Shown in pieces: positions 1 to 64,000 of a stretch of 64,000 nucleotides of DNA. The stretch covers positions 1,674,001 to 1,738,000 of the forward strand of contig JACCLO010000006.1 of assembly GCA_029448655.1 (NCBI GenBank), in the 5' to 3' direction. The notes beneath the pieces were generated by a model. That model saw only the letters and a list, made by a program, of their open reading frames with translations, was not told the DNA's origin and ran no database searches. The DNA comes from Wolfiporia cocos. Lineage: Eukaryota; Basidiomycota; Agaricomycetes; Polyporales; Phaeolaceae. How positions within the stretch are numbered: position 1 is the first letter of the stretch; each line of letters starts with the position of its first letter. Made by a program: the position numbers and the translations under genes.

Positions 1-478
1 AGCGTCCCGCCGCTGAAGAAGGGCCCCGCGGGGTCGCTGAAGGCCGAAGTGTACGCCCGCGTGCGCGAAGCGCTGAGGTGAGCGCGCCTGTGCCGTGTCA
101 TGCGTCCGTGCAGGGCCGCGGCTGACCGCCAGGGCCGCGTCGGGCGTGCGCAACGCGGACATGAAGTGGAGGGACCACTCGCGCCTCGAGGCGTACGGCG
201 TGCGCGTCGTCGGCTGGCCCGAGGCAGTCCCCGCGCGGAACCCGTCCGAGCTCTCCGTCGAGCAGAACAGACAGGTGCTCGAGGCGCTTAAGAGCGGGCG
301 GATGTCGTTCGTGCGCATGGCCCCGGAAACGACTCCGCCGCTGGACCCGGCGCTGAGAGACGAGTCACTCGATTTGTCGTGGGCATATAACGACCCCTAC
401 GAGGAAATCCTTGCGGTGAGCGTTGCGAGATGTGCACCTATTGTCCAGCTGAATTCACCGTTTGTAGCAGAATGGTAA
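1..478 (+). CDS. 3' part of an unrecognised protein gene, cut by the window edge
   Basis: The gene enters from the left. The first exon reads in frame from base 1 to 77. A 55-nt intron at 78-132 (gtgagc...gccag) restores a frame giving ...EALRAASGVRNADMKW.... The reading then runs to the stop at 476-478. A nearer AG at 112-113 gives the wrong frame. Bases 417-449 also look like a 33-nt in-frame intron, so the last residues are uncertain. The peptide is rich in charged residues, with no motif, signal or membrane segment that I can name. Function is unknown. Confidence 0.55.
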
Positions 479-805
479 TTTTAACACGTCCTACGTATTT
501 GAAACCCATGATCCTGGACCCGCAGTAGCAGGTTCAAACACCGCAGATTTGTCCATGCAGACCTACCACAGTCCATATATCACTCCCGGTCATTCAGATC
601 TGCCCTCTGCAGCGTCGCAACAGAAAAGACGCAGACTCTCATGAATATAATCACAGCCTATATATACAGTGCATCTATGATGCATGCCGCAGCAATGTAC
701 ACTAAAAATACATTCTCCATCAATAAAATAGCATGTGCGCGTCATCTGCCCGCAGCGACGTAATAATAAAGACCCTCGCCACGTTCCTTGACGGAGTCGG
801 CCGGC

Positions 806-2163
806 TCAACACGCAGCACTCGCTACCATCGCACTGAATCTGATCACGCCCCTCTTGTTCAGACTTGACATACGGCTATGCACCTGGTCCAGGCGCGTCC
901 ACGCCAAGACGTGGCTCTGCTCCTCCACCTCGAAGCACACCTCCCTCAGGCCCGCGAAGCGCGGTTGCGCGAGCACAACATCCAGCCCCTCGAGGTTGAG
1001 CGCCTGCAGGTCGTCCGCGGCGAGCGTGAACGTGATGGAACGCAAGCGCGGAGACGCCGCAGTGCTGAGCAGAAGGACGATCCACGAGAAGGACGGCCGG
1101 CAAGCGGGCTGGGTGAGCAGGCGGTGGCGCGTGCTGCAGATGAGGTGCAGGTGGCGCAGGCCCGTGCAGGGCGCGAGGTCGAGGTGCGTCGCCTGCAGCG
1201 CGTCTGCGTGCAGGTGCGGTGAGCATACATTACGCGCAAGCCGGCATATCGCGCGCACGCACCTGTGGGGTCGCGTGTCTCCAGGAAGCCGATCTTGAGG
1301 CGCTCGAGCGCGGGCCCGGCGGCGTGCAGGAGATCGCGCACCGCGGACGCGTGGCCCTGGCCGGAGATCATGCACTCGAGCGACGCGAGCGCGGCGATGG
1401 ACGGCGCGGCGTGCGCGAGCACCCACGCGACGACCTGCGCGAAGTCGACCCTGCGCGAGACCTCGAGGCGGCGCAGGCGCGGGAACGGCGCGTGCGGCGT
1501 GTGCGCGGGCGCGCGGCTGCGCGGGATCCACTGCACCGCGAGCAGGCGGAGCGTGTCGAGCGCGGGGAACGCGCGCAGGAAGTCGATGAGGTCCGCGAAG
1601 GACGGCGCCTTGCACCCGTCGAGCGTCAGCGCGGTGATGCCGCGCAGGTGCGGGAGGAGGACTTGCGCCGCGGCGCTGCTGACCGTGAACCCGACGAGTC
1701 GGAGGGACTCGACATGCAGGAGGGGCGGGGTCGTTGGCAGAAAGACACGCTGCAGCCAGCCTACCGTGTCGTGCACCTCTGTGCGCCGCTGTGGGACAGG
1801 GCCGAGTGTCGGCCAGGGGAGATGCGAGGTGGCCTCCCACCATGCGCAGATGACGTGCGTATCGGATATTTCGATCTCGCGGATGTAATTCGCAATCGCG
1901 GGCGTAGAGCGTACGAGAAGGGAGAAGGCATCGCTTGTGTGCCCATGTTCGATAGAGATTTTGCGGAAGAGATGGTGGCGCGACCTAGGTAGCCATGCGC
2001 GACAGGTCAGGCTGCAAGCCTTGAGCGCGGCGCGGTCGGCGTAAAGCTGGTCGATGATCCCATCGCGCAGCTCTGGCGGAATACGCCAGTAGGAGTGGAC
2101 GCGGCGAGTAGTTTGAGCCACTGCATGCGGCATGCGTTGCGCTGAGGTCGTCATCAACTGCAT
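806..2163 (-). CDS. F-box domain protein, LRR-like body
   Basis: Two exons (2163-1263 and 1203-806) joined over a 59-nt intron encode about 432 residues. An F-box lies near residues 28-70: IPPELRDGIIDQLYADR, then the ACSLTCRAWLPRSRHHLF stretch, which is the usual agaricomycete form. The rest has repeated short Leu-rich segments (VESLRLVGF, ITALTLDG, LDTLRLLAV, LRRLEVSR), as expected for an LRR-like substrate-recognition region. F-box proteins of this family are adaptors of SCF ubiquitin ligases; the target cannot be read from sequence. The ATG at 2163 (MQLMTTSAQ) was chosen because an upstream in-frame ATG at 2265 adds unconserved-looking residues and an intron-like stretch. Confidence 0.8.
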
Positions 2164-5100
2164 GTAAGCGAGGTGGGCTCGAACGCACCTAGAGACATTC
2201 CAGCTCGACAAATAGATTACCAGGGCCCCAATGTCTAGCCACGTCGGTTCACCTACAAGATCCACTCGGCCTTATCTGACAAACCATGAGCTCAGCCCAC
2301 ACGGTCCATTGATGATGATGAGCGCACTGTTGGGATACCAGGGCGCGCGTCTCCGGTGAGGCTGCTGTGCGTCGTTACCAGGAGATGGCAGACGTCGGCA
2401 ACGGTCATGGTAGCGCTGTTGGGAGTCGCCGTCCGTCTTTCCCCGTGTCGCGAGTCGCTGTGTCTGATTTGAATTGGATATGCAACCATTCGCGAGCGCA
2501 GCCTCTCGCGGGCCGAGCCTCGCTGATCGGCGCACGATCGGCGCATCGGAGCCTCCCCGCGTTCCCACCGGCCTCGTCGGCGGCGTCGACCTCCGACTTC
2601 CCCATCGGGGAGGTGCTGGCGGAAGCATAATGGTCCGTCTGGCCCGCTCCATGGCCGCACACTACATTTCAAATGTCGAACACAGCGGTACTACGTAGGA
2701 GCTTCGCTTCCTGTTTCAAAATCACCACACGTAGGACAGGGTTCTTCTAAACAAAGATAACTCTAAACAAAATTCATTCGCCTTATTAGGATTATTACAT
2801 AGTGTTCTATAGCGCATCATCGCAAACTAGACACGATGTTCTATCGGTCGCCACGTACTCTTACTTACGTCAAAGTATCGGTGGAGTTTGCGTTGGGGGT
2901 CAAACATGTTCGATGCCTTGGCCGTGTGGCTTCTTGATATCCTTACATGATTACGTCTCTGACATGCTCGATTCATTTCAATATTGGATAATGAGCGGGA
3001 AGGAGCACTCCATTCTTCGGAAGACTCTGCAGTGTCTTCTATCATCTGGTAATTCCAGAGAAACTTCGCAATAATCTGAAAATACTGGTAGCGTTTCTGA
3101 CCCTGTGCAATTGAGCGTACCACCGTATAACGTGTTAAATCGTAGCTCTCGTAGCTAGTGATTGATCCCGATGGTTTGGATGTTACATTTTGATGTATTT
3201 AGGTAGACTTCGTCGACAAAACACCCCGCGCGTTTGAGATGAAGAACCCGCAAAATGTGGGTCAATAGCCACTTCTAACAGTAAGTGACGCTGTGCATGC
3301 CTCCGCAATAGCGTAATCTTAAATCTCAAGTGAAGCGAGATTGCGCTGGATATGAAGATCGCTAGACAAATCCTCACCTTCGGGTACACAACTTATACAA
3401 GTCAAGTCCCCGCAGCTGCTGCAGAAGGTCATTGACAATCAGGTGAACACTTAGCTGGAGTGCTTACCGATATCTTTTCCGGAAGCTGACATACCGGGAT
3501 GATAGCTTCCTTCCGATGTGCGCGATTCTCGGAAGTTCCACAACGCTCACGCCGAAAGGACTATGCACAAAGCGCGCAATGGGGACGAATGCGACAACAA
3601 CGGTACACGAGGAAGAGGGCTGGTGGCAGCATTAATCACTGATAGCGATGAGGGACGCCGTCGTGTTCAGATGCAAATCCGATCGCCACAATTGGACCTA
3701 CTCCTGGCGGACCCGGCTAAACCATGACAGCTGACGAGAGGTAAGCTCGCGATGCCGTCAGCTGCCATGCGGATGCTACGCGTAGTGTATTGCTAGTGAT
3801 GCTCTGACCTGACGGGCCGTTGTGGGCAAGCATAAAAATGGCAACCCGCGTCGATGATATCTACCGGCGGCGATCACGATCCTTCGCTTCAACGTGAAAC
3901 GGTGCAAACTTTCGTAATTTAGGACGACGATGTTAGCTCCTTCCCAGGCGCCCTCTGCGGTTGTTGGTACGCGAAGCAATTTGTCCAGGCCGTGGACAAC
4001 TGTGACCCCTCGCCTGGGAAGCAATTGGTGCCGCGTGCACCAATCAATCGCTAGAGGCGCTAAGCAGAAACACGGTGGTTATAGTGCTGAGATTCGAGGT
4101 AGGTAGCGCCGCAGCAGCGCGCACCATCCGACGATGCAGCTACAGGAGTGTGCATTTGCCAATTATCACTCTCCTCCGATCGAATGCCGATTGGGCGATC
4201 GGCGCCACTCCCAGAATGGAAAGCGTCTATGTTGGCGCGCTTGTTTTGCGCTCAGTGGTGATCCTTAATGTTAATAGCATCTTGCACTGAGTACCGAGGA
4301 GGAACGCAATGCCATTACAGGAGGATCTGAGCGAGAAAGGTATGAAGCGCACTATGCATCCACAAGTGGAGAAGCCTTTTCAAGTCTCACAACGGCCATT
4401 GCTGCTGCACATTTGCCACCACTGCTTCCTCGCGGTACAACATACTGTTGAGCATTGTCATCAACGTCGTAATTTCCTCCATTGCCCGAGCCAACTATAA
4501 CAAATGGCTGGACTCTTGTGATCCGTGCTGGATCGCGAGAATGTACGGGGGCAATCCTGATTTATATAATTTTCGATGTCATTTATTCATCTTGGGTGAT
4601 CCATCAACTACAGGCCAAGAAAATTGACTCGAGTATGTCGATTTTCGATTACAATCCTGCCGCTATTATTTTAAAATGAATAAATTATCCGGAATAGCCG
4701 ACAAAGGACTTAGTCTGCGAGGTCCGTCAAACCCGATTGGCCCATGCTATACCGTCGGGACCACCTATGCAGGGTTTCATTTGTCAAATCAAATTTGAAG
4801 GCATAGCTTTGGGAGTCCCCCTTCCAGAATGGACGCTGCTACGAACTGATCGATGGGCGGATCCCCTGAGTCGTCTCCTTGTTCATCCAGAGTACATCAA
4901 GCAGCTATCAGAGCACCTCGAGCTGCACGTACCAGTGAACAACACTTCTTAATCGTCCCCTCACAAACGAGCGATATCTCATACGATCTTCTGCGCAGCT
5001 CGCGCAGCGGGAGTGTCATATCCTTGGAAACGAGGCGACCCTTCACAGAAATGTCGCGCCAACGGAGAGGCACGGTCTCCTGGAGGCCCAGTCCCACAAC

Positions 5101-8100
5101 AATCACGTCACATGCAGCACCTGATCGTGCGCTCAACAACGCTAGAGAGAATGCAGAGGTGGGACGCCCGCGCTGACTCCGCTTGTATCGCTTGTTTTTG
5201 ATGGAGTTTTCCCGGGGAAAAATGCTTCCTTTCTCCGGCGGCAAAGGTCGAGTGCAACCCTGCGCTATTGCCCCTATTCTATCGGACCCATGCTTGCTTC
5301 CGAATGCGTACTGAGGGTCCGCTGCGCACCAGAAGTTATGCCCGAACTACATTTCTTCACATTTGCCGCGCCGCCCTTGATCCACGCTGTCTGAGCAGGG
5401 AGGTACTAGGCTTCACAATCACGCACGGCTCTTCGACGGCTCCCCTCGAATCTCAATGCACTCCATGCTCGTCGCTACTCAAGCCTTGTACAAGGAGGTT
5501 GAACTTGTCTGTTGCATCTGCATCTAGAAAGCAGCCTAATTTACTGAGAGGCTAGTCAACACATATTACACTCAAATCCATTCCCGCGCTTATGGATCTG
5601 ATGAACTGAAAATTATACACTCGCGTCCAGCCGCCGTCTTGCGTGGCATGAAGGGGAAGGGATTTGGAGGAGAATAACATGGTCTGATTGTTTGCGGCTA
5701 TATTCTGTGCATTGCCCTACCATTGAGTCCAGCCTCAGTACTGCTTCTATTTCAGAGCGTTACAATCTGGCGCATATTAAGTCCTGCGAGATGACAGTAC
5801 GATCGTAGAACAGCATGGCACGCTATGTACAACATCCTGTCACTGCAAATATACACGACATCACCCATGCTATTGCCGCTGCATCGGTAAACCGCAGCAG
5901 GCTGCCCGCCAGCCGTCCAATGGGGGTAGAAAATGCCACGTGTACAGCGCAGGAACTCGTATGCTTCAGGTATCGTAAGTAAGGAGCTCATGCGTTTCCA
6001 TGGGCGGAGACGATGGCTGGTTATCGAAAATAACATCGTGGATCCCATCCGAGATCATGGGTGTGTCAACCTCTACGCCACAGCGCGCCGCCGCAAGCAC
6101 TCGCACATCTAGGGTGAGGTGCGCGCCCTACAAGTAGCGACCAAGTGATTTCAGTCGCACCTGCGGCGTGAATGGAGAAGTGGACTAACCGTGAACGAGA
6201 AGATGGCCCAGTTCCATCTGCAGGCCGGTACCTCGTTAACAAGGCGCCATGAACCAGGTACAGGCTTAGTTAGTGCACATACACGATAGCCACGTTCGAT
6301 ATGGTCGTGGCGGACACTAGCGGAGCGACGATGCGTAATGCTATGGTAACTGTTCTTGGAGTAAAAGTAAACGTCCACCGGTAAGTACTGATACAAAGGT
6401 TATAAGCTGATCACTTGCCCATGACTCTAAAGTCAGTGTTAATACAAAATCAGAAATGAGTGAGATCATGACAGCTTACATGAGATAATAACTTGTACCG
6501 TCTCGCCAGATACGTTGAAGGATTGGAATAGCGCTCATTGGGCGATAGGAATGGCACTTAACGGCCATCATCACAAAAAGGAAAGCTGCGCGTATCAAAG
6601 TGTTGCAGTGGTTCAAGCGCATCATATTGCTAACAACACCTACTCTCGAACGTAAGGAGCGGCACCCTTGTTATTTCTGGTGATAAACCCCTTCTCAAGG
6701 TAGATGAGACCATGCGTGGGCTCACCAATTTGAATGGTAAAAGGGCGGTATGTGCAAAGGATAACAGCCTCCAATTGGCCAGTCAGGGGGGTACGGCCTA
6801 AAGTTGGTATCAAAATCCCTATAACTCAGCACGTTAAAGGTTATGACTGTCTAAGTATCGCCTTTTAGCCGGAAGACATGCAAGGGCTTATTGATAACGA
6901 ACCATGATTTGACCTAGATTCTTCAGTCAGGATACAAGAATGCAGATAGAGAAGAATATGTCTACCACAAAACACGATACGCAGTACGACGGCCGCTGAA
7001 CAATTCGTGAGCAAATTATTGTGAGATTGCGTGGTCGAGCAATTGCTACCTCTTCGACTTTGCCGGTACAGTGCATACAATCTGAGCATTAGGTTAATCT
7101 CGATGCTGAGCGAAAGAATGTCGAAGGCACTGGTTGGCCAACTCTGTCAACTAAATCCTCAAACGAGAAGTTGTGGATACTGACATGATTTCGAAGATCA
7201 TGGTCGGCTGGCAGCTGTCTGCGCCTCAGTATCCGTCGCGACATAGTTAGAATGACAGATATACTAGGGTGGGAGGATTTGAAAGGCGAGAATCCTATTA
7301 ACGTGTCAGAGATGCAATATCCTCGTCAATTGCAACGCTGGGCCTACAAGTTCACTAACAGACCGAAATATCTGGATATAAAATAAAGGAACTTGGGGAA
7401 TGTGTCAGCGGCCCTGCAGAGAAATCACATCAGGTATCGGTTAATGCGGCAACTGCGATCTCGCCTCCAGACAAATCGTATCTGTCATTACAGAACGATG
7501 AGTAAGTTTTTAATAGAATGTTTAGATTTCATAGATAAACTAACCTCGTCTTCTAGTGAGGCTACAAGATCATATAACAATATGGCTACCGCCGCCACTA
7601 CAGAATGTCGTCTTTATCAGCATTATTTTCCGGTGCGTCCAGAGCAGACTTACAGTAATGGTAGGTCAGCATCCGCGATAGCCTCATGAGCTCCACAACA
7701 CTTGCCTCCAGTAAGCTCATGGCAATGAGGCTGCCCACTGTGCAAGAATTGGGGCATCCAGCTCCTGTGCCATGAGATATATACAGGACACCAATAGCGA
7801 TGCAATCGCAATGGCGTGGGGATGCCAACATTCCTGGATACTCCCGCTGGCAGTCATTGACAGGTCCATTAGTCGCTTAACGTTGCAAATTTGAAGTAGT
7901 GAAAATATCCTTCACGGATGCCGCAACGTTGTGCGTCCTTTAAGTAAGTACATTGCGCTGAAGATCGCATGTTCTGCTTGATGAGGGAGGCCTCATTCTG
8001 AGATAAGTTTCACCGGTACGCCATAGGATCCACCAGGATCTGCAAGTTGCAGCGCTTTTGGAAATCATTGCCATCCGCCGATTTCGGGCTCTTCGATCTC

Positions 8101-8773
8101 AAAACTCTAACAACCGTAAACGCCGTTAGTCCGCCGAGGAGAGACGAGAGACGGCGCTTACTCCCTGTCTCAGCGTCTCATACAACTTACACAATTATAC
8201 TATCTTGGTACGATTTCTGATCAACTCGTGTATATTAGCGTTGCGATGCCAGCGACAAGTATTTTCAGTAGAAGCATCGATCATGGCGATGTCGTCACGA
8301 GTGGACTGCCTAGCAATAGGGCCCGCTATGCGAGATCAGGCCTTATGCATGATGCAGCGGATAGGTAATAGTGACTGCCAGGTGTAGCAGTCAACGTACA
8401 GCTGCAGAGACTCACACTCACACTCACACTTTAGACGGCTCAAGCGCTCATGCTCAAAGCGCTCATTATTCAAGAAAAGCCCTAAATAGAGCAGCTCATG
8501 CGCAAAAAAAAAAATTAGATGATTATGACTCGACCTAAGCAGGGTTCACAATGATTCAGCGACGGGAGAGATACACTGGCACAACTCCACGAAGTTAGCA
8601 ACGATGCTCCACTGACTCTTTGCCAACTACTTTGCACCACAACCATAATAATTTCTGCACAACAACCTAACATTCCGTCTTATTTACAGTAAATGTAGCT
8701 ATAATATAGGACCCGATTCCGGAGGGCTCCATTAGCACGCCGCCAGGCCTGAGGGGCTTTCTCATCCACCACC
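2164..8773. other. Gene-poor stretch
   Basis: No gene can be supported over these 6.6 kb; composition is near 50% GC and stops are frequent in all frames. A short open stretch at 4700-4952 on the + strand (ending ELHVPVNNTS) has coding-like composition and could be an exon remnant, but I recognise no family. Bases 8410-8430 hold a short (CTCACA)n-like microrepeat, and an A11 run lies at 8504-8514. Confidence 0.5.
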
Positions 8774-10197
8774 ATGTTCTCGTCATTCTTCTCGTGAGTC
8801 TCCTTTTTGTCGCCAGCGCACAGTCTCACCATTTGCAGCACTGCTCCGCCAGTCGACCCCAATGCGCCTAATTTCCATCCCGTCTCATCCGGGAAGGACG
8901 CGTCGGAACTCTTTGGCGAGCTTGAGCCAAAGGACACAGAATGGACCTGCTCCGGAGGCTTCGCCGTCGAGACGCAGATATGGTACAACATGCTTGAGGA
9001 TGGCCGGTCCTTGATGTGCCAAGTGATTCACTCGGCGCTCGGGTGAGTGCCAGATCGGCTTGCCCCACTGCTCGGATACTCAGTCGTTGCCCAGCGTGTG
9101 GTACCCGACGATCCAATTTACCTGCAAGATCTACGACCCTGCATCGGGTGAGTCCATCTGGAAGTCGGTCAACGTCACCAACTTCGTCACGCCGCCGCCG
9201 GGGCTCGACAAGCGGTCGAGCAAGGCGGACCAATTCATGATAACACACAAGGAGAACCCGGGCTCAGACACGCCCGAGTCGTACACGATCCGCGTGAACC
9301 TCGACAACGAGTTGCAGATCTCGCTCGACGTGACGCGCCCCGCGTCCGCGCCGGGCTGGAAGGCCGGCAAGGGCCCGCAAGGCGGCTTTTCGTACTTCGG
9401 GCACGACCCCGCGAACGCAGAGGGCTACGTTGTGCACCGCTTCTGGCCGCTTCACCACGCGACGGGTACGATCGTGCGCAAGGGACGCGCGGAGGCGATC
9501 AGGGGCCCCGGCATGTTCGTGCACGCGATCCAGGGCATGCGCGTGAACCTGGTCGCATCCCGCTGGAACTTTGCGCACTTCATCAGCCCGCAGCACGGCG
9601 GGTGCACCGCGATCCAGATGGAATTCACCACGACGGAGGCATACGGCCGGCACGGGGATAAGACCGGGTTCGTGACCGTCAACGTCGGCTCGCTCGTGCT
9701 CGGCGGCAAGCTCGCCGCAGTAACGGCGGAGACGAAGTACCCTGGGGAGGCGCTACCGGAGAGCGCGGGTGTAATGTCGCGCGCGGTGCACTCGAAGACG
9801 ACAAAGGACGCGGAGACGAGCTACGACGCGCCGACGGAGCTCGTGTTCCGGTGGGCGGCACCGTCGATCGTGACGGAGGCGCAAGGCCCCATCGACGCGA
9901 CGTTGAGGATCGATGTTGGCCAGCCGGACGCGTACAAGGGCCTGGTCGAGAAGGTCGATGTCCTCGCCGAGATCCCGTACGTGATTAAGACGATGGTAAA
10001 TTACGTTGCAGGCACGAAGCCGTACATCTACCAGGTATGCAGTGTTTTCCGTGTCATTTTCCTGCTGCTGATCACGCTTGCAGTGGTATAACCCCGCGAA
10101 GCTGAATGTGCACCTGCCAAGCGGGCTCATTGAAGGCGTCGACAGCGAGGTCGAGCTTGAAGGCATGCTTTACAACGAGGCCACGTTCATCTCCTGA
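8774..10197 (+). CDS. svf1: Svf1-family protein (survival factor 1, oxidative-stress response, lipocalin-like)
   Basis: Four exons (8774-8793, 8839-9042, 9095-10034, 10084-10197) splice to 425 residues. Introns are 45, 52 and 49 nt. In the second intron only the distal AG at 9093-9094 keeps frame (HSALGVWYP). Family hallmarks are present: an N-terminal MFSSFFST..., then ELFGELEPKDTEWTCSGGF, a VVHRFWPLHHATGTI block, AIQGMRVNLVASRWNF, and a C-terminal VDSEVELEGMLYNEATF. Yeast Svf1 is needed for survival under oxidative and cold stress and is linked to ceramide handling between ER and Golgi. That role is carried over from the family, not shown here. Length is close to other fungal members. The start lies in a good context (CCACCACC before ATG). 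Confidence 0.9.
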
Positions 10198-10872
10198 TTG
10201 TCTCATCCGGCTCCCACACATGTTCAAGCACGTACAATATATCTGATCGCAGCATACGCAGTCTGTAGTATTCACTGTGGCATTTATCGGGCGCAGTTGT
10301 AGTAGTGTAACGTCGAATACAGAAGACAATGACATCCCGGAGGCCGGATATTACCCTGTTCTCATGACGGATTGACAACCCCGAGCGACGGTGCGAGAAT
10401 ACGACTGTTAACGGAGAGCATATCACATGGCACCCCGAGTGAGCTGTGGAAGCCCGGGAATCTCTCAGACCATCTGCGTAAGTGACAACTGAGATCAGTC
10501 CCCTCGCCTGTCCTTGTCAACAGGGGACCTAGGAAAGCCGCATCATGAAAATTCAGAACAATACTCCGAAGCGATCTGCAGCTGGTGACTAGTTTGTTCG
10601 TCTATGACAGTACGATGCAGCCATTTGCGGAAAGGCGCACTGATTATAGTGCATAATGGCCCGCTTGTGGGGACTACGGAAAGATGAAAACACGGTCACG
10701 GCTCACTCGCTGAGCAGAGATATTTCCAACTAGAGATGTTCCTACAAATACACAACTAGTTCGATGAGCACCGAGAGCTATTTACGATACCAATGTAACC
10801 AAAAACGATAATCAACAAATCAACTCGACCGTCCATCTTCTTCTAAACCATATTACCAGGTACCAGCACATC
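10198..10872. other. Intergenic region between convergent genes
   Basis: Nothing beyond 3' flanking sequence is seen between the convergent Svf1-like and Oma1-like genes. Confidence 0.5.
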
Positions 10873-12608
10873 CTACACGGCAGCTGCGGCGTCCGCCCTG
10901 TCCCGATCCCTTTGCTCTCGCGCCTTCCGCCGCACATCATCCCAGCGGTCGAGCTCCTGCCGAAGTCGTTCCACACGAACGACGTTCACGGGGTGGGATG
11001 CGCCCATCCAGTTGCGCGTGAGGCTCGTGCGCTCCTCCTCCTGGTCTTGCTCTGCGCGAGCGGGCGAGCACTCTGCCGTTTGCGGAGTCTCGTGCCGGCC
11101 CTCCCAAAAGCGGACAGCGTGCCGCGGGTCAAAACCGGCGTGGGCAAGCAGCCTGAGATGAAGACATGAGCTAATGTATGTAGAGAGAGAATCGAAAGAG
11201 GATGCTCACCTCGCTGAGACAATGTCCGCCTCGATCTCTTGGCTCTGAGACGTACAGTACTCAGTTATCTTGGTGAACTCGCCTGAGCCAACTTTGCCGA
11301 CACCAGCGAGGGCATCGTTAATGAACGGCCCGACTAAGAAACACCAGTCAGTAGTAATTCATCGCAATATCGGCAGAAACATACAGAGCATGGTGAACGG
11401 GAACAGCAGCGTACGGACGACATCAGTCACGATGGACATAACGCCCGGCCAGACGATCGAGCTCGACGAGAGCGTCTCGATGTGGTGCGTGAGGAGCAAA
11501 TGCGCGAGCTCATGAGCAAGTAAGATTGCGAGCTCAGACGTCTGCTCCCCCGTCGGCACAGGGCGCCGCGAGGGCGGTGGGCTGATCGAGAAGAGGCTCC
11601 CAAAGAGGTACGCCAGCCATGACGTCTGCGCGGGTGGCGCCTCGACTTGTGCGGGACTCTCGAACGGGTGCTTGGCGAGCACGTCGTCCAAAAAGCCCGA
11701 AAACACAACAATCCCGCCACCGCCGTCGGGCCCGAATCCGTAAGAAAACGCGTTCGACGCGCTCGGGTCGTCCACGACGACGAGCGAGTAGGGCGGGCCT
11801 GGGATCGCGTGTGGCGGCGTGGGCGCCGTGCGCGCGCACGCGGCCTCCGCGATCCGCCGGAAGTACTCTGACGCACGCGGGCGCGGGCGCAGCGGATACT
11901 CGGCAGGCGGCGGGCGCGGCACGCCACTCGGGTCGTCCACCATCCAGTCTGGCACAAGCTCGCGCTCGCGCTGCAAGATGGGCACGACCGCCTCGAGCCG
12001 CCGGAGCGTGTCCTGCACCCAGCCGAGCCGCCAGTCGGTCGGGTCGACGAGCCGTGGAGGCCCACGCACGGAGAGGAGCTCGCCGATGGCGCTGTACCAT
12101 CCTGGGCCGGCAAGCTGCGCAGCGATATCGTCTTCCTCCTCGGGAGAGAGCAGGATGAGTCGCCAGCGGCCGGTGAGCGGCGTGCGCTCTAGGCTTGCGA
12201 GGATCGTGAGCCAGAAGAGGAGCGCGGGCGTGAGGAGCAGGATGTGGAAGGCGACGGTGCTGTGACGCAGGCGACGAACGACCCTCTCCCGCTTCTCGTC
12301 GAGGTCGGTTCGGCCCTGCTCCCGCTTCTGATCTATTTTAGCGAGAATGCGGCGGGCTTTGAGACGTTTGAGAAATACGACGGGAACGAAGGTCAGTGCG
12401 ACACGGAAAACGGTGTTGGCAAACTGAATGGCCGTAGACGTCTGCGATTAACATGGATATCCATGAGCGTTAATTGTGTGGCAACCACATCTACGTGTTG
12501 GAAACATACTTTTAGGAACGCTAGGAGTAGCGGGATGTGCGGGCCCTTCCTTGCAGGCGTAATGTGAAATGCCCTTGTATGTTGCATCATAGGAGATGCG
12601 GGACGCAT
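10873..12608 (-). CDS. oma1: Oma1-like mitochondrial inner-membrane M48 metalloprotease
   Basis: Exons 12608-12510, 12423-11385, 11333-11210 and 11152-10873 give 513 residues; all phases fit. The N-terminus has a mitochondrial presequence character (TRAFHITPARKG). A hydrophobic helix follows (FHILLLTPALLFWLTILA). The zinc motif is HELAH (within ILLAHELAHLLLTHHIE) and the third ligand motif EIEADIVSARLLAHAGFDP lies downstream, the order typical of M48 proteases. The neighbouring VRFWE is also family-like. Oma1 cleaves inner-membrane proteins under stress. An acidic Glu/Arg-rich C-terminal tail of about 75 residues makes this protein longer than yeast Oma1. Start choice is uncertain: MRPASPMM at 12608 is used, but a further 5' exon is possible. 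Confidence 0.82.
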
Positions 12609-14090
12609 ATCCCAGAAGTGAGGGGCGATTCCATTACCGCGGAACCGGTTCAGTATGCTCGCATGTCGCAACAGTCGCGATGGCGTGTTCGGAGGAGGTG
12701 CACTTAGAGGCGGAGCGTGACAGGAAGTGGTAATAGACTCCACAGAGCGAGTCTGACCAAAATCAGTTGTGTGGCCGCGGCCGGTCGTGGACGCTTGATG
12801 CAGCCGTTCGGTGGAGAGGATAGCACGAGACGTAGGCCACTGTCTGGCTGTTGGCCCTGCATTGCGCACGGCGATCCGCGTGCACGGGCAACTTGCACAA
12901 GCCAGGGATGCGATGGTTCCGACCGCTGAGCGCAACATAGCACATTGTTCTGAATGTAGGAGGGTGCCGCCTGTACGCGTATTGGTTCTGTGACTCCGTA
13001 ATCCCATCAATCGACGGTGCCGCTGGGCCACGCACCGTGCGAGCGCTAGAACATGCTGCGTGTCGGACCTTTTCGGGGCGGAGAGATGGGTGGGGGTACC
13101 ACTTACTGCTCGTCGTTGCTGCCAGGGCTGGCGCAGTATCCTTTACGTGAATATGTTGTGGCTATCTCGGCAGGGAGATTACTTTGTCGCGGCCGCCGGC
13201 GAGTTCGATCGACGCTCGTCCGAGGAGGAGGCTCAAAGACGCCACTTACACGTGATATCAAATCCCGCATTTCCTGTATAGGCAGGTAGTGCATCGTCTG
13301 ACAGATCTCGAGAGGCACTCATCGCTTGACCAGTAATGTCGTACTTGTCCTAGATCTGCCCACCTCATGCTGTATGGCAAGCGCAGAATTTGAGGCCTGG
13401 CACAGAGGGCAGAGGTATGATAATATGAGGCATGAAAAAGCTGCGAAATGCTACGGTAAGACTCGACGGTTTGGTGTAATGAATATCGACCACTCTCTGG
13501 TACATACCATCTCGTATTGATTGTTTGTACGTTGATCACTGCGCTGACTCTAGCTGCTCACCGCTGTATTAGACGCGCGGTCTCTGCATCCAGCTTGCTG
13601 TTTATGCGCCTGGAATTTGACTGATCTGCACCCTTCATATCTGGTACGTGATGGCCAAACCAATTATTGACAGGATATGAAATGCTCCCATTTTGTATTT
13701 GACGCATCTAACTCAATGCACCTGGTGTACGTATAAGCGTGCAAGCCGGGACTGTTGGCCTGCAGTGGCACTGGCCGCCACGGCCATTGCTTCGGCCTTA
13801 GTTACATATGACTTCTCTGCATGGCATCGCCCTTGGTATCAGCTAACCAATCCTGACCCGCAAACTGCGCTAGAATACATTGGGTCATTGTCCACTATGG
13901 CCACAAACACCACACATTCCAGATCCGGCACCTCGCCGCATACATCGTGTTCCAATGTTCCTTGTTGCTCTGTGCGATGCTGGCGCGGCCACAGGTGCAT
14001 CGTTACCGGCTACTGCAACGTGCTTCCAGAGGCAGCGTCGATATAAAGTCCTCGCTCAGTTTTCCGGCGAGCGTTGGCACTACCCCTCCC
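12609..14090. other. Intergenic region between divergent genes
   Basis: No convincing gene. It should contain the promoters of the Oma1-like gene (reading left) and the RGG gene (reading right). An in-frame upstream extension of the Oma1 frame exists to about 13031 but lacks mitochondrial or conserved character. Confidence 0.4.
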
Positions 14091-15929
14091 ATGTTTTCCC
14101 CTGTCAACCCTGGCTACGAATCTCAGACCTTCCTACCTGTGTGTTCAGACGCGATGATCTGCTACGCTGGATTTGATTCTTCTGTCGCAGCTCCTTCTGT
14201 TCCTGTACTGGCCCCGATCCCTCAAAGGCACATCGAGCCGTCTATGCTCCCTTCACCTCTCACACCGAAGGCATATTCTGCGCAGCTACACGCCGACCAT
14301 ATATACCATCTTTGTGGCCAGCAGGATATGCGAACTCTCAACGAACAAGATCCATCTCGTCAGGGATCGCTGCTTGATTCTGGTGCCGCCGTCAGTGGCC
14401 CATGCAACCCCTTCGGAGTTGGCACCTCCGAGTACTCTGAAATACCCATTGAATCAATCATCAATGAAGAGATGGTCAGCAGTTCCATTGAAAGCGTTGG
14501 TCGCTCATACCTGACATAGTCATATTGGTCTCAGATGATTGAAGAGGACGACAACTGCGAGCTGGCATTCAACTCACAGAATATCTATCAGAACGTTTCA
14601 AATGAGCTATCTATGCAATACGAGAGGCATCTACAAGATTACCAGCGTGACGCAGGGAAATTGCCAATTGATCAAAATTATGCTAACAATCATTCTGGCT
14701 CGGATAATTCTACCTTAGATCAAATCCATGACGTGCCAATGAATTGTATTGCGCCATGGCTGCTCAACCTCAAGGAGGCCACAAATGCGTATCAGGTTGA
14801 CACCGATCACGCGAAATTCAACCGGGTGCTTGAAACCATTGTCGCAGGCAAGTTCCCTAAAGATGGGCTCTCGGACAACGCCTCGGACAATGCCTATTCC
14901 CAATACTTCCCGACCTCAGCAGGAGCATCGCAGTTTACTGGCCCGTCAGATGGATACGAATTAGCCCTGAGCCCTGCATGTACTGTGGGCGATGTCCAAT
15001 GGCCGGAGAAAAAGCTAACGATCAAGGTGCCTCCATACCTGCAACAAGGGGGAGTGTCGCCATCTGGGCGTGGACGCGGACGAGGACGAGGACGCGGACG
15101 TGGGCGTGGAAACGGAAGTGGTCGTGGCCGAAAGCGCCAACAGTCACCGCCGCCACCCACGACTGTACGCGCGCGGGACCACGGTCTCATCAAGTTGCCG
15201 CAGTCTGTGGGGGCGCGGGGGCGCGGGCGCGTACGCTTCAAGTTACCACCGCATTCTAGGGGTGCGCGCGGGAGTGGCCGCCCTCGCAATCAGTCACCGC
15301 CGCCGCCTGAGACTGGGCGCAGGCGTGGCGGACCACGCTCACGAGGACGTGGTGGCGCGGCGGGACCTACGCCGCAGAGCGTGCGACGGAGTCACAGGCC
15401 CGCCTCGACATCGGAGAACAGTGCGAATCATGCCAGTGCCAATCCTATTTCGGGCCCTTCGTGCGCAGTGCAGCCGATAGCTGCGGAGTGCCAGCAAGTT
15501 GATGACAAATGCTTCGGTACAACTAATGATATGGATCTGGACATGAAGGCTACAGACACGAACATAGAGTCTGGCTCGTACGCAAAGGACCACAACTTAG
15601 ACGAGAACATGGAGCCCAGCCTGGATACGAAGGAGGGGCCTGACTCCGACACGAGGAAGGAAACCGACTGGGAAACGGATACCGAGCCGGAAAGTGACTT
15701 TGCGTGCGGGCTCCCTCATTTTCCTTTGAGACACGCACTCACATGTTTTTTCAGCTATTACTACAATTATATCGAGCCGGAAAGTGACTTTGCGTGCGGG
15801 CTCCCTCATTTTCCTTTGAGACACGCACTCACATGTTTTTTCAGCTATTACTACAATTGGGCGAGAGAGCACGCCAGACCTGATACTCTCCATGAGTTAA
15901 GATCGTACCCGAGTCTAAGTAAGATATGA
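14091..15929 (+). CDS. RGG/GAR-repeat hypothetical protein
   Basis: I do not recognise the family. Exon 1 is 14091-14474. A 60-nt intron at 14475-14534 (gtcagc...ctgacat...ctcag) joins in phase 0 to a long exon. The N-terminal half is acidic and Ser/Asn-rich. Bases 15066-15138 encode a run of alternating Gly-Arg followed by further RG/RGRG blocks and SPPPP motifs, which is typical of RNA-binding and nucleolar RGG regions and of arginine methylation sites. The C-terminus is Asp/Glu-rich. Bases 15683-15858 are a tandem duplication that includes a probable 51-nt intron in each copy. The 3' end is uncertain: the frame stops at 15927-15929, but a GTAAG at 15918 could lead into a further exon starting near 15948. 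Start at MFSPVNPG is a judgement. Confidence 0.55.
15683..15858 (+). repeat. 86-bp direct tandem duplication with an intron in each copy
   Basis: Bases 15683-15768 and 15773-15858 are identical (86/86) with a 4-bp spacer, so the period is 90 bp or 30 codons. Each copy contains a good 51-nt intron (15704-15754 and 15794-15844; GTGCGG ... poly-T then CAG). Because 51 is divisible by three and the intron has no stop, the protein frame survives whether or not it is spliced. Confidence 0.85.
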
Positions 15930-16322
15930 CCACCAGCTGCTGCTCAGGGGAAAGGCCTGAAGGGCAAGCGACTGCGGCTATTTCTGTTGCGAGTCTCCCA
16001 TCTGTGGGCGAATCCGACACACACACCTCTTCATTCTGTAATCTTCACATTCCTTTCAATTATCAGGGGCTCGTCTGCTGCGTATGTAGAGTATTACATC
16101 GATATGCTCAGTGTCTAAATTTATCATAGCATTGATTCCATTCGCATTATAGACTTTTGCGGTTAGTGTGTTCCTTCGCCTGGCACTGTGATTCGAATCT
16201 GAGATCAACGCGAGCGCCGGTAACTCCGGTCCGCGCACACTGATCGTGATAAACCTCCACTCCTTCCCCACCATCTCCCACATCCCCCTCCTTCCTCTCG
16301 ACCACCATCTACTACATCCAAA

Positions 16323-18678
16323 ATGCCAGGCACAGCGAGCGAGTTCCCGATCGACCTCAAGAAGCTGAAGAAGTGAGTACAACGCGCGCAGTACGCGGAC
16401 ACTCGCTGAGACCCGATTACGCCAGGGTCACGCTCGATCCGTCCAAGCCCCAGCTGACGGACGAGCAGAGGGCTTCGCTGTTGCACAACATCCAGCTTAT
16501 GCGCGATGCGATCGTGCTCTTCACTGCTACCGGCGCTGCCAGGGGCGTGAGCGGACACACCGGTCAGCCCGCCTTTCTCCTCGATTCGCACTAATATTGA
16601 TATTGATATTGATTGATATTCCTATTCCCACAGGCGGCGCCTATGACACCGTGCCGGAGGTCTGCCTCCTGCTCTCTATCTTCAACCACTCGGACAACTA
16701 CGTCCCTATCCTCTTCGACGAGGCCGGTAAGTTTTCGCAGACGCCTCGCGCGCATACAGCGATCCCTGACGTCATGCACAGGTCACCGCGTCGCGACGCA
16801 GTACCTGCTGTCCGCAATTGAGGGGCACATCCCCGCCAAGCACCTCCTCCACTACCGCGAGGCGAACTCTAAGCTCCCCGGGCACCCCGAGCTCGGGCTC
16901 ACCCCAGGGGTGAAGTTCTCCTCCGGGCGCCTTGGTCACGTCTGGCCGTGGGTGAACGGTATCGCGCTCGCGAACCGCAACAAGACGGTCTTTTTGCTTG
17001 GCTCGGATGGCTCGCAGCAGGAGGGCAACGATGCCGAGGCGGCGCGCCTTGCGGTTGCGCAGAACTTGAACGTCAAGCTGCTCATCGATGACAATGACGT
17101 CACCATCGCTGGGCACCCGTCGCAGTACCTCAAGGGCTACGACCTCACCAAGACACTGACAGGACACGGCCTCAAAGTTCTCACCGTCCAGGGCGAGGAC
17201 ATTGACGCGCTCTGGGCAGCACTTTGTGAGATCATCTCGTACAATGGCCCCGCGGCCGTGGTCTGCAAGCGCCTCATGGCGCCCGGTGTGGCGGACATTG
17301 AGGGCAGCACGCACGGACACGATGTCATTCCCGTCAAGGCAGCGGTCAAGTATCTCAATTCGCGCGGATATCCCGAGAGCATGGCGACGGACATTCTGAA
17401 CAACATCACTCCTCACGCGATTCCGTACCTGTACATTGGCTCCACAAAGGAGCTTGGCGCGAACCGTGTCGTCTTCGGAGAGGCTGTCAACAAGGTTCTT
17501 GACAAGCTCTCCAAGGAGGAGGCTGCGTCTAAGGTCATGGTTATTGACAGTGTGTACCATTCAATTAATTGCAGGATGAAGCTGATCAGTCGATCTAGGT
17601 GACTTGGAGGGCTCGACCGGTCTGAAGGTCATCCACCAGAAACACCCCGAGGTGTTCATTCCCTCTGGTATCATGGAGCGCGGCAACTTCAGTGCGGCGG
17701 CTGGCTTTGGTTTCGACGCGAACAAGTTCGGTGTCTTCTCGACCTTTTCCGCGTTCCTTGAGATGGTGATTTCTGAAATCACCATGGCACGCCTCAACTT
17801 CTGCAATGTCCTGTGCCACTTCTCTCACTCAGGAGGTAAATCTACCCTTCGTACGAATCATCCGCAGTTTTGACCAAGGTCCCACACAGTCGACGAGATG
17901 GCCGACAACACCTGCCACTTCGGCATCAACTCCTTCTTCGCTGACAACGGTCTCGCCGACACGCAGTCGTGGCTGTACTTCCCGGCGGACCCAGCGCAGA
18001 TGGTCGCGATCGTGCAGCGCGTCTTCTTCGACCGCGGGCTGCGCTTCATCTTCTCTACGCGCTCGAAGGTGCCGTACATCCTCAAGGAGGACGGCAAGAC
18101 GCGCTTCTTCGGCGACGACTACGAGTTCGTGCCCGGCAAGGACGAGACGATCGTCGAGGGAACGTCCGGCTATGTTGTCTCGTACGGCGACATGCTCTAC
18201 CGCTCGTGGGACGCCGTCCTCCGCTGCAGGCAGGAGGGCCTCAACGTCGGTCTGATCAACAAGCCGACGCTCAACCTCGTGGACGAGCAAACGATCAGGA
18301 AGATCGGGTCCAGTCCGTTCGTTCTGGTCGTCGAGTCCCTGAACCAGAAGACAGGGGTAGGACCCTCCATTTGTGCTCGCAATGGTCCCTGCTCACGATT
18401 TCTTGCAGCTCGGCTCGAAATTCGGTACATGGTTGCTCGAGCGCCAGCTCACACCACGCTACGGTTACATAGGCACCAACAAAGAGGGTATGTTCGTGCT
18501 GATATGGGCCAACGTATCTCGTCTCATGATCTTTTCCAGGCTGTGGTGGTTTGACCGAGCAAATCCCTCACCAGGGCTTGGACCCTCAATGTGCGTTGCG
18601 TCCTGCTCGTCTATCGGGAACTAATTTTAAACGTTTTCTACAGCTATCATCCTCAAGATCAGGACGCTCGCCCAGTAA
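16323..18678 (+). CDS. Transketolase-like thiamine-diphosphate enzyme
   Basis: Nine exons (16323-16372, 16426-16562, 16634-16726, 16782-17549, 17599-17835, 17890-18356, 18409-18487, 18540-18590, 18644-18678) splice to 638 residues. The ThDP motif is LGSDGSQQEGN...LIDDND (about residues 160-195), preceded by GVSGHTGGAYDTVPE, the counterpart of the GHPGG loop. A GIMERGNF segment in the second domain supplies the Glu expected to activate ThDP. The C-terminal domain has YVVSYGDMLYRSWDA. The usual transketolase stretch with THDSIG in the pyrimidine domain is replaced by VDEMADNTCHFGINSFF, so this is a divergent transketolase-like paralogue rather than the pentose-phosphate enzyme itself. Substrate is unknown. 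Intron 2 carries an ATTGAT microrepeat. Confidence 0.85.
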
Positions 18679-19092
18679 GCGGGGCCAGGGACTGTCGCAA
18701 GGTGTTTTCATGGGGAAGTGATCCGCGCTTGAAGACAAACACGACGCTAGGAAGACGAATATTAGCACATTGTACCAACAACTGTAGACTTTGGAATGAA
18801 TTCGCTTTGCACCAAGATGGATTTGACGGCAGCGTTCTGAAGATCTAGGTCGGGCACTGAAAACAACGACAGTGAGGAACAACGTTAGCGAGGTTAAAAC
18901 CGAGTATTCATATTGGCTCAGTTGTTTTCATGGGTGATGACATTGGAAGACAACAAGTGCATCAACTCCAAGAGAGTGATTGCAGAGGGTGCCATACTAG
19001 AGCGACTCAAGGGTTTCTACTAAAGTACAACACGCAAGAAAACGAAGGGATAAGTAGGAGTAGAATAAATGCACTTGGCACTTATCCGCCAT
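18679..19092. other. Intergenic region between convergent genes
   Basis: A 414-bp convergent 3' flank. No feature seen. Confidence 0.4.
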
Positions 19093-21148
19093 TTATGGCC
19101 ATGCATCCGCGCACGACCTGTCCGGCCGCTTGCTGTTTCGTCCCTTGCAGTCCATCTTCCCGCAGTCCTGGCACGGGTTCGTGCAGAAGGCACGACCACC
19201 TTTGCCCTTGCACTCGTTTGAACCGCACTTGCAGCAGTGGCGGATCCGCTTCTGCATCGGCTCTGCGAGTACCTGATCCGGAGAGCCGTCCACGATCGAG
19301 AACGTCCGCTTCAGCAAATTCGGATTAGGCACGTTCGGATCAGGCGGTGGGCCTGCGAAGTATGGGTATGGAGGATAACCATATGGGTATGGCGCCTGCG
19401 CGAACTGAGGGAACTGGGGCGGCTGCATAGGCGGGTTACCGGGTGGCTGCTGCTGCTGATTCACCTGCCCATTGGCGTCGATGACATTGCTCGACCCTGC
19501 CTGTTGATCCTGCACGCCGCTCGTGTTCCCGTTCGTGTTCACATTCGCATCCACAACGCCATTATTGGCGTTCCAAGCTTCGTTGTACTCCTCATTGGAC
19601 TTCTATGTCGATTCGTTAAATTTACGATCAGTGTAATCTGTCAAAGAATCAACTGACGTCTTTAGGATATTCCAAGTCTCCCTCGACCTGTTGGGCGTCT
19701 TGGGTGTCCTCTTCCTCTTCCTCCTCTTCATTTGCCCCCTCCTCTTCCTCCTGTGCCGTAGGAGGCTCATAATCCGGCAGACCATGCTGGATGCCCTTGA
19801 TGATATCCAGGATCGCCTCCTTCCTCAGGCCTGCCCTTAGCGAGGCGCGGACCATGTTCCACAGCGCGATGGACACGCCCATACCGTGCCAGTTCCACAC
19901 ATCCGCGCCGGTTCCCAGGTCCGGCGCACCCGTAAGTAGGTGCGCCGGGAACTCGTCCCTCAGCTTCGCGGGCAGCGCGCGCAGGATGGACACGTCCGTG
20001 CTCGCGAACTTGCGCCCCTCGGGGGTGGTCTGCGCGACGCAGCCAAGGCTCTTGCACACATACTCGCAGCCGATGACGAAGAACGGCTTGCCGAGATCGT
20101 ACACCTTGATCGGGCCCGAGCTGATGCGTCCGCGGTTGATGAGCGGCGCAGAGCACGCGGGGCATGCGATCCCGTTGAACACGAGCGGCTGCGGGTCCCA
20201 ATACAAGAAGCGGTGGTCCGACGGCGTGCGCGCCGTCGTCGCGGAGGCCGTCAGCGAGAAGTACACGGGCGAAGAGGGCAACCAGAACGTCTTGAGGATC
20301 GAGTAGAGCGTAGGGATCGTGGGCGTGTTTTTGCTCGCGGGCGCGAGTGAGACCAGGTGCGACTTGAATGCCTCCTCGACGCTAGGGCCTGCCGCAGAGA
20401 CGGGGTTGGGTGCCGCGAGCGCGGAGACCAGAGTCTGCAAGAATATATCTGGCCGCGTGCGTGCCAGGACGGACCAGTCGTCACGGTCGAGCGTGGGGTC
20501 GATCGGGAACGCAAGCTGCGCGGGGAGACGCCGTGCTGTCGACAGCGAGCCCATCGGCGGTACAGACACAGACGCGCGCCACTGCGCTTGCGTAGGATCG
20601 CCGGGCACGAAGCCGGGGTATGCAGGCTGATAAGACATGTCAGACAAGGATAAGTACATGGACAAGCGCATACATACCACATACGGGAAAGTGGCCGACG
20701 ATGCTCCGCTCGCAAAGGTGCCCGGCGGGCGTTTGCGGGGGCGACTCGCCCGCCGCGGACCTACAGAGCCCGCGGGAAGGCCGTCCTTGCGCGGACGGCC
20801 CACAGGCCGCTTGATCTTGGGCTCGGCGTTGGGATCAACCGGCTTCTTGCCACTGCCCTTCGGACGCCCGGGCTTGCGCTTGACGGGTGTCTGAGGATCG
20901 GTGCCATCAGGCTGAATGATCATAGGGGCGCCGTTGACGCCGTTGAGGGGGGCCTGCGGGACTTGCGGGACCTGGGAAGCATTTGCGTCTACCGGGTTTT
21001 GGTTCGGGTGCTGGATAGGTTGCACGACGACCGCCTCGCTGCCATTGGTTTGGCCGTTGGGTACGTGTGTTGCGTCCGGTATCGCGCCCAGCGACGCCGC
21101 CGCCGGTGCCAGCGTGGTCGTCAGGCTATGAAGCGAGTTTTCCGCCAT
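19093..21148 (-). CDS. AT-hook, DUF6729-like protein with Cys-rich C-terminus
   Basis: Three exons (21148-20678, 20626-19658, 19602-19093) give 649 residues; the introns are 51 and 55 nt. Two AT-hooks occur near residues 90-120 (KRKPGRPKGSGKK and KRPVGRPRKDG). The central region has FLYWDPQPLVFNGIACPAC, then INRGR, YDLGKPFFVIGCEYVCKSLG, matching the zinc-binding DUF6729 type seen in fungal DNA-associated and transposon-associated proteins. An acidic Glu run follows. The last 50 residues are a Cys cluster (CCKCGSNECKGKGG, CTNPCQDCGKMDCKG). A nuclear, DNA-binding protein is inferred; the biological role is unknown. The 51-nt intron is a multiple of three without stops, so its removal is likely but not proven. 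Confidence 0.75.
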
Positions 21149-21896
21149 CCTGCCTTTTTCTGCACTGCGGAGCGACTTTGCTCAGTTTCGCACTCCATCG
21201 TTGTCGGGACATCAGAGGATAAAAGAGAGGAAGACTTGGAGCAGGGGAAAATGCAGCGCAAATGTGCTGTAAGACATAACGAGGCGATTGATAGGGAAAT
21301 TGACGACAATAAAGCCGACTTCGACGTTGATATACGTACCTGAAATGTAGACCACAATCTTGCTTTTGACAAGCTCAGCGCGCCTATAAATCCTCTTGCT
21401 GTGGAATTTTGCAGTAGAGGAAGGGCGAAGGAATAGCGGGCGATAGCCCTCTCACTGGGATTTATGGTCGTCGATAAGTGTATAAGGGGAATGCCGAGTT
21501 CGGTAAGCAGTTTGCGCGGAGATTAAACCTTATCAGCAGTTAGCCTATCCGTTCTTATTCTCGCACGTGCCACATAACTTGTCCGTGCGCCCGAGCTTGT
21601 CGCATCGAGCACCGTTCACCTGCTCTTGAGCTTGTTATCCGATCGTCGCGACCTGCGTATCTCAGAGGACTCGCGAAAGGATACGCTCACATAACTTCTG
21701 GGCAAGTTTAAATCATATTCCTTTAGCTTCGGAACCCTAGGCTGTGATCCGGACATGAAGACCGTGACGTCACATTCTATAGCCACTTCGCCACCGTCTC
21801 ACTGTATCGGCGCATGTACAAAAGCGAGCCTGCCGTTCGAGATGTGCCAACAGCCTTCATCCAACCCCTCCCCGCTCGATACCTCTCTCCCTCACC
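21149..21896. other. Divergent intergenic region
   Basis: Contains the 5' flanks of two divergent genes. No further feature is supported. Confidence 0.4.
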
Positions 21897-22762
21897 ATGA
21901 CAGACTTCTACGAGCGGCTAGGCAGGAAACTCTTTGAGAAACACTTGCAGGATTACCGCCCCGCGGACCCTCTGTATGAGACGTACACCGATAAACGAGG
22001 ACGCCAGCGACGAAGAAAGGTGTGCTTCCTCCCAACTACACTATACAGGTATCGCATGGGTCTCATCTTGTTATGGTCCGCTAGAGAGAGCTTCCGCCAG
22101 GGCTCTCAGCTCGCGATGCCAAAATACTTCTGTCAGTGAAGAGACGTGCGCATTATCTCGACAAGGGTTTCAATATTGGTGGCATGCGCTTTGGATGGAC
22201 ATTTGTTATCGGTGCGCACGTCCCCCTACTTGCACGAACAGTAATCTCACTTTCCCTACCATCAGGAATTGTACCCGGCGCTGGAGATGTTGCAGATGCC
22301 GCCCTCAACTACGTGCTTGTAGTGCGGAAAGCAAGACAAGCGGAGTACGTCAGTTGTATTCTTATCGGTCCCTCACTCAGGACGAACTACAGTATACCCA
22401 ACTGGCTGCTGAGGCGCATGCTCGCCAACAATGCCGTATCCGCGGCGGTGGGTTTCATCCCAGTAGTTGGCGATATCGTTCTCGCTACTTTCAAGGCCAA
22501 CTCACGCAATGCTGCTCTGCTGGAGGAGTTCCTTCGCGTACGTGGAGAAGAGACTTTGAAACAGACTGCGGAGCAGCAAGCCGAGGCCGAGGCCGGCGCT
22601 AGCAGTTCTGGTGCAGCCTGGAAGACCCCTGCTAAGCGCGAAAACAGCAGCTGGTTTGGAAGGCGAGGCAAAGGAAAGGAGAACGTGCCAGCTGCAGCAG
22701 CTGCAGAACCTCGGGCAAGCGCGTCCAGGGACAGCCGCTTCATTGAGGATGTGGAGCCTTGA
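21897..22762 (+). CDS. DUF4112 small membrane protein
   Basis: Exons 21897-22019, 22085-22211, 22266-22344 and 22393-22762 give 232 residues. The central part (KGFNIGGMRFGWTFVIG, IVPGAGDVADAALNYVLVV, then DIPNWLLRRMLANNAVSAAV and GFIPVVGDIVLATFKANSRN) matches the DUF4112 family, with two short hydrophobic Gly/Pro-containing helices typical of small membrane proteins. The C-terminal 60 residues are polar and disordered-looking (Ala/Glu/Ser, RRGKGKENV). In intron 3 (22345-22392) the nearer AG breaks the frame and the distal one restores it. Function of the family is unknown. Confidence 0.85.
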
Positions 22763-23170
22763 GCGCTTGTTGCATGGCATGGCGAGAGGACAGTACGTGC
22801 CACCGTATCTCATGATTTCCGAACAATTTGTTGTCTAGCTGGACCATCTCGGGCTGCCATGTCTCTCTGTATAGGATGCAATGAATGGAGGACAGTTATC
22901 TGACGGTTTTATGCCTTCATTCCCTCATTACATGGTGTGGCGTCGAACTTATCAGCCTATCAAACACAAAACACAGAATGGATTTATAGCTGTATGTGTG
23001 TTACACTTCTCTACTTGGGATTATTAATTTGTGTATTCGATGTATCACGCATGATTGAGGTTTCCTTCCCAGAGGATGTTCCGTCGTCATCAATCCCAGG
23101 CCTGTAGGTGTGATTATCTCGTGTACAGATGGTTATCATCGCTTAACGAAGTGATCGGTGCCACGGGATT
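22763..23170. other. Convergent intergenic region
   Basis: A 408-bp AT-richer 3' flank between converging genes. No feature seen. Confidence 0.4.
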
Positions 23171-23968
23171 TCATGCAACGCGGGGCATGGGCCGGCCAGC
23201 TCCAGGCGTGCGCGGGAAGTCGTGTCGAATGTCACGCGGAGAGACAATGGGGTCCGGCATGGCTGCACCAGGCGTGCGCGGGAAGGTGTCGATCGTTGGA
23301 CGACGAGGGCCTGTCGGCGGCCCCGGGAAGGCGCCGGGGTGCGCGAGCGGGCTAACAACGATGCCCAGCCCGATTCCGAGCCCAAGGCCGGGCAGGAACA
23401 TGGAGTATCTGACATCGTTTGCTTGGGGTGTGGTGGCGTGGATGAGGTACGGTGGCATCATGCAGAGGCGCGGCCTCGGTGGGTACTTGCGCCTTTGCAC
23501 GCCAGTGGTAGGGCGGTACTGTGATGGATACACGCCGCGCTCGGAGAGGTCGAACGCAGGGATACGCGCGAGCGCGAGCTCCGGAGAGAACGGGATCGAC
23601 GGCGAGGGCAGCGGCGAGTCTGACGAGCCGCTGTTGAAGTCAAGGCTGATCTCGTTGCGTAGGCCGGAGCTCGTGCCCACGTGCGCGTGTGATGCTGCGG
23701 GCTTTGCGGTGCGCAGGGACGGCGGGAAGAGCTCGGGCGGGAGGCCCAGGCCGATGCCGTTGTGATGCTTGCTCGCCGCTTCGGCCGCCGCGCGGGCCTG
23801 CGCGCGGGCTTTGGCGCTGGCGAGGATGGCTTCGAGGTCGGCTTTGGTGGGCCGGCGTGCGGAGTCGGTGGATGTGAGGGTGTGCGCCTTTGTCTTTGAC
23901 AGAGTACGCGTGAGCGTCCCCGGGCCAGCCAGGGGAAGAGTGCGGGTGAGTGAAGAAGTAGATGCCAT
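23171..23968 (-). CDS. Pro/Ser-rich hypothetical protein, intronless
   Basis: A single open frame of 265 residues begins MASTSSLTRTLPLAG. It has an Ala-rich helical stretch (EAILASAKARAQARAAAEAA), a Leu/Gly hydrophobic segment (FLPGLGLGIGLGIVVSPLA) and a C-terminal repeat FPRTPGA... present twice. GC-rich third positions agree with coding use. I do not recognise a domain. The last 40 residues, with repeated PRTPGA and PRRP/PRDI blocks, look like phosphorylation-prone disordered sequence. Confidence 0.6.
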   Translation of the reverse strand: MASTSSLTRTLPLAGPGTLTRTLSKTKAHTLTSTDSARRPTKADLEAILASAKARAQARAAAEAASKHHNGIGLGLPPELFPPSLRTAKPAASHAHVGTSSGLRNEISLDFNSGSSDSPLPSPSIPFSPELALARIPAFDLSERGVYPSQYRPTTGVQRRKYPPRPRLCMMPPYLIHATTPQANDVRYSMFLPGLGLGIGLGIVVSPLAHPGAFPGPPTGPRRPTIDTFPRTPGAAMPDPIVSPRDIRHDFPRTPGAGRPMPRVA

Positions 23969-24956
23969 GGTGATAAAGCAGAGTACGCTGAGTATGATGG
24001 TACATGCTCGCGGAACACGACGTCTTATATGCCTCGAGTATCTTCGGAACGTTGTGCGGACAAGCGTATCCGTCTATCGGCCTTCGGATATGATTTGTCT
24101 CGATATCCGCATTGCAGCCCACATTGATGTGCTTTCCGAGCATTGCCAGCTCGTATGCCGACGCGGTGGACAGAATTCGAATCCATCCGTTCGGACCTAG
24201 GCCGTTTCATCTGTGACTGAGGTCTTATCTGCCGGGCGCCAGGAAGGTAGGGAACCACCGACATTTTCAGAGGAAATTTTGCTAAACTCTGATTACTGAG
24301 TAGCCCTGCACGCATGCAGAAAGCGATACGTTGAGGGTCGAGAGGCGAGGTCGAGAGGCGAATTCGCTAGATCATCGCGGGTGCATGAGAGATACTGTAT
24401 TACCGGCGCCTCCAGGCAAGTCATTGTGATGCTGAATGTTGAGTACTTTCGAAGGAATCTGAGCATGCTCCAAGGCTGCAAGCATCTGGATTCTCGCAAA
24501 AAGCGTTTCCAGGGAGCTCTGGTTTCTTCGATGTCCCGCCTCTGGGACAAATACTAATTATTCGTTGCTGTAATTCTTTTTACATCGATTATTCGTTGGA
24601 ATCATATCATTAAACCCGTACTAGCTATATCATCGTAGTCACGTCCATACAGAAGGCAATACCCTGAAGCGGACATTCATAGAGCACTGCGCTACGGATA
24701 ACTAGGCAGAACGTCCATCACGTTATATCTCGAATAAACAACAGAGTATCTACTCGACCTGCAAGGCGATGTGTGGCCGCCACAGCACTGGACGTGAGCG
24801 ACGCGTCGCGTCGCGGCTGACGACGACGACATACATTCACGTGATCGCGTCACGACGCGACAACGGTTTCGGTAGTACAGCACCGTACTACATGCGCCGA
24901 CCATGCGCCGACCATGCGCCGACCATATGTATGATGCACTCTTGGCCTAAGTAGCA
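23969..24956. other. Intergenic region with a small 11-bp tandem repeat
   Basis: No gene. Three perfect copies of the 11-mer CATGCGCCGAC occupy 24891-24923 and a truncated fourth follows. They lie 33 bp to the left of the Helitron-like array. Confidence 0.5.
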
Positions 24957-25240
24957 CTAGCTTAATTACTTGTGGCTTCGCCACAATTTTGTATTTCTAG
25001 GAGTTATTATATATCTCTGCCCGCTCAGCCACTCCTCCACCTCGCTGACGCTCGGCCTCGTCGTCGCTTCGCTTGTAATACCTTTGCAACCGGCACGCGC
25101 GCCTTGCAGGCGCCGGCGCGCACTCGACGGGCGCCCTACAGGCGCCGCCACGCGGCAAACGTGCTCGCCATGTGCGATTCTCGTGGGCGACACGCTAGCG
25201 ACACGCGACGGCTCCCACGCGAGCTCCCATTACTCTTAGA
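24957..25240 (-). mobile_element. Helitron-like element, short unit 1 (284 bp)
   Basis: Read on the minus strand it starts with TC (TCTAAGAGTAATGGGAGCTC) and ends with a hairpin (7-bp stem, GAA loop; + strand 24970-24986), a 9-nt spacer and CTAG. The next base on that strand is T. This is the Helitron 3' layout. No protein is encoded, so it is non-autonomous. It differs from short unit 3 at only two positions of 284. Confidence 0.75.
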
Positions 25241-25405
25241 CTAGCTTAATTACCTGTGGCTTCGCCACAAATGTTATGTCTTAGGAATATATTTTAGTCT
25301 CTGCCTGCTCAGCCACTCCTCCACCTCGCTGATGCTCGGTATCGTTGTCGCTTTGCTTGTAGAATCTGTAACTGGCACGCATGCCTTGCAGGCCCTGGGT
25401 GTGGG

Positions 25406-25780
25406 AATTCACCCCTGTGGCATTGGGGTGCAAATACCTGTGGCACAGGGTACAGACCCCTGTGGTGTGGAGTATTTATATTACAAAATCCCCATGCCAC
25501 AGGACGCAAATCCCTGTGGCATGGGGCACGAATCCCCGTGGCATGGGGCACAAACCCCCATGGCATGGGCCAAAAATCCCCGTGGTGTAGGGCACGAATC
25601 CCCGTGGCACGGGGTACAAATCCCCGTGGTGTGGGGTATTTACATTACAAAATCCCCATGCCACAGGACACAAATCCCTGTGGCATGGGCCACAAACCCC
25701 CATGGAATCGGCCACGAATCCCCGTGGTGTGGGGCACGAATCCCCGTGGCATGGGGCACGAATCCCTGTGGTGCGGGGCA
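25406..25780. repeat. 22-bp hairpin minisatellite, first array
   Basis: Degenerate tandem copies of AATCCCCGTGGCATGGGGCA plus two bases. Each unit contains CCCC...GGGG arms around GTGGCAT or ATGGTGT and so can fold back on itself. The array is interrupted twice by an AT-rich spacer (TATTTAYATTACAAAA). Confidence 0.85.
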
Positions 25781-25881
25781 GGAACAGCGCGCGCACCTTG
25801 CAGGCGCCGGGCGTGGGAATCCATCGGCCAACTCCGCGGACGGCAGGCGCCCTATCTAATGGGAGGAGGATCAACGACGCG

Positions 25882-25914
25882 CATGGACGCCACGCGGCAA
25901 ACGTGGCGTCCATG
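25882..25914. repeat. 13-bp perfect inverted repeat, 7-nt loop
   Basis: CATGGACGCCACG (25882-25894) and its reverse complement (25902-25914) flank CGGCAAA. The same palindrome is at 27340-27372 in the second long unit. The short units retain only a decayed version. Confidence 0.85.
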
Positions 25915-25995
25915 TGCGCAAAACGCGAGCGACACGCGAGCGACACGCTAGCGGCACGCGAGCGCCTACGGCGCGAGCTCCCCTTACTTTATGGA

Positions 25996-26279
25996 CTAGC
26001 TTAATTACTTGTGGCTTCGCCACAATTTTGTATTTCTAGGAGTTATCATATATCTCTGCCCGCTCAGCCACTCCTCCACCTCGCTGACGCTCGGCCTCGT
26101 CGTCGCTTCGCTTGTAATACCTTTGCAACCGGCACGCGCGCCTTGCAGGCGCCGGCGCGCACTCGACGGGCGCCCTACAGGCGCCGCCACGCGGCAAACG
26201 TGCTCGCCATGTGCGATTCTCGTGCGCGACACGCTAGCGACACGCGACGGCTCCCACGCGAGCTCCCATTACTCTTAGA
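25996..26279 (-). mobile_element. Helitron-like element, short unit 3 (284 bp)
   Basis: It has the same length as unit 1 and is nearly identical to it (two substitutions, near 26047 and 26225). The same TC 5' end, hairpin and CTAG 3' end are present. It abuts units 2 and 4 directly. Confidence 0.75.
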
Positions 26280-26608
26280 CTAGGTTAATTACCCGTGGCT
26301 TCGCCACGGTCACACTGCTTTTTCCACTTCAATATATTATTCCAATCCATGTGTCCCTATTTCAGATGATCAGGGGTTTTTTTAAGTTACCTGTGGATCC
26401 CCCATGAATTTCCTGTGCATTACCCATGGCTTCCCCAACTTCCCTCTTTTGTCTCTTGTCTCTGCCTGCTCAGCCACTTCTGACACCTCGCTGATCCTCG
26501 GTCTCATCGTCGCTTCGCTTGTAATACTGTGTAATGTGGTGTCAAAATGTTCTTCATTTTTTGCAATCTTTTGGCAGGCATCTACAGCACAGGCCATTTA
26601 TGTTACAA

Positions 26609-27231
26609 AAATCCCCGTGGCAGGGCACAAATCCCCATAGCATGGGACACAAACCCCCATGGTGCAGGGTACAAATCCCCGTGGTGCAGGATATTTACAT
26701 TACAAAAATCCCTGTGGCATGGGGCACAAATCCCCATGGTGTGCAGTACAAATCCCTGTGGCATGCAGTACAAATCCCCGTGGTGTGGGGTACTTACATT
26801 ACAAAAATCCCCGTGGCACAGGGCACAAATCCCTGTGGCACAGAGCACAATTCCCCGTGGCATGGGGTGCAAATCCCCATGGTGTGGGGTACAAATCCCT
26901 GTGGCATGGGGCACAAATCCCCGTGGTGTGGGGTATTTACATTACAAAAATCCCCATGATGTGGGGCACAAATCCCCATGGCACGGGGCACAAATCCCTG
27001 TGGCATGGGCCACAAACCCCCATGGCAAGGGCCACAAATCCCCGTGGTGTGGGGCACGAATCCCCGTGGTGTGGGGCACGAATCCCCGTGGCATGGGGCA
27101 CGAATCCCCGTGGCATGGGGCACGAATCCCCGTGGCATGGGGCATGAATCCCCGTGGCATGGGGCACGAATCCCCGTGGCATGGGGCACGAATCCCCGTG
27201 GCATGGGGCACGAATCCCCGTGGTGCGGGGC
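26609..27231. repeat. 22-bp hairpin minisatellite, second array
   Basis: Roughly 28 copies of the same 22-bp unit as the first array. The right part (27040-27231) is homogeneous, with CACGAATCCCCGTGGCATGGGG repeated almost perfectly apart from a few substitutions; the left part is degenerate and broken by TTTACATTACAAAAA spacers. Confidence 0.88.
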
Positions 27232-27339
27232 AGGAACAGCGCGCGCGCCTTGCAGGCGCCGGGCGTGGGAATCCACCGGCCAACTCCGCGGATGGCAGGC
27301 GCCCTATCTAATGGGAGCAGGAGGAGGATCAACGACGTG

Positions 27340-27372
27340 CATGGACGCCACGCGGCAAACGTGGCGTCCATG
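27340..27372. repeat. 13-bp perfect inverted repeat, 7-nt loop (second copy)
   Basis: Same palindrome and loop as at 25882-25914, inside long unit 4. Confidence 0.85.
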
Positions 27373-27496
27373 TGCGCAAAACGTGCGCTGAACGTGCGCA
27401 AAACGCGAGCGACACGCGAGCGACACGCTAGCTGCACGCTAGCTGCACGCTAGCGACACGCAAGCGCCTACGGCGCGAGCTCCCATTACTTATAGA

Positions 27497-28256
27497 TGGT
27501 CGGTGCGATTTTAGGACACACTAATGTTTCTTTGATGAGGATAGCTGCCACCGCGCTGGACTATTCATGTCGGCTGCATTACGTAGGTCTGCAAGTGCAA
27601 GTCTGCGCCCCGGTACGAACATCGGACTTCATCGCGTCGATCGGTTGGAAGATGAGACGACTGAACCACTTACACGAATACTCCGACGAGCTCAAGCGGC
27701 TGCTTAGTAGTATTACGTTGCCAGATAATCGCATACCTGATCCAACATCCATCACCTCACTACGACTTGGTAAGTGTACGGCATATAGTCGGAGATACGA
27801 TACCTCCGTAGCACAGCCTCGATTGCATCTCGACTACCCGGAACACGTTCAAAACAGTGCGGTTGTACGAATGCATCTTTGGGGAAACTACATGCAAGCC
27901 AATAGTGCGGGTCAGAGAAGCTCGTACCGGTCCGTCCCCGTCGGACACGCTTCATACCACCTTCTACGACGGTCCTAAACAGGTATGCTGACCATGCCCA
28001 GCGCAGCCATCAATACATTTGCAGTGTGTGAGCTGTTGTTCCACGCACAGCCGCTGACGTCGCATTTCGCGCGATCGCCGTCGATCGTTCGCAAATACAC
28101 TTAACTCCAAAATATCTCCGACTCCAGAGTTTTTGGATCCACGGAGGAAAATTTACTTCCTCTGGCTGCGTTGTTGATTTTATATAGAACGAGGACGATG
28201 TACCGCAATGTTCAGTACGCCACTGACATTGCCTTCGCCTACCATTAACACTCATC
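27497..28256. promoter_or_regulatory. 5' flank of A-T-R copy 1
   Basis: No gene. Bases 27933-27946 (CGTCCCCGTCGGAC) recur upstream of the A-T-R stub (34815-34828) and, with one change, upstream of copy 2 (44304-44317). A TATA-like TATATA lies at 28181, 76 nt before the ATG. Sequence from about 28060 onward is homologous to 35520-35716. Confidence 0.5.
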
Positions 28257-31200
28257 ATGCCTCAACCTGCTCGTAAACTTCTGCCTTCTTATCCTCGCAA
28301 TCAGGGAATCTCTAGCCCTACGTTCCGCCAACCCCCGCTTGACGGATCCTTGACACTTCCAGAATTGTATGAGTGGCATGCTGAACATTCGCCAGACCGT
28401 AGTCTGTTCGTATACGCAGATGACGACGACAAGGTGCATCACATTACCTGGAGGCAAGCAGCTGGCGCCGTACGCACAAGCGCAAGATCCATCAGAGAGC
28501 GCGTAGGCTGGACGCCTGACTCGCGACAATTACCGGTCGTGGCCGTCCTTGCAGCTTCCGGTAGGCAGTCTGAATGATTCGCGTGAAACGTACTAGACAA
28601 GACGTCCTTAGATTCCATCCCTTACTCAGCGATGACCATTGGTCTGATGCGTGCTGGATATGTCGCTTTCCTTCTTTCTACACGCAATTCGCCTGCTGCC
28701 ACAGCGCACCTTCTCAACAAGGTTGGCGTTAGGCATGTGTTTGTCGGACAAGAACAGTCCACGCTGGATTTGATCAAGGAAGCCCTGGATCTTATGAAGG
28801 CTCATGACCCGTCTGTTGCCTTGCCGGAGACCTCGCCTATGCCAGTATACGAGGAGCTGTACCTTCCGTCTGAGCTATGTCCTCTTAACGAAGACTTACC
28901 ATACGAGTTCAAGGGATCTGATGCACCAACTCTGGTTTTGCATTCTTCCGGTGCGTAATAACCGTGACGTCTCCATGCCTATTCTGATGACCATATTACA
29001 GGCTCAACGGCTTTTCCTAAGCCGATTCTCATGACGAACTATCGCTTGAACGAGATTCTCGTTACCCCCTGCTACGGGGAGCGCGACCTGGCAGAACAAA
29101 TACTGTCGCTCCATACCACACCTATGTTCCATGCAATGGGCGTAATGGTCTCAATGTGGGCGGTACGTGCTCATCATCGTGGATCGCGTGCGGCTCTGAC
29201 GATCTGATCCTGCGTAGGTGTCAGCGGGGTTGATCTTCGCTGTATTTGCACCGAGATCGCCTCCACCTGTGGCAACACCTGACGCGGTCATTCACGCTGC
29301 GCAAGCAACGGACTGTGATATAATTCTTTCTGTGCCGTCGACGATTGAGGTTTGTGCGGGTACTTCCCAAGATTTACCAGCCTAACCAACACCTATACAG
29401 GCTTGGTCCCGGGACCCTAGCTACGTCAGATGGCTTGCCACCCGCACTGGAGTTGTACGTGAACTCAGCCAACGGCCTGTGCGCTCTTAATTTAATTTTG
29501 TAAACCCCTTACAGTCTTATGGTGGCGGCCCTCTGAACAAGGAAGTTGGAGACTATCTAGTATCACATGGCGTGTCCATCTTCAACCTTTATGGATCGTG
29601 AGCATTATGCGCACTGATTCCTATCCGAATCTGACAATCATGTTCTTGCAGAACGGAATGCGCAGTATTGAACGTATTCTTGCCTGGTAAGCATTGCACC
29701 CACACAAATATCCTTCGGGAGCATATCGTCTGATTCCCCGGTTCAGCGGAGGTTGACAAGGATTGGGAATACTTCCAGCTTGCCAAAAACATCGATGCCA
29801 GGTTGATACCTCACGGTGATAACGCGTATGAATTCGTGGTGCTGGTGAGCACAACTAACTGAAACGACACGATCTATCGACTCAGATGTTTTACAGATGA
29901 ATGAGCTGGTCACGCCGAGTGTCTTGAACACTCAGATCGATGGAGTGGACGGCTATGACACCTCCGATCTCCTTCAGCCACATCCCACAAGGCCTGGGCA
30001 CTACAAGATCTTGGGCAGAGCTGATGATCAAATCATGCACAGTACCGGAGAGAAGGTGATATCTCTGTGCCAACTTCAGTCATAGTGGATCTACTAACCC
30101 AAGTTACGTATCAAGACAAATCCAGGCCCTCTTGGTGCGTATCGGTGAAGGTATAGGTATCAATGCGCAAATCGCTGAACACCTAAGCAGAGACAATGAT
30201 GAATCAGGATCCTCATGTGAATGCATCTGTCATGTTTGGGCGTGGACAGTTCCAAGCTGGTATCACAAGACGCGCTGCGGACCCAATGCAACGTGCTTAT
30301 GAGTGGCATAATAGCCACTCCCCCAAAAGGGCTACGATAACAGCTCATGCTGCTATCGAGGGTCCAGCTATATCTGCAGTTCATATTCCCACGCTCGGCG
30401 CCTATTAGACACTCTATGGTGTAGGCCATGTATGCCGGCGCCACGTACGGGTAATGTACCCTAGTTATTGCTCCGTAACGTCTATGATATTATGCTTTCG
30501 CATTATCTGTGACATTACCCCCACTTCAAGGATTAACCGTCTCTGGTTAAGGAGATAACTTAGGCTGCATCAAGCCGCCCCCGGTACTAAGTATCACTTC
30601 TACTATGCTTTGTCATTGTGCCTGGTGAAGGGTACCCCCAATCCCTTATACCATTTGGCTTATGACGTGTGTGCCAACCTCTTGAAGGCCCGACTTACAC
30701 CCTGGATTTTGGGTGCGGGTTAAGGCTATTTAATAGTAGTTTTTTACCACGCAAGCTTTGACCAATCTTATCCCCTGATACCTTACGGTTATAGAGGGGC
30801 CCCATGATACAGGGGGTCACGTGGTGGGTACTTTTCCCTCAGCCGCCAGTGGTTCGGAAGCGCCCCAGGCAGTGGAAATATTTGCCACCACCCAGGTTCG
30901 AACCGGCGACCGGGTGAGCTGTTATTATATCACAAGACGCGCTGCGGACCCAATGCAACGTGCTTATGAGTGGCATAATAGCCACTCCCCCAAAAGGGCT
31001 ACGATAACAGCTCATGCTGCTATCGAGGGTCCAGCTATATCTGCAGTTCATATTCCCACGCTCGGCGCCTATTAGACACTCTATGGTGTAGGCCATGTAT
31101 GCCGGCGCCACGTACGGGTAATGTACCCTAGTTATTGCTCCGTAACGTCTATGATATTATGCTTTCGCATTATCTGTGACAGCTGGGATACTCGTCGATC

Positions 31201-33455
31201 CTAAACCTGAGTTCAGGTTCGACCCTTCTGATGAGGCTCGCCTCGCAGAGTTCAGGAACAAGATATGGTACGTCTTGATCTAATGACGTTATTTCTCTTG
31301 CAATTGAGCATGACTTTCCAAAGGCCGACCATCGAGAGAATGAATGCGTATGCTCCGCAGCACTCCAGGTTGTTTAAGGAGGTATGTACCAACACTAAGA
31401 GTGCACATAAGTATGCGATGTAATTTACTCTTCGCAGATGATCATTGTTTCGAAGCCGTCGAAGCCGTTCACGTACACCGCCAAGGGGACTGTCCGCCGT
31501 GGCGCTGTGACAAGCGAGTACGAGGACGAGGTAAACCAGTTGTACGAGACTGTAAAATCGAGCGCGCAGTCTAGCGTTCCTCCACCATCGAAATGGGACA
31601 TTGCCAGCACTACCGGTTACATTAGGGACATCATCCACAAAGCGCTCATGCGCCCCGTCACGGATGACGACGATCTCTTCCAGCACGGATGCGATAGGTA
31701 CGGCGAATAATGCTATGCGCTACATCCTACTTACAACTCGTGTCCCCACGCAGTCTGCAAGCGACTAACATCCGCAATACTGTACTGCATGCATTGAGAG
31801 AATCGTCATTCACCGACACCCGTAAGATTGTCGGTAACTTCGTTTACGATCATCCTACCATCTCCAAGCTTGGTGCATATGTCGCATCCCTGGCGGCAGG
31901 CCAGCACACGGAGAGCGGCTCAGCGATCAACGTTACGGAACGTGTCGCGGCCATGCATGCTATGGTGGAGAAGTACACGAAGGATTTCCCTGTTCGACTC
32001 TCTGATGATAGTACTGTCTCCGTGGCGTCGGACGGTGATGTGGTCCTGCTCACGGGCTCAACTGGTGGCTTGGGCTGCCACTTACTTGCGCAGCTGGTCT
32101 CGAGTCCCGAAATTGCGCGCATATATGCGTTGAACCGGCCATCAAGGGGGCGCCTGTTGTCTGACAGACAGCGGTCTGCGTTGGTCGAGCGTGGGCTCGA
32201 CGCGGAACTCGTTGATTCCGAGAAGGTCGTATTGCTGGAAGGCGAGCTCACCAAGTCGAGCTGGGGATTGCCGGAGGATACCTACGACGAGGTTTGCTAT
32301 CCTTGCTCTAGGCATATCAGGATGCTGACCCATGGCCTCACAGATTCACCGCTCTGTGACCCATATCATTCATAATGGTACGATCATCAATATGTGTTCT
32401 CGCAAGCTCATTCTGAGTCTAATCCAGCCTGGCGCGTCGACTTCGTGATCAATCTATCGTCCTTCGAGGATAGCGTGCACGGTCTACGCAAATTGATCGA
32501 CTTCGCACTCACTTCGCCGCTGAAGATCGCTCCTCGTGTTGCATTCACAAGCTCAATCGGTATCTATCAGAGTAAGCATCCCGCCCATAGTCACTTACTG
32601 ATCGTACTCATAAAGTTATACAGACTCTCCATGCGATATCGTCTTCTCAGAGGCCCCAGTTAGCCCTGAGCTGCCGGTCGGCACTGGATATGCCGAGTCA
32701 AAGTGGGTTTCCGAGCAAATCCTTTACGATACTGCGGCCAGAACTCCGCTCAAGGCGCTCGTTATCCGAGTTGGCCAGATCTGTGGCGGTCTTGACGGGG
32801 CGTGGAACGCACACGAGTGGCTCCCCACCCTCGTCCAAAGCGCGCCAAAGCTTGGCTGTTTCCCAGATGACTCTAAGGTGTGCCTCGCTGTACGTTATTT
32901 GAATAAAAAGCTGACCATACACGGCCCCTGCAGAGCGTCGATTGGGTCCCAATCGAGATTGCTGCTAGCGCCGTCATCGATTTCCGCAAGGTGTCGGGAA
33001 TCGTACATCTCGTGCACCCGCGTCCGACGGCATGGCACACGCTCGCGCGCGCGATCGCCGACATATTCACCGTTACACTCGTACCCTATGAGCAGTGGCT
33101 TGCCGCCCTCGAGCGCGCAGCTGCAGCTACCGACCCGAGTGCGGCGCAAGACGGGAAGGGGAACGCGACCCTACGCGCGCTGAGTCTGCTGGACTTCTTT
33201 CGTGGGGTGGGCGCGAAGCTCGAAACGGGACGTCGTGCGATGGGCTTACCGGAGCTCGAGGTCACGCACGCAGTGCAGGTGTCGCCTACATTAGCGGATC
33301 CCGCTCTCCGACGGCTGTGCGAGGAGGACGTGACAAGGTGGATTGCGTACTGGGAGAGAGTGAGGCTTTTTGCTTGCTGGGAAGGCGTAAAGAGGATACA
33401 TGGCCTTGTATCTACAAGATACTACTCTATGAAACAGAGAGTGGTTGGCTCCTGA
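28257..33455 (+). pseudogene. A-T-R adenylate-forming reductase (NRPS-like), copy 1, broken by an LTR-type insertion
   Basis: The layout is the same as copy 2: adenylation domain (HSSGSTAFPKP, YGSTECAV, GRADDQIMHSTGEK), carrier domain (DDDLFQHGCDSLQA) and a C-terminal NAD(P)-dependent reductase (VLLTGSTGGLG, GYAESKW). All introns up to and after the insertion keep frame. A 921-bp element (30261-31181) interrupts the exon within FGRGQFQAG and brings a stop after about 46 codons. The 5-bp duplication GCTGG borders it, and the exon reads through correctly on either side. No other disabling change was seen, so loss of function looks recent. The C-terminus is extended by about 20 residues beyond the paralogue end (GVKRIHGLVSTRYYSMKQ). 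The carrier Ser codon is split by an intron. Confidence 0.85.
30261..31181 (-). mobile_element. Miniature LTR-type (TRIM-like) element with identical 254-bp terminal repeats
   Basis: 30261-30514 and 30928-31181 are identical direct repeats around a 413-bp interior. The element is flanked by GCTGG (30256-30260 and 31182-31186), a 5-bp target duplication. On the minus strand each repeat starts TGTCAC and ends GTGATA, and a purine-rich GTGGGGGTAA precedes the 3' repeat, as expected of a polypurine tract. Just inside the 5' repeat lies CGGTTCGAACC, a tRNA T-loop/B-box-like sequence. No protein is encoded. Zero differences between repeats indicate a recent insertion. Confidence 0.78.
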
Positions 33456-34188
33456 GGCTACAACAGTGTTTGGAAGTAGCAATCTTTGCCCATGCCGGTC
33501 CCGAGTCCTTGTTGAGAAAACAATTTAACGACTCAAATTGAGTTCCCTTGCTTGGATCAGGTTGGAATTGCCATACCACGCATTACATACCCTGCGACCT
33601 ACTACATCGAAACAAAATTCATTGTACTTTCAGAAGCACTGCCAGGTTCACCATGCCCCTGCCCTGCAATTCTCAGTGCGACGAAATCTAAATTGGGCCG
33701 ATAAGGATTCACCAGGGTCATAAAATCAACAGAAAACACAACAGCTTGATATAGTGCATAATGCACAATGGTTGACCCTTGAATAGCAAGAGCAAGCTAT
33801 CTGGATGTGAACATCGCTGACGGGACGTCTCGAAGACGCCGCGCCACACACGTGCCTACCGCTGTATTTCGCTGTTACACTGCTCATTCGCTTGCCAACC
33901 ACCATGTGAGCCGCACGAATGGAATGCGTATCATAGCGCACGGGAAGCCGACAGCATGAGAGAAGGAGTACCGACGATGTGAACTTATGTGTTTGTGTTG
34001 CGACGATCGTCGATCATCGATCATATCAGCATGCAGTGATAGGTGCAACGACTTCCACTAACCGTACGTCGATCATGAACCTATTTCATAGGGCTGGTCA
34101 TAGCAACTGTCTTTACAGTATATGCGAAGCTCACTTGGCGCCAGGGATCACAGTGAGCTGGTACAGAAATCCCAAGTTTCCTTCTAAA
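33456..34188. other. Intergenic region
   Basis: Nothing supported here apart from the 3' flank of A-T-R copy 1. Confidence 0.4.
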
Positions 34189-34615
34189 TAGAGGTGATTT
34201 GTTTTAGATAATTATGACTGTGGCACCAGATTTTTGAGCTCTACTGCCAAATTTTTGAGAGGGAGCGGCGGAGCGTAGTCATTGACACCATAGATCTAAG
34301 CATTGCATCGGATCCCAATTGGCCTGTGTGAGACTCGCACGTTCAGACCCTGCTTTCTGGAATGTTACTTGGGGACGGGAGTAACTCTGAGACCATTCAT
34401 GCTGCCTAGATGATGCTGGAGAATCAAGCTCAAGCTGGAGTCAAGACATAAGTTTTAGAGGTAGTGTTTTGGCACTGGACTTGCGGCTGACTAGCAAAAC
34501 ATTCTGAGACTAGCGCCGTAGGGTATTTATACTCCACAACTCCTTGTTCTCACAATTTTGCTCCATCTCGGATAAAGCCGAGTCATTAGTAATTATCAAC
34601 AACAAATCACCTCTA
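34189..34615. mobile_element. MITE of Tc1/mariner type (427 bp, TA ends)
   Basis: Terminal inverted repeats TAGAGGTGATTTGTT (34189-34203) and its complement (34601-34615), extended imperfectly to about 30 bp (GATAATTA, TGACT). Outermost bases are TA on both sides, consistent with a TA target duplication. No coding capacity. Its left interior (34213-34300) has an inverted relative at 51150-51235. Confidence 0.65.
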
Positions 34616-35716
34616 ATGACGAAGGTGCGTACGTTTGCGCGGTTTATGTGCACTCTGTCGGGCTTCAAAGCTTCAAACTTCATGACGGGCATACACCTTG
34701 CGATAAGCGTGCCAAATCAGTTAAAGAAGAGAGCTGATGAAGTCAGGCGACTGTCTTACTGCGTCACGCCACCAGATGGACGATACATAAGTTCTGCATT
34801 GGCCGCATCGGTCGCGTCCCCGTCGGACGCGCAGCGCATCACCTCCGCTTTGCGAAGGTCCTAGAATGGAATGTCGGCCATGTATTCCGCAGTATTGCAT
34901 GCGCTCTATAGCTACTGTATGTCATGTGTTGATCAATATACCATTCGCATTAATTCGCTGTTGGGCATCATATTATTAGACTCCCAGTGCTGCAACGACC
35001 CTTTGTATTTCGGCTTATTCTCAGCGATGACTGGGCCTACGACCCTGAAACTTGGTATGACAGTAGAATGAGCTATTCTCTACCAGCTTTTGATTTTTAC
35101 GTGAAGAGTGTGAGCTCTAGAGAGACGTATATTAATATTTCCGGAGTTGCAAAGAAAGTTACATCGGATCACGTCAGCATATTCAACCTCGGCATTGACA
35201 GCCCGGCGACAGATTTTGACCGGAGCTCGAATCCTGTAGTGCGAGTGGCTGGAGCTGTCACGCTTCTCCACGCCCAAAGTTGCAATTTTGCTTTACAGAA
35301 ATCGAGATACAGGGAAATCGGGTATGTGAGCGTAGTATATATGTGGGCGTGAATGAATTTCCGCACGTCAGTTCTTGTCGCCAGTCGATATTCCTCCCTT
35401 ATCGATGAGTAGAAACGTCACGGTATTGATGGAGCCACTCCTGGGTCTGACTATACAGAATAGTTTAAGAGATGCTAATACGTGGTTTTGATTTGTCACG
35501 AAATCGGGGTTTTGCAACTCCCCTCATTTGATAGTCCCACGCGATCTCCGTCGATCGGTTGCAAACAGGCTACGCTTAGTCTCAAGGCATTTTGCGTCGG
35601 TATCTCCATTTATATGTTCTGTCGGGCTGCATGTCTGATTCTATAAAAATGGGAACGATGCACCGTGATCCTCAAAGCTTGAAAATCATTGCTTTTTGCC
35701 GCACTCTCGATTAACA
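34616..35716. promoter_or_regulatory. 5' flank of a truncated A-T-R gene
   Basis: Bases 35520-35716 are homologous to the region upstream of copy 1 (shared GCGATC-CCGTCGATCG-TTGCAAA and TATA region). TATAAAAA sits at 35642, 75 nt before the ATG at 35717. Bases 34813-34831 form a 7-bp inverted repeat (CGCGTCC / GGACGCG) over the shared 14-mer. Confidence 0.5.
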
Positions 35717-35740
35717 ATGTCTCAACCTGCTCGTCGACTC
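35717..35740 (+). pseudogene. A-T-R gene stub: start codon and seven further codons only
   Basis: The stub reads MSQPARRL, against MPQPARKL of copy 1, then is cut by a GC-rich element at 35741. Sequence to the right of that element does not continue the gene, so a deletion accompanied or followed the insertion. Confidence 0.7.
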
Positions 35741-36362
35741 TAGTGATGTGCCAGGCCCGGCTTTGGGCCATGAGCCGGGCTGGGCCAGGCCCTACTTAGG
35801 CCGGGCCGAGCCGGGCTTTACACCACGGCTTGAGACGGCCCAGGGCCCGTCTTGTGTCTCAGGGCGAGCCGGGCCAAGCCGTGGGCCCCCGGCCTGAAAG
35901 CTCTGATGGATAAAATGTCTAGTAATTATAATATAGCACCGTATATGATAGCAGTTTTCCGGGTTCCAATGTAATACCTTCAATTTAAGCTATGGGATAG
36001 TCCCATGGGTTGGATCCTTGGTGTTGAAACCTGTCGCACACCTTTGGGCGCCTATACGATACCCCATTTGGTAGGCGCGCCACAGAACGCCGTGCCGATG
36101 AAAGGTTGATTTCACACTATATTATTGAAGATATCAAAGCTCTGTTTTGTCAGGGAATAGTTGGAAAAAGTATATCATAAAATTATGAGGCTACAGTAAT
36201 AATTATCCTCACAGTGCCAGGCCCCGGGCAAGCCCCGGCTTAGGCCGGGCCAAGCCGTGGGCCGTCAGTGGGGGCCCGGCTTCAGGTTTTGAAAAGCCAA
36301 GGCCGTACAAAGCCGGGCCAAAGCCGGGGGCTTTTAGGCCGGGCCGGGCCGGCACATCACTA
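35741..36362. mobile_element. GC-rich hAT-like MITE with GGCCCGG subterminal repeats (622 bp)
   Basis: Perfect 12-bp terminal inverted repeats TAGTGATGTGCC / GGCACATCACTA. The first and last 150 bp are packed with GGCCCGGC/GCCGGGCC repeats around an AT-rich core without coding capacity. No matching 8-bp flanks were found, so the family assignment rests on the ends alone. Confidence 0.6.
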
Positions 36363-39300
36363 TTAGCATGTTATATCCGCCGTCATGAAGTGACTGTGCT
36401 TCCTCTGATGGTCTCATCCTCGTACACCTATTTCGACGGTGACCTACTTGATGGTCTCAATAGAAATCTTGCCCAGGAGTAGTGCGATCGTACAGAAGGT
36501 GCACGGATAGGCCTGGTCGAACAAGTGGAATTATATTGTGCGCATCGTTCGAAGGATCAATCCAGGTCAGGTTGCGCAGCTGTGGGCACTTGAGCCTAAT
36601 GCGAACTTCAATGTATTAGTCGAAGGTGCGTAGTTTCTCATCATCAAGATACTCAGACGTTATTCTATCACCCGTAGAAACTCACACACCGCGCAATTTC
36701 CGCCGCCGATGCGGGCTCATGATGACCAAGCCACGCTGGTTTGTTCGACTCGCCAGTGGCGCAGGCTTAGTACAAATTTTCAATCTAATACGCATATGCT
36801 AGATTGTGCATTCTCCGAGCATTCCAAACGTATTATTGACTGAACTCACTCGGGATATGTGGTTGAATGGAACGTGAGCGCTATCGTACTTATCAAACGC
36901 ACAAAGGAGATAGCCATTGGTGACACAGCATACCGTGATGTCACTCCGCAATATGGACATCTCGTTCCACTGGAATGCGGTAAGTAACCGAGCGAAAAGA
37001 GCGAATCCTAGTGCTAGGGGCAAGAGTGGGAGGCAGACACCAAAAGCTTCAACTAAGCACGGTAGAACGGGGATGTGCAGTTGTTCTCGTGTGGAGCAAA
37101 GCCACTGGTGGGCGGAACGACCTCATCGAATTGCCGTATTGTGCGCGGACATTGGCAGATTGGCGCGATGTGTCAGTGCCGCCTATGAGTGCACGTCACG
37201 GTACACGTGCGATTAAAAAGTGCAGCCATTGCCAGCCAGCGCGCTGCTTTGAAGGCAAGAACTCCTGTAACCGCAATCTGTCTCTTTCTGCGGTGGCAGA
37301 TACATCTATCCTGTGTACTATGCGGTTCCGCGAATGGCGGAGACTTGGATTGTCAGCACCATGCGCCATCACTGTGTAGTGTTTATCCCGTGTGGCCGTT
37401 GGCGAGCCTGCGCCTCCGAGCCTTAACAATCGTGTAGCAAGTATATTCAAGTACCGTTCAGTCGTTGATAACTTCGAGCCTGGAGGGCACGAACAAGCAG
37501 GATTTTGTTGCAGCTCGGGTGCTGTGGCGGGTTTCTTATAAGAATCGAGAAGCCGCCTGGGAAGCAGTCAGTATACTCGTGCGCCAATCTCTCCAGCACG
37601 TCAGCCGAAGTCATCGTCAATGTTTCACTACCATAACACAGTTGACATAGCGTGTTGACAGCATGCTGAGCAGCTGACCAGGCTAAGCAGCTGAGTGGGC
37701 TGCCATCTTCAAGCCCTACTGCAATCACGGCGTGAGAATATCCGACAGCCGCTGAACGAGTTCGCTGTATCTCGGGCAGAGCATGCCTTCGTGTCTGATC
37801 TTCACTCGCCTTTGCGCTGCGGGACGTGCGCGTACGTATTCCCGCCCGCGCAGGCGATGCCATCGGTATCATGAGTGCGGCTTCAGGTGCGGGTATTGTG
37901 CCATCGGTATCACGTAACCGCAATGGGAGCAAGAGCCCGTCAATCAGATGAGGTTCAACCTGCCGATGCATTTGCGGCGCCCTCGAGATTTGCTGAGGCT
38001 CGCACGGGGTACGTGAGGCGATGAGCAATCGATGCCGGCAGAAGCGTGCAGATCAGCGCGGGGGACGCGGCAGCTTTGTAAGAGTGCCGCCACCGGCGAG
38101 GACTCGAGGAAGACTCGGAGCTGCTCTCGAGACCCCCGATCGATCACTTGCGCGTGGGGTGGCATGAGGGTGCCGGTCTCGCCGACGTTGACGGGCGTCC
38201 GCCGTGCGCTGGGTGGGCGAGGAGGACGTGCGGAGGAGGGTTCGCATAAGTATCAGAGGGTGGGTAGAGGGCGGCAACGGCCGTTTTGCCTTGTACCTGG
38301 AGGAAATGGAGGTTCGCAGAGCGCTTCTGATGTTTGGTCGACATATAATGTCGCCTGTTTGATTTGATCATTGCTGGACAGCCTGGACGGGTCCGGAGTG
38401 TACCCCGGCCAGATCTGATGAGGGCACCGTGAGGCATTGTAGTCGATATCGTCGCTACTATCGCTGGATCACTTCTGCACAATTTGATGGCACGCGAATA
38501 AATAATAAGCGCAGGCTCCGTTCATCTCCGGACAACTTCCATTATGTAGTCTAGGATCCATGCATAGTACTAAAAATGACAATGTTAAAAAAAACATTGT
38601 TGAAACCGAGGGATACCACCTCACAGTTAGTCACAAGATGCCAGGCGTGCCGCCATCATGGAATCGGCCTGCTTTGACCTGACGCTAGAGCGCACGCTAG
38701 TTGCTGGATCGGACTTTCAAAGCGTGATTTCCATGACAGAAAAGGCGCCCACAGTTTGTCACGCCTGGGTCATTTCTTTGAATTTCTTCGCAATAGCCTG
38801 ATATCTGCTCTAGAAAACGTTGACTTGGTGGCCATATCATCTCAACCTATGCCATCCTTCTATTAGCAGCGCCAAAGCGCAGGATCGGACCTGATCTTAC
38901 AAGTTACGTCATACCCCGGTCCGAGGGGCTTCGAAAACACAACATTCAGAATTTTGCACAAAGACACAAGCCAGGAATCTGAATGAAACTATACAGCAGC
39001 ATTATTCTACATGTATCCTATATATATGATTTTTTCGTGATTTTTCAATGCGATGGGGCCCCTGCAGAGTCGATTGTGGAGAAGTGGTCCAGCGATAGTA
39101 TCAACATATCTATAGAGTTCACAGGTCCATATATGGATCTGGTAGGTCACGATTCCGCGAGCAGCGGAAGCTTACTGGACGAGTAGCGGACGGTAGCGTC
39201 TACGTGGGCGCGTTCTCTGCTATGCAGTAGAGCGAACGGGCCTTGAGCTGCCAAAATGTATCGTCGACGGACTACAATATATATAGTAGTTGCACTGCTA

Positions 39301-40876
39301 GAGCACTACATGTGCATCGTATCTGGAGAATATATCAATGAGTTTACCAATGCACGTCAAACGGAGTTCGCGAACTGTCATGCTGTTGTCTTGCCATCCG
39401 AGCGACGTCACACAAGACCTGTTACATCAAAAGATTGCCAGTCATGATCATTGACTCATTGGTTACCGCATCCATTTTCTTGCAGGGAGCTACCTCACAC
39501 GAAGTGTCATGCGCGAGTGCACGTCGACGCTGGCTTTATCGCCCTCACACCCGGTTTGTTCTCCAATCGCGTCAGTGTCGACGTCAGAGCTCAGAATGAC
39601 TTCTCCAAGCCCAGATTTATGGCAAATAAATAGGACGCGTTTGCCATCAGCCAATCGCATTCGAGTCGTCCATCTCCTTCACAAGTCATTGTACTATTAT
39701 GGCAAGTTGACTACTTAATCAGGTAGCCCTTCCACTTCACTTCAGATGTTTCGTCATACTTTCAGTCAGCTCTCAAACCTTGTGTCTCCAGTACCATAAA
39801 AGCTGGTCCACGACGCGTTGTAATGCAATATTCTCCCTGCGCTCTTCTCGTATCTAGCTTACCTCTGAAGCAACGCCATCCCTTCAAGAAGAACCGAACA
39901 GTTAGGCACGAGTAGACGATCACCAGTAAGCATGGTAAATTGTTTAGTTTATTAGTTCTATCTACGTCTATTTATTATGTGATCGTTCGGATCGTCGCGG
40001 CCATCGTTCTATCTTGGGTTTGTTCGCACACTCCCTTGCTCTACCGTCCGCATCTCCTCTTTTCCCTTCCACAGCGGCTTCCTTGCTCGCTCGAAAATCA
40101 TTGATGCAGGTGTATGGCTCCTTCCTTCCCACAACGGCCCCACTCACCTCTACGCTTGGAGGAGTATATTGCATCGACTCCTCGTGGAGCACCCGGATCA
40201 CTGATTCTTCCGCTCCGTCGGAGATCCAGGCGCTGCCAGCGCGCCAGGCCGAGGGACGGTGACTCGGGCGTCCATGCGGTGCCGGGATGCGCGTATAATG
40301 CCAACGGTATCAGCTACCCGTGATGGGAGGTGCTCGTACAGCCTTCGTTACTGGATGAATTGTGCGAGGGGGGAGGCGTGCCTGGTAAGGGTCTAGCAAG
40401 GCGAGGCCAATGCACGTACAGGGGCGTGCACAAAGACGAAGACGAAGAGGACAGGAAATGCCGAAATGTCGGCATCGTGGGAATGCCAATCGATCACTAT
40501 CCGAGGAGTTGATGAGTGGCGTGAGAGGCGCACGAGTGGCTGTGTCCGCCGGGTGTGGCTTGGCTGATGGGAGTCGTCCCAGGATGTGAGTGACTCTGAT
40601 CCATCGCGACTCTGATCCATCGCAGAGCGGCGCCCTCGATGGCCCGCTGCCGTGCAGCCGCGGACGACCACCGAGGCGCTTATACCCAGCGATGCCTCGT
40701 TGCGTGAGCGCGGGCGCCACTGTCAGGTTATGTCAATGCTGCCGTTCGCATCTGATCGCGCGCCAGAGAGGAATCTAAAGCAGGATGCTCGACTGCGCGC
40801 CTGGTCCGACTATATAATCCGCTAACGCCCCGCCTCGCCCCACCTCGTAATGCCTCTTCGCTCATAGTCTCCACCG
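36363..40876. other. Gene-poor region
   Basis: No gene can be supported over 4.5 kb. A short in-frame segment near 36515-36625 (KWNYIVRIVRRINPGQ) looks like exon debris of an unknown protein. Bases 37895-37940 and 40283-40325 share a weak repeat around TGCCAWCGGTATCA. A CAATGTT-A6-AACATTG hairpin lies at 38580-38600. Confidence 0.45.
40811..40818 (+). promoter_or_regulatory. TATA box
   Basis: TATATAAT lies 66 nt before the ATG of the glycosyltransferase gene. Confidence 0.5.
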
Positions 40877-42724
40877 ATGTTAAAGCCCTTCCGCTCGTCC
40901 CGCGCCGCGGGCCTGCCCGAGCATGAGCGCGACCTCCTCCCCAACCCCTCCCCGGCCGCGCGCCTCCCATGGCTCACGCGCCGCCTCACGAAAGCCTTTG
41001 TCGCGTCCCTCACCGCGATCACCATTATCCTGCTCATCGTGCACACTTCTCGCCCGACGCTCATGGTCGGAAAAGACCCCGAGGAGCTCTCCACGCCCGA
41101 GCCGGAGCAGATGCCCCCGCTGTACGAGCGATTCTACGAGTACGAGCGGCGCCTGCCCCAGCATCAGGTTGATCCGCCAGACGCCAAGTATTTTTGGATC
41201 GCAAGCCACGTCCGCCGTACGTGGCCCGAAGCCTTCTTATTTGCCCTTGAATTCATGTTCTCACGCAACAGTGTCCGGGTGGGGAAACATGATGCAAGAA
41301 TTGCTGCTGCATGCCTACCTCGCCCATCGCATCGGGAGAACGTGAGTGTCTCGCCGTGCGGCTTTTCCGGCGCGCGCTGACCCGCGTGCAGGTTCGTATG
41401 GGACGAGTACACATGGAACGAAGACGGCTCCAAGTACTCGCTGTACAACGGCAAGCCCATCCCGTCCCGCATCCCGCTCACGGCCGTCATCGCAGGTCAG
41501 TCTTCCCATTCTGTGTGGCGCGCGTACTGAGTCACCATCACTTGACAGGCCCGACGGTCGGTGCGCCCTTCTACACCGACCCGTCCTTCGCGCGGCCCGC
41601 CTCGGTGTCGAAGGAGTACTTCGACCGCGTCTGCCCCGAGAACGAGCGGCGGAAGCTGATGAACCAGGACATCGACGCGTCGCTCGGGCACACGAGCACG
41701 GCGGGCACGCTCATCGAGCGGTGGGTTGAGGTCATGCGCGATGTCGACGACCGCTGCGTCGAGTTGCCGCGCGACTCGTCCGTCATGTTTGACATCTGGT
41801 GAGAGCCTCCCCTCCAGCCTAGTCCTACTGTGGTGGGTCTGCTGACCACTGGCGCCCGCACAGGATTATGGGCGACAAGAACCGCCTGCTGGATGTCTGG
41901 CCGGGGTTCTCGCAGTCGCCCGTCGTGCGCGAGTTCGCGTGGTCGCCGCTCGTCGAGCTCGCGTTCGACATGAATCGCGAGCTGCTCTCGCCCTCGTCCG
42001 TCTTCAGCCCATACCTCTCCTCCTCCGCGGCGTTCTTGCTGCCTGCGCCGCCCGCAGCGGTGCCCTCGCCGTACTCGACGCCGTCTGCGGCGAGCATGAA
42101 TGCGTACGTGCTCCCCGCGGTGCGGTACGCGCCGCTGCCGGGCCTGCTCGCGATGCACGTGCGGCGCGGCGACTTTGCGGACCACTGCGTGCACCTCGGG
42201 CGCTGGTCGTCGTCGTATGTCGGCTTCGCGTCGTTCGACGTGCTCCCGGACCGGCTCGACGTGCCGCAGATGGACGACGAGTCGCGAATCGTGGCGTACC
42301 GCGCGCACTGCTACCCCAGCGTCGCGCAGATCGTCGCGCGGGCGCGGGCGGTGCGCGACGCGGAGGCGGCGGCGGGGCGTGCGCCGCTGAGGGACGTGTA
42401 CGTGATGACGAACGGGGACGCGGAGTGGGTGAAGGAGCTGAAGAGCGCGCTGACGAGGGACGGGTGGGCGAACGCCGCGAGCAGCAGGGACCTCATCGTT
42501 AACCCCGAGCAGCGGTATGTCAAGCAGGCAGTGGACATGCTCGTCGGGCAGCGCGCGCAGGTCTTTTTGGGCAATGGGGTGCGTGTCTGTTTGCTTGCTG
42601 CTGCCGTGGTTGTGATTGTACTGATTGGGCTTGCGTTTGGTAGTTCTCGAGCCTGTCGGGGCAGATCGTCATGCTGCGCCTCGCAAGCGGGATCGCACCC
42701 GACCAGAACAGGTTCTTTAGGTGA
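40877..42724 (+). CDS. O-fucosyltransferase-like type II membrane glycosyltransferase
   Basis: Six exons (40877-41216, 41272-41341, 41392-41495, 41549-41798, 41864-42578, 42644-42724) give 519 residues. A cytoplasmic N-terminus is followed by one signal-anchor helix (AFVASLTAITIILLIVHTS, about residues 40-58), a stem, and a lumenal catalytic part. Conserved points are SGWGNMMQELLLHAYLA, FVWDEYTWN, PSRIPLTAVIAGPTVGAPF, LLDVWPGFSQSP, MHVRRGDF (about 352-359) and the C-terminal FSSLSGQIVMLRL. The HxRRGDF motif matches GDP-fucose O-fucosyltransferase folds. Agaricomycetes have many such paralogues of unknown acceptor. Golgi location is inferred from topology. Confidence 0.82.
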
Positions 42725-44491
42725 TTGGGCTTGGTCGGTCCTCCCGCCTCTGGCTTGGGCTGCTTGCGAGGGTGCTAACTTATTTGGGACCCCGATGTTG
42801 CTCTGTTCTGCTTGGGACTTGGTCTTGTCTGGCGACCTTTCTGTGTCTGGTTCACGCATTCACACCCCTTCACGACCTTGCAGGAAGACTTGCTGTTAGT
42901 GTATAATGTGCATGCCCGCCGCGTTAAAGTGTTGTTAGTAGCCTGGGTGCGCTGTAATCTAACCTATACCGCTTGGGGGCTGTGTAGCTTGTCGTGATAG
43001 AGTAACTGTGATCTCCTTACCTGTTGCAGATGGTTGCAGAAATATAATGGCAATGACGCGCGCGGGGAAAAGAAAAGAAAATGTCTCAGGCGCTTGTCCA
43101 GCTTCGGTAGCTTCATTTGTTCAGCTATGACACTATTGCGTATTCGAGCTCTCGAGTGCGGTGCTGTCCAATCTTGAGAAAGTATATAATATGTCTGAAG
43201 AATTATAGCATAGGCGGGCACGAGGCGCCTGAGCTATTTTGCAGCTGTTTGCGTAAATAATGGCAGTGCGAAGAGAAACATGTAAATTAAAATGGCTCAG
43301 GCGCCCGTGCCTCATGCCGCAATCACTCAATACTTTAAAAATTCTTCATAGACATATCATGTGTTCAATCATTCTACGTGCGTATTGAACAGCATCACAC
43401 ATTTGAACTGAACAAGTCAAGTTGCTGGAGCTGAACTAGCGCCTGAGGCATTTTGATTTACGTATTTTCTTTTCCCCTGCGCCACAGCCATTTCATTCAA
43501 ACAGCAGTAAAAGCGATTATATAGGCAATTTAAGAGCAAGTCAATCTCTGATTGGCGCCCAAGAGGATCTGGCGATCGTGCTGATATACTATCGATTTGT
43601 GATCTACAGGGCGCGCTGCCAGGAATGCAACAATGGAACGTCACCAAACGTTATGTGTGTAAGCAGCCTCAAACTGGGTTTATGTAAATGCTGCGCAATC
43701 CCGATTCTCGGGACTTGAGAGGGGAAACATTGGGGGATCCTTGAATTGTGGCACACTGGCAGGGACTCTGACCTGGGATACGCTGATCCCGGGGTTGTGG
43801 GACCTCTCTGTCGATAGGGCACGCAAGGCCTACAGGTTAGTGCGCCATTACCTCCTTCTCGTTCCTGTGTTCTGTGTCAGCGATTGACTTATGTGCTACA
43901 CTCTTGCGTATCGTTGGACATTTAGAGCTGCTATGTGCAATACACTTATTGCGAGCGTAAAAGCTATATCGGACCACATTCTTGGGTGCTATGCTTTCAA
44001 TTGGATCCGTTCACAGCATGTGCTAAACCATGATCAGCGCGATCATACAAATGAAGCCCCACGGACGTCGTGCATGGTTACGCCCCTCGGCTAAACGACG
44101 CGACGCATCATCCGCGCGGCGCTTTTCCAAGAACAATTGCCCTTCGCAAGCGTGCACAATTACTAATGGAGGGTAGCTCATCATGATTGCCTGTTTTTGA
44201 GCGCGCCATTCACTACGCCTCGGCGCGCGCGGGGCCCGTTACCGAACAACAAGAGGCCATACCTGGCTCACATTGGTTCCGTGTCCGATGGTGCAGGACG
44301 ACCCGTTCCCGTCGGACTGCATGTACAGAGTTCTGACTGTCGAGACTGGAGACGTAAATCAGCTGCTGACGCTTTGAGGCGTCCAGAGTTTCCCGTGTCA
44401 TCTGTTGATAGATAGCTGCAAGCTTCCTCGAAACCATCCGTGGGTGCTGCGCGATTACACGGGACGACGTAACGTGCGTCTCTGCCGCGCA
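42725..44491. other. Intergenic region with foldback repeats
   Basis: No gene. It contains the inverted repeats at 43030-43495 and, near 44304-44317, the motif shared with other A-T-R 5' flanks. Confidence 0.45.
43030..43495. repeat. Foldback (nested inverted) repeat cluster
   Basis: Four related segments carry GCTCAGGCGC/GCGCCTGAGC next to AAAATG/CATTTT. Those at 43040-43105 and 43258-43320 are in + orientation; those at 43210-43265 and 43420-43495 are reversed. The outer pair matches over about 65 bp (GGGGAAAAGAAAA...CTCAGGCGCT) and the inner pair over about 25 bp. This looks like two adjacent small MITE copies. Confidence 0.55.
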
Positions 44492-44497
44492 TATATA
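44492..44497 (+). promoter_or_regulatory. TATA box of A-T-R copy 2
   Basis: TATATA lies 49 nt before the ATG. The 85 bp before the ATG are conserved with copy 3. Confidence 0.5.
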
Positions 44498-44540
44498 CGT
44501 AGGGTGCAGGATGAGCAGTGCACCGAACAGCTAACACATC

Positions 44541-47500
44541 ATGTCCGCTCGACGAATCCTTCCGCCCCCGCCACAGACGCACGCTCGCACGAGCGGCACC
44601 TTCCGTGCGCCCCCGCTCGACGGATCGCTGACGTTCCCCGAGATATGCGACTGGCACGAGAAGAACTCGCCAGAGCACCGTATGTTCGTCTACGCAGGCA
44701 ATGACGGCCAGGTCAGGTCGATCAGCTGGCGCGAGTCAGCAAGGGCGATCCGCGTGGCCGCCAAGCTGGTCCGCGATCGCATGGGATGGCAGCCCGGGAT
44801 GGCAGCCACGCCCGTGGTCGGCATCATAGCACAGTCCGGTGAGGAGCTGGAGTGTAGCTCTGCAGCAGCGTGGCTGACTGGTCGCGTGTGCAGATGCGAT
44901 TCCGTACGCCACACTTGTTTTTGGCGTCATGCGCGCGAATTACGCCGCTTTCCCCATCTCCGTCCGCAATTCGCCTGCTGCAGTCGCCCATCTAATCAAG
45001 CAAGTTGGCGTGCAGCACATTATACTGGGTGGTGGTAAGGGCACGCAAGATCTCTTTAATGCCGCCCTGGAGATTCTCAAGACACAGCACCCTACGGATG
45101 CCATACCTGCGGTGTCTCCAATGCCTGTTTTTGAGGACTTGTATCTTTCTGGGTCGAGCAGCGTCTCAGCCGAGGATCTTTTATTCGAATTCAAAGGCTC
45201 AGATGCTCCTGTTATGATTTCTCACTCGTCAGGTACGCACATTCAGCTTGCAAACCCGGGCGATCTAAGTAAATCTATCTCGCCTAGGCTCGACGGCATT
45301 CCCCAAGCCGATCTGGTTCACGCACCACCGCATTGTGCAAGTCCTGGTGACGCCTTGGTATGGCGAACGCGATCTCACCGGCTCAGTCTTCTCGGTGCAC
45401 ATGTCGCCAATGTACCACGCGATGGGCCTATTCAATGTACTGTGGACGGTGGGCAAGGCTGTGGCTACGTCTATCCGACAGGTATTGATGCGTAATCATC
45501 CACAGGCGAGCATGGGTACTACGTGTGGCCTCTTTGCACCCCAGTCGCCTCCGCCGGTCCCTACCCCTGATTCCGTCTTCGAAGCGGCAAAGACAACGGA
45601 TTGCAACACTCTAATAGTGATCCCTGCATTCCTCGAGGTAAATAAGAGTCCTTTCTATAGCTTTGTGGAAACTACCTACTAACATACGACGCTAGGTTTG
45701 GTCATATAACTCAGAATGTGTCAAGTGGCTCGCCACTCGTGATAGAGTGGTGCGTCGCTCCTGCGGAGATGGCGCGCTCATACTGAAGCTCTTGCTTAGG
45801 TATTTGGTGGAGGCCCATTGAATAAAGAGCGTGGAGATTATCTGGTCTCGCAAGGAGTACCGATATATGCCGGATATGGGACGTGCGTCCATCTTGACGA
45901 TATTCTACTCTGATCTGACATAGCCAATTGAAGTACCGAAACCGGAGGTCTGAGCATGTTCTTCCCAGGTAACTTTATCATCTTACTTAAGTCTAGTCGT
46001 TGAAAGATTTATCCATTTCAGCCGGTGGCAAGGTAGAATGGGAATATTTACGATTCACAGGTGGGGTTACAACAAAGTTGATACCATGGGACGACAACAC
46101 GTTCGAATTGGTTGTAGTGGTGAGCACACAGATTAAGCTGGTAATATTGTGTCCTGACTTTCTGTCGTTGCGTCCACCAGTCAAACGAAATCTACGAGCC
46201 GAATGTATGCAACGCGACCGTGGATGGCCGAAGTGCATATGCAACCTCGGATCTCCTTTCTCCGCATCCTACAGCCCCGGGATACTGGAAGATTGTGGGT
46301 CGGACAGATGACCAGATTATGCACAGTACGGGAGAAAAGGTGGGTTTGCTCTCATATCATAAGTTACGGAAGCGATGAACTTGTCTGCAGACGAATCCTG
46401 GCCCTTTGGGTACGCAGTTCATCGTAATATACTTCAGGGCAGCTGATTTATGATAATACAGAAAGCATGTTGAAGCAGGACCCGCATATCCAAGATTGCG
46501 TGATGTTCGGTCGCGGAAAATTCCAGCCTGGGATTCTCGTTGATCCGGTGCCCGAATTCCGCTTCGACCCCACAGATGAGGCAAGGTTGGCTGATTTCCG
46601 AAACAAGATATGGTATGAAAATACCTGATTTCGGCTTGCTGCCATGCTCATGGATTGCTAGGCCCACGGTCGAAAAGATGAATGCATATGCTCCACAGCA
46701 TTCAAGACTGTTCAAGGAGGTAATTCGCGACATATCAAAAACAAGTGTGATCAAGGATTGATGTCCCGATCAGATGATTCTAGTCTCGAGTCCCGCAAAG
46801 CCATTCCAGTTCACTGCCAAAGGCACTGTACGAAGAGCAGCGATGATCACAGAATATGAGGAAGAGATCGAGGCAGCATATGAACGAGTGGAGAAGAGCG
46901 AGCAGTCAGATATCCCACTGCCTTCTCAATGGGATGACAGCACCGCGATTGATTTCATTCGCGCGGTGATATCCAAGATCATGACCCGTGCAGTCGGAGA
47001 CGACGACGACATATTCCAACATGGATGCGACAGGTTCACATTTCCACCGGATGACTAACCGCAAGTGTGCTGATGTGTTATCGTAGCCTCCAGGCAACCT
47101 ACATCAGGAACACCGTCCTTCGAGCCTTGCGAGAATCGGCACAGATCGATACCCGGAAAGTAGAAACTACATTCGTCTACAGCAACCCTACGGTCTCAAG
47201 CCTGGCATATTTTGTAGCCAAGGTTGCGCGCGGAGAATCGTTAACGGAATCCTCCAACTTGAGTCAACGAATTTCGGCGATGCACAAGATGGTGGCGAAA
47301 TACAGCGACAATTTCCCTATTCACTGCGGTGATATCTCACCGACCGGTGGCGACATCGTCTTGCTCACAGGGTCTACTGGAGGTCTGGGATGTCATATCC
47401 TCGCTCAACTCGCAGACGACCCGAAAGTTGAGCGAGTATATGCGTTCAATAGACCTTCTCGAAGCGGTATTGCTGTTCGAGATCGACAGAGATCTGCGCT

Positions 47501-48723
47501 AATCCAACGCGGGCTGGAGGCGAGCATTGTGGACGGTGGCAAGATTGTGCTTGTAGAAGGCGATCTGACATCTTCCAACTTTGGAATGTCCAGCATTGCA
47601 TACGAAGAGGTACAGGCATTATTGCGAGCCCATATACATTGCTGATCGTGTTCCAGATGCAACGTTCAACTACTCACATCATACATAACGGTGCGTTCTC
47701 CTTCACGGTCACGACTGTCTCTGGCTAATATTTCCGTCACAGCTTGGCGAGTTGACTTCAACGTGTCCCTGAGCTCCTTCGAAGACAGCATCAAAGGGCT
47801 TCGTTGCCTAGTCGAGCTGTCTCTCTCTTCCCCTTTGAACATACCGCCTCGGATTGTCTTCACCAGCTCAATCGGCGTTCTGCAGGGTAAGCATAGCATT
47901 GTTTGAGGCACAATGAGTCGTGTTCTGATCATCTTGATGTTCTCAGGTGCGGCACCCAATGATCGGCTCAATGAGGTCCCCGTGCCTGCCGAATTTGCTG
48001 CAGGACTCGGCTACGCAGAATCTAAATGGGTATCTGAGCAGATCCTGTATCAAGCAGCAGCCAGGACGCCGCTAGACCCGATGGTTGTCCGTGTTGGTCA
48101 GCTATCCGGAGGGCCGGGAGGTGATTGGAACACACACGAGTGGTTCCCTTCGATGGTCCAGACTGCCCCGGTGCTACGCTGCTTCCCCGACGACGACAGA
48201 GTGAGTCAATTGTCAACCATCTTGGTTCACGGTCTGAGCTTTAATGACTGGGCAGGGAGTGGCGTGGATACCACTTGATCTCGCTGCCTCAGCAATTATC
48301 GACTTCTCGAGGGCGACGAATTCAACACACACAGTCCACCTCGTACATCCTCGTCCTGTATCATGGCACTCACTGGCGACAATTGTTGCTTCCGAGTTCG
48401 ACATCCCTCTTGTGCCCTACGCCGAATGGCTTGCAAATCTGGAACGCGTAGCTCAAGCTGGAGACGCTCTCGAGAATGGCACATCCCCTTCGCCTGCAAA
48501 AGCCATGCATGCTCTTCAACTTCTTCCGACATTCAGGGGACTCGGAGTGAAGACTGATGCAGAATCTTCCACGCTGGCACTTGGGATGGCAGATATGGAG
48601 GTCCAGAAAGCGGTCGAGGCGTCTTCTACCCTTGCCGATGTACATGTGCGACAGTTGGGACCGCAAGATGTTCATCAGTGGATCGCCTATTGGCGGAAGG
48701 CTGGGCTATTTAGCGGGCAGTAG
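44541..48723 (+). CDS. A-T-R adenylate-forming reductase (NRPS-like), copy 2, intact
   Basis: Eighteen exons sum to 3270 nt, or 1089 residues plus stop. Adenylation domain: SSGSTAFPKP near residue 212, YGTTETGG near 353, GRTDDQIMHSTGEK near 453. Carrier domain: DDDIFQHGCDSLQA, with the phosphopantetheine Ser at about 616 encoded by AG and C on either side of the intron 47034-47086. Reductase domain: VLLTGSTGGLG near 710 (NAD(P) loop) and YAESK near 872-876 (Tyr and Lys of an SDR fold), plus VRVGQLSGG. There is no condensation or thioesterase domain. In this family a carboxylic acid is adenylated, held on the carrier and released by reduction to an aldehyde or alcohol. The substrate cannot be read here. 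It is probably cytosolic. Copy 3 is a tandem duplicate of it. Confidence 0.9.
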
Positions 48724-48965
48724 AGTAGTATGATGACTTTCAGTTGATCATCTAGGTGTACTTGGGCAAGTCACGACACGCTAATTATTCGTGACTACTA
48801 TTCGTTTTATGCGCTCGGTTCTTGCCAGCTCTCGTAATGTGATCGCAATAAGTCTTACGAGACCACGGCATGCAGCAGGCCTATGTCTCGACTCATAATC
48901 GGCGTAGTACGAGCAGTCTCAGAGATCTGGCTCTCATATCGCTGCCCCAACGATGACTTGAATAT

Positions 48966-50649
48966 TAGTGTTGCCGAAGTTCAGTTCAGAACCAAGGTTC
49001 AGAACCTGAACCGCCTGAACCGAACCTAGGTTCAGGTTCAGTCCAGGTCCGGTTCAGGGTAGGACATCAAGGTTCGGTTCTTGGTTCAGGGGGGTCATGG
49101 GTACCCTTGAACCAGGTTCGTGTTACGGTTATTTTGAATTTTTCAGACGCTGGCAGAACTCACCATAGGGTGAATACGATACAGGGACTTGTTGCGTAAC
49201 CAACCCCCTGGCTACTCGTGATTCTACTGGGCGCATCCCCAGTTGTACTAGCATGAAGGGCGCGTTTCATCTTTGGCAGATCCAACTCTGCCACCGTTTC
49301 ATGTTTATCATTTATTAGCTGATAGATGGCGTTCAACCGCCATCATTCCTATCTATCGTCTCGGATATATCACTACATACTTATCAAACGTTTGGTACTA
49401 TAGCGTAGATAGTAGCGGTGACATCTGGGACAGGCTTGACCCCTAAAAACTAACGTAGTATATAAACTCGTGTACTTACTGTCGAGGCTCTTCAGCTCGA
49501 CCTTGTTGTATAAACAAGAAGTCTTATACTCGTCCTCAAACGTAGGAAACTACGTTCAGTATTTCTCTCTCGAGCAATCGAACGACTAAGTCCTCGAAGT
49601 GCACATTGACTTCTCGGGCTTAGGCGAGTCTTATATTCTATTCGACTCGCACTTGAACAGATTATATCCTCTAACGCGTATTGGATATTAACCGATCTCC
49701 TAAGAACTTCACTTAGGACCTGAAGGCATCTAACGAGTATTTGCCTTGCATACGGCGACGTGCCTACGTGCAGAAGAACAATCTATATTCGCGACTCGAA
49801 TATACGAACGGGTATTCGACCCATAACAGTTCGAACCTGACTGAACCTTGAACCACATAGCATTATGTAACATATTCTGTGTAGCCACTGGTGGATAAGC
49901 ATCAATTACAATTATGTTCTTGCCATCTTTGCTATAGTGTTGTTGCAGTAAGTTATGGATAGCTGGCTTCACCATAGCAAGCATCAGCACTCATATACTC
50001 TAGTCTCCCAATATGGCAAGGGCTCAACCCCATGCTGGCATCACCATGCTTTCTGTGGCACTGGGCTGCATTTGTTGCTGTCAGATGAAGTAAGAAATGT
50101 AGAAGATTATGTTCCACTTCATATCCATGATCCTAGGTTATATACAGTGTTGTCTAAGAATGGTTTGTTATTGAGGTTTGCCTCAGGCTAATTCACAATC
50201 ATAAACTCTGATTACTGAACTGCTCAAGATGACTGCCTTGAGTGATTATTGTGCATCTAAAATTTATGTTTACCACTCTAATCAAGATTAAGAGCCACTT
50301 TGGAATTCGGCCCAATAGACACCAAATGGAGGCACTGCAGAACTTGAAGTGTGATTACTTTAGTGGGTTCAATAGTGCCGGGAATGAGGTAGGCAAAAGA
50401 GAGCAATTGGTATACATAGAAAGGTGCATGAAGTTGGTGTCTAAATTATTATTTTTACACTCTATAGAAGCAAGTAACTTAGCGGTTCGAACCTACTTCG
50501 AACCATGAACCGAACCTGATGAACCAGTTCACCAGGTTCAGTCCAGGTTCAGGTTCAGGTTCAGGTTCAGGCTCCCTGCAGTCGGTTCGGTTCTGGGTTC
50601 AGCCCTAGACTCCCCTGAACCTGAACCGAACTGAACTTCGGCAACACTA
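48966..50649. mobile_element. hAT-type element, non-autonomous, with 8-bp target duplication
   Basis: Ends are inverted repeats of at least 22 bp, beginning TAGTGTTGCCGAAGTTCAGT. Flanks are TTGAATAT on both sides (48958-48965 and 50650-50657), an 8-bp duplication diagnostic of hAT. Subterminal regions are full of GGTTCAGG/CCTGAACC repeats. No transposase frame was seen; the 49950-50510 interior has only short open segments. A solo LTR is nested in it. Without that the element would be about 0.97 kb. Confidence 0.82.
49121..49828 (+). mobile_element. Solo LTR (708 bp) nested in the hAT element
   Basis: It starts TGTTA and ends TAACA, and is flanked by GTTCG on both sides (49116-49120 and 49829-49833), a 5-bp target duplication. 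A TATATAAA promoter-like box lies near 49458. The lack of any internal region indicates recombination between two LTRs of a former full retrotransposon. Confidence 0.78.
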
Positions 50650-51600
50650 TTGAATATAGCTGTACGCTGTTTGAGTACAGGTGCTCACCTAATGCTCGCT
50701 GTATTCTGCAGGTTACTAGCTCACTCTTTGATGCTTTGGCTTAGATTTGTAGTGTGGCAGTCTATTTTACTACAGGCGTATATCAATCTACTTTTGTCTG
50801 TCGATTAATCTCCGTGACTGAAGTCCCTCGCAGCCGATCGATCGGGAAGTAGCCGATCGCCGCTTATGCATTGCGAGGTAGAAGCAGGACCGTCGCAACA
50901 CTATTATTATAGGTGTTTTGCTGACGATAATCATTATCCGACATTTCCGAGGTGGTGCAAGAATTATGAGAACGATTAGTTGTGCAGTGTGGCATTACAG
51001 TATTTCACAGCGTTGATCCAGGCAATATGCATGGTAACACGCTAAGCAGGATCTGTGACCATCATTGTTGGCTTTTTGCATACACTTTCTTACATCTAAG
51101 GTAACAGTACTTCGATACAGTTACTGGTATGCGTCGTAATGCTCAGATCTATGAGATCTAGGACTACGCTCCACCCGCTCTTTTTCAGAAGTCTGTAGTG
51201 GAGCTCAAAAATCGGTGCCACAGTCATGATCATCGTCAGCAAGCTGGAAAACACTATTTACATACCGGATATACTAGACTTACTATTATTGAATCACGGG
51301 GTTAGAAGAACTTGCTACTCCGGCGGAAACTTGTTAAGGGAGTCTGGAGCATGCATTGGTTCTGCCGGAACTTCTCAAGCGCAGTCCGGCGGGTTGAGAG
51401 CGGCGGGCTGAGAGCATTTCAGTCCTAGTGGCATCCGGCGGAGTTTGGCGGACTCCGCCGGACGCATGATGATTGGCCAATTACTGAACAAGTCAATTGC
51501 TGATCGGCGTTCAATTGCTCATGTGCATATCTGTAGGCGATCGTGCCTATGCAAACTATGTAGGGACACGGGACGATGTGACGCGCGTCTCTGCCGCGCG
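50650..51600. other. Intergenic region upstream of A-T-R copy 3
   Basis: Bases 51150-51235 are an inverted relative of the MITE at 34189. Bases 51300-51470 hold several CCGGCGG-type words, and 51434-51462 is an 11-bp perfect inverted repeat. No gene. Confidence 0.5.
51434..51462. repeat. 11-bp perfect palindrome, possible regulator site
   Basis: TCCGGCGGAGT and its complement flank TTGGCGG, about 185 bp before the ATG of copy 3. CGG words in inverted order resemble Zn2Cys6 binding sites. Copy 2 has no counterpart. Confidence 0.4.
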
Positions 51601-51607
51601 TATATAT
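51601..51607 (+). promoter_or_regulatory. TATA box of A-T-R copy 3
   Basis: TATATAT lies 46 nt before the ATG, the counterpart of the copy 2 box. Confidence 0.5.
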
Positions 51608-51646
51608 GTAGGAACGATATGCAATGCATGGGCAAGCTAACACATC

Positions 51647-54600
51647 ATGTCCGCTCGACGAATTCTTCCACCCCCGCCACAGACGCACGCTCGCACGAGC
51701 GGCACCTTCCGTGCGCCCCCGCTCGATGGCTCGCTGACGTTGCCAGAGATATGCGACTGGCACGAGAAGAACTCGCCAGAGCACCGCATGTTTCTCTATG
51801 CAGACAACGACGGCCAAGTCAAGTCGATTTGCTGGCGCGAGTCAGCAAGGGCGATCCGCGTGGCCGCCAAGTTAGTTCGAGATCGCATGGGATGGCAGCC
51901 TGGAGTAGCTGACACGCCTGTGGTCGGCATCATAGCACAATCTGGAAAGTATTTGGAGTGTAAATCTGCAATGGCATAGCTGACCCGTCTCACATGCAGA
52001 TGGAATTCTGTATGCCACACTCGTTTTGGGCATTATGCGCGCAAACTATGCTGCTTTCCCCATCTCCATCCGCAATTCGCCTGCTGCAGTTGCACATCTG
52101 ATCAAACAAGTTGGCGTGCGGCACGTTGTGCTGGGCCGCAACAAGGGCACGCAGGAGCTCTTTGATGCCACATTGGAGATTCTAAAGGCGCAACATCCTA
52201 CGGCTGATATACCCGTGGCGTCTCCAATGCCTGTTTTTGAGGACTTGTATCTTCCAGAGTCATTCAACATCCCCGCAGAAGATCTCTTATTTGAGTTCAA
52301 AGGCTCAGATGCTCCCGCGTGGATTTCTCACTCATCGGGTACACACATTTTGCTTCCGGACTCGGTCAGGCTGAGTAAATGTATCTCGCCTAGGCTCGAC
52401 GGCGTTCCCCAAGCCGATCTGGTTCACGCACCACCGCGTTTTGCAAGTCCTGGTGATGCCTTGGTACAGTGAACGTGATCTCACCGGCTCGATCTTTTCG
52501 GCACACATGTCGCCGATGTACCACGGGATGGGCCTACTCAATGTACTGTGGACGGTGAGCAATACTGTGGTTGCATACATTCGACCGGTATTTATGAATG
52601 ATCACTGGCAGGCAAGCATGGGTAATACGTGTGGTCTCTTCGCACCCCAGTCGCCTCCGCCGGCCCCTGACCCGGATTCCGTCTTCGAAGCGGCAAAGAC
52701 CACGGATTGTAGCATCCTGATGGGAATTCCTGCATTTCTAGAGGTCAATATAAGTCAATATTGCAGAGTTGGTAGGAATGGCCCACTAATATACGACGCT
52801 AGGTTTGGTCATATAAACCAGAATATGTCAAGTGGCTCGCTACTCGCGACGTAGTGGTGCGTCGCTTTTGCAGAGATGTTGCACTCACATTGAGGCTCCT
52901 AATTAGGCATTTGGTGGAGGCCCGTTGAATAAAGAGCGAGGAGATTACCTGGTCTCGCAGGGCGTGCCGATATATGTCAGTTACGGAATGTGCGCCCATC
53001 CAGACGATCTATTGGTCTGATCTAACATAATCAACTGAAGTACCGAAACCGGAAGACTGAATATGTTCTTCCCAGGTAACTTTTATCCTAATACTCAGGT
53101 CTAGTAGTGTAAAGATTTATCTATCTCAGCCGGTGGCAAGGTAGAATGGGAATATTTCCAACTCAGAAGTGAGATTACGACGAAGTTAATACCATGGGAC
53201 GACAACACATTTGAGTTGGTTGTGGTGGTAAGCACATAGATCAAGCTGATAAAGTCGTGTCCTGACATTCGGCCGTTGCATCCATCAGTCAAATGAAATC
53301 TACGAGCCGAATGTGTGCAACACAACTGTGGATGGTCGAAGTGCATATGCAACCTCGGATCTCCTTTCTCCGCATCCTACAGTTCCAGGCTACTGGAAGA
53401 TTGTGGGTCGGACAGATGACCAGATTATGCACAGCACGGGAGAAAAGGTGGGTTTGCTCTCATGTTGTTAATGAGAGCAGCGATGAACCTGCATGCAGAC
53501 GAATCCTGGTCCTTTGGGTGCGCAGTCATCATAGCATACTCCAGGATGACTGCTTTATAATTACACAGAAAGCATTTTGAAGCAGGACCCGCATATCCAA
53601 GATTGCGTGATGTTCGGTCGCGGAAAATTCCAGCCTGGAATTCTCGTTGATCCGGTGCCCGAATACCGCTTCGATACCACGGATGAGGCAAGGTTGGCTG
53701 AGTTCAGGAACAAGATATGGTATGAAAATACCTGATTTCGGCTTGCTGCCATGCTCATGGATTGCTAGGCCCACGGTCGAGAAAATGAATGCATATGCTC
53801 CACAGCATTCAAGACTGTTCAAGGAGGTGATTCGCGACATTTAGAAACAAGTGTGATCAAGGATTGATGTCCCGATCAGATGATTCTAGTCTCGAGTCCC
53901 GCAAAGCCATTCCAGTTCACTGCCAAAGGCACTGTACGAAGAGCAGCGATGATCAAAGAATATGAGGAAGAGATCGAGGCAGCATATGAACGAGTGGAGA
54001 AGAGCGAGCAGTCAGATATCCCACTGCCTTCTCAATGGGACGACAGCAGCGCAATTGACTTCATTCGCGCGGTGATATCCAAGATCATGGCCCGTGCAGT
54101 CGGAGACGACGACGACATATTCCAACATGGATGCGACAGGTTCACATTTTTACAGGATGACCAAGCGCAAATGTGCTGATGTGTTATCGTAGCCTCCAGG
54201 CAACCTACATCAGGAACACCATCTTTCGAGCCTTACGAGAGTCAACACGGATCGATACCCGGAAAGTAGAAACTACATTCGTCTACAGCAACCCTACGGT
54301 CTCAAGCCTGGCATATTTTGTAGCCAAGGTTGTGCGCGGAGAATCGGTGACGGAATCTTCCAACTTGAGTCAACGAATTTCGGCGATGCACAAGATGGTG
54401 GCGAAATACAGCGACAATTTCTCTGTTCATCGTGGTGGTATCTCACCGACCGGTGGCGACATCGTCTTGCTCACAGGGTCTACTGGAGGTCTTGGTTGTC
54501 ACATCCTCGCTCAACTCGCAGACAATCCGAGAGTTGAGAGAGTATACGCGTTCAATAGACCTTCTCGAAGCGGTATTGCTGTTCGAGATCGACAGAGATC

Positions 54601-55827
54601 TGCGCTAATCCAACGCGGGCTGGAGGCGAGCATTGTGGACGGTGGCAAGATTGTGCTTGTAGAAGGCGATCTGACATCTTCCAACTTTGGAATGTCCAGC
54701 ATTGCATACGAAGAGGTACAGGCATTATTGCGAGCCCATATACATTGCTGATCGTGTTCCAGATGCAACGTTCAACTACTCACATCATACATAACGGTGC
54801 GTTCTTTTTCACGATCACGACTATCTTTGGCTGATATTTCCGTCACAGCTTGGAGAGTTGATTTCAACGTGTCTTTGAGCTCCTTCGAAGACAGCATCAA
54901 AGGGCTGCGTCGCCTAATCGAGCTGACTCTCGCTTCCCCTTTGAATATACCGCCTCGGATTGTCTTCACCAGCTCAATCGGCGTTCTTCGGGGTAAGTGC
55001 GACAATATTTGAGGCACAAGGAGCCGTGTTCTGATCATCTTGATGTTCTCAGGTGCGGCACCCAATGATCGGCTCAATGAGGTTCCCGTGCCTGCCGAAT
55101 TTGCTGCAGGACTCGGCTACGCAGAATCTAAATGGGTATCTGAGCAGATCCTGTACCAAGCAGCAGCCAGGACGCCGCTAGACCCGATGGTTGTCCGTGT
55201 TGGTCAGTTAGCTGGAGGACCAAGAGGTGATTGGAACACGCATGAGTGGTTCCCTTCGATGGTCCAGACTGCTCCAGTGCTACGCTGCTTCCCCGACGAT
55301 GACAGAGTGAGTCTTGTTAATCAATACAAATTACAGTCTAAGCTGAAATGGCTCGTTAGGGAGTGACGTGGATACCACTTGATCTCGCTGCCTCAGCGAT
55401 TATCGACTTCTCGAGGGCGACGAATTCAACACACACAGTCCACCTTGCACATCCTCGTCCTGTATCATGGCACTCACTGGCGACAATTGTTGCTTCCGAG
55501 TTCGACATCCCTCTTGTGCCCTACGCCGAATGGCTTACAAATCTAGAACGCGTAGCTCAAGCTGGAGACGTTCTCGAGAATGGCACGACCCCTTCACCTG
55601 CAAAAGCTATGCATGCTCTTCAACTTCTTCCAACGTACAGGGGACTCGGAGTGAAGACTAATGCAGAATCTTCCACGCTGGCATTTGGGATGGCAGATAT
55701 GGAGGTCCAGAAAGCGGTCGAGGCGTCTTCTACCCTTGCCGATGTACATGTGCGACAGTTGGGACCGCAAGATGTTCATCAGTGGATTGCATATTGGCGG
55801 AAGGCTGGGCTATTTAGCGGGCACTAG
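51647..55827 (+). pseudogene. A-T-R adenylate-forming reductase, copy 3, with a broken first splice donor
   Basis: It is collinear with copy 2 (offset about 7.1 kb) and very similar throughout, with the same intron positions. All catalytic motifs are kept (adenylation SSG + STAFPK, YGITETGR, GRTDDQIMHSTGEK; carrier HGCDSLQA; reductase TGSTGGLG and YAESK). The single lesion seen is at intron 1 (51945-51999): the donor reads GA (TCTG|GAAAGT) where copy 1 and copy 2 have GT and copy 4 has GC. The acceptor is intact and would continue in frame (DGILYATLVLGIMR). Retention of the intron gives a stop about 12 codons later. It is called a pseudogene with caution, since GA-AG splicing is rare but cannot be excluded without RNA. 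Confidence 0.8.
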
Positions 55828-56908
55828 AGTAGTATGATGACTTTCAGAATTATCTCGGTGTACCTGCGCAACTCATGGCGCGTTGACTATCCGTCACCAC
55901 TCGCGCTCGGTTCTTACCGACGCTCGTAATGTGATCGCAATTAATACAGCCAGGCTACGGCATGCAGCTGGCCTATGTCGTAGCTCACATTCAGCGTGAT
56001 ATCGAGCAGTCTCAGAAATCTGATCCTCACTTTGCTGCCCCAACGGTAAGTCGAACCTGGCTGTAGACCGCAAACTGTCTCGCCTCGTAACCTGGACGTC
56101 CGCGTCAGGAGGAGACAGCGGGCCGACGAGTCGTGGCACGCTTGTCATGTCAGATTTGTCATGCGCCAGCTAGGCGCTCTTCTGTAAGCCACAACCTTCC
56201 TTGCTACTTTGGTAAAACTTTAGGCCGGGTTCCTCATCATAATCATTATGACTAAGGCTTCCTCCTGCGGTGAACCGGCATCTAGGCGACACTCCATTGA
56301 GCCCAGACAACAATGCACGGTACCTGCATAGAGCTTAGCTTGCTTCATGCATTCCTCTAGCGGCAAACGCGCTTTCGATATCCGTAGCTCGCGAGCCCAC
56401 GAACACAGTACGAGTACAAGACCTAGTATCGCTCAAAAAATGCTCCAGCCATTTCTTGCTTGAGTATGGTCGACGCAGCTTGTCGATCAGGATAACAAAT
56501 TGCTTGTCAGATTGCTAGCATCATTCGCTTCATTATCCTCTAGTAAGTAGCGAACTGTGTCAATTCCTGATGAGCTTTCTGACGCACTTCACTGAGACTC
56601 AGCAAGCTCGTCAGAGAGGGATGTGCTTTTGCCGACTGAGTATTCCAGAGCCAACAAGCCATCGGACGTCTTCCTGACTTGTCAAATGCCGTCCGCATCT
56701 CGCGTCACTCGTTTGCCGCAGCTCTGTCCTTGTTTCTCAAGCCTGTTAGGCTATCTGAAGTCAGCAGGTCTGCTCGAGGGTCCGTCCCCTGTGGCAGATC
56801 CTATTTGCAGGACTGTGAGAACGCTCGCGAAGCTGGCAGCGTATTATCGCCGAGGTGCAGCTGCTGATAAAGCAGCAATCCCAAGAGAAGAGGGCAGTCT
56901 CAGACGTT
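55828..56908. other. Intergenic region
   Basis: The first 230 bp are homologous to the 3' flank of copy 2 (48724-48960), so the duplication includes the downstream flank. Nothing else supported. Confidence 0.5.
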
Positions 56909-59900
56909 ATGGCTGAACGGCGCACCTTTCCTGCCCCACCCCGAGTACACGGATTATCGAGCACAACCTTCACTGCTCCCACTATTGATGGCTCGTCGAC
57001 TATCCCTGAAATCTGCGATTGGATTGCGGAACACTCACCGCATCATCGCGCGTACACCTATGTCGATGATAATGGCCAGATTAAATCCATCAGCCGGCTC
57101 GAGGCAGGACACGCTATTCATGTGGCCGCAAGAATCGTTCGAGACCGGGTAGGATGGTCCCCTGGAACGGCCTCTACGCCGGTGATCGCCATCTTAGCAC
57201 AATCTGGCAAGTATCCGTACCCTAGGACTGACATATCTGGGCCTGTTCTTACTTCCGCCTGCCAGATGCTATCCCATATTCCGCCACCGTTTTGGGAATT
57301 ATGCGGGCAAATTTTGCCGCATTCGCTATTTCCACTCGTAATTCGGCTGCAGCAGTAGCTCATCTTTTGAATCAAGTCGGGGCGCAGCACATACTCATTG
57401 GCAGAGAACAAAGCACTCAGGATCTCATGAGAAATGCATTAGATATCTTGAGAGGCCAATACCCGTCTGCAACCGCTCCGACACCGTCTTTGATGCCCGT
57501 CTTCGAGGAGCTGTATACAACAAACTCTGAGAGTAACTTTGCAACGGACGACTTGTCGTTCGAATTTAAAGGTCCAGATATGCCGGCGTTAATCCTGCAT
57601 TCCTCGGGTGAGTTGGGCGTACAGTAGTTTGTTTGCAGCGATCTCATACTGAGCGCGCAGGCTCCACTGCGTTCCCAAAGCCAATCATGCTGACTCATCA
57701 TCTTCTGGTCCTATACTCTTTAACTGTTTGTTACAGTGAACGCGATATGACAGACGTGGTCATCTCTATGCACTTATCGCCAATGTTCCATGCCATGGGC
57801 ATTTTTAACCTGATATGGGCCGTGCGTACCCGAATTCAGTAAGGTGTTTGGTCATAATATTGATGAGATTCGGCGACGGATTACAGGCTATTTCAGGCGC
57901 GGTGTGCGGCTTTCTGGCGCCCAGTTCTCCGCCGCCTATCCCTACCCCGGAGCTGGTGTATAATGCGGCAAAAACTCTGCAATGCGAAATTCTGATTGCT
58001 GTCCCATCGTTGTTGGAGGTATGCAGGCCGTCATGACTAGCATGGACGTCTGCTCATTAGACGTTCAGGACTGGTCGCGAAACGAAGACTGTGTGAAATG
58101 GCTCTCTACGAGGCCTCTTGTGGTAGGTGCCGATAGTCACCTTGACATGATCAGCCTCTACATATTGCTTCAGACGACAGGCGGAGGTCCTTTAGATCAG
58201 GAAAGGGGCGACTACCTTGCCTCTCAAGGCGTTCGCATTTGGAATGCCTATGGGATGTAAGCGCATCACATAGCATTAATATCGCAATCGCTCAATTGGG
58301 CCCCACAGTACTGAAGTAGGGGCAGTCAGCACTTTCTTCCCTGGTGAGTTTGTGCCTGCATTGGTGGCACGTTGACACGAACATGCATCCCAATAGCCAC
58401 ATTTCTCCCCGAGTGGGAGTACTTTAGGATCACGAAAAACGTCACCGTGAAAATGGTTCCGAATGATGGAGGTACATATGAAATAGTAATACTAGTAAGT
58501 CGAGGATTGTGTACATATTCATGCATTTAGCTAATCTCTGTATTTCAGTCGAGTAAAATCAATCAGCCAAGCGTGATCAACACGACTGTTGACGGAGTGC
58601 CCGCATATGCAACGTCAGATTTGGTCGTTCCTCATCCCCAGGTAGCTGGTTATTGGAAGATTATTGGTCGCACCGACGACCAGATCATGCACAGTACGGG
58701 AGAGAAAGTGAGAAGTTGTTTACCTGTTGATAATTGCTTATCCATTTGAGATCAGACAAATCCGGGACCGTTAGGTTTGGATGACAGTCACTGGTAGCCT
58801 ATAGGTTTACTCATCACACTGCAGAAAGCATCTTGCGGCAGGATATGCACGTGCGAGCGTGCGTGATGTTTGGCCGCGGGCGTTTCCAAGCGGGAATCCT
58901 GGTCGATCCTAAACCTGAGTACCGCTTCGATGTCTCCCATGAGACTGCATTAGCAGATTTCAGGAACACGATCTGGTGCGCATTGTGCACACATCACAAT
59001 GAATCACATACTGAGCCTGATCAAGGCCAACTATCGAAAAGGTGAACGAATATGCACCACAGCATTCAAGAATTTTCAAAGAGGTATTCCCGAAAATGAA
59101 ACTAATGCCATGAACTTATGAATTTGAGGCATAGCTGATTCTTGTATCAATTCCTTCAAAACCTTTTCAATTTACTGCCAAAGGCACCGCTCGCCGTGGT
59201 GCCATGCTCAAAGAATATGGGCCAGAGATTGCCGCCGCTTATGAGAAGAAGGAACAGAGCGAACAATTGGACATTCTACCGCCTTATTCATGGGATCAAG
59301 ATGCCATGGCTCAATTTATCCGTTCCGCAGTCCAGAATGTTATCAAATACTCTCTCCTTGACGACGACGACATATTCCAACATGGCTGCGATAGGTGGAT
59401 CACTCGTTTTTCATGCTTGTAAAACGCTTATATGGCTGATAGCCTGCAGGCCACATACATCCGGAACACCATTCTCCGAGCATTGCGTGACTCCGCACAC
59501 ATCGATACTCGCCAGATCGATGTCAATTTCGTTTACGCTTACCCAACCATTACACGGCTTGTATCGTTCGCAGTCAAAGCCCTTAAAGGAGACTCACCAG
59601 ACAATCCTATGGCCACGAGGGTAGATGAAATGCATAAGATGGTCGCCAAGTACAGCGAAGGGTTCCCTGTTCATCGAGGCAATATCGCACCGGTCGGTGG
59701 AGACGTCGTGTTGCTCACAGGCTCTACTGGAAGCCTTGGTTGTTACCTTTTGGCGCTTCTTGCATCTGATCCAGGAATATCACGCGTGTACGCCCTCAAT
59801 CGACCTAGCAGGAATGGCGTAGCCCTTCGGGAACGGCAGAGAGCGGCGCTAACCGAGCGTGAACTGGATGCGGGCATCGTGGAGACTGGCAAGACTGTGC

Positions 59901-61072
59901 TCCTTGAAGGAGATCTGACGTTGCCCAATCTGGGAGTGCCCCAGACGACCTACGAAGAGGTGAATATATGCGGCCATACGATGTACATTACTGACAGTTG
60001 GTGGAAGATACGCCTCTCGGTCACTCATATCATCCATAACGGTGGGCCTTATCTGTTCTGTTTCCACTGATCATGAGTTTAGAGTCAAATGTGATGACAG
60101 CTTGGCGAGTAGATTTCAATGTATCCCTAACCTCCTTTGAGGATAATATTCAAGGCCTGCGCCATTTGATTGACTTGTCCCTCGCATCTCCAATGATCAT
60201 ACCGCCACGAATCATTTTCACGAGCTCTGTCGGCGTCTTTCAGAGTCAGCGGTGGCCCCTTCTGCAGTTTGTTGTGCAGTACTCACCTTATACGATCACA
60301 GATGCACAATTGGGCGATGAGCTGATCGAAGCGCCCATCAAAGCAGAGTTTGCCGCTGGTACAGGCTACGCTGAGTCCAAGTGGATTTCGGAGCAAGTCT
60401 TGTACGAAGCCGCCGCCAAGACGCCACTCGATCCACTGATAGTCCGTGTCGGCCAGCTTTCTGGGGCCCCAGATGGAATATGGAATGCACATGAATGGTA
60501 TCCTGCAATGGTGCAAAGCGCCCCGGTGTTGCGCTGCTTCCCTGATGACGATAGGGTGAGCAGCTAAGATCAATATTGCAGAGGCAGCGTTTTGATCAAA
60601 TTATGCATAGGGAGTATCATGGATCCCACTTGACCTGGCTGCAGCTGCGCTTGTCGACTTTCGCAGGGCGTCGAATCCTGCGCATACTGTGCACCTTGTG
60701 CACCCGCGGCCGGTTTCATGGCATTCAATCGCGACCCAAGTCGTGTCAGAGTTCTCCGTCCCACTAGTACCCTATACTTATTGGCTCGAGCAACTTGAGG
60801 CCACAGCGAGGAGCTCGAATCACCCTGACAGCGACAATGCCGACGCCCTGGAGACTCTCCACGCTTCGCGACTACTCCGGCTGTTCAGAAGCTTTGCGAA
60901 GGAAGTGGGCACCTATTCTGAGAGATTTGCAATGGGGATGCCGAATATAAAGTCTACACGGGCTATCCATGCGTCCAACACCTTAGCGGACCCCCACCTT
61001 CGCCAGGTGAGTTCAATGGATGTGAGGAGGTGGATAACGTACTGGCGCAAAGTGGGATTACTAGGGAGATAG
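56909..61072 (+). CDS. A-T-R adenylate-forming reductase, copy 4
   Basis: It has the same domain order and intron positions as copy 2 but is clearly more divergent. Adenylation: SSGSTAFPKP, YGITEVGA, GRTDDQIMHSTGEK. Carrier: DDDDIFQHGCDSLQA, again with the Ser codon split by an intron (59394-59442). Reductase: VLLTGSTGSLG and GYAESKW, ending RWITYWRKVGLLGR. Every junction keeps frame. Intron 1 (57207-57265) must be a GC-AG intron (TCTG|GCAAGT ... GCCAG), the known minor class; the GTATCC four bases further breaks the frame. In the reductase, the intron before ATACGCCTCTCGGTC uses the distal AG. The gene looks functional. The ATG at 56909 (MAERRTFPAPP) was chosen by alignment with the paralogues. 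Confidence 0.85.
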
Positions 61073-61317
61073 GAAAATGTTCATCAGTAGTCAAGTGCTT
61101 TCTACTTTACGTATGCAGCCCCGGCAGAATGCGTGCTATAGATTGTTGATATAGTCAACGAGACATAACAGCTTACCTTTTGAATACATCGCCTCGCGAG
61201 ACTCAGAAGTAATATACCACGCTTCGAGCACCTACAGAATGTGTGACCCTTATAATCAGATGGTAAAGGGGGACATAATGACGAGTGAACATGGAATCTA
61301 TGGGACTCTATATCAAA

Positions 61318-61346
61318 CTAGCTAGATAACCCGTGCTCTCGCACGG
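61318..61346 (-). mobile_element. Helitron-type 3' terminus
   Basis: On the minus strand a hairpin CCGTGC-GAGA-GCACGG is followed by 9 nt and CTAG, then T. Spacing and order are the same as in the array at 24957-27496, but the sequence differs. The other end of this element was not found. Confidence 0.45.
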
Positions 61347-61689
61347 AATGTAGAGTTACCGTGACGTAGCCGAGGTGCGACAAACTCCTTCCATGGGCAG
61401 TGGCTACCGTATTAAGGAGTTGCCTAATCAAGATGCTTTTCTATAGAAGATGTACAAAGTGTCCTACACGATGTTTCTTAGACGGTATAATCAGCAGAGT
61501 CTGCACCAACACGAGTCTAGTCGCCGAAGTGCTCTACGTCAAATTCAGGAATATCATATCATATCGAGTCTTGCTTCTACGGCTCCAAGCCTCCACGACG
61601 ACTCAGATCAGAAACTCGCGCGAGCAAGCTCAGATGCCGCATTAGGAAGTTCAGCCATCACCGGAAAGAAATACGCGAGCTTCATGTCA

Positions 61690-62010
61690 GAGAACATGTG
61701 CGATTTCGGCAAATGTGACTCGTTTACCATCTGCATATCGCGCCCACCTTTGATATACAGGTCGGCTTGCCTCCCTTGCCTATCCATTCGCAAGCAGAGG
61801 TACACTGTTGATCGTGGTGTGAACATTCCGGATATCTCACATACGAACCTACGAACAGACTGCAACCTCATGAGTCTGTTCTTCGTATTGGACGAGTACA
61901 CCGTTGTCGAGAGCGCTCCCGTAGTCCGTGAAATGATCGACGTTGTGACCGACGCCGTCAAGAATCACACCCACGTCCGCAAGGAAGATTTTACTTGGAG
62001 AAGTTGCGCG
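61690..62010 (+). pseudogene. Relic of a basidiomycete sesquiterpene synthase
   Basis: The frame at 61828-61975 reads LRTDCNLMSLFFVLDEYT then VVESAPVVREMIDVVTDA, closely like the first metal-binding region of fungal sesquiterpene synthases. A second piece in another frame, RLASLAYPFASR (near 61762-61799), belongs just before it. The metal motif normally DEYTD has Val in place of the last Asp. Expected intron borders between the pieces are lost, and the second metal motif (NSE-like) was not found. A dead fragment is inferred. Functional relatives cyclise farnesyl diphosphate. Confidence 0.6.
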
Positions 62011-63007
62011 GAGAACATCATGGTATGCTGCCTGTTGTCAGATTGGATTGTCAGAACGATGGCATGCTCAGCGGGATTATAGCTCAACGTACGCGGTACG
62101 ATGGAGGACTACCGACCTTGCATACCGGTAGAAGTCTAATGTCGGAACCGGTGTTAATATGGTATGCATAGACGCAGTTATCCCATACGCGGCGGACGCT
62201 ATCATCGTGCACGCGAACGTGAGTCGTTTGCACTCGAGTATGAACGCAATCAACTCAGTATCGACCCTTCGCAAAAGGTGAGCCTGAGCGTAGCAGCCTG
62301 CAAACGGGTTCAGCTTTCGTCACGAAACTCCAATCCAGGATCGTTGACAATTACGTTTTAATGAGCGCCAGTGCTATGTCCACATCCAGGTATGTCGCCT
62401 GAAACGATATGCTTGATCACTAGAGATCTTCATTAGTGACATTACGCCAGGTGCCGTCTATTAGATTGAATTTCCTCTGATTGGCGCGATGGAGAGTCTT
62501 GCTCCGCTTCATTATGATAGCGTTGTCTGTTTGCCACCATGGAGCTCTGTGAGCACTTGACCTGAGGCTGATCCATGCGTGACACGGTAGCTACCTATAG
62601 CGCGCGGGTGGACGGGAACAATTGCCGATTCATCAAAGCATTCCCACGCTATGGATTTAGCCTCATGGTATAAATCCCCGCTCAGACAGGAAGACATAGT
62701 GGCATCAACTCCCATTCATACCTCTCGTGGTTTGACAAGCCGCGATTCGCTACTGCTCGCTCATTGCACATTATTGCAGAGGTGAGAGACGTTTCTGCGT
62801 GCACGAACACTCATTTGATGGTACCCACCTAGCGGGCCTGTTCCAGTGGCACTACGCCTCGAGTTTATACAGACTGCGATACAAGCTGTTCGTCACATCG
62901 AGTATCGCGGACAACACTTCAGGCCAGATTTGATCGATCTGATCTATTTCTTCGTCGATTGCTAGGCGACAAGCCGTCCAGAGTGCTGCCACAGTAATTG
63001 CGCATCA
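62011..63007. other. Intergenic region
   Basis: No supported gene. Further terpene-synthase debris could lie in the first 200 bp but is not recognisable. Confidence 0.35.
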
Positions 63008-63083
63008 TGAGACTTAGATCTCAGGTAAACAGTGTTTTCCTCGAATGTGATTCGACATATTGACGCTTTATCAACGCCAGAGC

Positions 63084-64000
63084 ATGCAGCTCGCACATGA
63101 TGGACCCCCGTTTGATGGCAACTGTCCTATCGAACGCGTGCCAACCTTAATCCTCGCATACATTTTCGGCTTCGTCCTAATCGACCATGTTGACAATTGG
63201 TGGTTCTCTTGCCGAACGGTCTGTGGGGACGCCAGACTGTCCAATAGGTGGATTGGACGAATAATGGTTGTGTGTCGCCGGTGGCACGACATCGTGATGC
63301 ACACACCCCGGTTGTGGACCTATATTGCGATCGATGAAGAACGAGAGATTTCGGACATATCCCTATATCAGGAACGATCAAGAGTGCTTCCCATCTACGT
63401 ATACGTCAGGAATGGGACGCGAAATATCTTCGAAAATATTGCGCGCTATTCACCTCGCATCAAGGAGCTCTTTTGTCTCTTTGACGAGAGGAGAGACCTT
63501 TCGGCTCTTGACGCATTTCGTTCTCCCGCACCCATTCTTGAAAGTCTATCAATCCACGTCAAGTACGAGAGCGCGGAGACGGAGACACTCTCGCCCATCT
63601 TCAACGGCCAGATGCCTAACTTGCGAAAGCTAACGCTCATTCCATTCGCCTATACTCCGGGAAACGAGTTCCGCAATCTGACACATCTCAGATTGGAGAA
63701 TCAAATGGATTCGACGTGGAATATGAACGATTTCATGACGCTGCTCGAGGCCAATCCGAATCTCGAGCAACTGCACATGTTCGCCGCCTCGCCTGCACCG
63801 GTTTCAGAGTTCTCTCGCTTCGTTCACCTTCCCCAATTGCGTGTCTGGTACCTTTGTTGGCACGATTGGCAACAGATGTCGCGAATCCTGACATGTGTTG
63901 GAATACCGCCTACCGCTCAATTGATTATACGCGATGTTCGTGAAGAGCCGGGCGCAAGCATTTTAGATGCGTTTCCTGAAGACATCACTCACCTCAAGAA
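63084..64000 (+). CDS. F-box protein, 5' part, running off the right edge
   Basis: An open frame without stop runs from the ATG at 63084 to the end of the window (about 305 residues). The F-box is VPTLILAYIFGFVL ... VCRRWHDIVMHTPRLWTYI, the common agaricomycete form with the CRRW and TPRLW signatures. Leu-rich segments follow (LESLSIHVKY, LRKLTLIPFAY, LTHLRLENQM, LEQLHMF), as in LRR-type F-box adaptors of SCF ubiquitin ligases. An upstream ATG at 63008 joined over a possible intron (63026-63080, gtaaac...gccag) would add six residues. It is not related in sequence to the F-box protein at the left end beyond the domain. Confidence 0.75.
   Translation, partial: MQLAHDGPPFDGNCPIERVPTLILAYIFGFVLIDHVDNWWFSCRTVCGDARLSNRWIGRIMVVCRRWHDIVMHTPRLWTYIAIDEEREISDISLYQERSRVLPIYVYVRNGTRNIFENIARYSPRIKELFCLFDERRDLSALDAFRSPAPILESLSIHVKYESAETETLSPIFNGQMPNLRKLTLIPFAYTPGNEFRNLTHLRLENQMDSTWNMNDFMTLLEANPNLEQLHMFAASPAPVSEFSRFVHLPQLRVWYLCWHDWQQMSRILTCVGIPPTAQLIIRDVREEPGASILDAFPEDITHLK

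Follow-up and report, generated by a model that had tools for sequence, protein, structure and literature searches.

The array in the window and its four units

The window is a stretch of 64,000 nucleotides of the Wolfiporia cocos genome (C56:1674001-1738000, written here as contig and position). At 24957-27496 of the window, on the minus strand, lie four head-to-tail units whose coordinates, ends, junctions and flanks were all fixed to the base by inspection of the sequence. One gene in the window has nearest named relatives that include Coprinopsis and Mycena. The features of the array are as follows.

26280..27496, minus strand: unit 1, the 5'-most unit (1217 bp), with tip TCTATAAGTAATGGGAG, a 22-bp minisatellite and 3' end GTGGCGAAGCCACGGGTAATTAACCTAG; host A before it
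25996..26279, minus strand: unit 2, short type (284 bp), with tip TCTAAGAGTAATGGGAG; CTAG of unit 1 directly before it
25241..25995, minus strand: unit 3 (755 bp), with tip TCCATAAAGTAAGGGGAG and a 22-bp minisatellite; CTAG of unit 2 directly before it
24957..25240, minus strand: unit 4, the 3'-most unit, short type (284 bp); CTAG of unit 3 before it, host T after it
24957..24984, minus strand: 3' terminus of the array, with hairpin core GTGGCGAAGCCAC, spacer and CTAG, from folding and pattern counts
27497..27497, minus strand: host A preceding the TC tip of the array (putative docking site A|TC), from the sequence
24956..24956, minus strand: host T after the CTAG of the array, from the sequence

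Read 5' to 3' in the orientation of the elements, the units measure 1217, 284, 755 and 284 bp, and every one runs from TC to CTAG. The array is preceded by ACCA and followed by TGCT. CTAG stands directly before units 2, 3 and 4, and the three inner junctions therefore read CTAG|TC. Folding of the 3' ends of units 1 and 4 gave a 7-bp stem, a 3-nt loop, 9 nt and CTAG. A first-pass annotation made from the letters of the window had described this layout of four units, hairpins, outer A and T and three CTAG|TC junctions, and it proved correct to the base. The short-long-short-long order that it gave holds for the plus strand; in element orientation the order is long-short-long-short.

The two short units, 2 and 4, differ at 2 of 284 positions (282/284 identical), again as first described. 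The long units 1 and 3 share 81% identity over 70% of the longer and 84% over 82% of the shorter, and are not copies of each other. For each short unit, a copy in some other array is a nearer match than the other short unit of the window. Among the 166 sampled units described below, unit 4 has an identical copy (284/284) at C56:391751, and the closest relative of unit 2 lies at C3:2169197 (283/284). The closest sampled relatives of unit 3 and unit 1 are found at C2:704371 (98.9%) and C56:389400 (92.3%), respectively.

Helitron identity of the units

Genome searches covered the 64.4-Mb assembly of 76 contigs. The 3'-end pattern of the window, with up to 3 mismatches, matched 791 times genome-wide and its reversed control 0 times; the pattern is not a chance one. 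Strict CTAG 3' ends numbered 499, and the next base was T in 494 of them. A search of the genome with Helitron_like_N returned 34 matches, 14 of them in open frames longer than 1000 aa with no stop within the match. Units of 6820 bp with the same ends lie inside two arrays, at C1:1745248-1752067 and C4:1462949-1456130, and are of the kind that the first-pass annotation had proposed to look for, an autonomous-type Rep-helicase element sharing the ends of the window units. Both carry an intact 1757-aa ORF with PF14214, PF05970 and PF21530 (Helitron_like_N, PIF1 helicase and Pif1 2B). The protein from C1 aligned with the Helraiser transposase (PDB 7lcc) over 1465 residues (E=4e-251), and the nearest named relative of the Rep-helicase, at 65%, is from Grifola frondosa.

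Judged by sequence, the window units are Helitrons, and full-length elements with the same ends encode an intact predicted Rep-helicase. The features are those of canonical Helitrons (Helitron1): TC 5' and CTRR 3' ends, present as TC...CTAG in all four window units; a hairpin a few bases inside the 3' end in the two units that were folded; insertion at A|T without target-site duplication, as seen from an empty paralog and from base counts; and a Rep-helicase element with the same ends, recognized by its sequence. The Helentron or Helitron2 type was considered and rejected; the available text of PMC5148889 gives its target as TT, or the point between TTTT and T or C, and the site here is A|T. 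The initial identification as Helitrons with an A|T target is thus borne out by the shared ends, the Rep-helicase elements and the empty site joined at A|T that another array of the family provides.

Junctions between units

Strict 3' ends ran directly into the 5' tip of another unit in 357 of 499 cases (72%), and reversed-pattern controls gave 0. For one tip class counted genome-wide, 45 tips were preceded by A and 116 by another base; of 60 bases read, 59 were G and 1 was T. Exact tips without a preceding CTAG had A before them in 30 of 32 cases in the fetched sequence. The 326 kb of fetched sequence, window included, held 137 head-to-tail and 0 head-to-head junctions, and for the TCTAWRAG tip class, the one class searched in this way, head-to-head (tip-to-tip) junctions numbered 0 genome-wide with up to 2 mismatches. 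Since the 166 sampled units contain 9,497 A|T dinucleotides, exact tips, by an informal comparison, were used far more than their number predicts.

The first-pass annotation had argued that the units were not inserted independently because no A stands at the inner junctions. This argument is invalid, because a canonical insertion between a host A and a resident's TC leaves the order A|new...CTAG|TC resident, with the same CTAG|TC and no A between.

Neighbours and order in sampled arrays

We sampled arrays from several contigs. Of 184 3' ends, 18 without an assignable start were dropped, leaving 166 units. The sample is non-random: 30 loci were chosen by similarity to the short unit, 12 came via the Rep-domain search, and the rest were picked from listed places. 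Counts on the 166 units omit the tails of two arrays called P1 and P3, the first tip of P3 and an empty copy (all described below), and the junction and tip counts include them. For 6 of the 166 units no relative at 80% coverage was found in another array.

The origin first proposed for the window array was a rolling-circle concatemer, in which replication ran past the 3' hairpin and made a dimer or tetramer that was inserted once. The exact CTAG|TC junctions and the outer A|T are compatible with such an event, and neighbours would then be copies of one template. Like neighbours (at least 97% identity and at least 80% mutual coverage) made up 5 of 130 adjacent pairs against a shuffled mean of 6.6, and the window units are likewise unlike. 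The five like pairs could be products of this kind. Order was also not inherited: where related upstream units occurred in different arrays with intact junctions, the downstream neighbours were related in 9 of 467 comparisons, with a shuffled mean of 22. Since neighbours are unlike and their order is not passed on, the sampled arrays are neither runs of a single template nor transmitted orders. The units of one array differ in type and have closer relatives elsewhere, like neighbours are not in excess, order at intact junctions is not co-inherited, and P1 and P3 share a 3' end and differ upstream where read. These data contradict concatemer formation as the process mainly responsible for the sampled arrays. 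In the window the short units are nearer to copies elsewhere; the single-insertion tetramer is not supported there, and we consider a concatemer very improbable.

A circle might integrate by homologous recombination, or a tandem satellite might undergo unequal crossing-over. Either would enlarge an existing tandem with exact junctions, and adjacent short-short pairs such as C1:1421865/1422149 could have arisen in this way. Such recombination predicts like neighbours, however, and 125 of the 130 adjacent pairs are unlike at 97%. It also cannot put a new type at the tip, and it leaves the A|T empty site unexplained. We see next to no chance that it accounts for the array.

One junction differs from the rest. 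CTA|TCTGAACTATAATGGGAG, without the G of CTAG, occurs at 14 places genome-wide, and its upstream partner, in the 5 arrays where it was read, is always a TCCATAATATAATGGG unit of 744-809 bp. The loss of the internal G in this fused pair (CTA|TCTGAAC) at 14 places implies that a composite with a broken terminator is probably mobile as one, and the pair with its damaged inner terminator probably moves or is copied as one element. In the co-mobility test at damaged junctions, 1 neighbour was conserved among 3 comparisons only. The fused pair can also be counted in favor of concatemers, and it would fit a more general account in which whole arrays are mobile as composite Helitrons that reach from the foremost 5' tip to the final 3' end and read through internal terminators. 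Against this general form stands the lack of conservation of intact-junction neighbours between arrays (9/467, null 22), which leaves whole-array mobility a scarcely credible source of the order seen.

An empty site and a duplicated locus

The first-pass annotation had proposed a search for an empty site that joins the flanks of the window array at A|T. In the genome search these joined flanks matched their own locus only, with no empty site and no second allele, and no intermediate state of the window array was found. The A|T join was obtained for another array of the family. We joined the flanks of this array, P2 (C56:389400-395252), without the array and matched them against the genome. Among the 40 matches listed, 8 extend at least 40 bases beyond the P2 join, the best being C10:474732-475153 (89%). 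Of these, C10 alone was read at base level; it lacks the array and shows GCACGTA|TATATATG, unbroken, so that at this site the A|T rule without duplication is obeyed.

Two further arrays, P1 (C56:211653 to 194636) and P3 (C34:234961 to 260408), sit at the same A|T as the empty C10 copy. Over 321 aligned bases their 5' flanks agree at 99.07%, and on sequence grounds P1 and P3 are one duplicated host locus. The 5' flanks of P2 and of the empty copy are 83-88% like those of P1 and P3. At P2 an array occupies this A|T too, with a 5' flank that shares only 84% with that of P1; this third occupied copy is a weak point of the account of stepwise insertion given below.

The last two units at the 3' end are common to P1 and P3 and follow one order: a TCTATAAGTAAC unit, then a TCTAAGTAC unit of 271 bp, with TATATATG directly after it. 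In P1 the junction of these two units holds an unrelated insert of about 10 kb with edges GACACAG and CTGTGAC and TAACCT on both sides. The 271-bp units differ at 3 of 271 positions and are mutual best matches in the sample when gaps count, and the aligned parts of the TCTATAAGTAAC units differ by about 1%, like the flanks. Directly upstream of the shared pair, P1 has a unit of the 284-bp type and P3 a TCCATAAAG unit of 772 bp. This 772-bp unit is distinct from the TCCATAAAG unit of P1, which it matches at 95.5% over half its length, and it has full-length 97% relatives elsewhere. The 5'-most tips of the two arrays also differ. From the parts read, the simplest account would be a duplication of the locus at the two-unit stage, with later growth of both copies on the 5' side. 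Differential loss from a longer shared array is a possible alternative source of the P1/P3 difference, the interior of P3 having been read in small part.

Three further observations concern single units. P3 has a short-type unit (97%) further upstream, at C34:256325. The TCTATAAGTAAC unit of P1 is nearer to a C3 copy at an unrelated locus (99.3%) than to that of P3 (about 98.5%), and the 271-bp unit of P3 differs from some 287-bp copies elsewhere by one substitution plus a gap. Given such similarities elsewhere, the likeness of units alone is no proof of shared descent.

The duplicated locus bears on where new units enter. Insertions might occur at any TC tip, including the internal G|TC, which equals the end-to-end junction of a Helitron circle. 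The Helraiser transposase precisely cuts a single-stranded circle-junction oligonucleotide, according to the available text of PMC5876387, and the age data given below, with no gradient outside one giant array, agree with such insertion. On the account just given, however, P1 would have gained five later units and P3 would have seen at least 7 later events, the latter pieced together on the assumption that the fused pair ends where its relatives do, and none of these entered between the shared pair. If all tips were used equally, the chance of this would be about 1/6 x 1/8, or roughly 2%, for what is one locus pair only. We therefore regard docking at any tip as possible but rather unlikely.

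Direction of array growth

Other signs of direction were sought. At C23:4466408-4469233 six units lie inside a resident tip that is split at an internal A|T, with CCATCTA before them and TAAGTAATGGGGG after. Because both halves of this tip (TCTA|TAAGTAATGGGGG) are in place, the resident arrived first. Half-tip cases were seen 5 times, and both halves were in place at C23 only. The 3'-most units of arrays fall largely into two tip classes and their variants (16 of 20, compared with 9 of 146 units elsewhere; Fisher p=1e-12), classes that were defined after inspection of the data. This bias could reflect terminator strength or target habit rather than age.

In the giant array at C1:1736482-1771478 (about 25 units, 23 of them scored), divergence increases toward the 3' end (p=0.001). 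An age gradient was also obtained over 27 arrays together (p=0.0005), and it stems from the giant array alone. The other 26 arrays showed no age gradient, with 11 positive, 14 negative and 1 flat (p=0.54), and an age measure based on cluster consensus gave no gradient with or without the giant array. The age gradient as a general proof of 5' growth was therefore rejected, driven as it is by one of 27 arrays. The test has low power because the sample leans to young arrays, 30 loci having been chosen by near-identity to the short unit. The absent gradient is either evidence against a simple strict 5' order or a result of this low power in young arrays. Units that entered at internal junctions would level out a gradient as well.

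Probable stepwise insertion at the 5' tip

We consider it highly probable that the four window units are non-autonomous canonical Helitrons that arrived one by one at the 5' tip of the array. The build-up of the window array itself in four such events is inferred. A new copy would integrate, in the same orientation, between the host A and the T of the TC of a resident, and the incoming CTAG end would be joined to the resident TC. Such an insertion would obey the A|T rule and leave CTAG|TC without an intervening A. It would also recreate A|TC at the new outer tip, so that the docking site renews itself. The Rep nuclease, which would cut at the TC tip to start transposition, may also present resident tips as targets, and a preference of the transposase for resident tips could follow from the tip being its own cut site. 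The precise end joining and junction cutting of Helraiser, in the accessible text of PMC5876387, make this chemistry plausible. Arrival one by one is supported by the ends of the units, the A|T empty site of the sister locus, the mixed and unlinked neighbours, the orientation bias, the 72% of 3' ends that form tip junctions, the intact Rep-helicase copies and the P1/P3 pair, with its common 3' end and its 5' parts that differ where read.

A stronger proposal is that of self-docking, in which the transposase takes the resident 5' tip as a preferred, oriented and self-renewing target. Most insertions would then fall on A|TC, and arrays would be ordered in time with the oldest unit at the 3' end. 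For this stronger form we find the balance even.

Comparison with known Helitrons

The comparisons below draw on those portions of the cited papers that were available. Adjacent or tandem Helitrons have been reported in bat, maize, rice, Drosophila, plant centromeres and some ascomycetes (PMC2267711, PMC5876387, PMC5148889). Those of Myotis lucifugus are known here as reported in PMC2267711, and those of plants, including centromeres, as reported in PMC5876387 and PMC5148889. The bat and plant tandems are likewise head-to-tail or tandem, but they were read as derived from rolling circles or circles, whereas the arrays here are of mixed types that are not co-inherited. Pritham and Feschotte used the missing-A argument for the bat tandems, as reported in PMC2267711.

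The closest precedent is a head-to-tail pair at maize r1 (PMC2267711, 2008), in which two unlike units meet at CTAG|TC without an A and were read as consecutive insertions. Its authors name the canonical route, with a host A and the T of the resident's tip as target; their other route needs a GT target. Maize r1 offers one pair whose order of arrival was left open, whereas the present genome has junctions in the hundreds, one array with about 25 units and a duplicated locus that bears on direction.

Among fungi, HELPO1 and HELPO2 of Pleurotus ostreatus (PMC4289320) share the AT target, T[C/G] and CTRR ends (CTTG in HELPO2), the hairpin and the Rep-helicase; the words 'tandem' and 'head-to-tail' do not occur in the main text of that paper as available. 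FoHeli of Fusarium oxysporum and a triple in Metarhizium acridum show self-insertion near or into 5' termini and duplicated 5' termini, and for the triple the authors leave insertion versus rolling circle open (PMC5148889). Unlike the elements here, these have Helitron2-like ends and target, and the cases are few (PMC5148889). Helraiser (PDB 7lcc; PMC5876387) resembles the present elements in its Rep-helicase and in precise joining of 3' to 5' ends, and the accessible text mentions no preference for resident tips. Nor is such a preference mentioned in the available text on the Xuan-Feng Helitrons of wheat (PMC13286980), which are active, strongly prefer AT and gave 49 and 86 new insertions. 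In the open-access literature, with subscription papers mostly outside its coverage, we found no report of genome-wide rows of mixed Helitrons or of their direction of growth.

Implications

Helitrons in tandem have been read as traces of rolling-circle replication, in contrast to the consecutive insertions proposed for maize, in a dispute that, in the papers as available, is based on few cases and on the missing-A argument. The junctions of a single genome separate these readings by whether neighbours are like or unlike, whether order is inherited or free, and on which side arrays grow, and stepwise insertion fits better. A CTAG|TC junction is no proof of a concatemer, and the results suggest that resident tips are strongly preferred. 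The fused pair, present at 14 places, lends itself as a natural test of the role of the last G of CTAG in termination, and a comparison of alleles among strains of this fungus could directly give the dates and the order of insertions. If self-docking is true, Helitron copies would protect the remaining genome, and a single docking ladder would serve non-autonomous, autonomous and decayed families alike.

Features of the window

The long units (1217 and 755 bp) of the four-unit Helitron array in the window carry a 22-bp minisatellite with a consensus near CACGAATCCCCGTGGCATGGGG, in stretches of up to about 12 copies each.

Window 25411-25784, 22-bp minisatellite
Window 26603-27225, 22-bp minisatellite

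Elsewhere in the window, a 90-bp unit is present twice at 15679-15858, with 98% identity and within an open frame. A NAD_binding_4 reductase domain was found in four open frames, all within about 28 kb.

Window 31710-32372, NAD_binding_4 open frame
Window 47067-47642, NAD_binding_4 open frame
Window 54173-54748, NAD_binding_4 open frame
Window 59432-60067, NAD_binding_4 open frame

Judged by eye, the frame at 47067 strongly resembles the one at 54173, so the four are perhaps a gene cluster of recent expansion.

Helitron arrays elsewhere in the genome

The giant array of contig C1 ends at its 3' end in a 6266-bp unit (C1:1765213-1771478) that terminates in CTCG. The closest of the other full-length units in the sample is about 15% divergent from this unit, which has a Rep domain within a 1675-aa open frame and perhaps represents an older autonomous family in the founder position.

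The host sequence duplicated at P1 and P3 has a third occupied copy, P2 (C56:389400-395252), with an array at the identical point between A and T. The 5' flank of P2 is only 84% alike to that of P1, and the P2 array lacks the 271-bp unit common to P1 and P3, its 3'-most unit being TCTATAAGTAAC. The shared position may reflect a hot spot struck independently, or gene conversion. The P1 array contains an insert of about 10 kb (C56 ~204915 to ~194916) inside a Helitron-Helitron junction, known from its edges, GACACAG and CTGTGAC, with TAACCT flanking both sides.

The 5' tip itself is present as short repeats, for example TCTATAAGTAA followed by TCTATAAGTAATGGG.

C56:392034-392046, short 5'-tip repeat
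C23:4501433, short 5'-tip repeat
C4:1453559, short 5'-tip repeat

It is as if a copy of the same type had entered the next A-T point within the tip, with later loss of one copy.

The junction of GTAATTAANCTA with TCTGAACTATAATGGGAG occurs at 14 places in the genome, including the following.

C45:2145413, fused-pair junction
C3:2237169, fused-pair junction
C2:702744, fused-pair junction

The inner terminator of this fused Helitron pair is CTAG without its G, and the pair, with its damaged inner terminator, seems to transpose as a single element.
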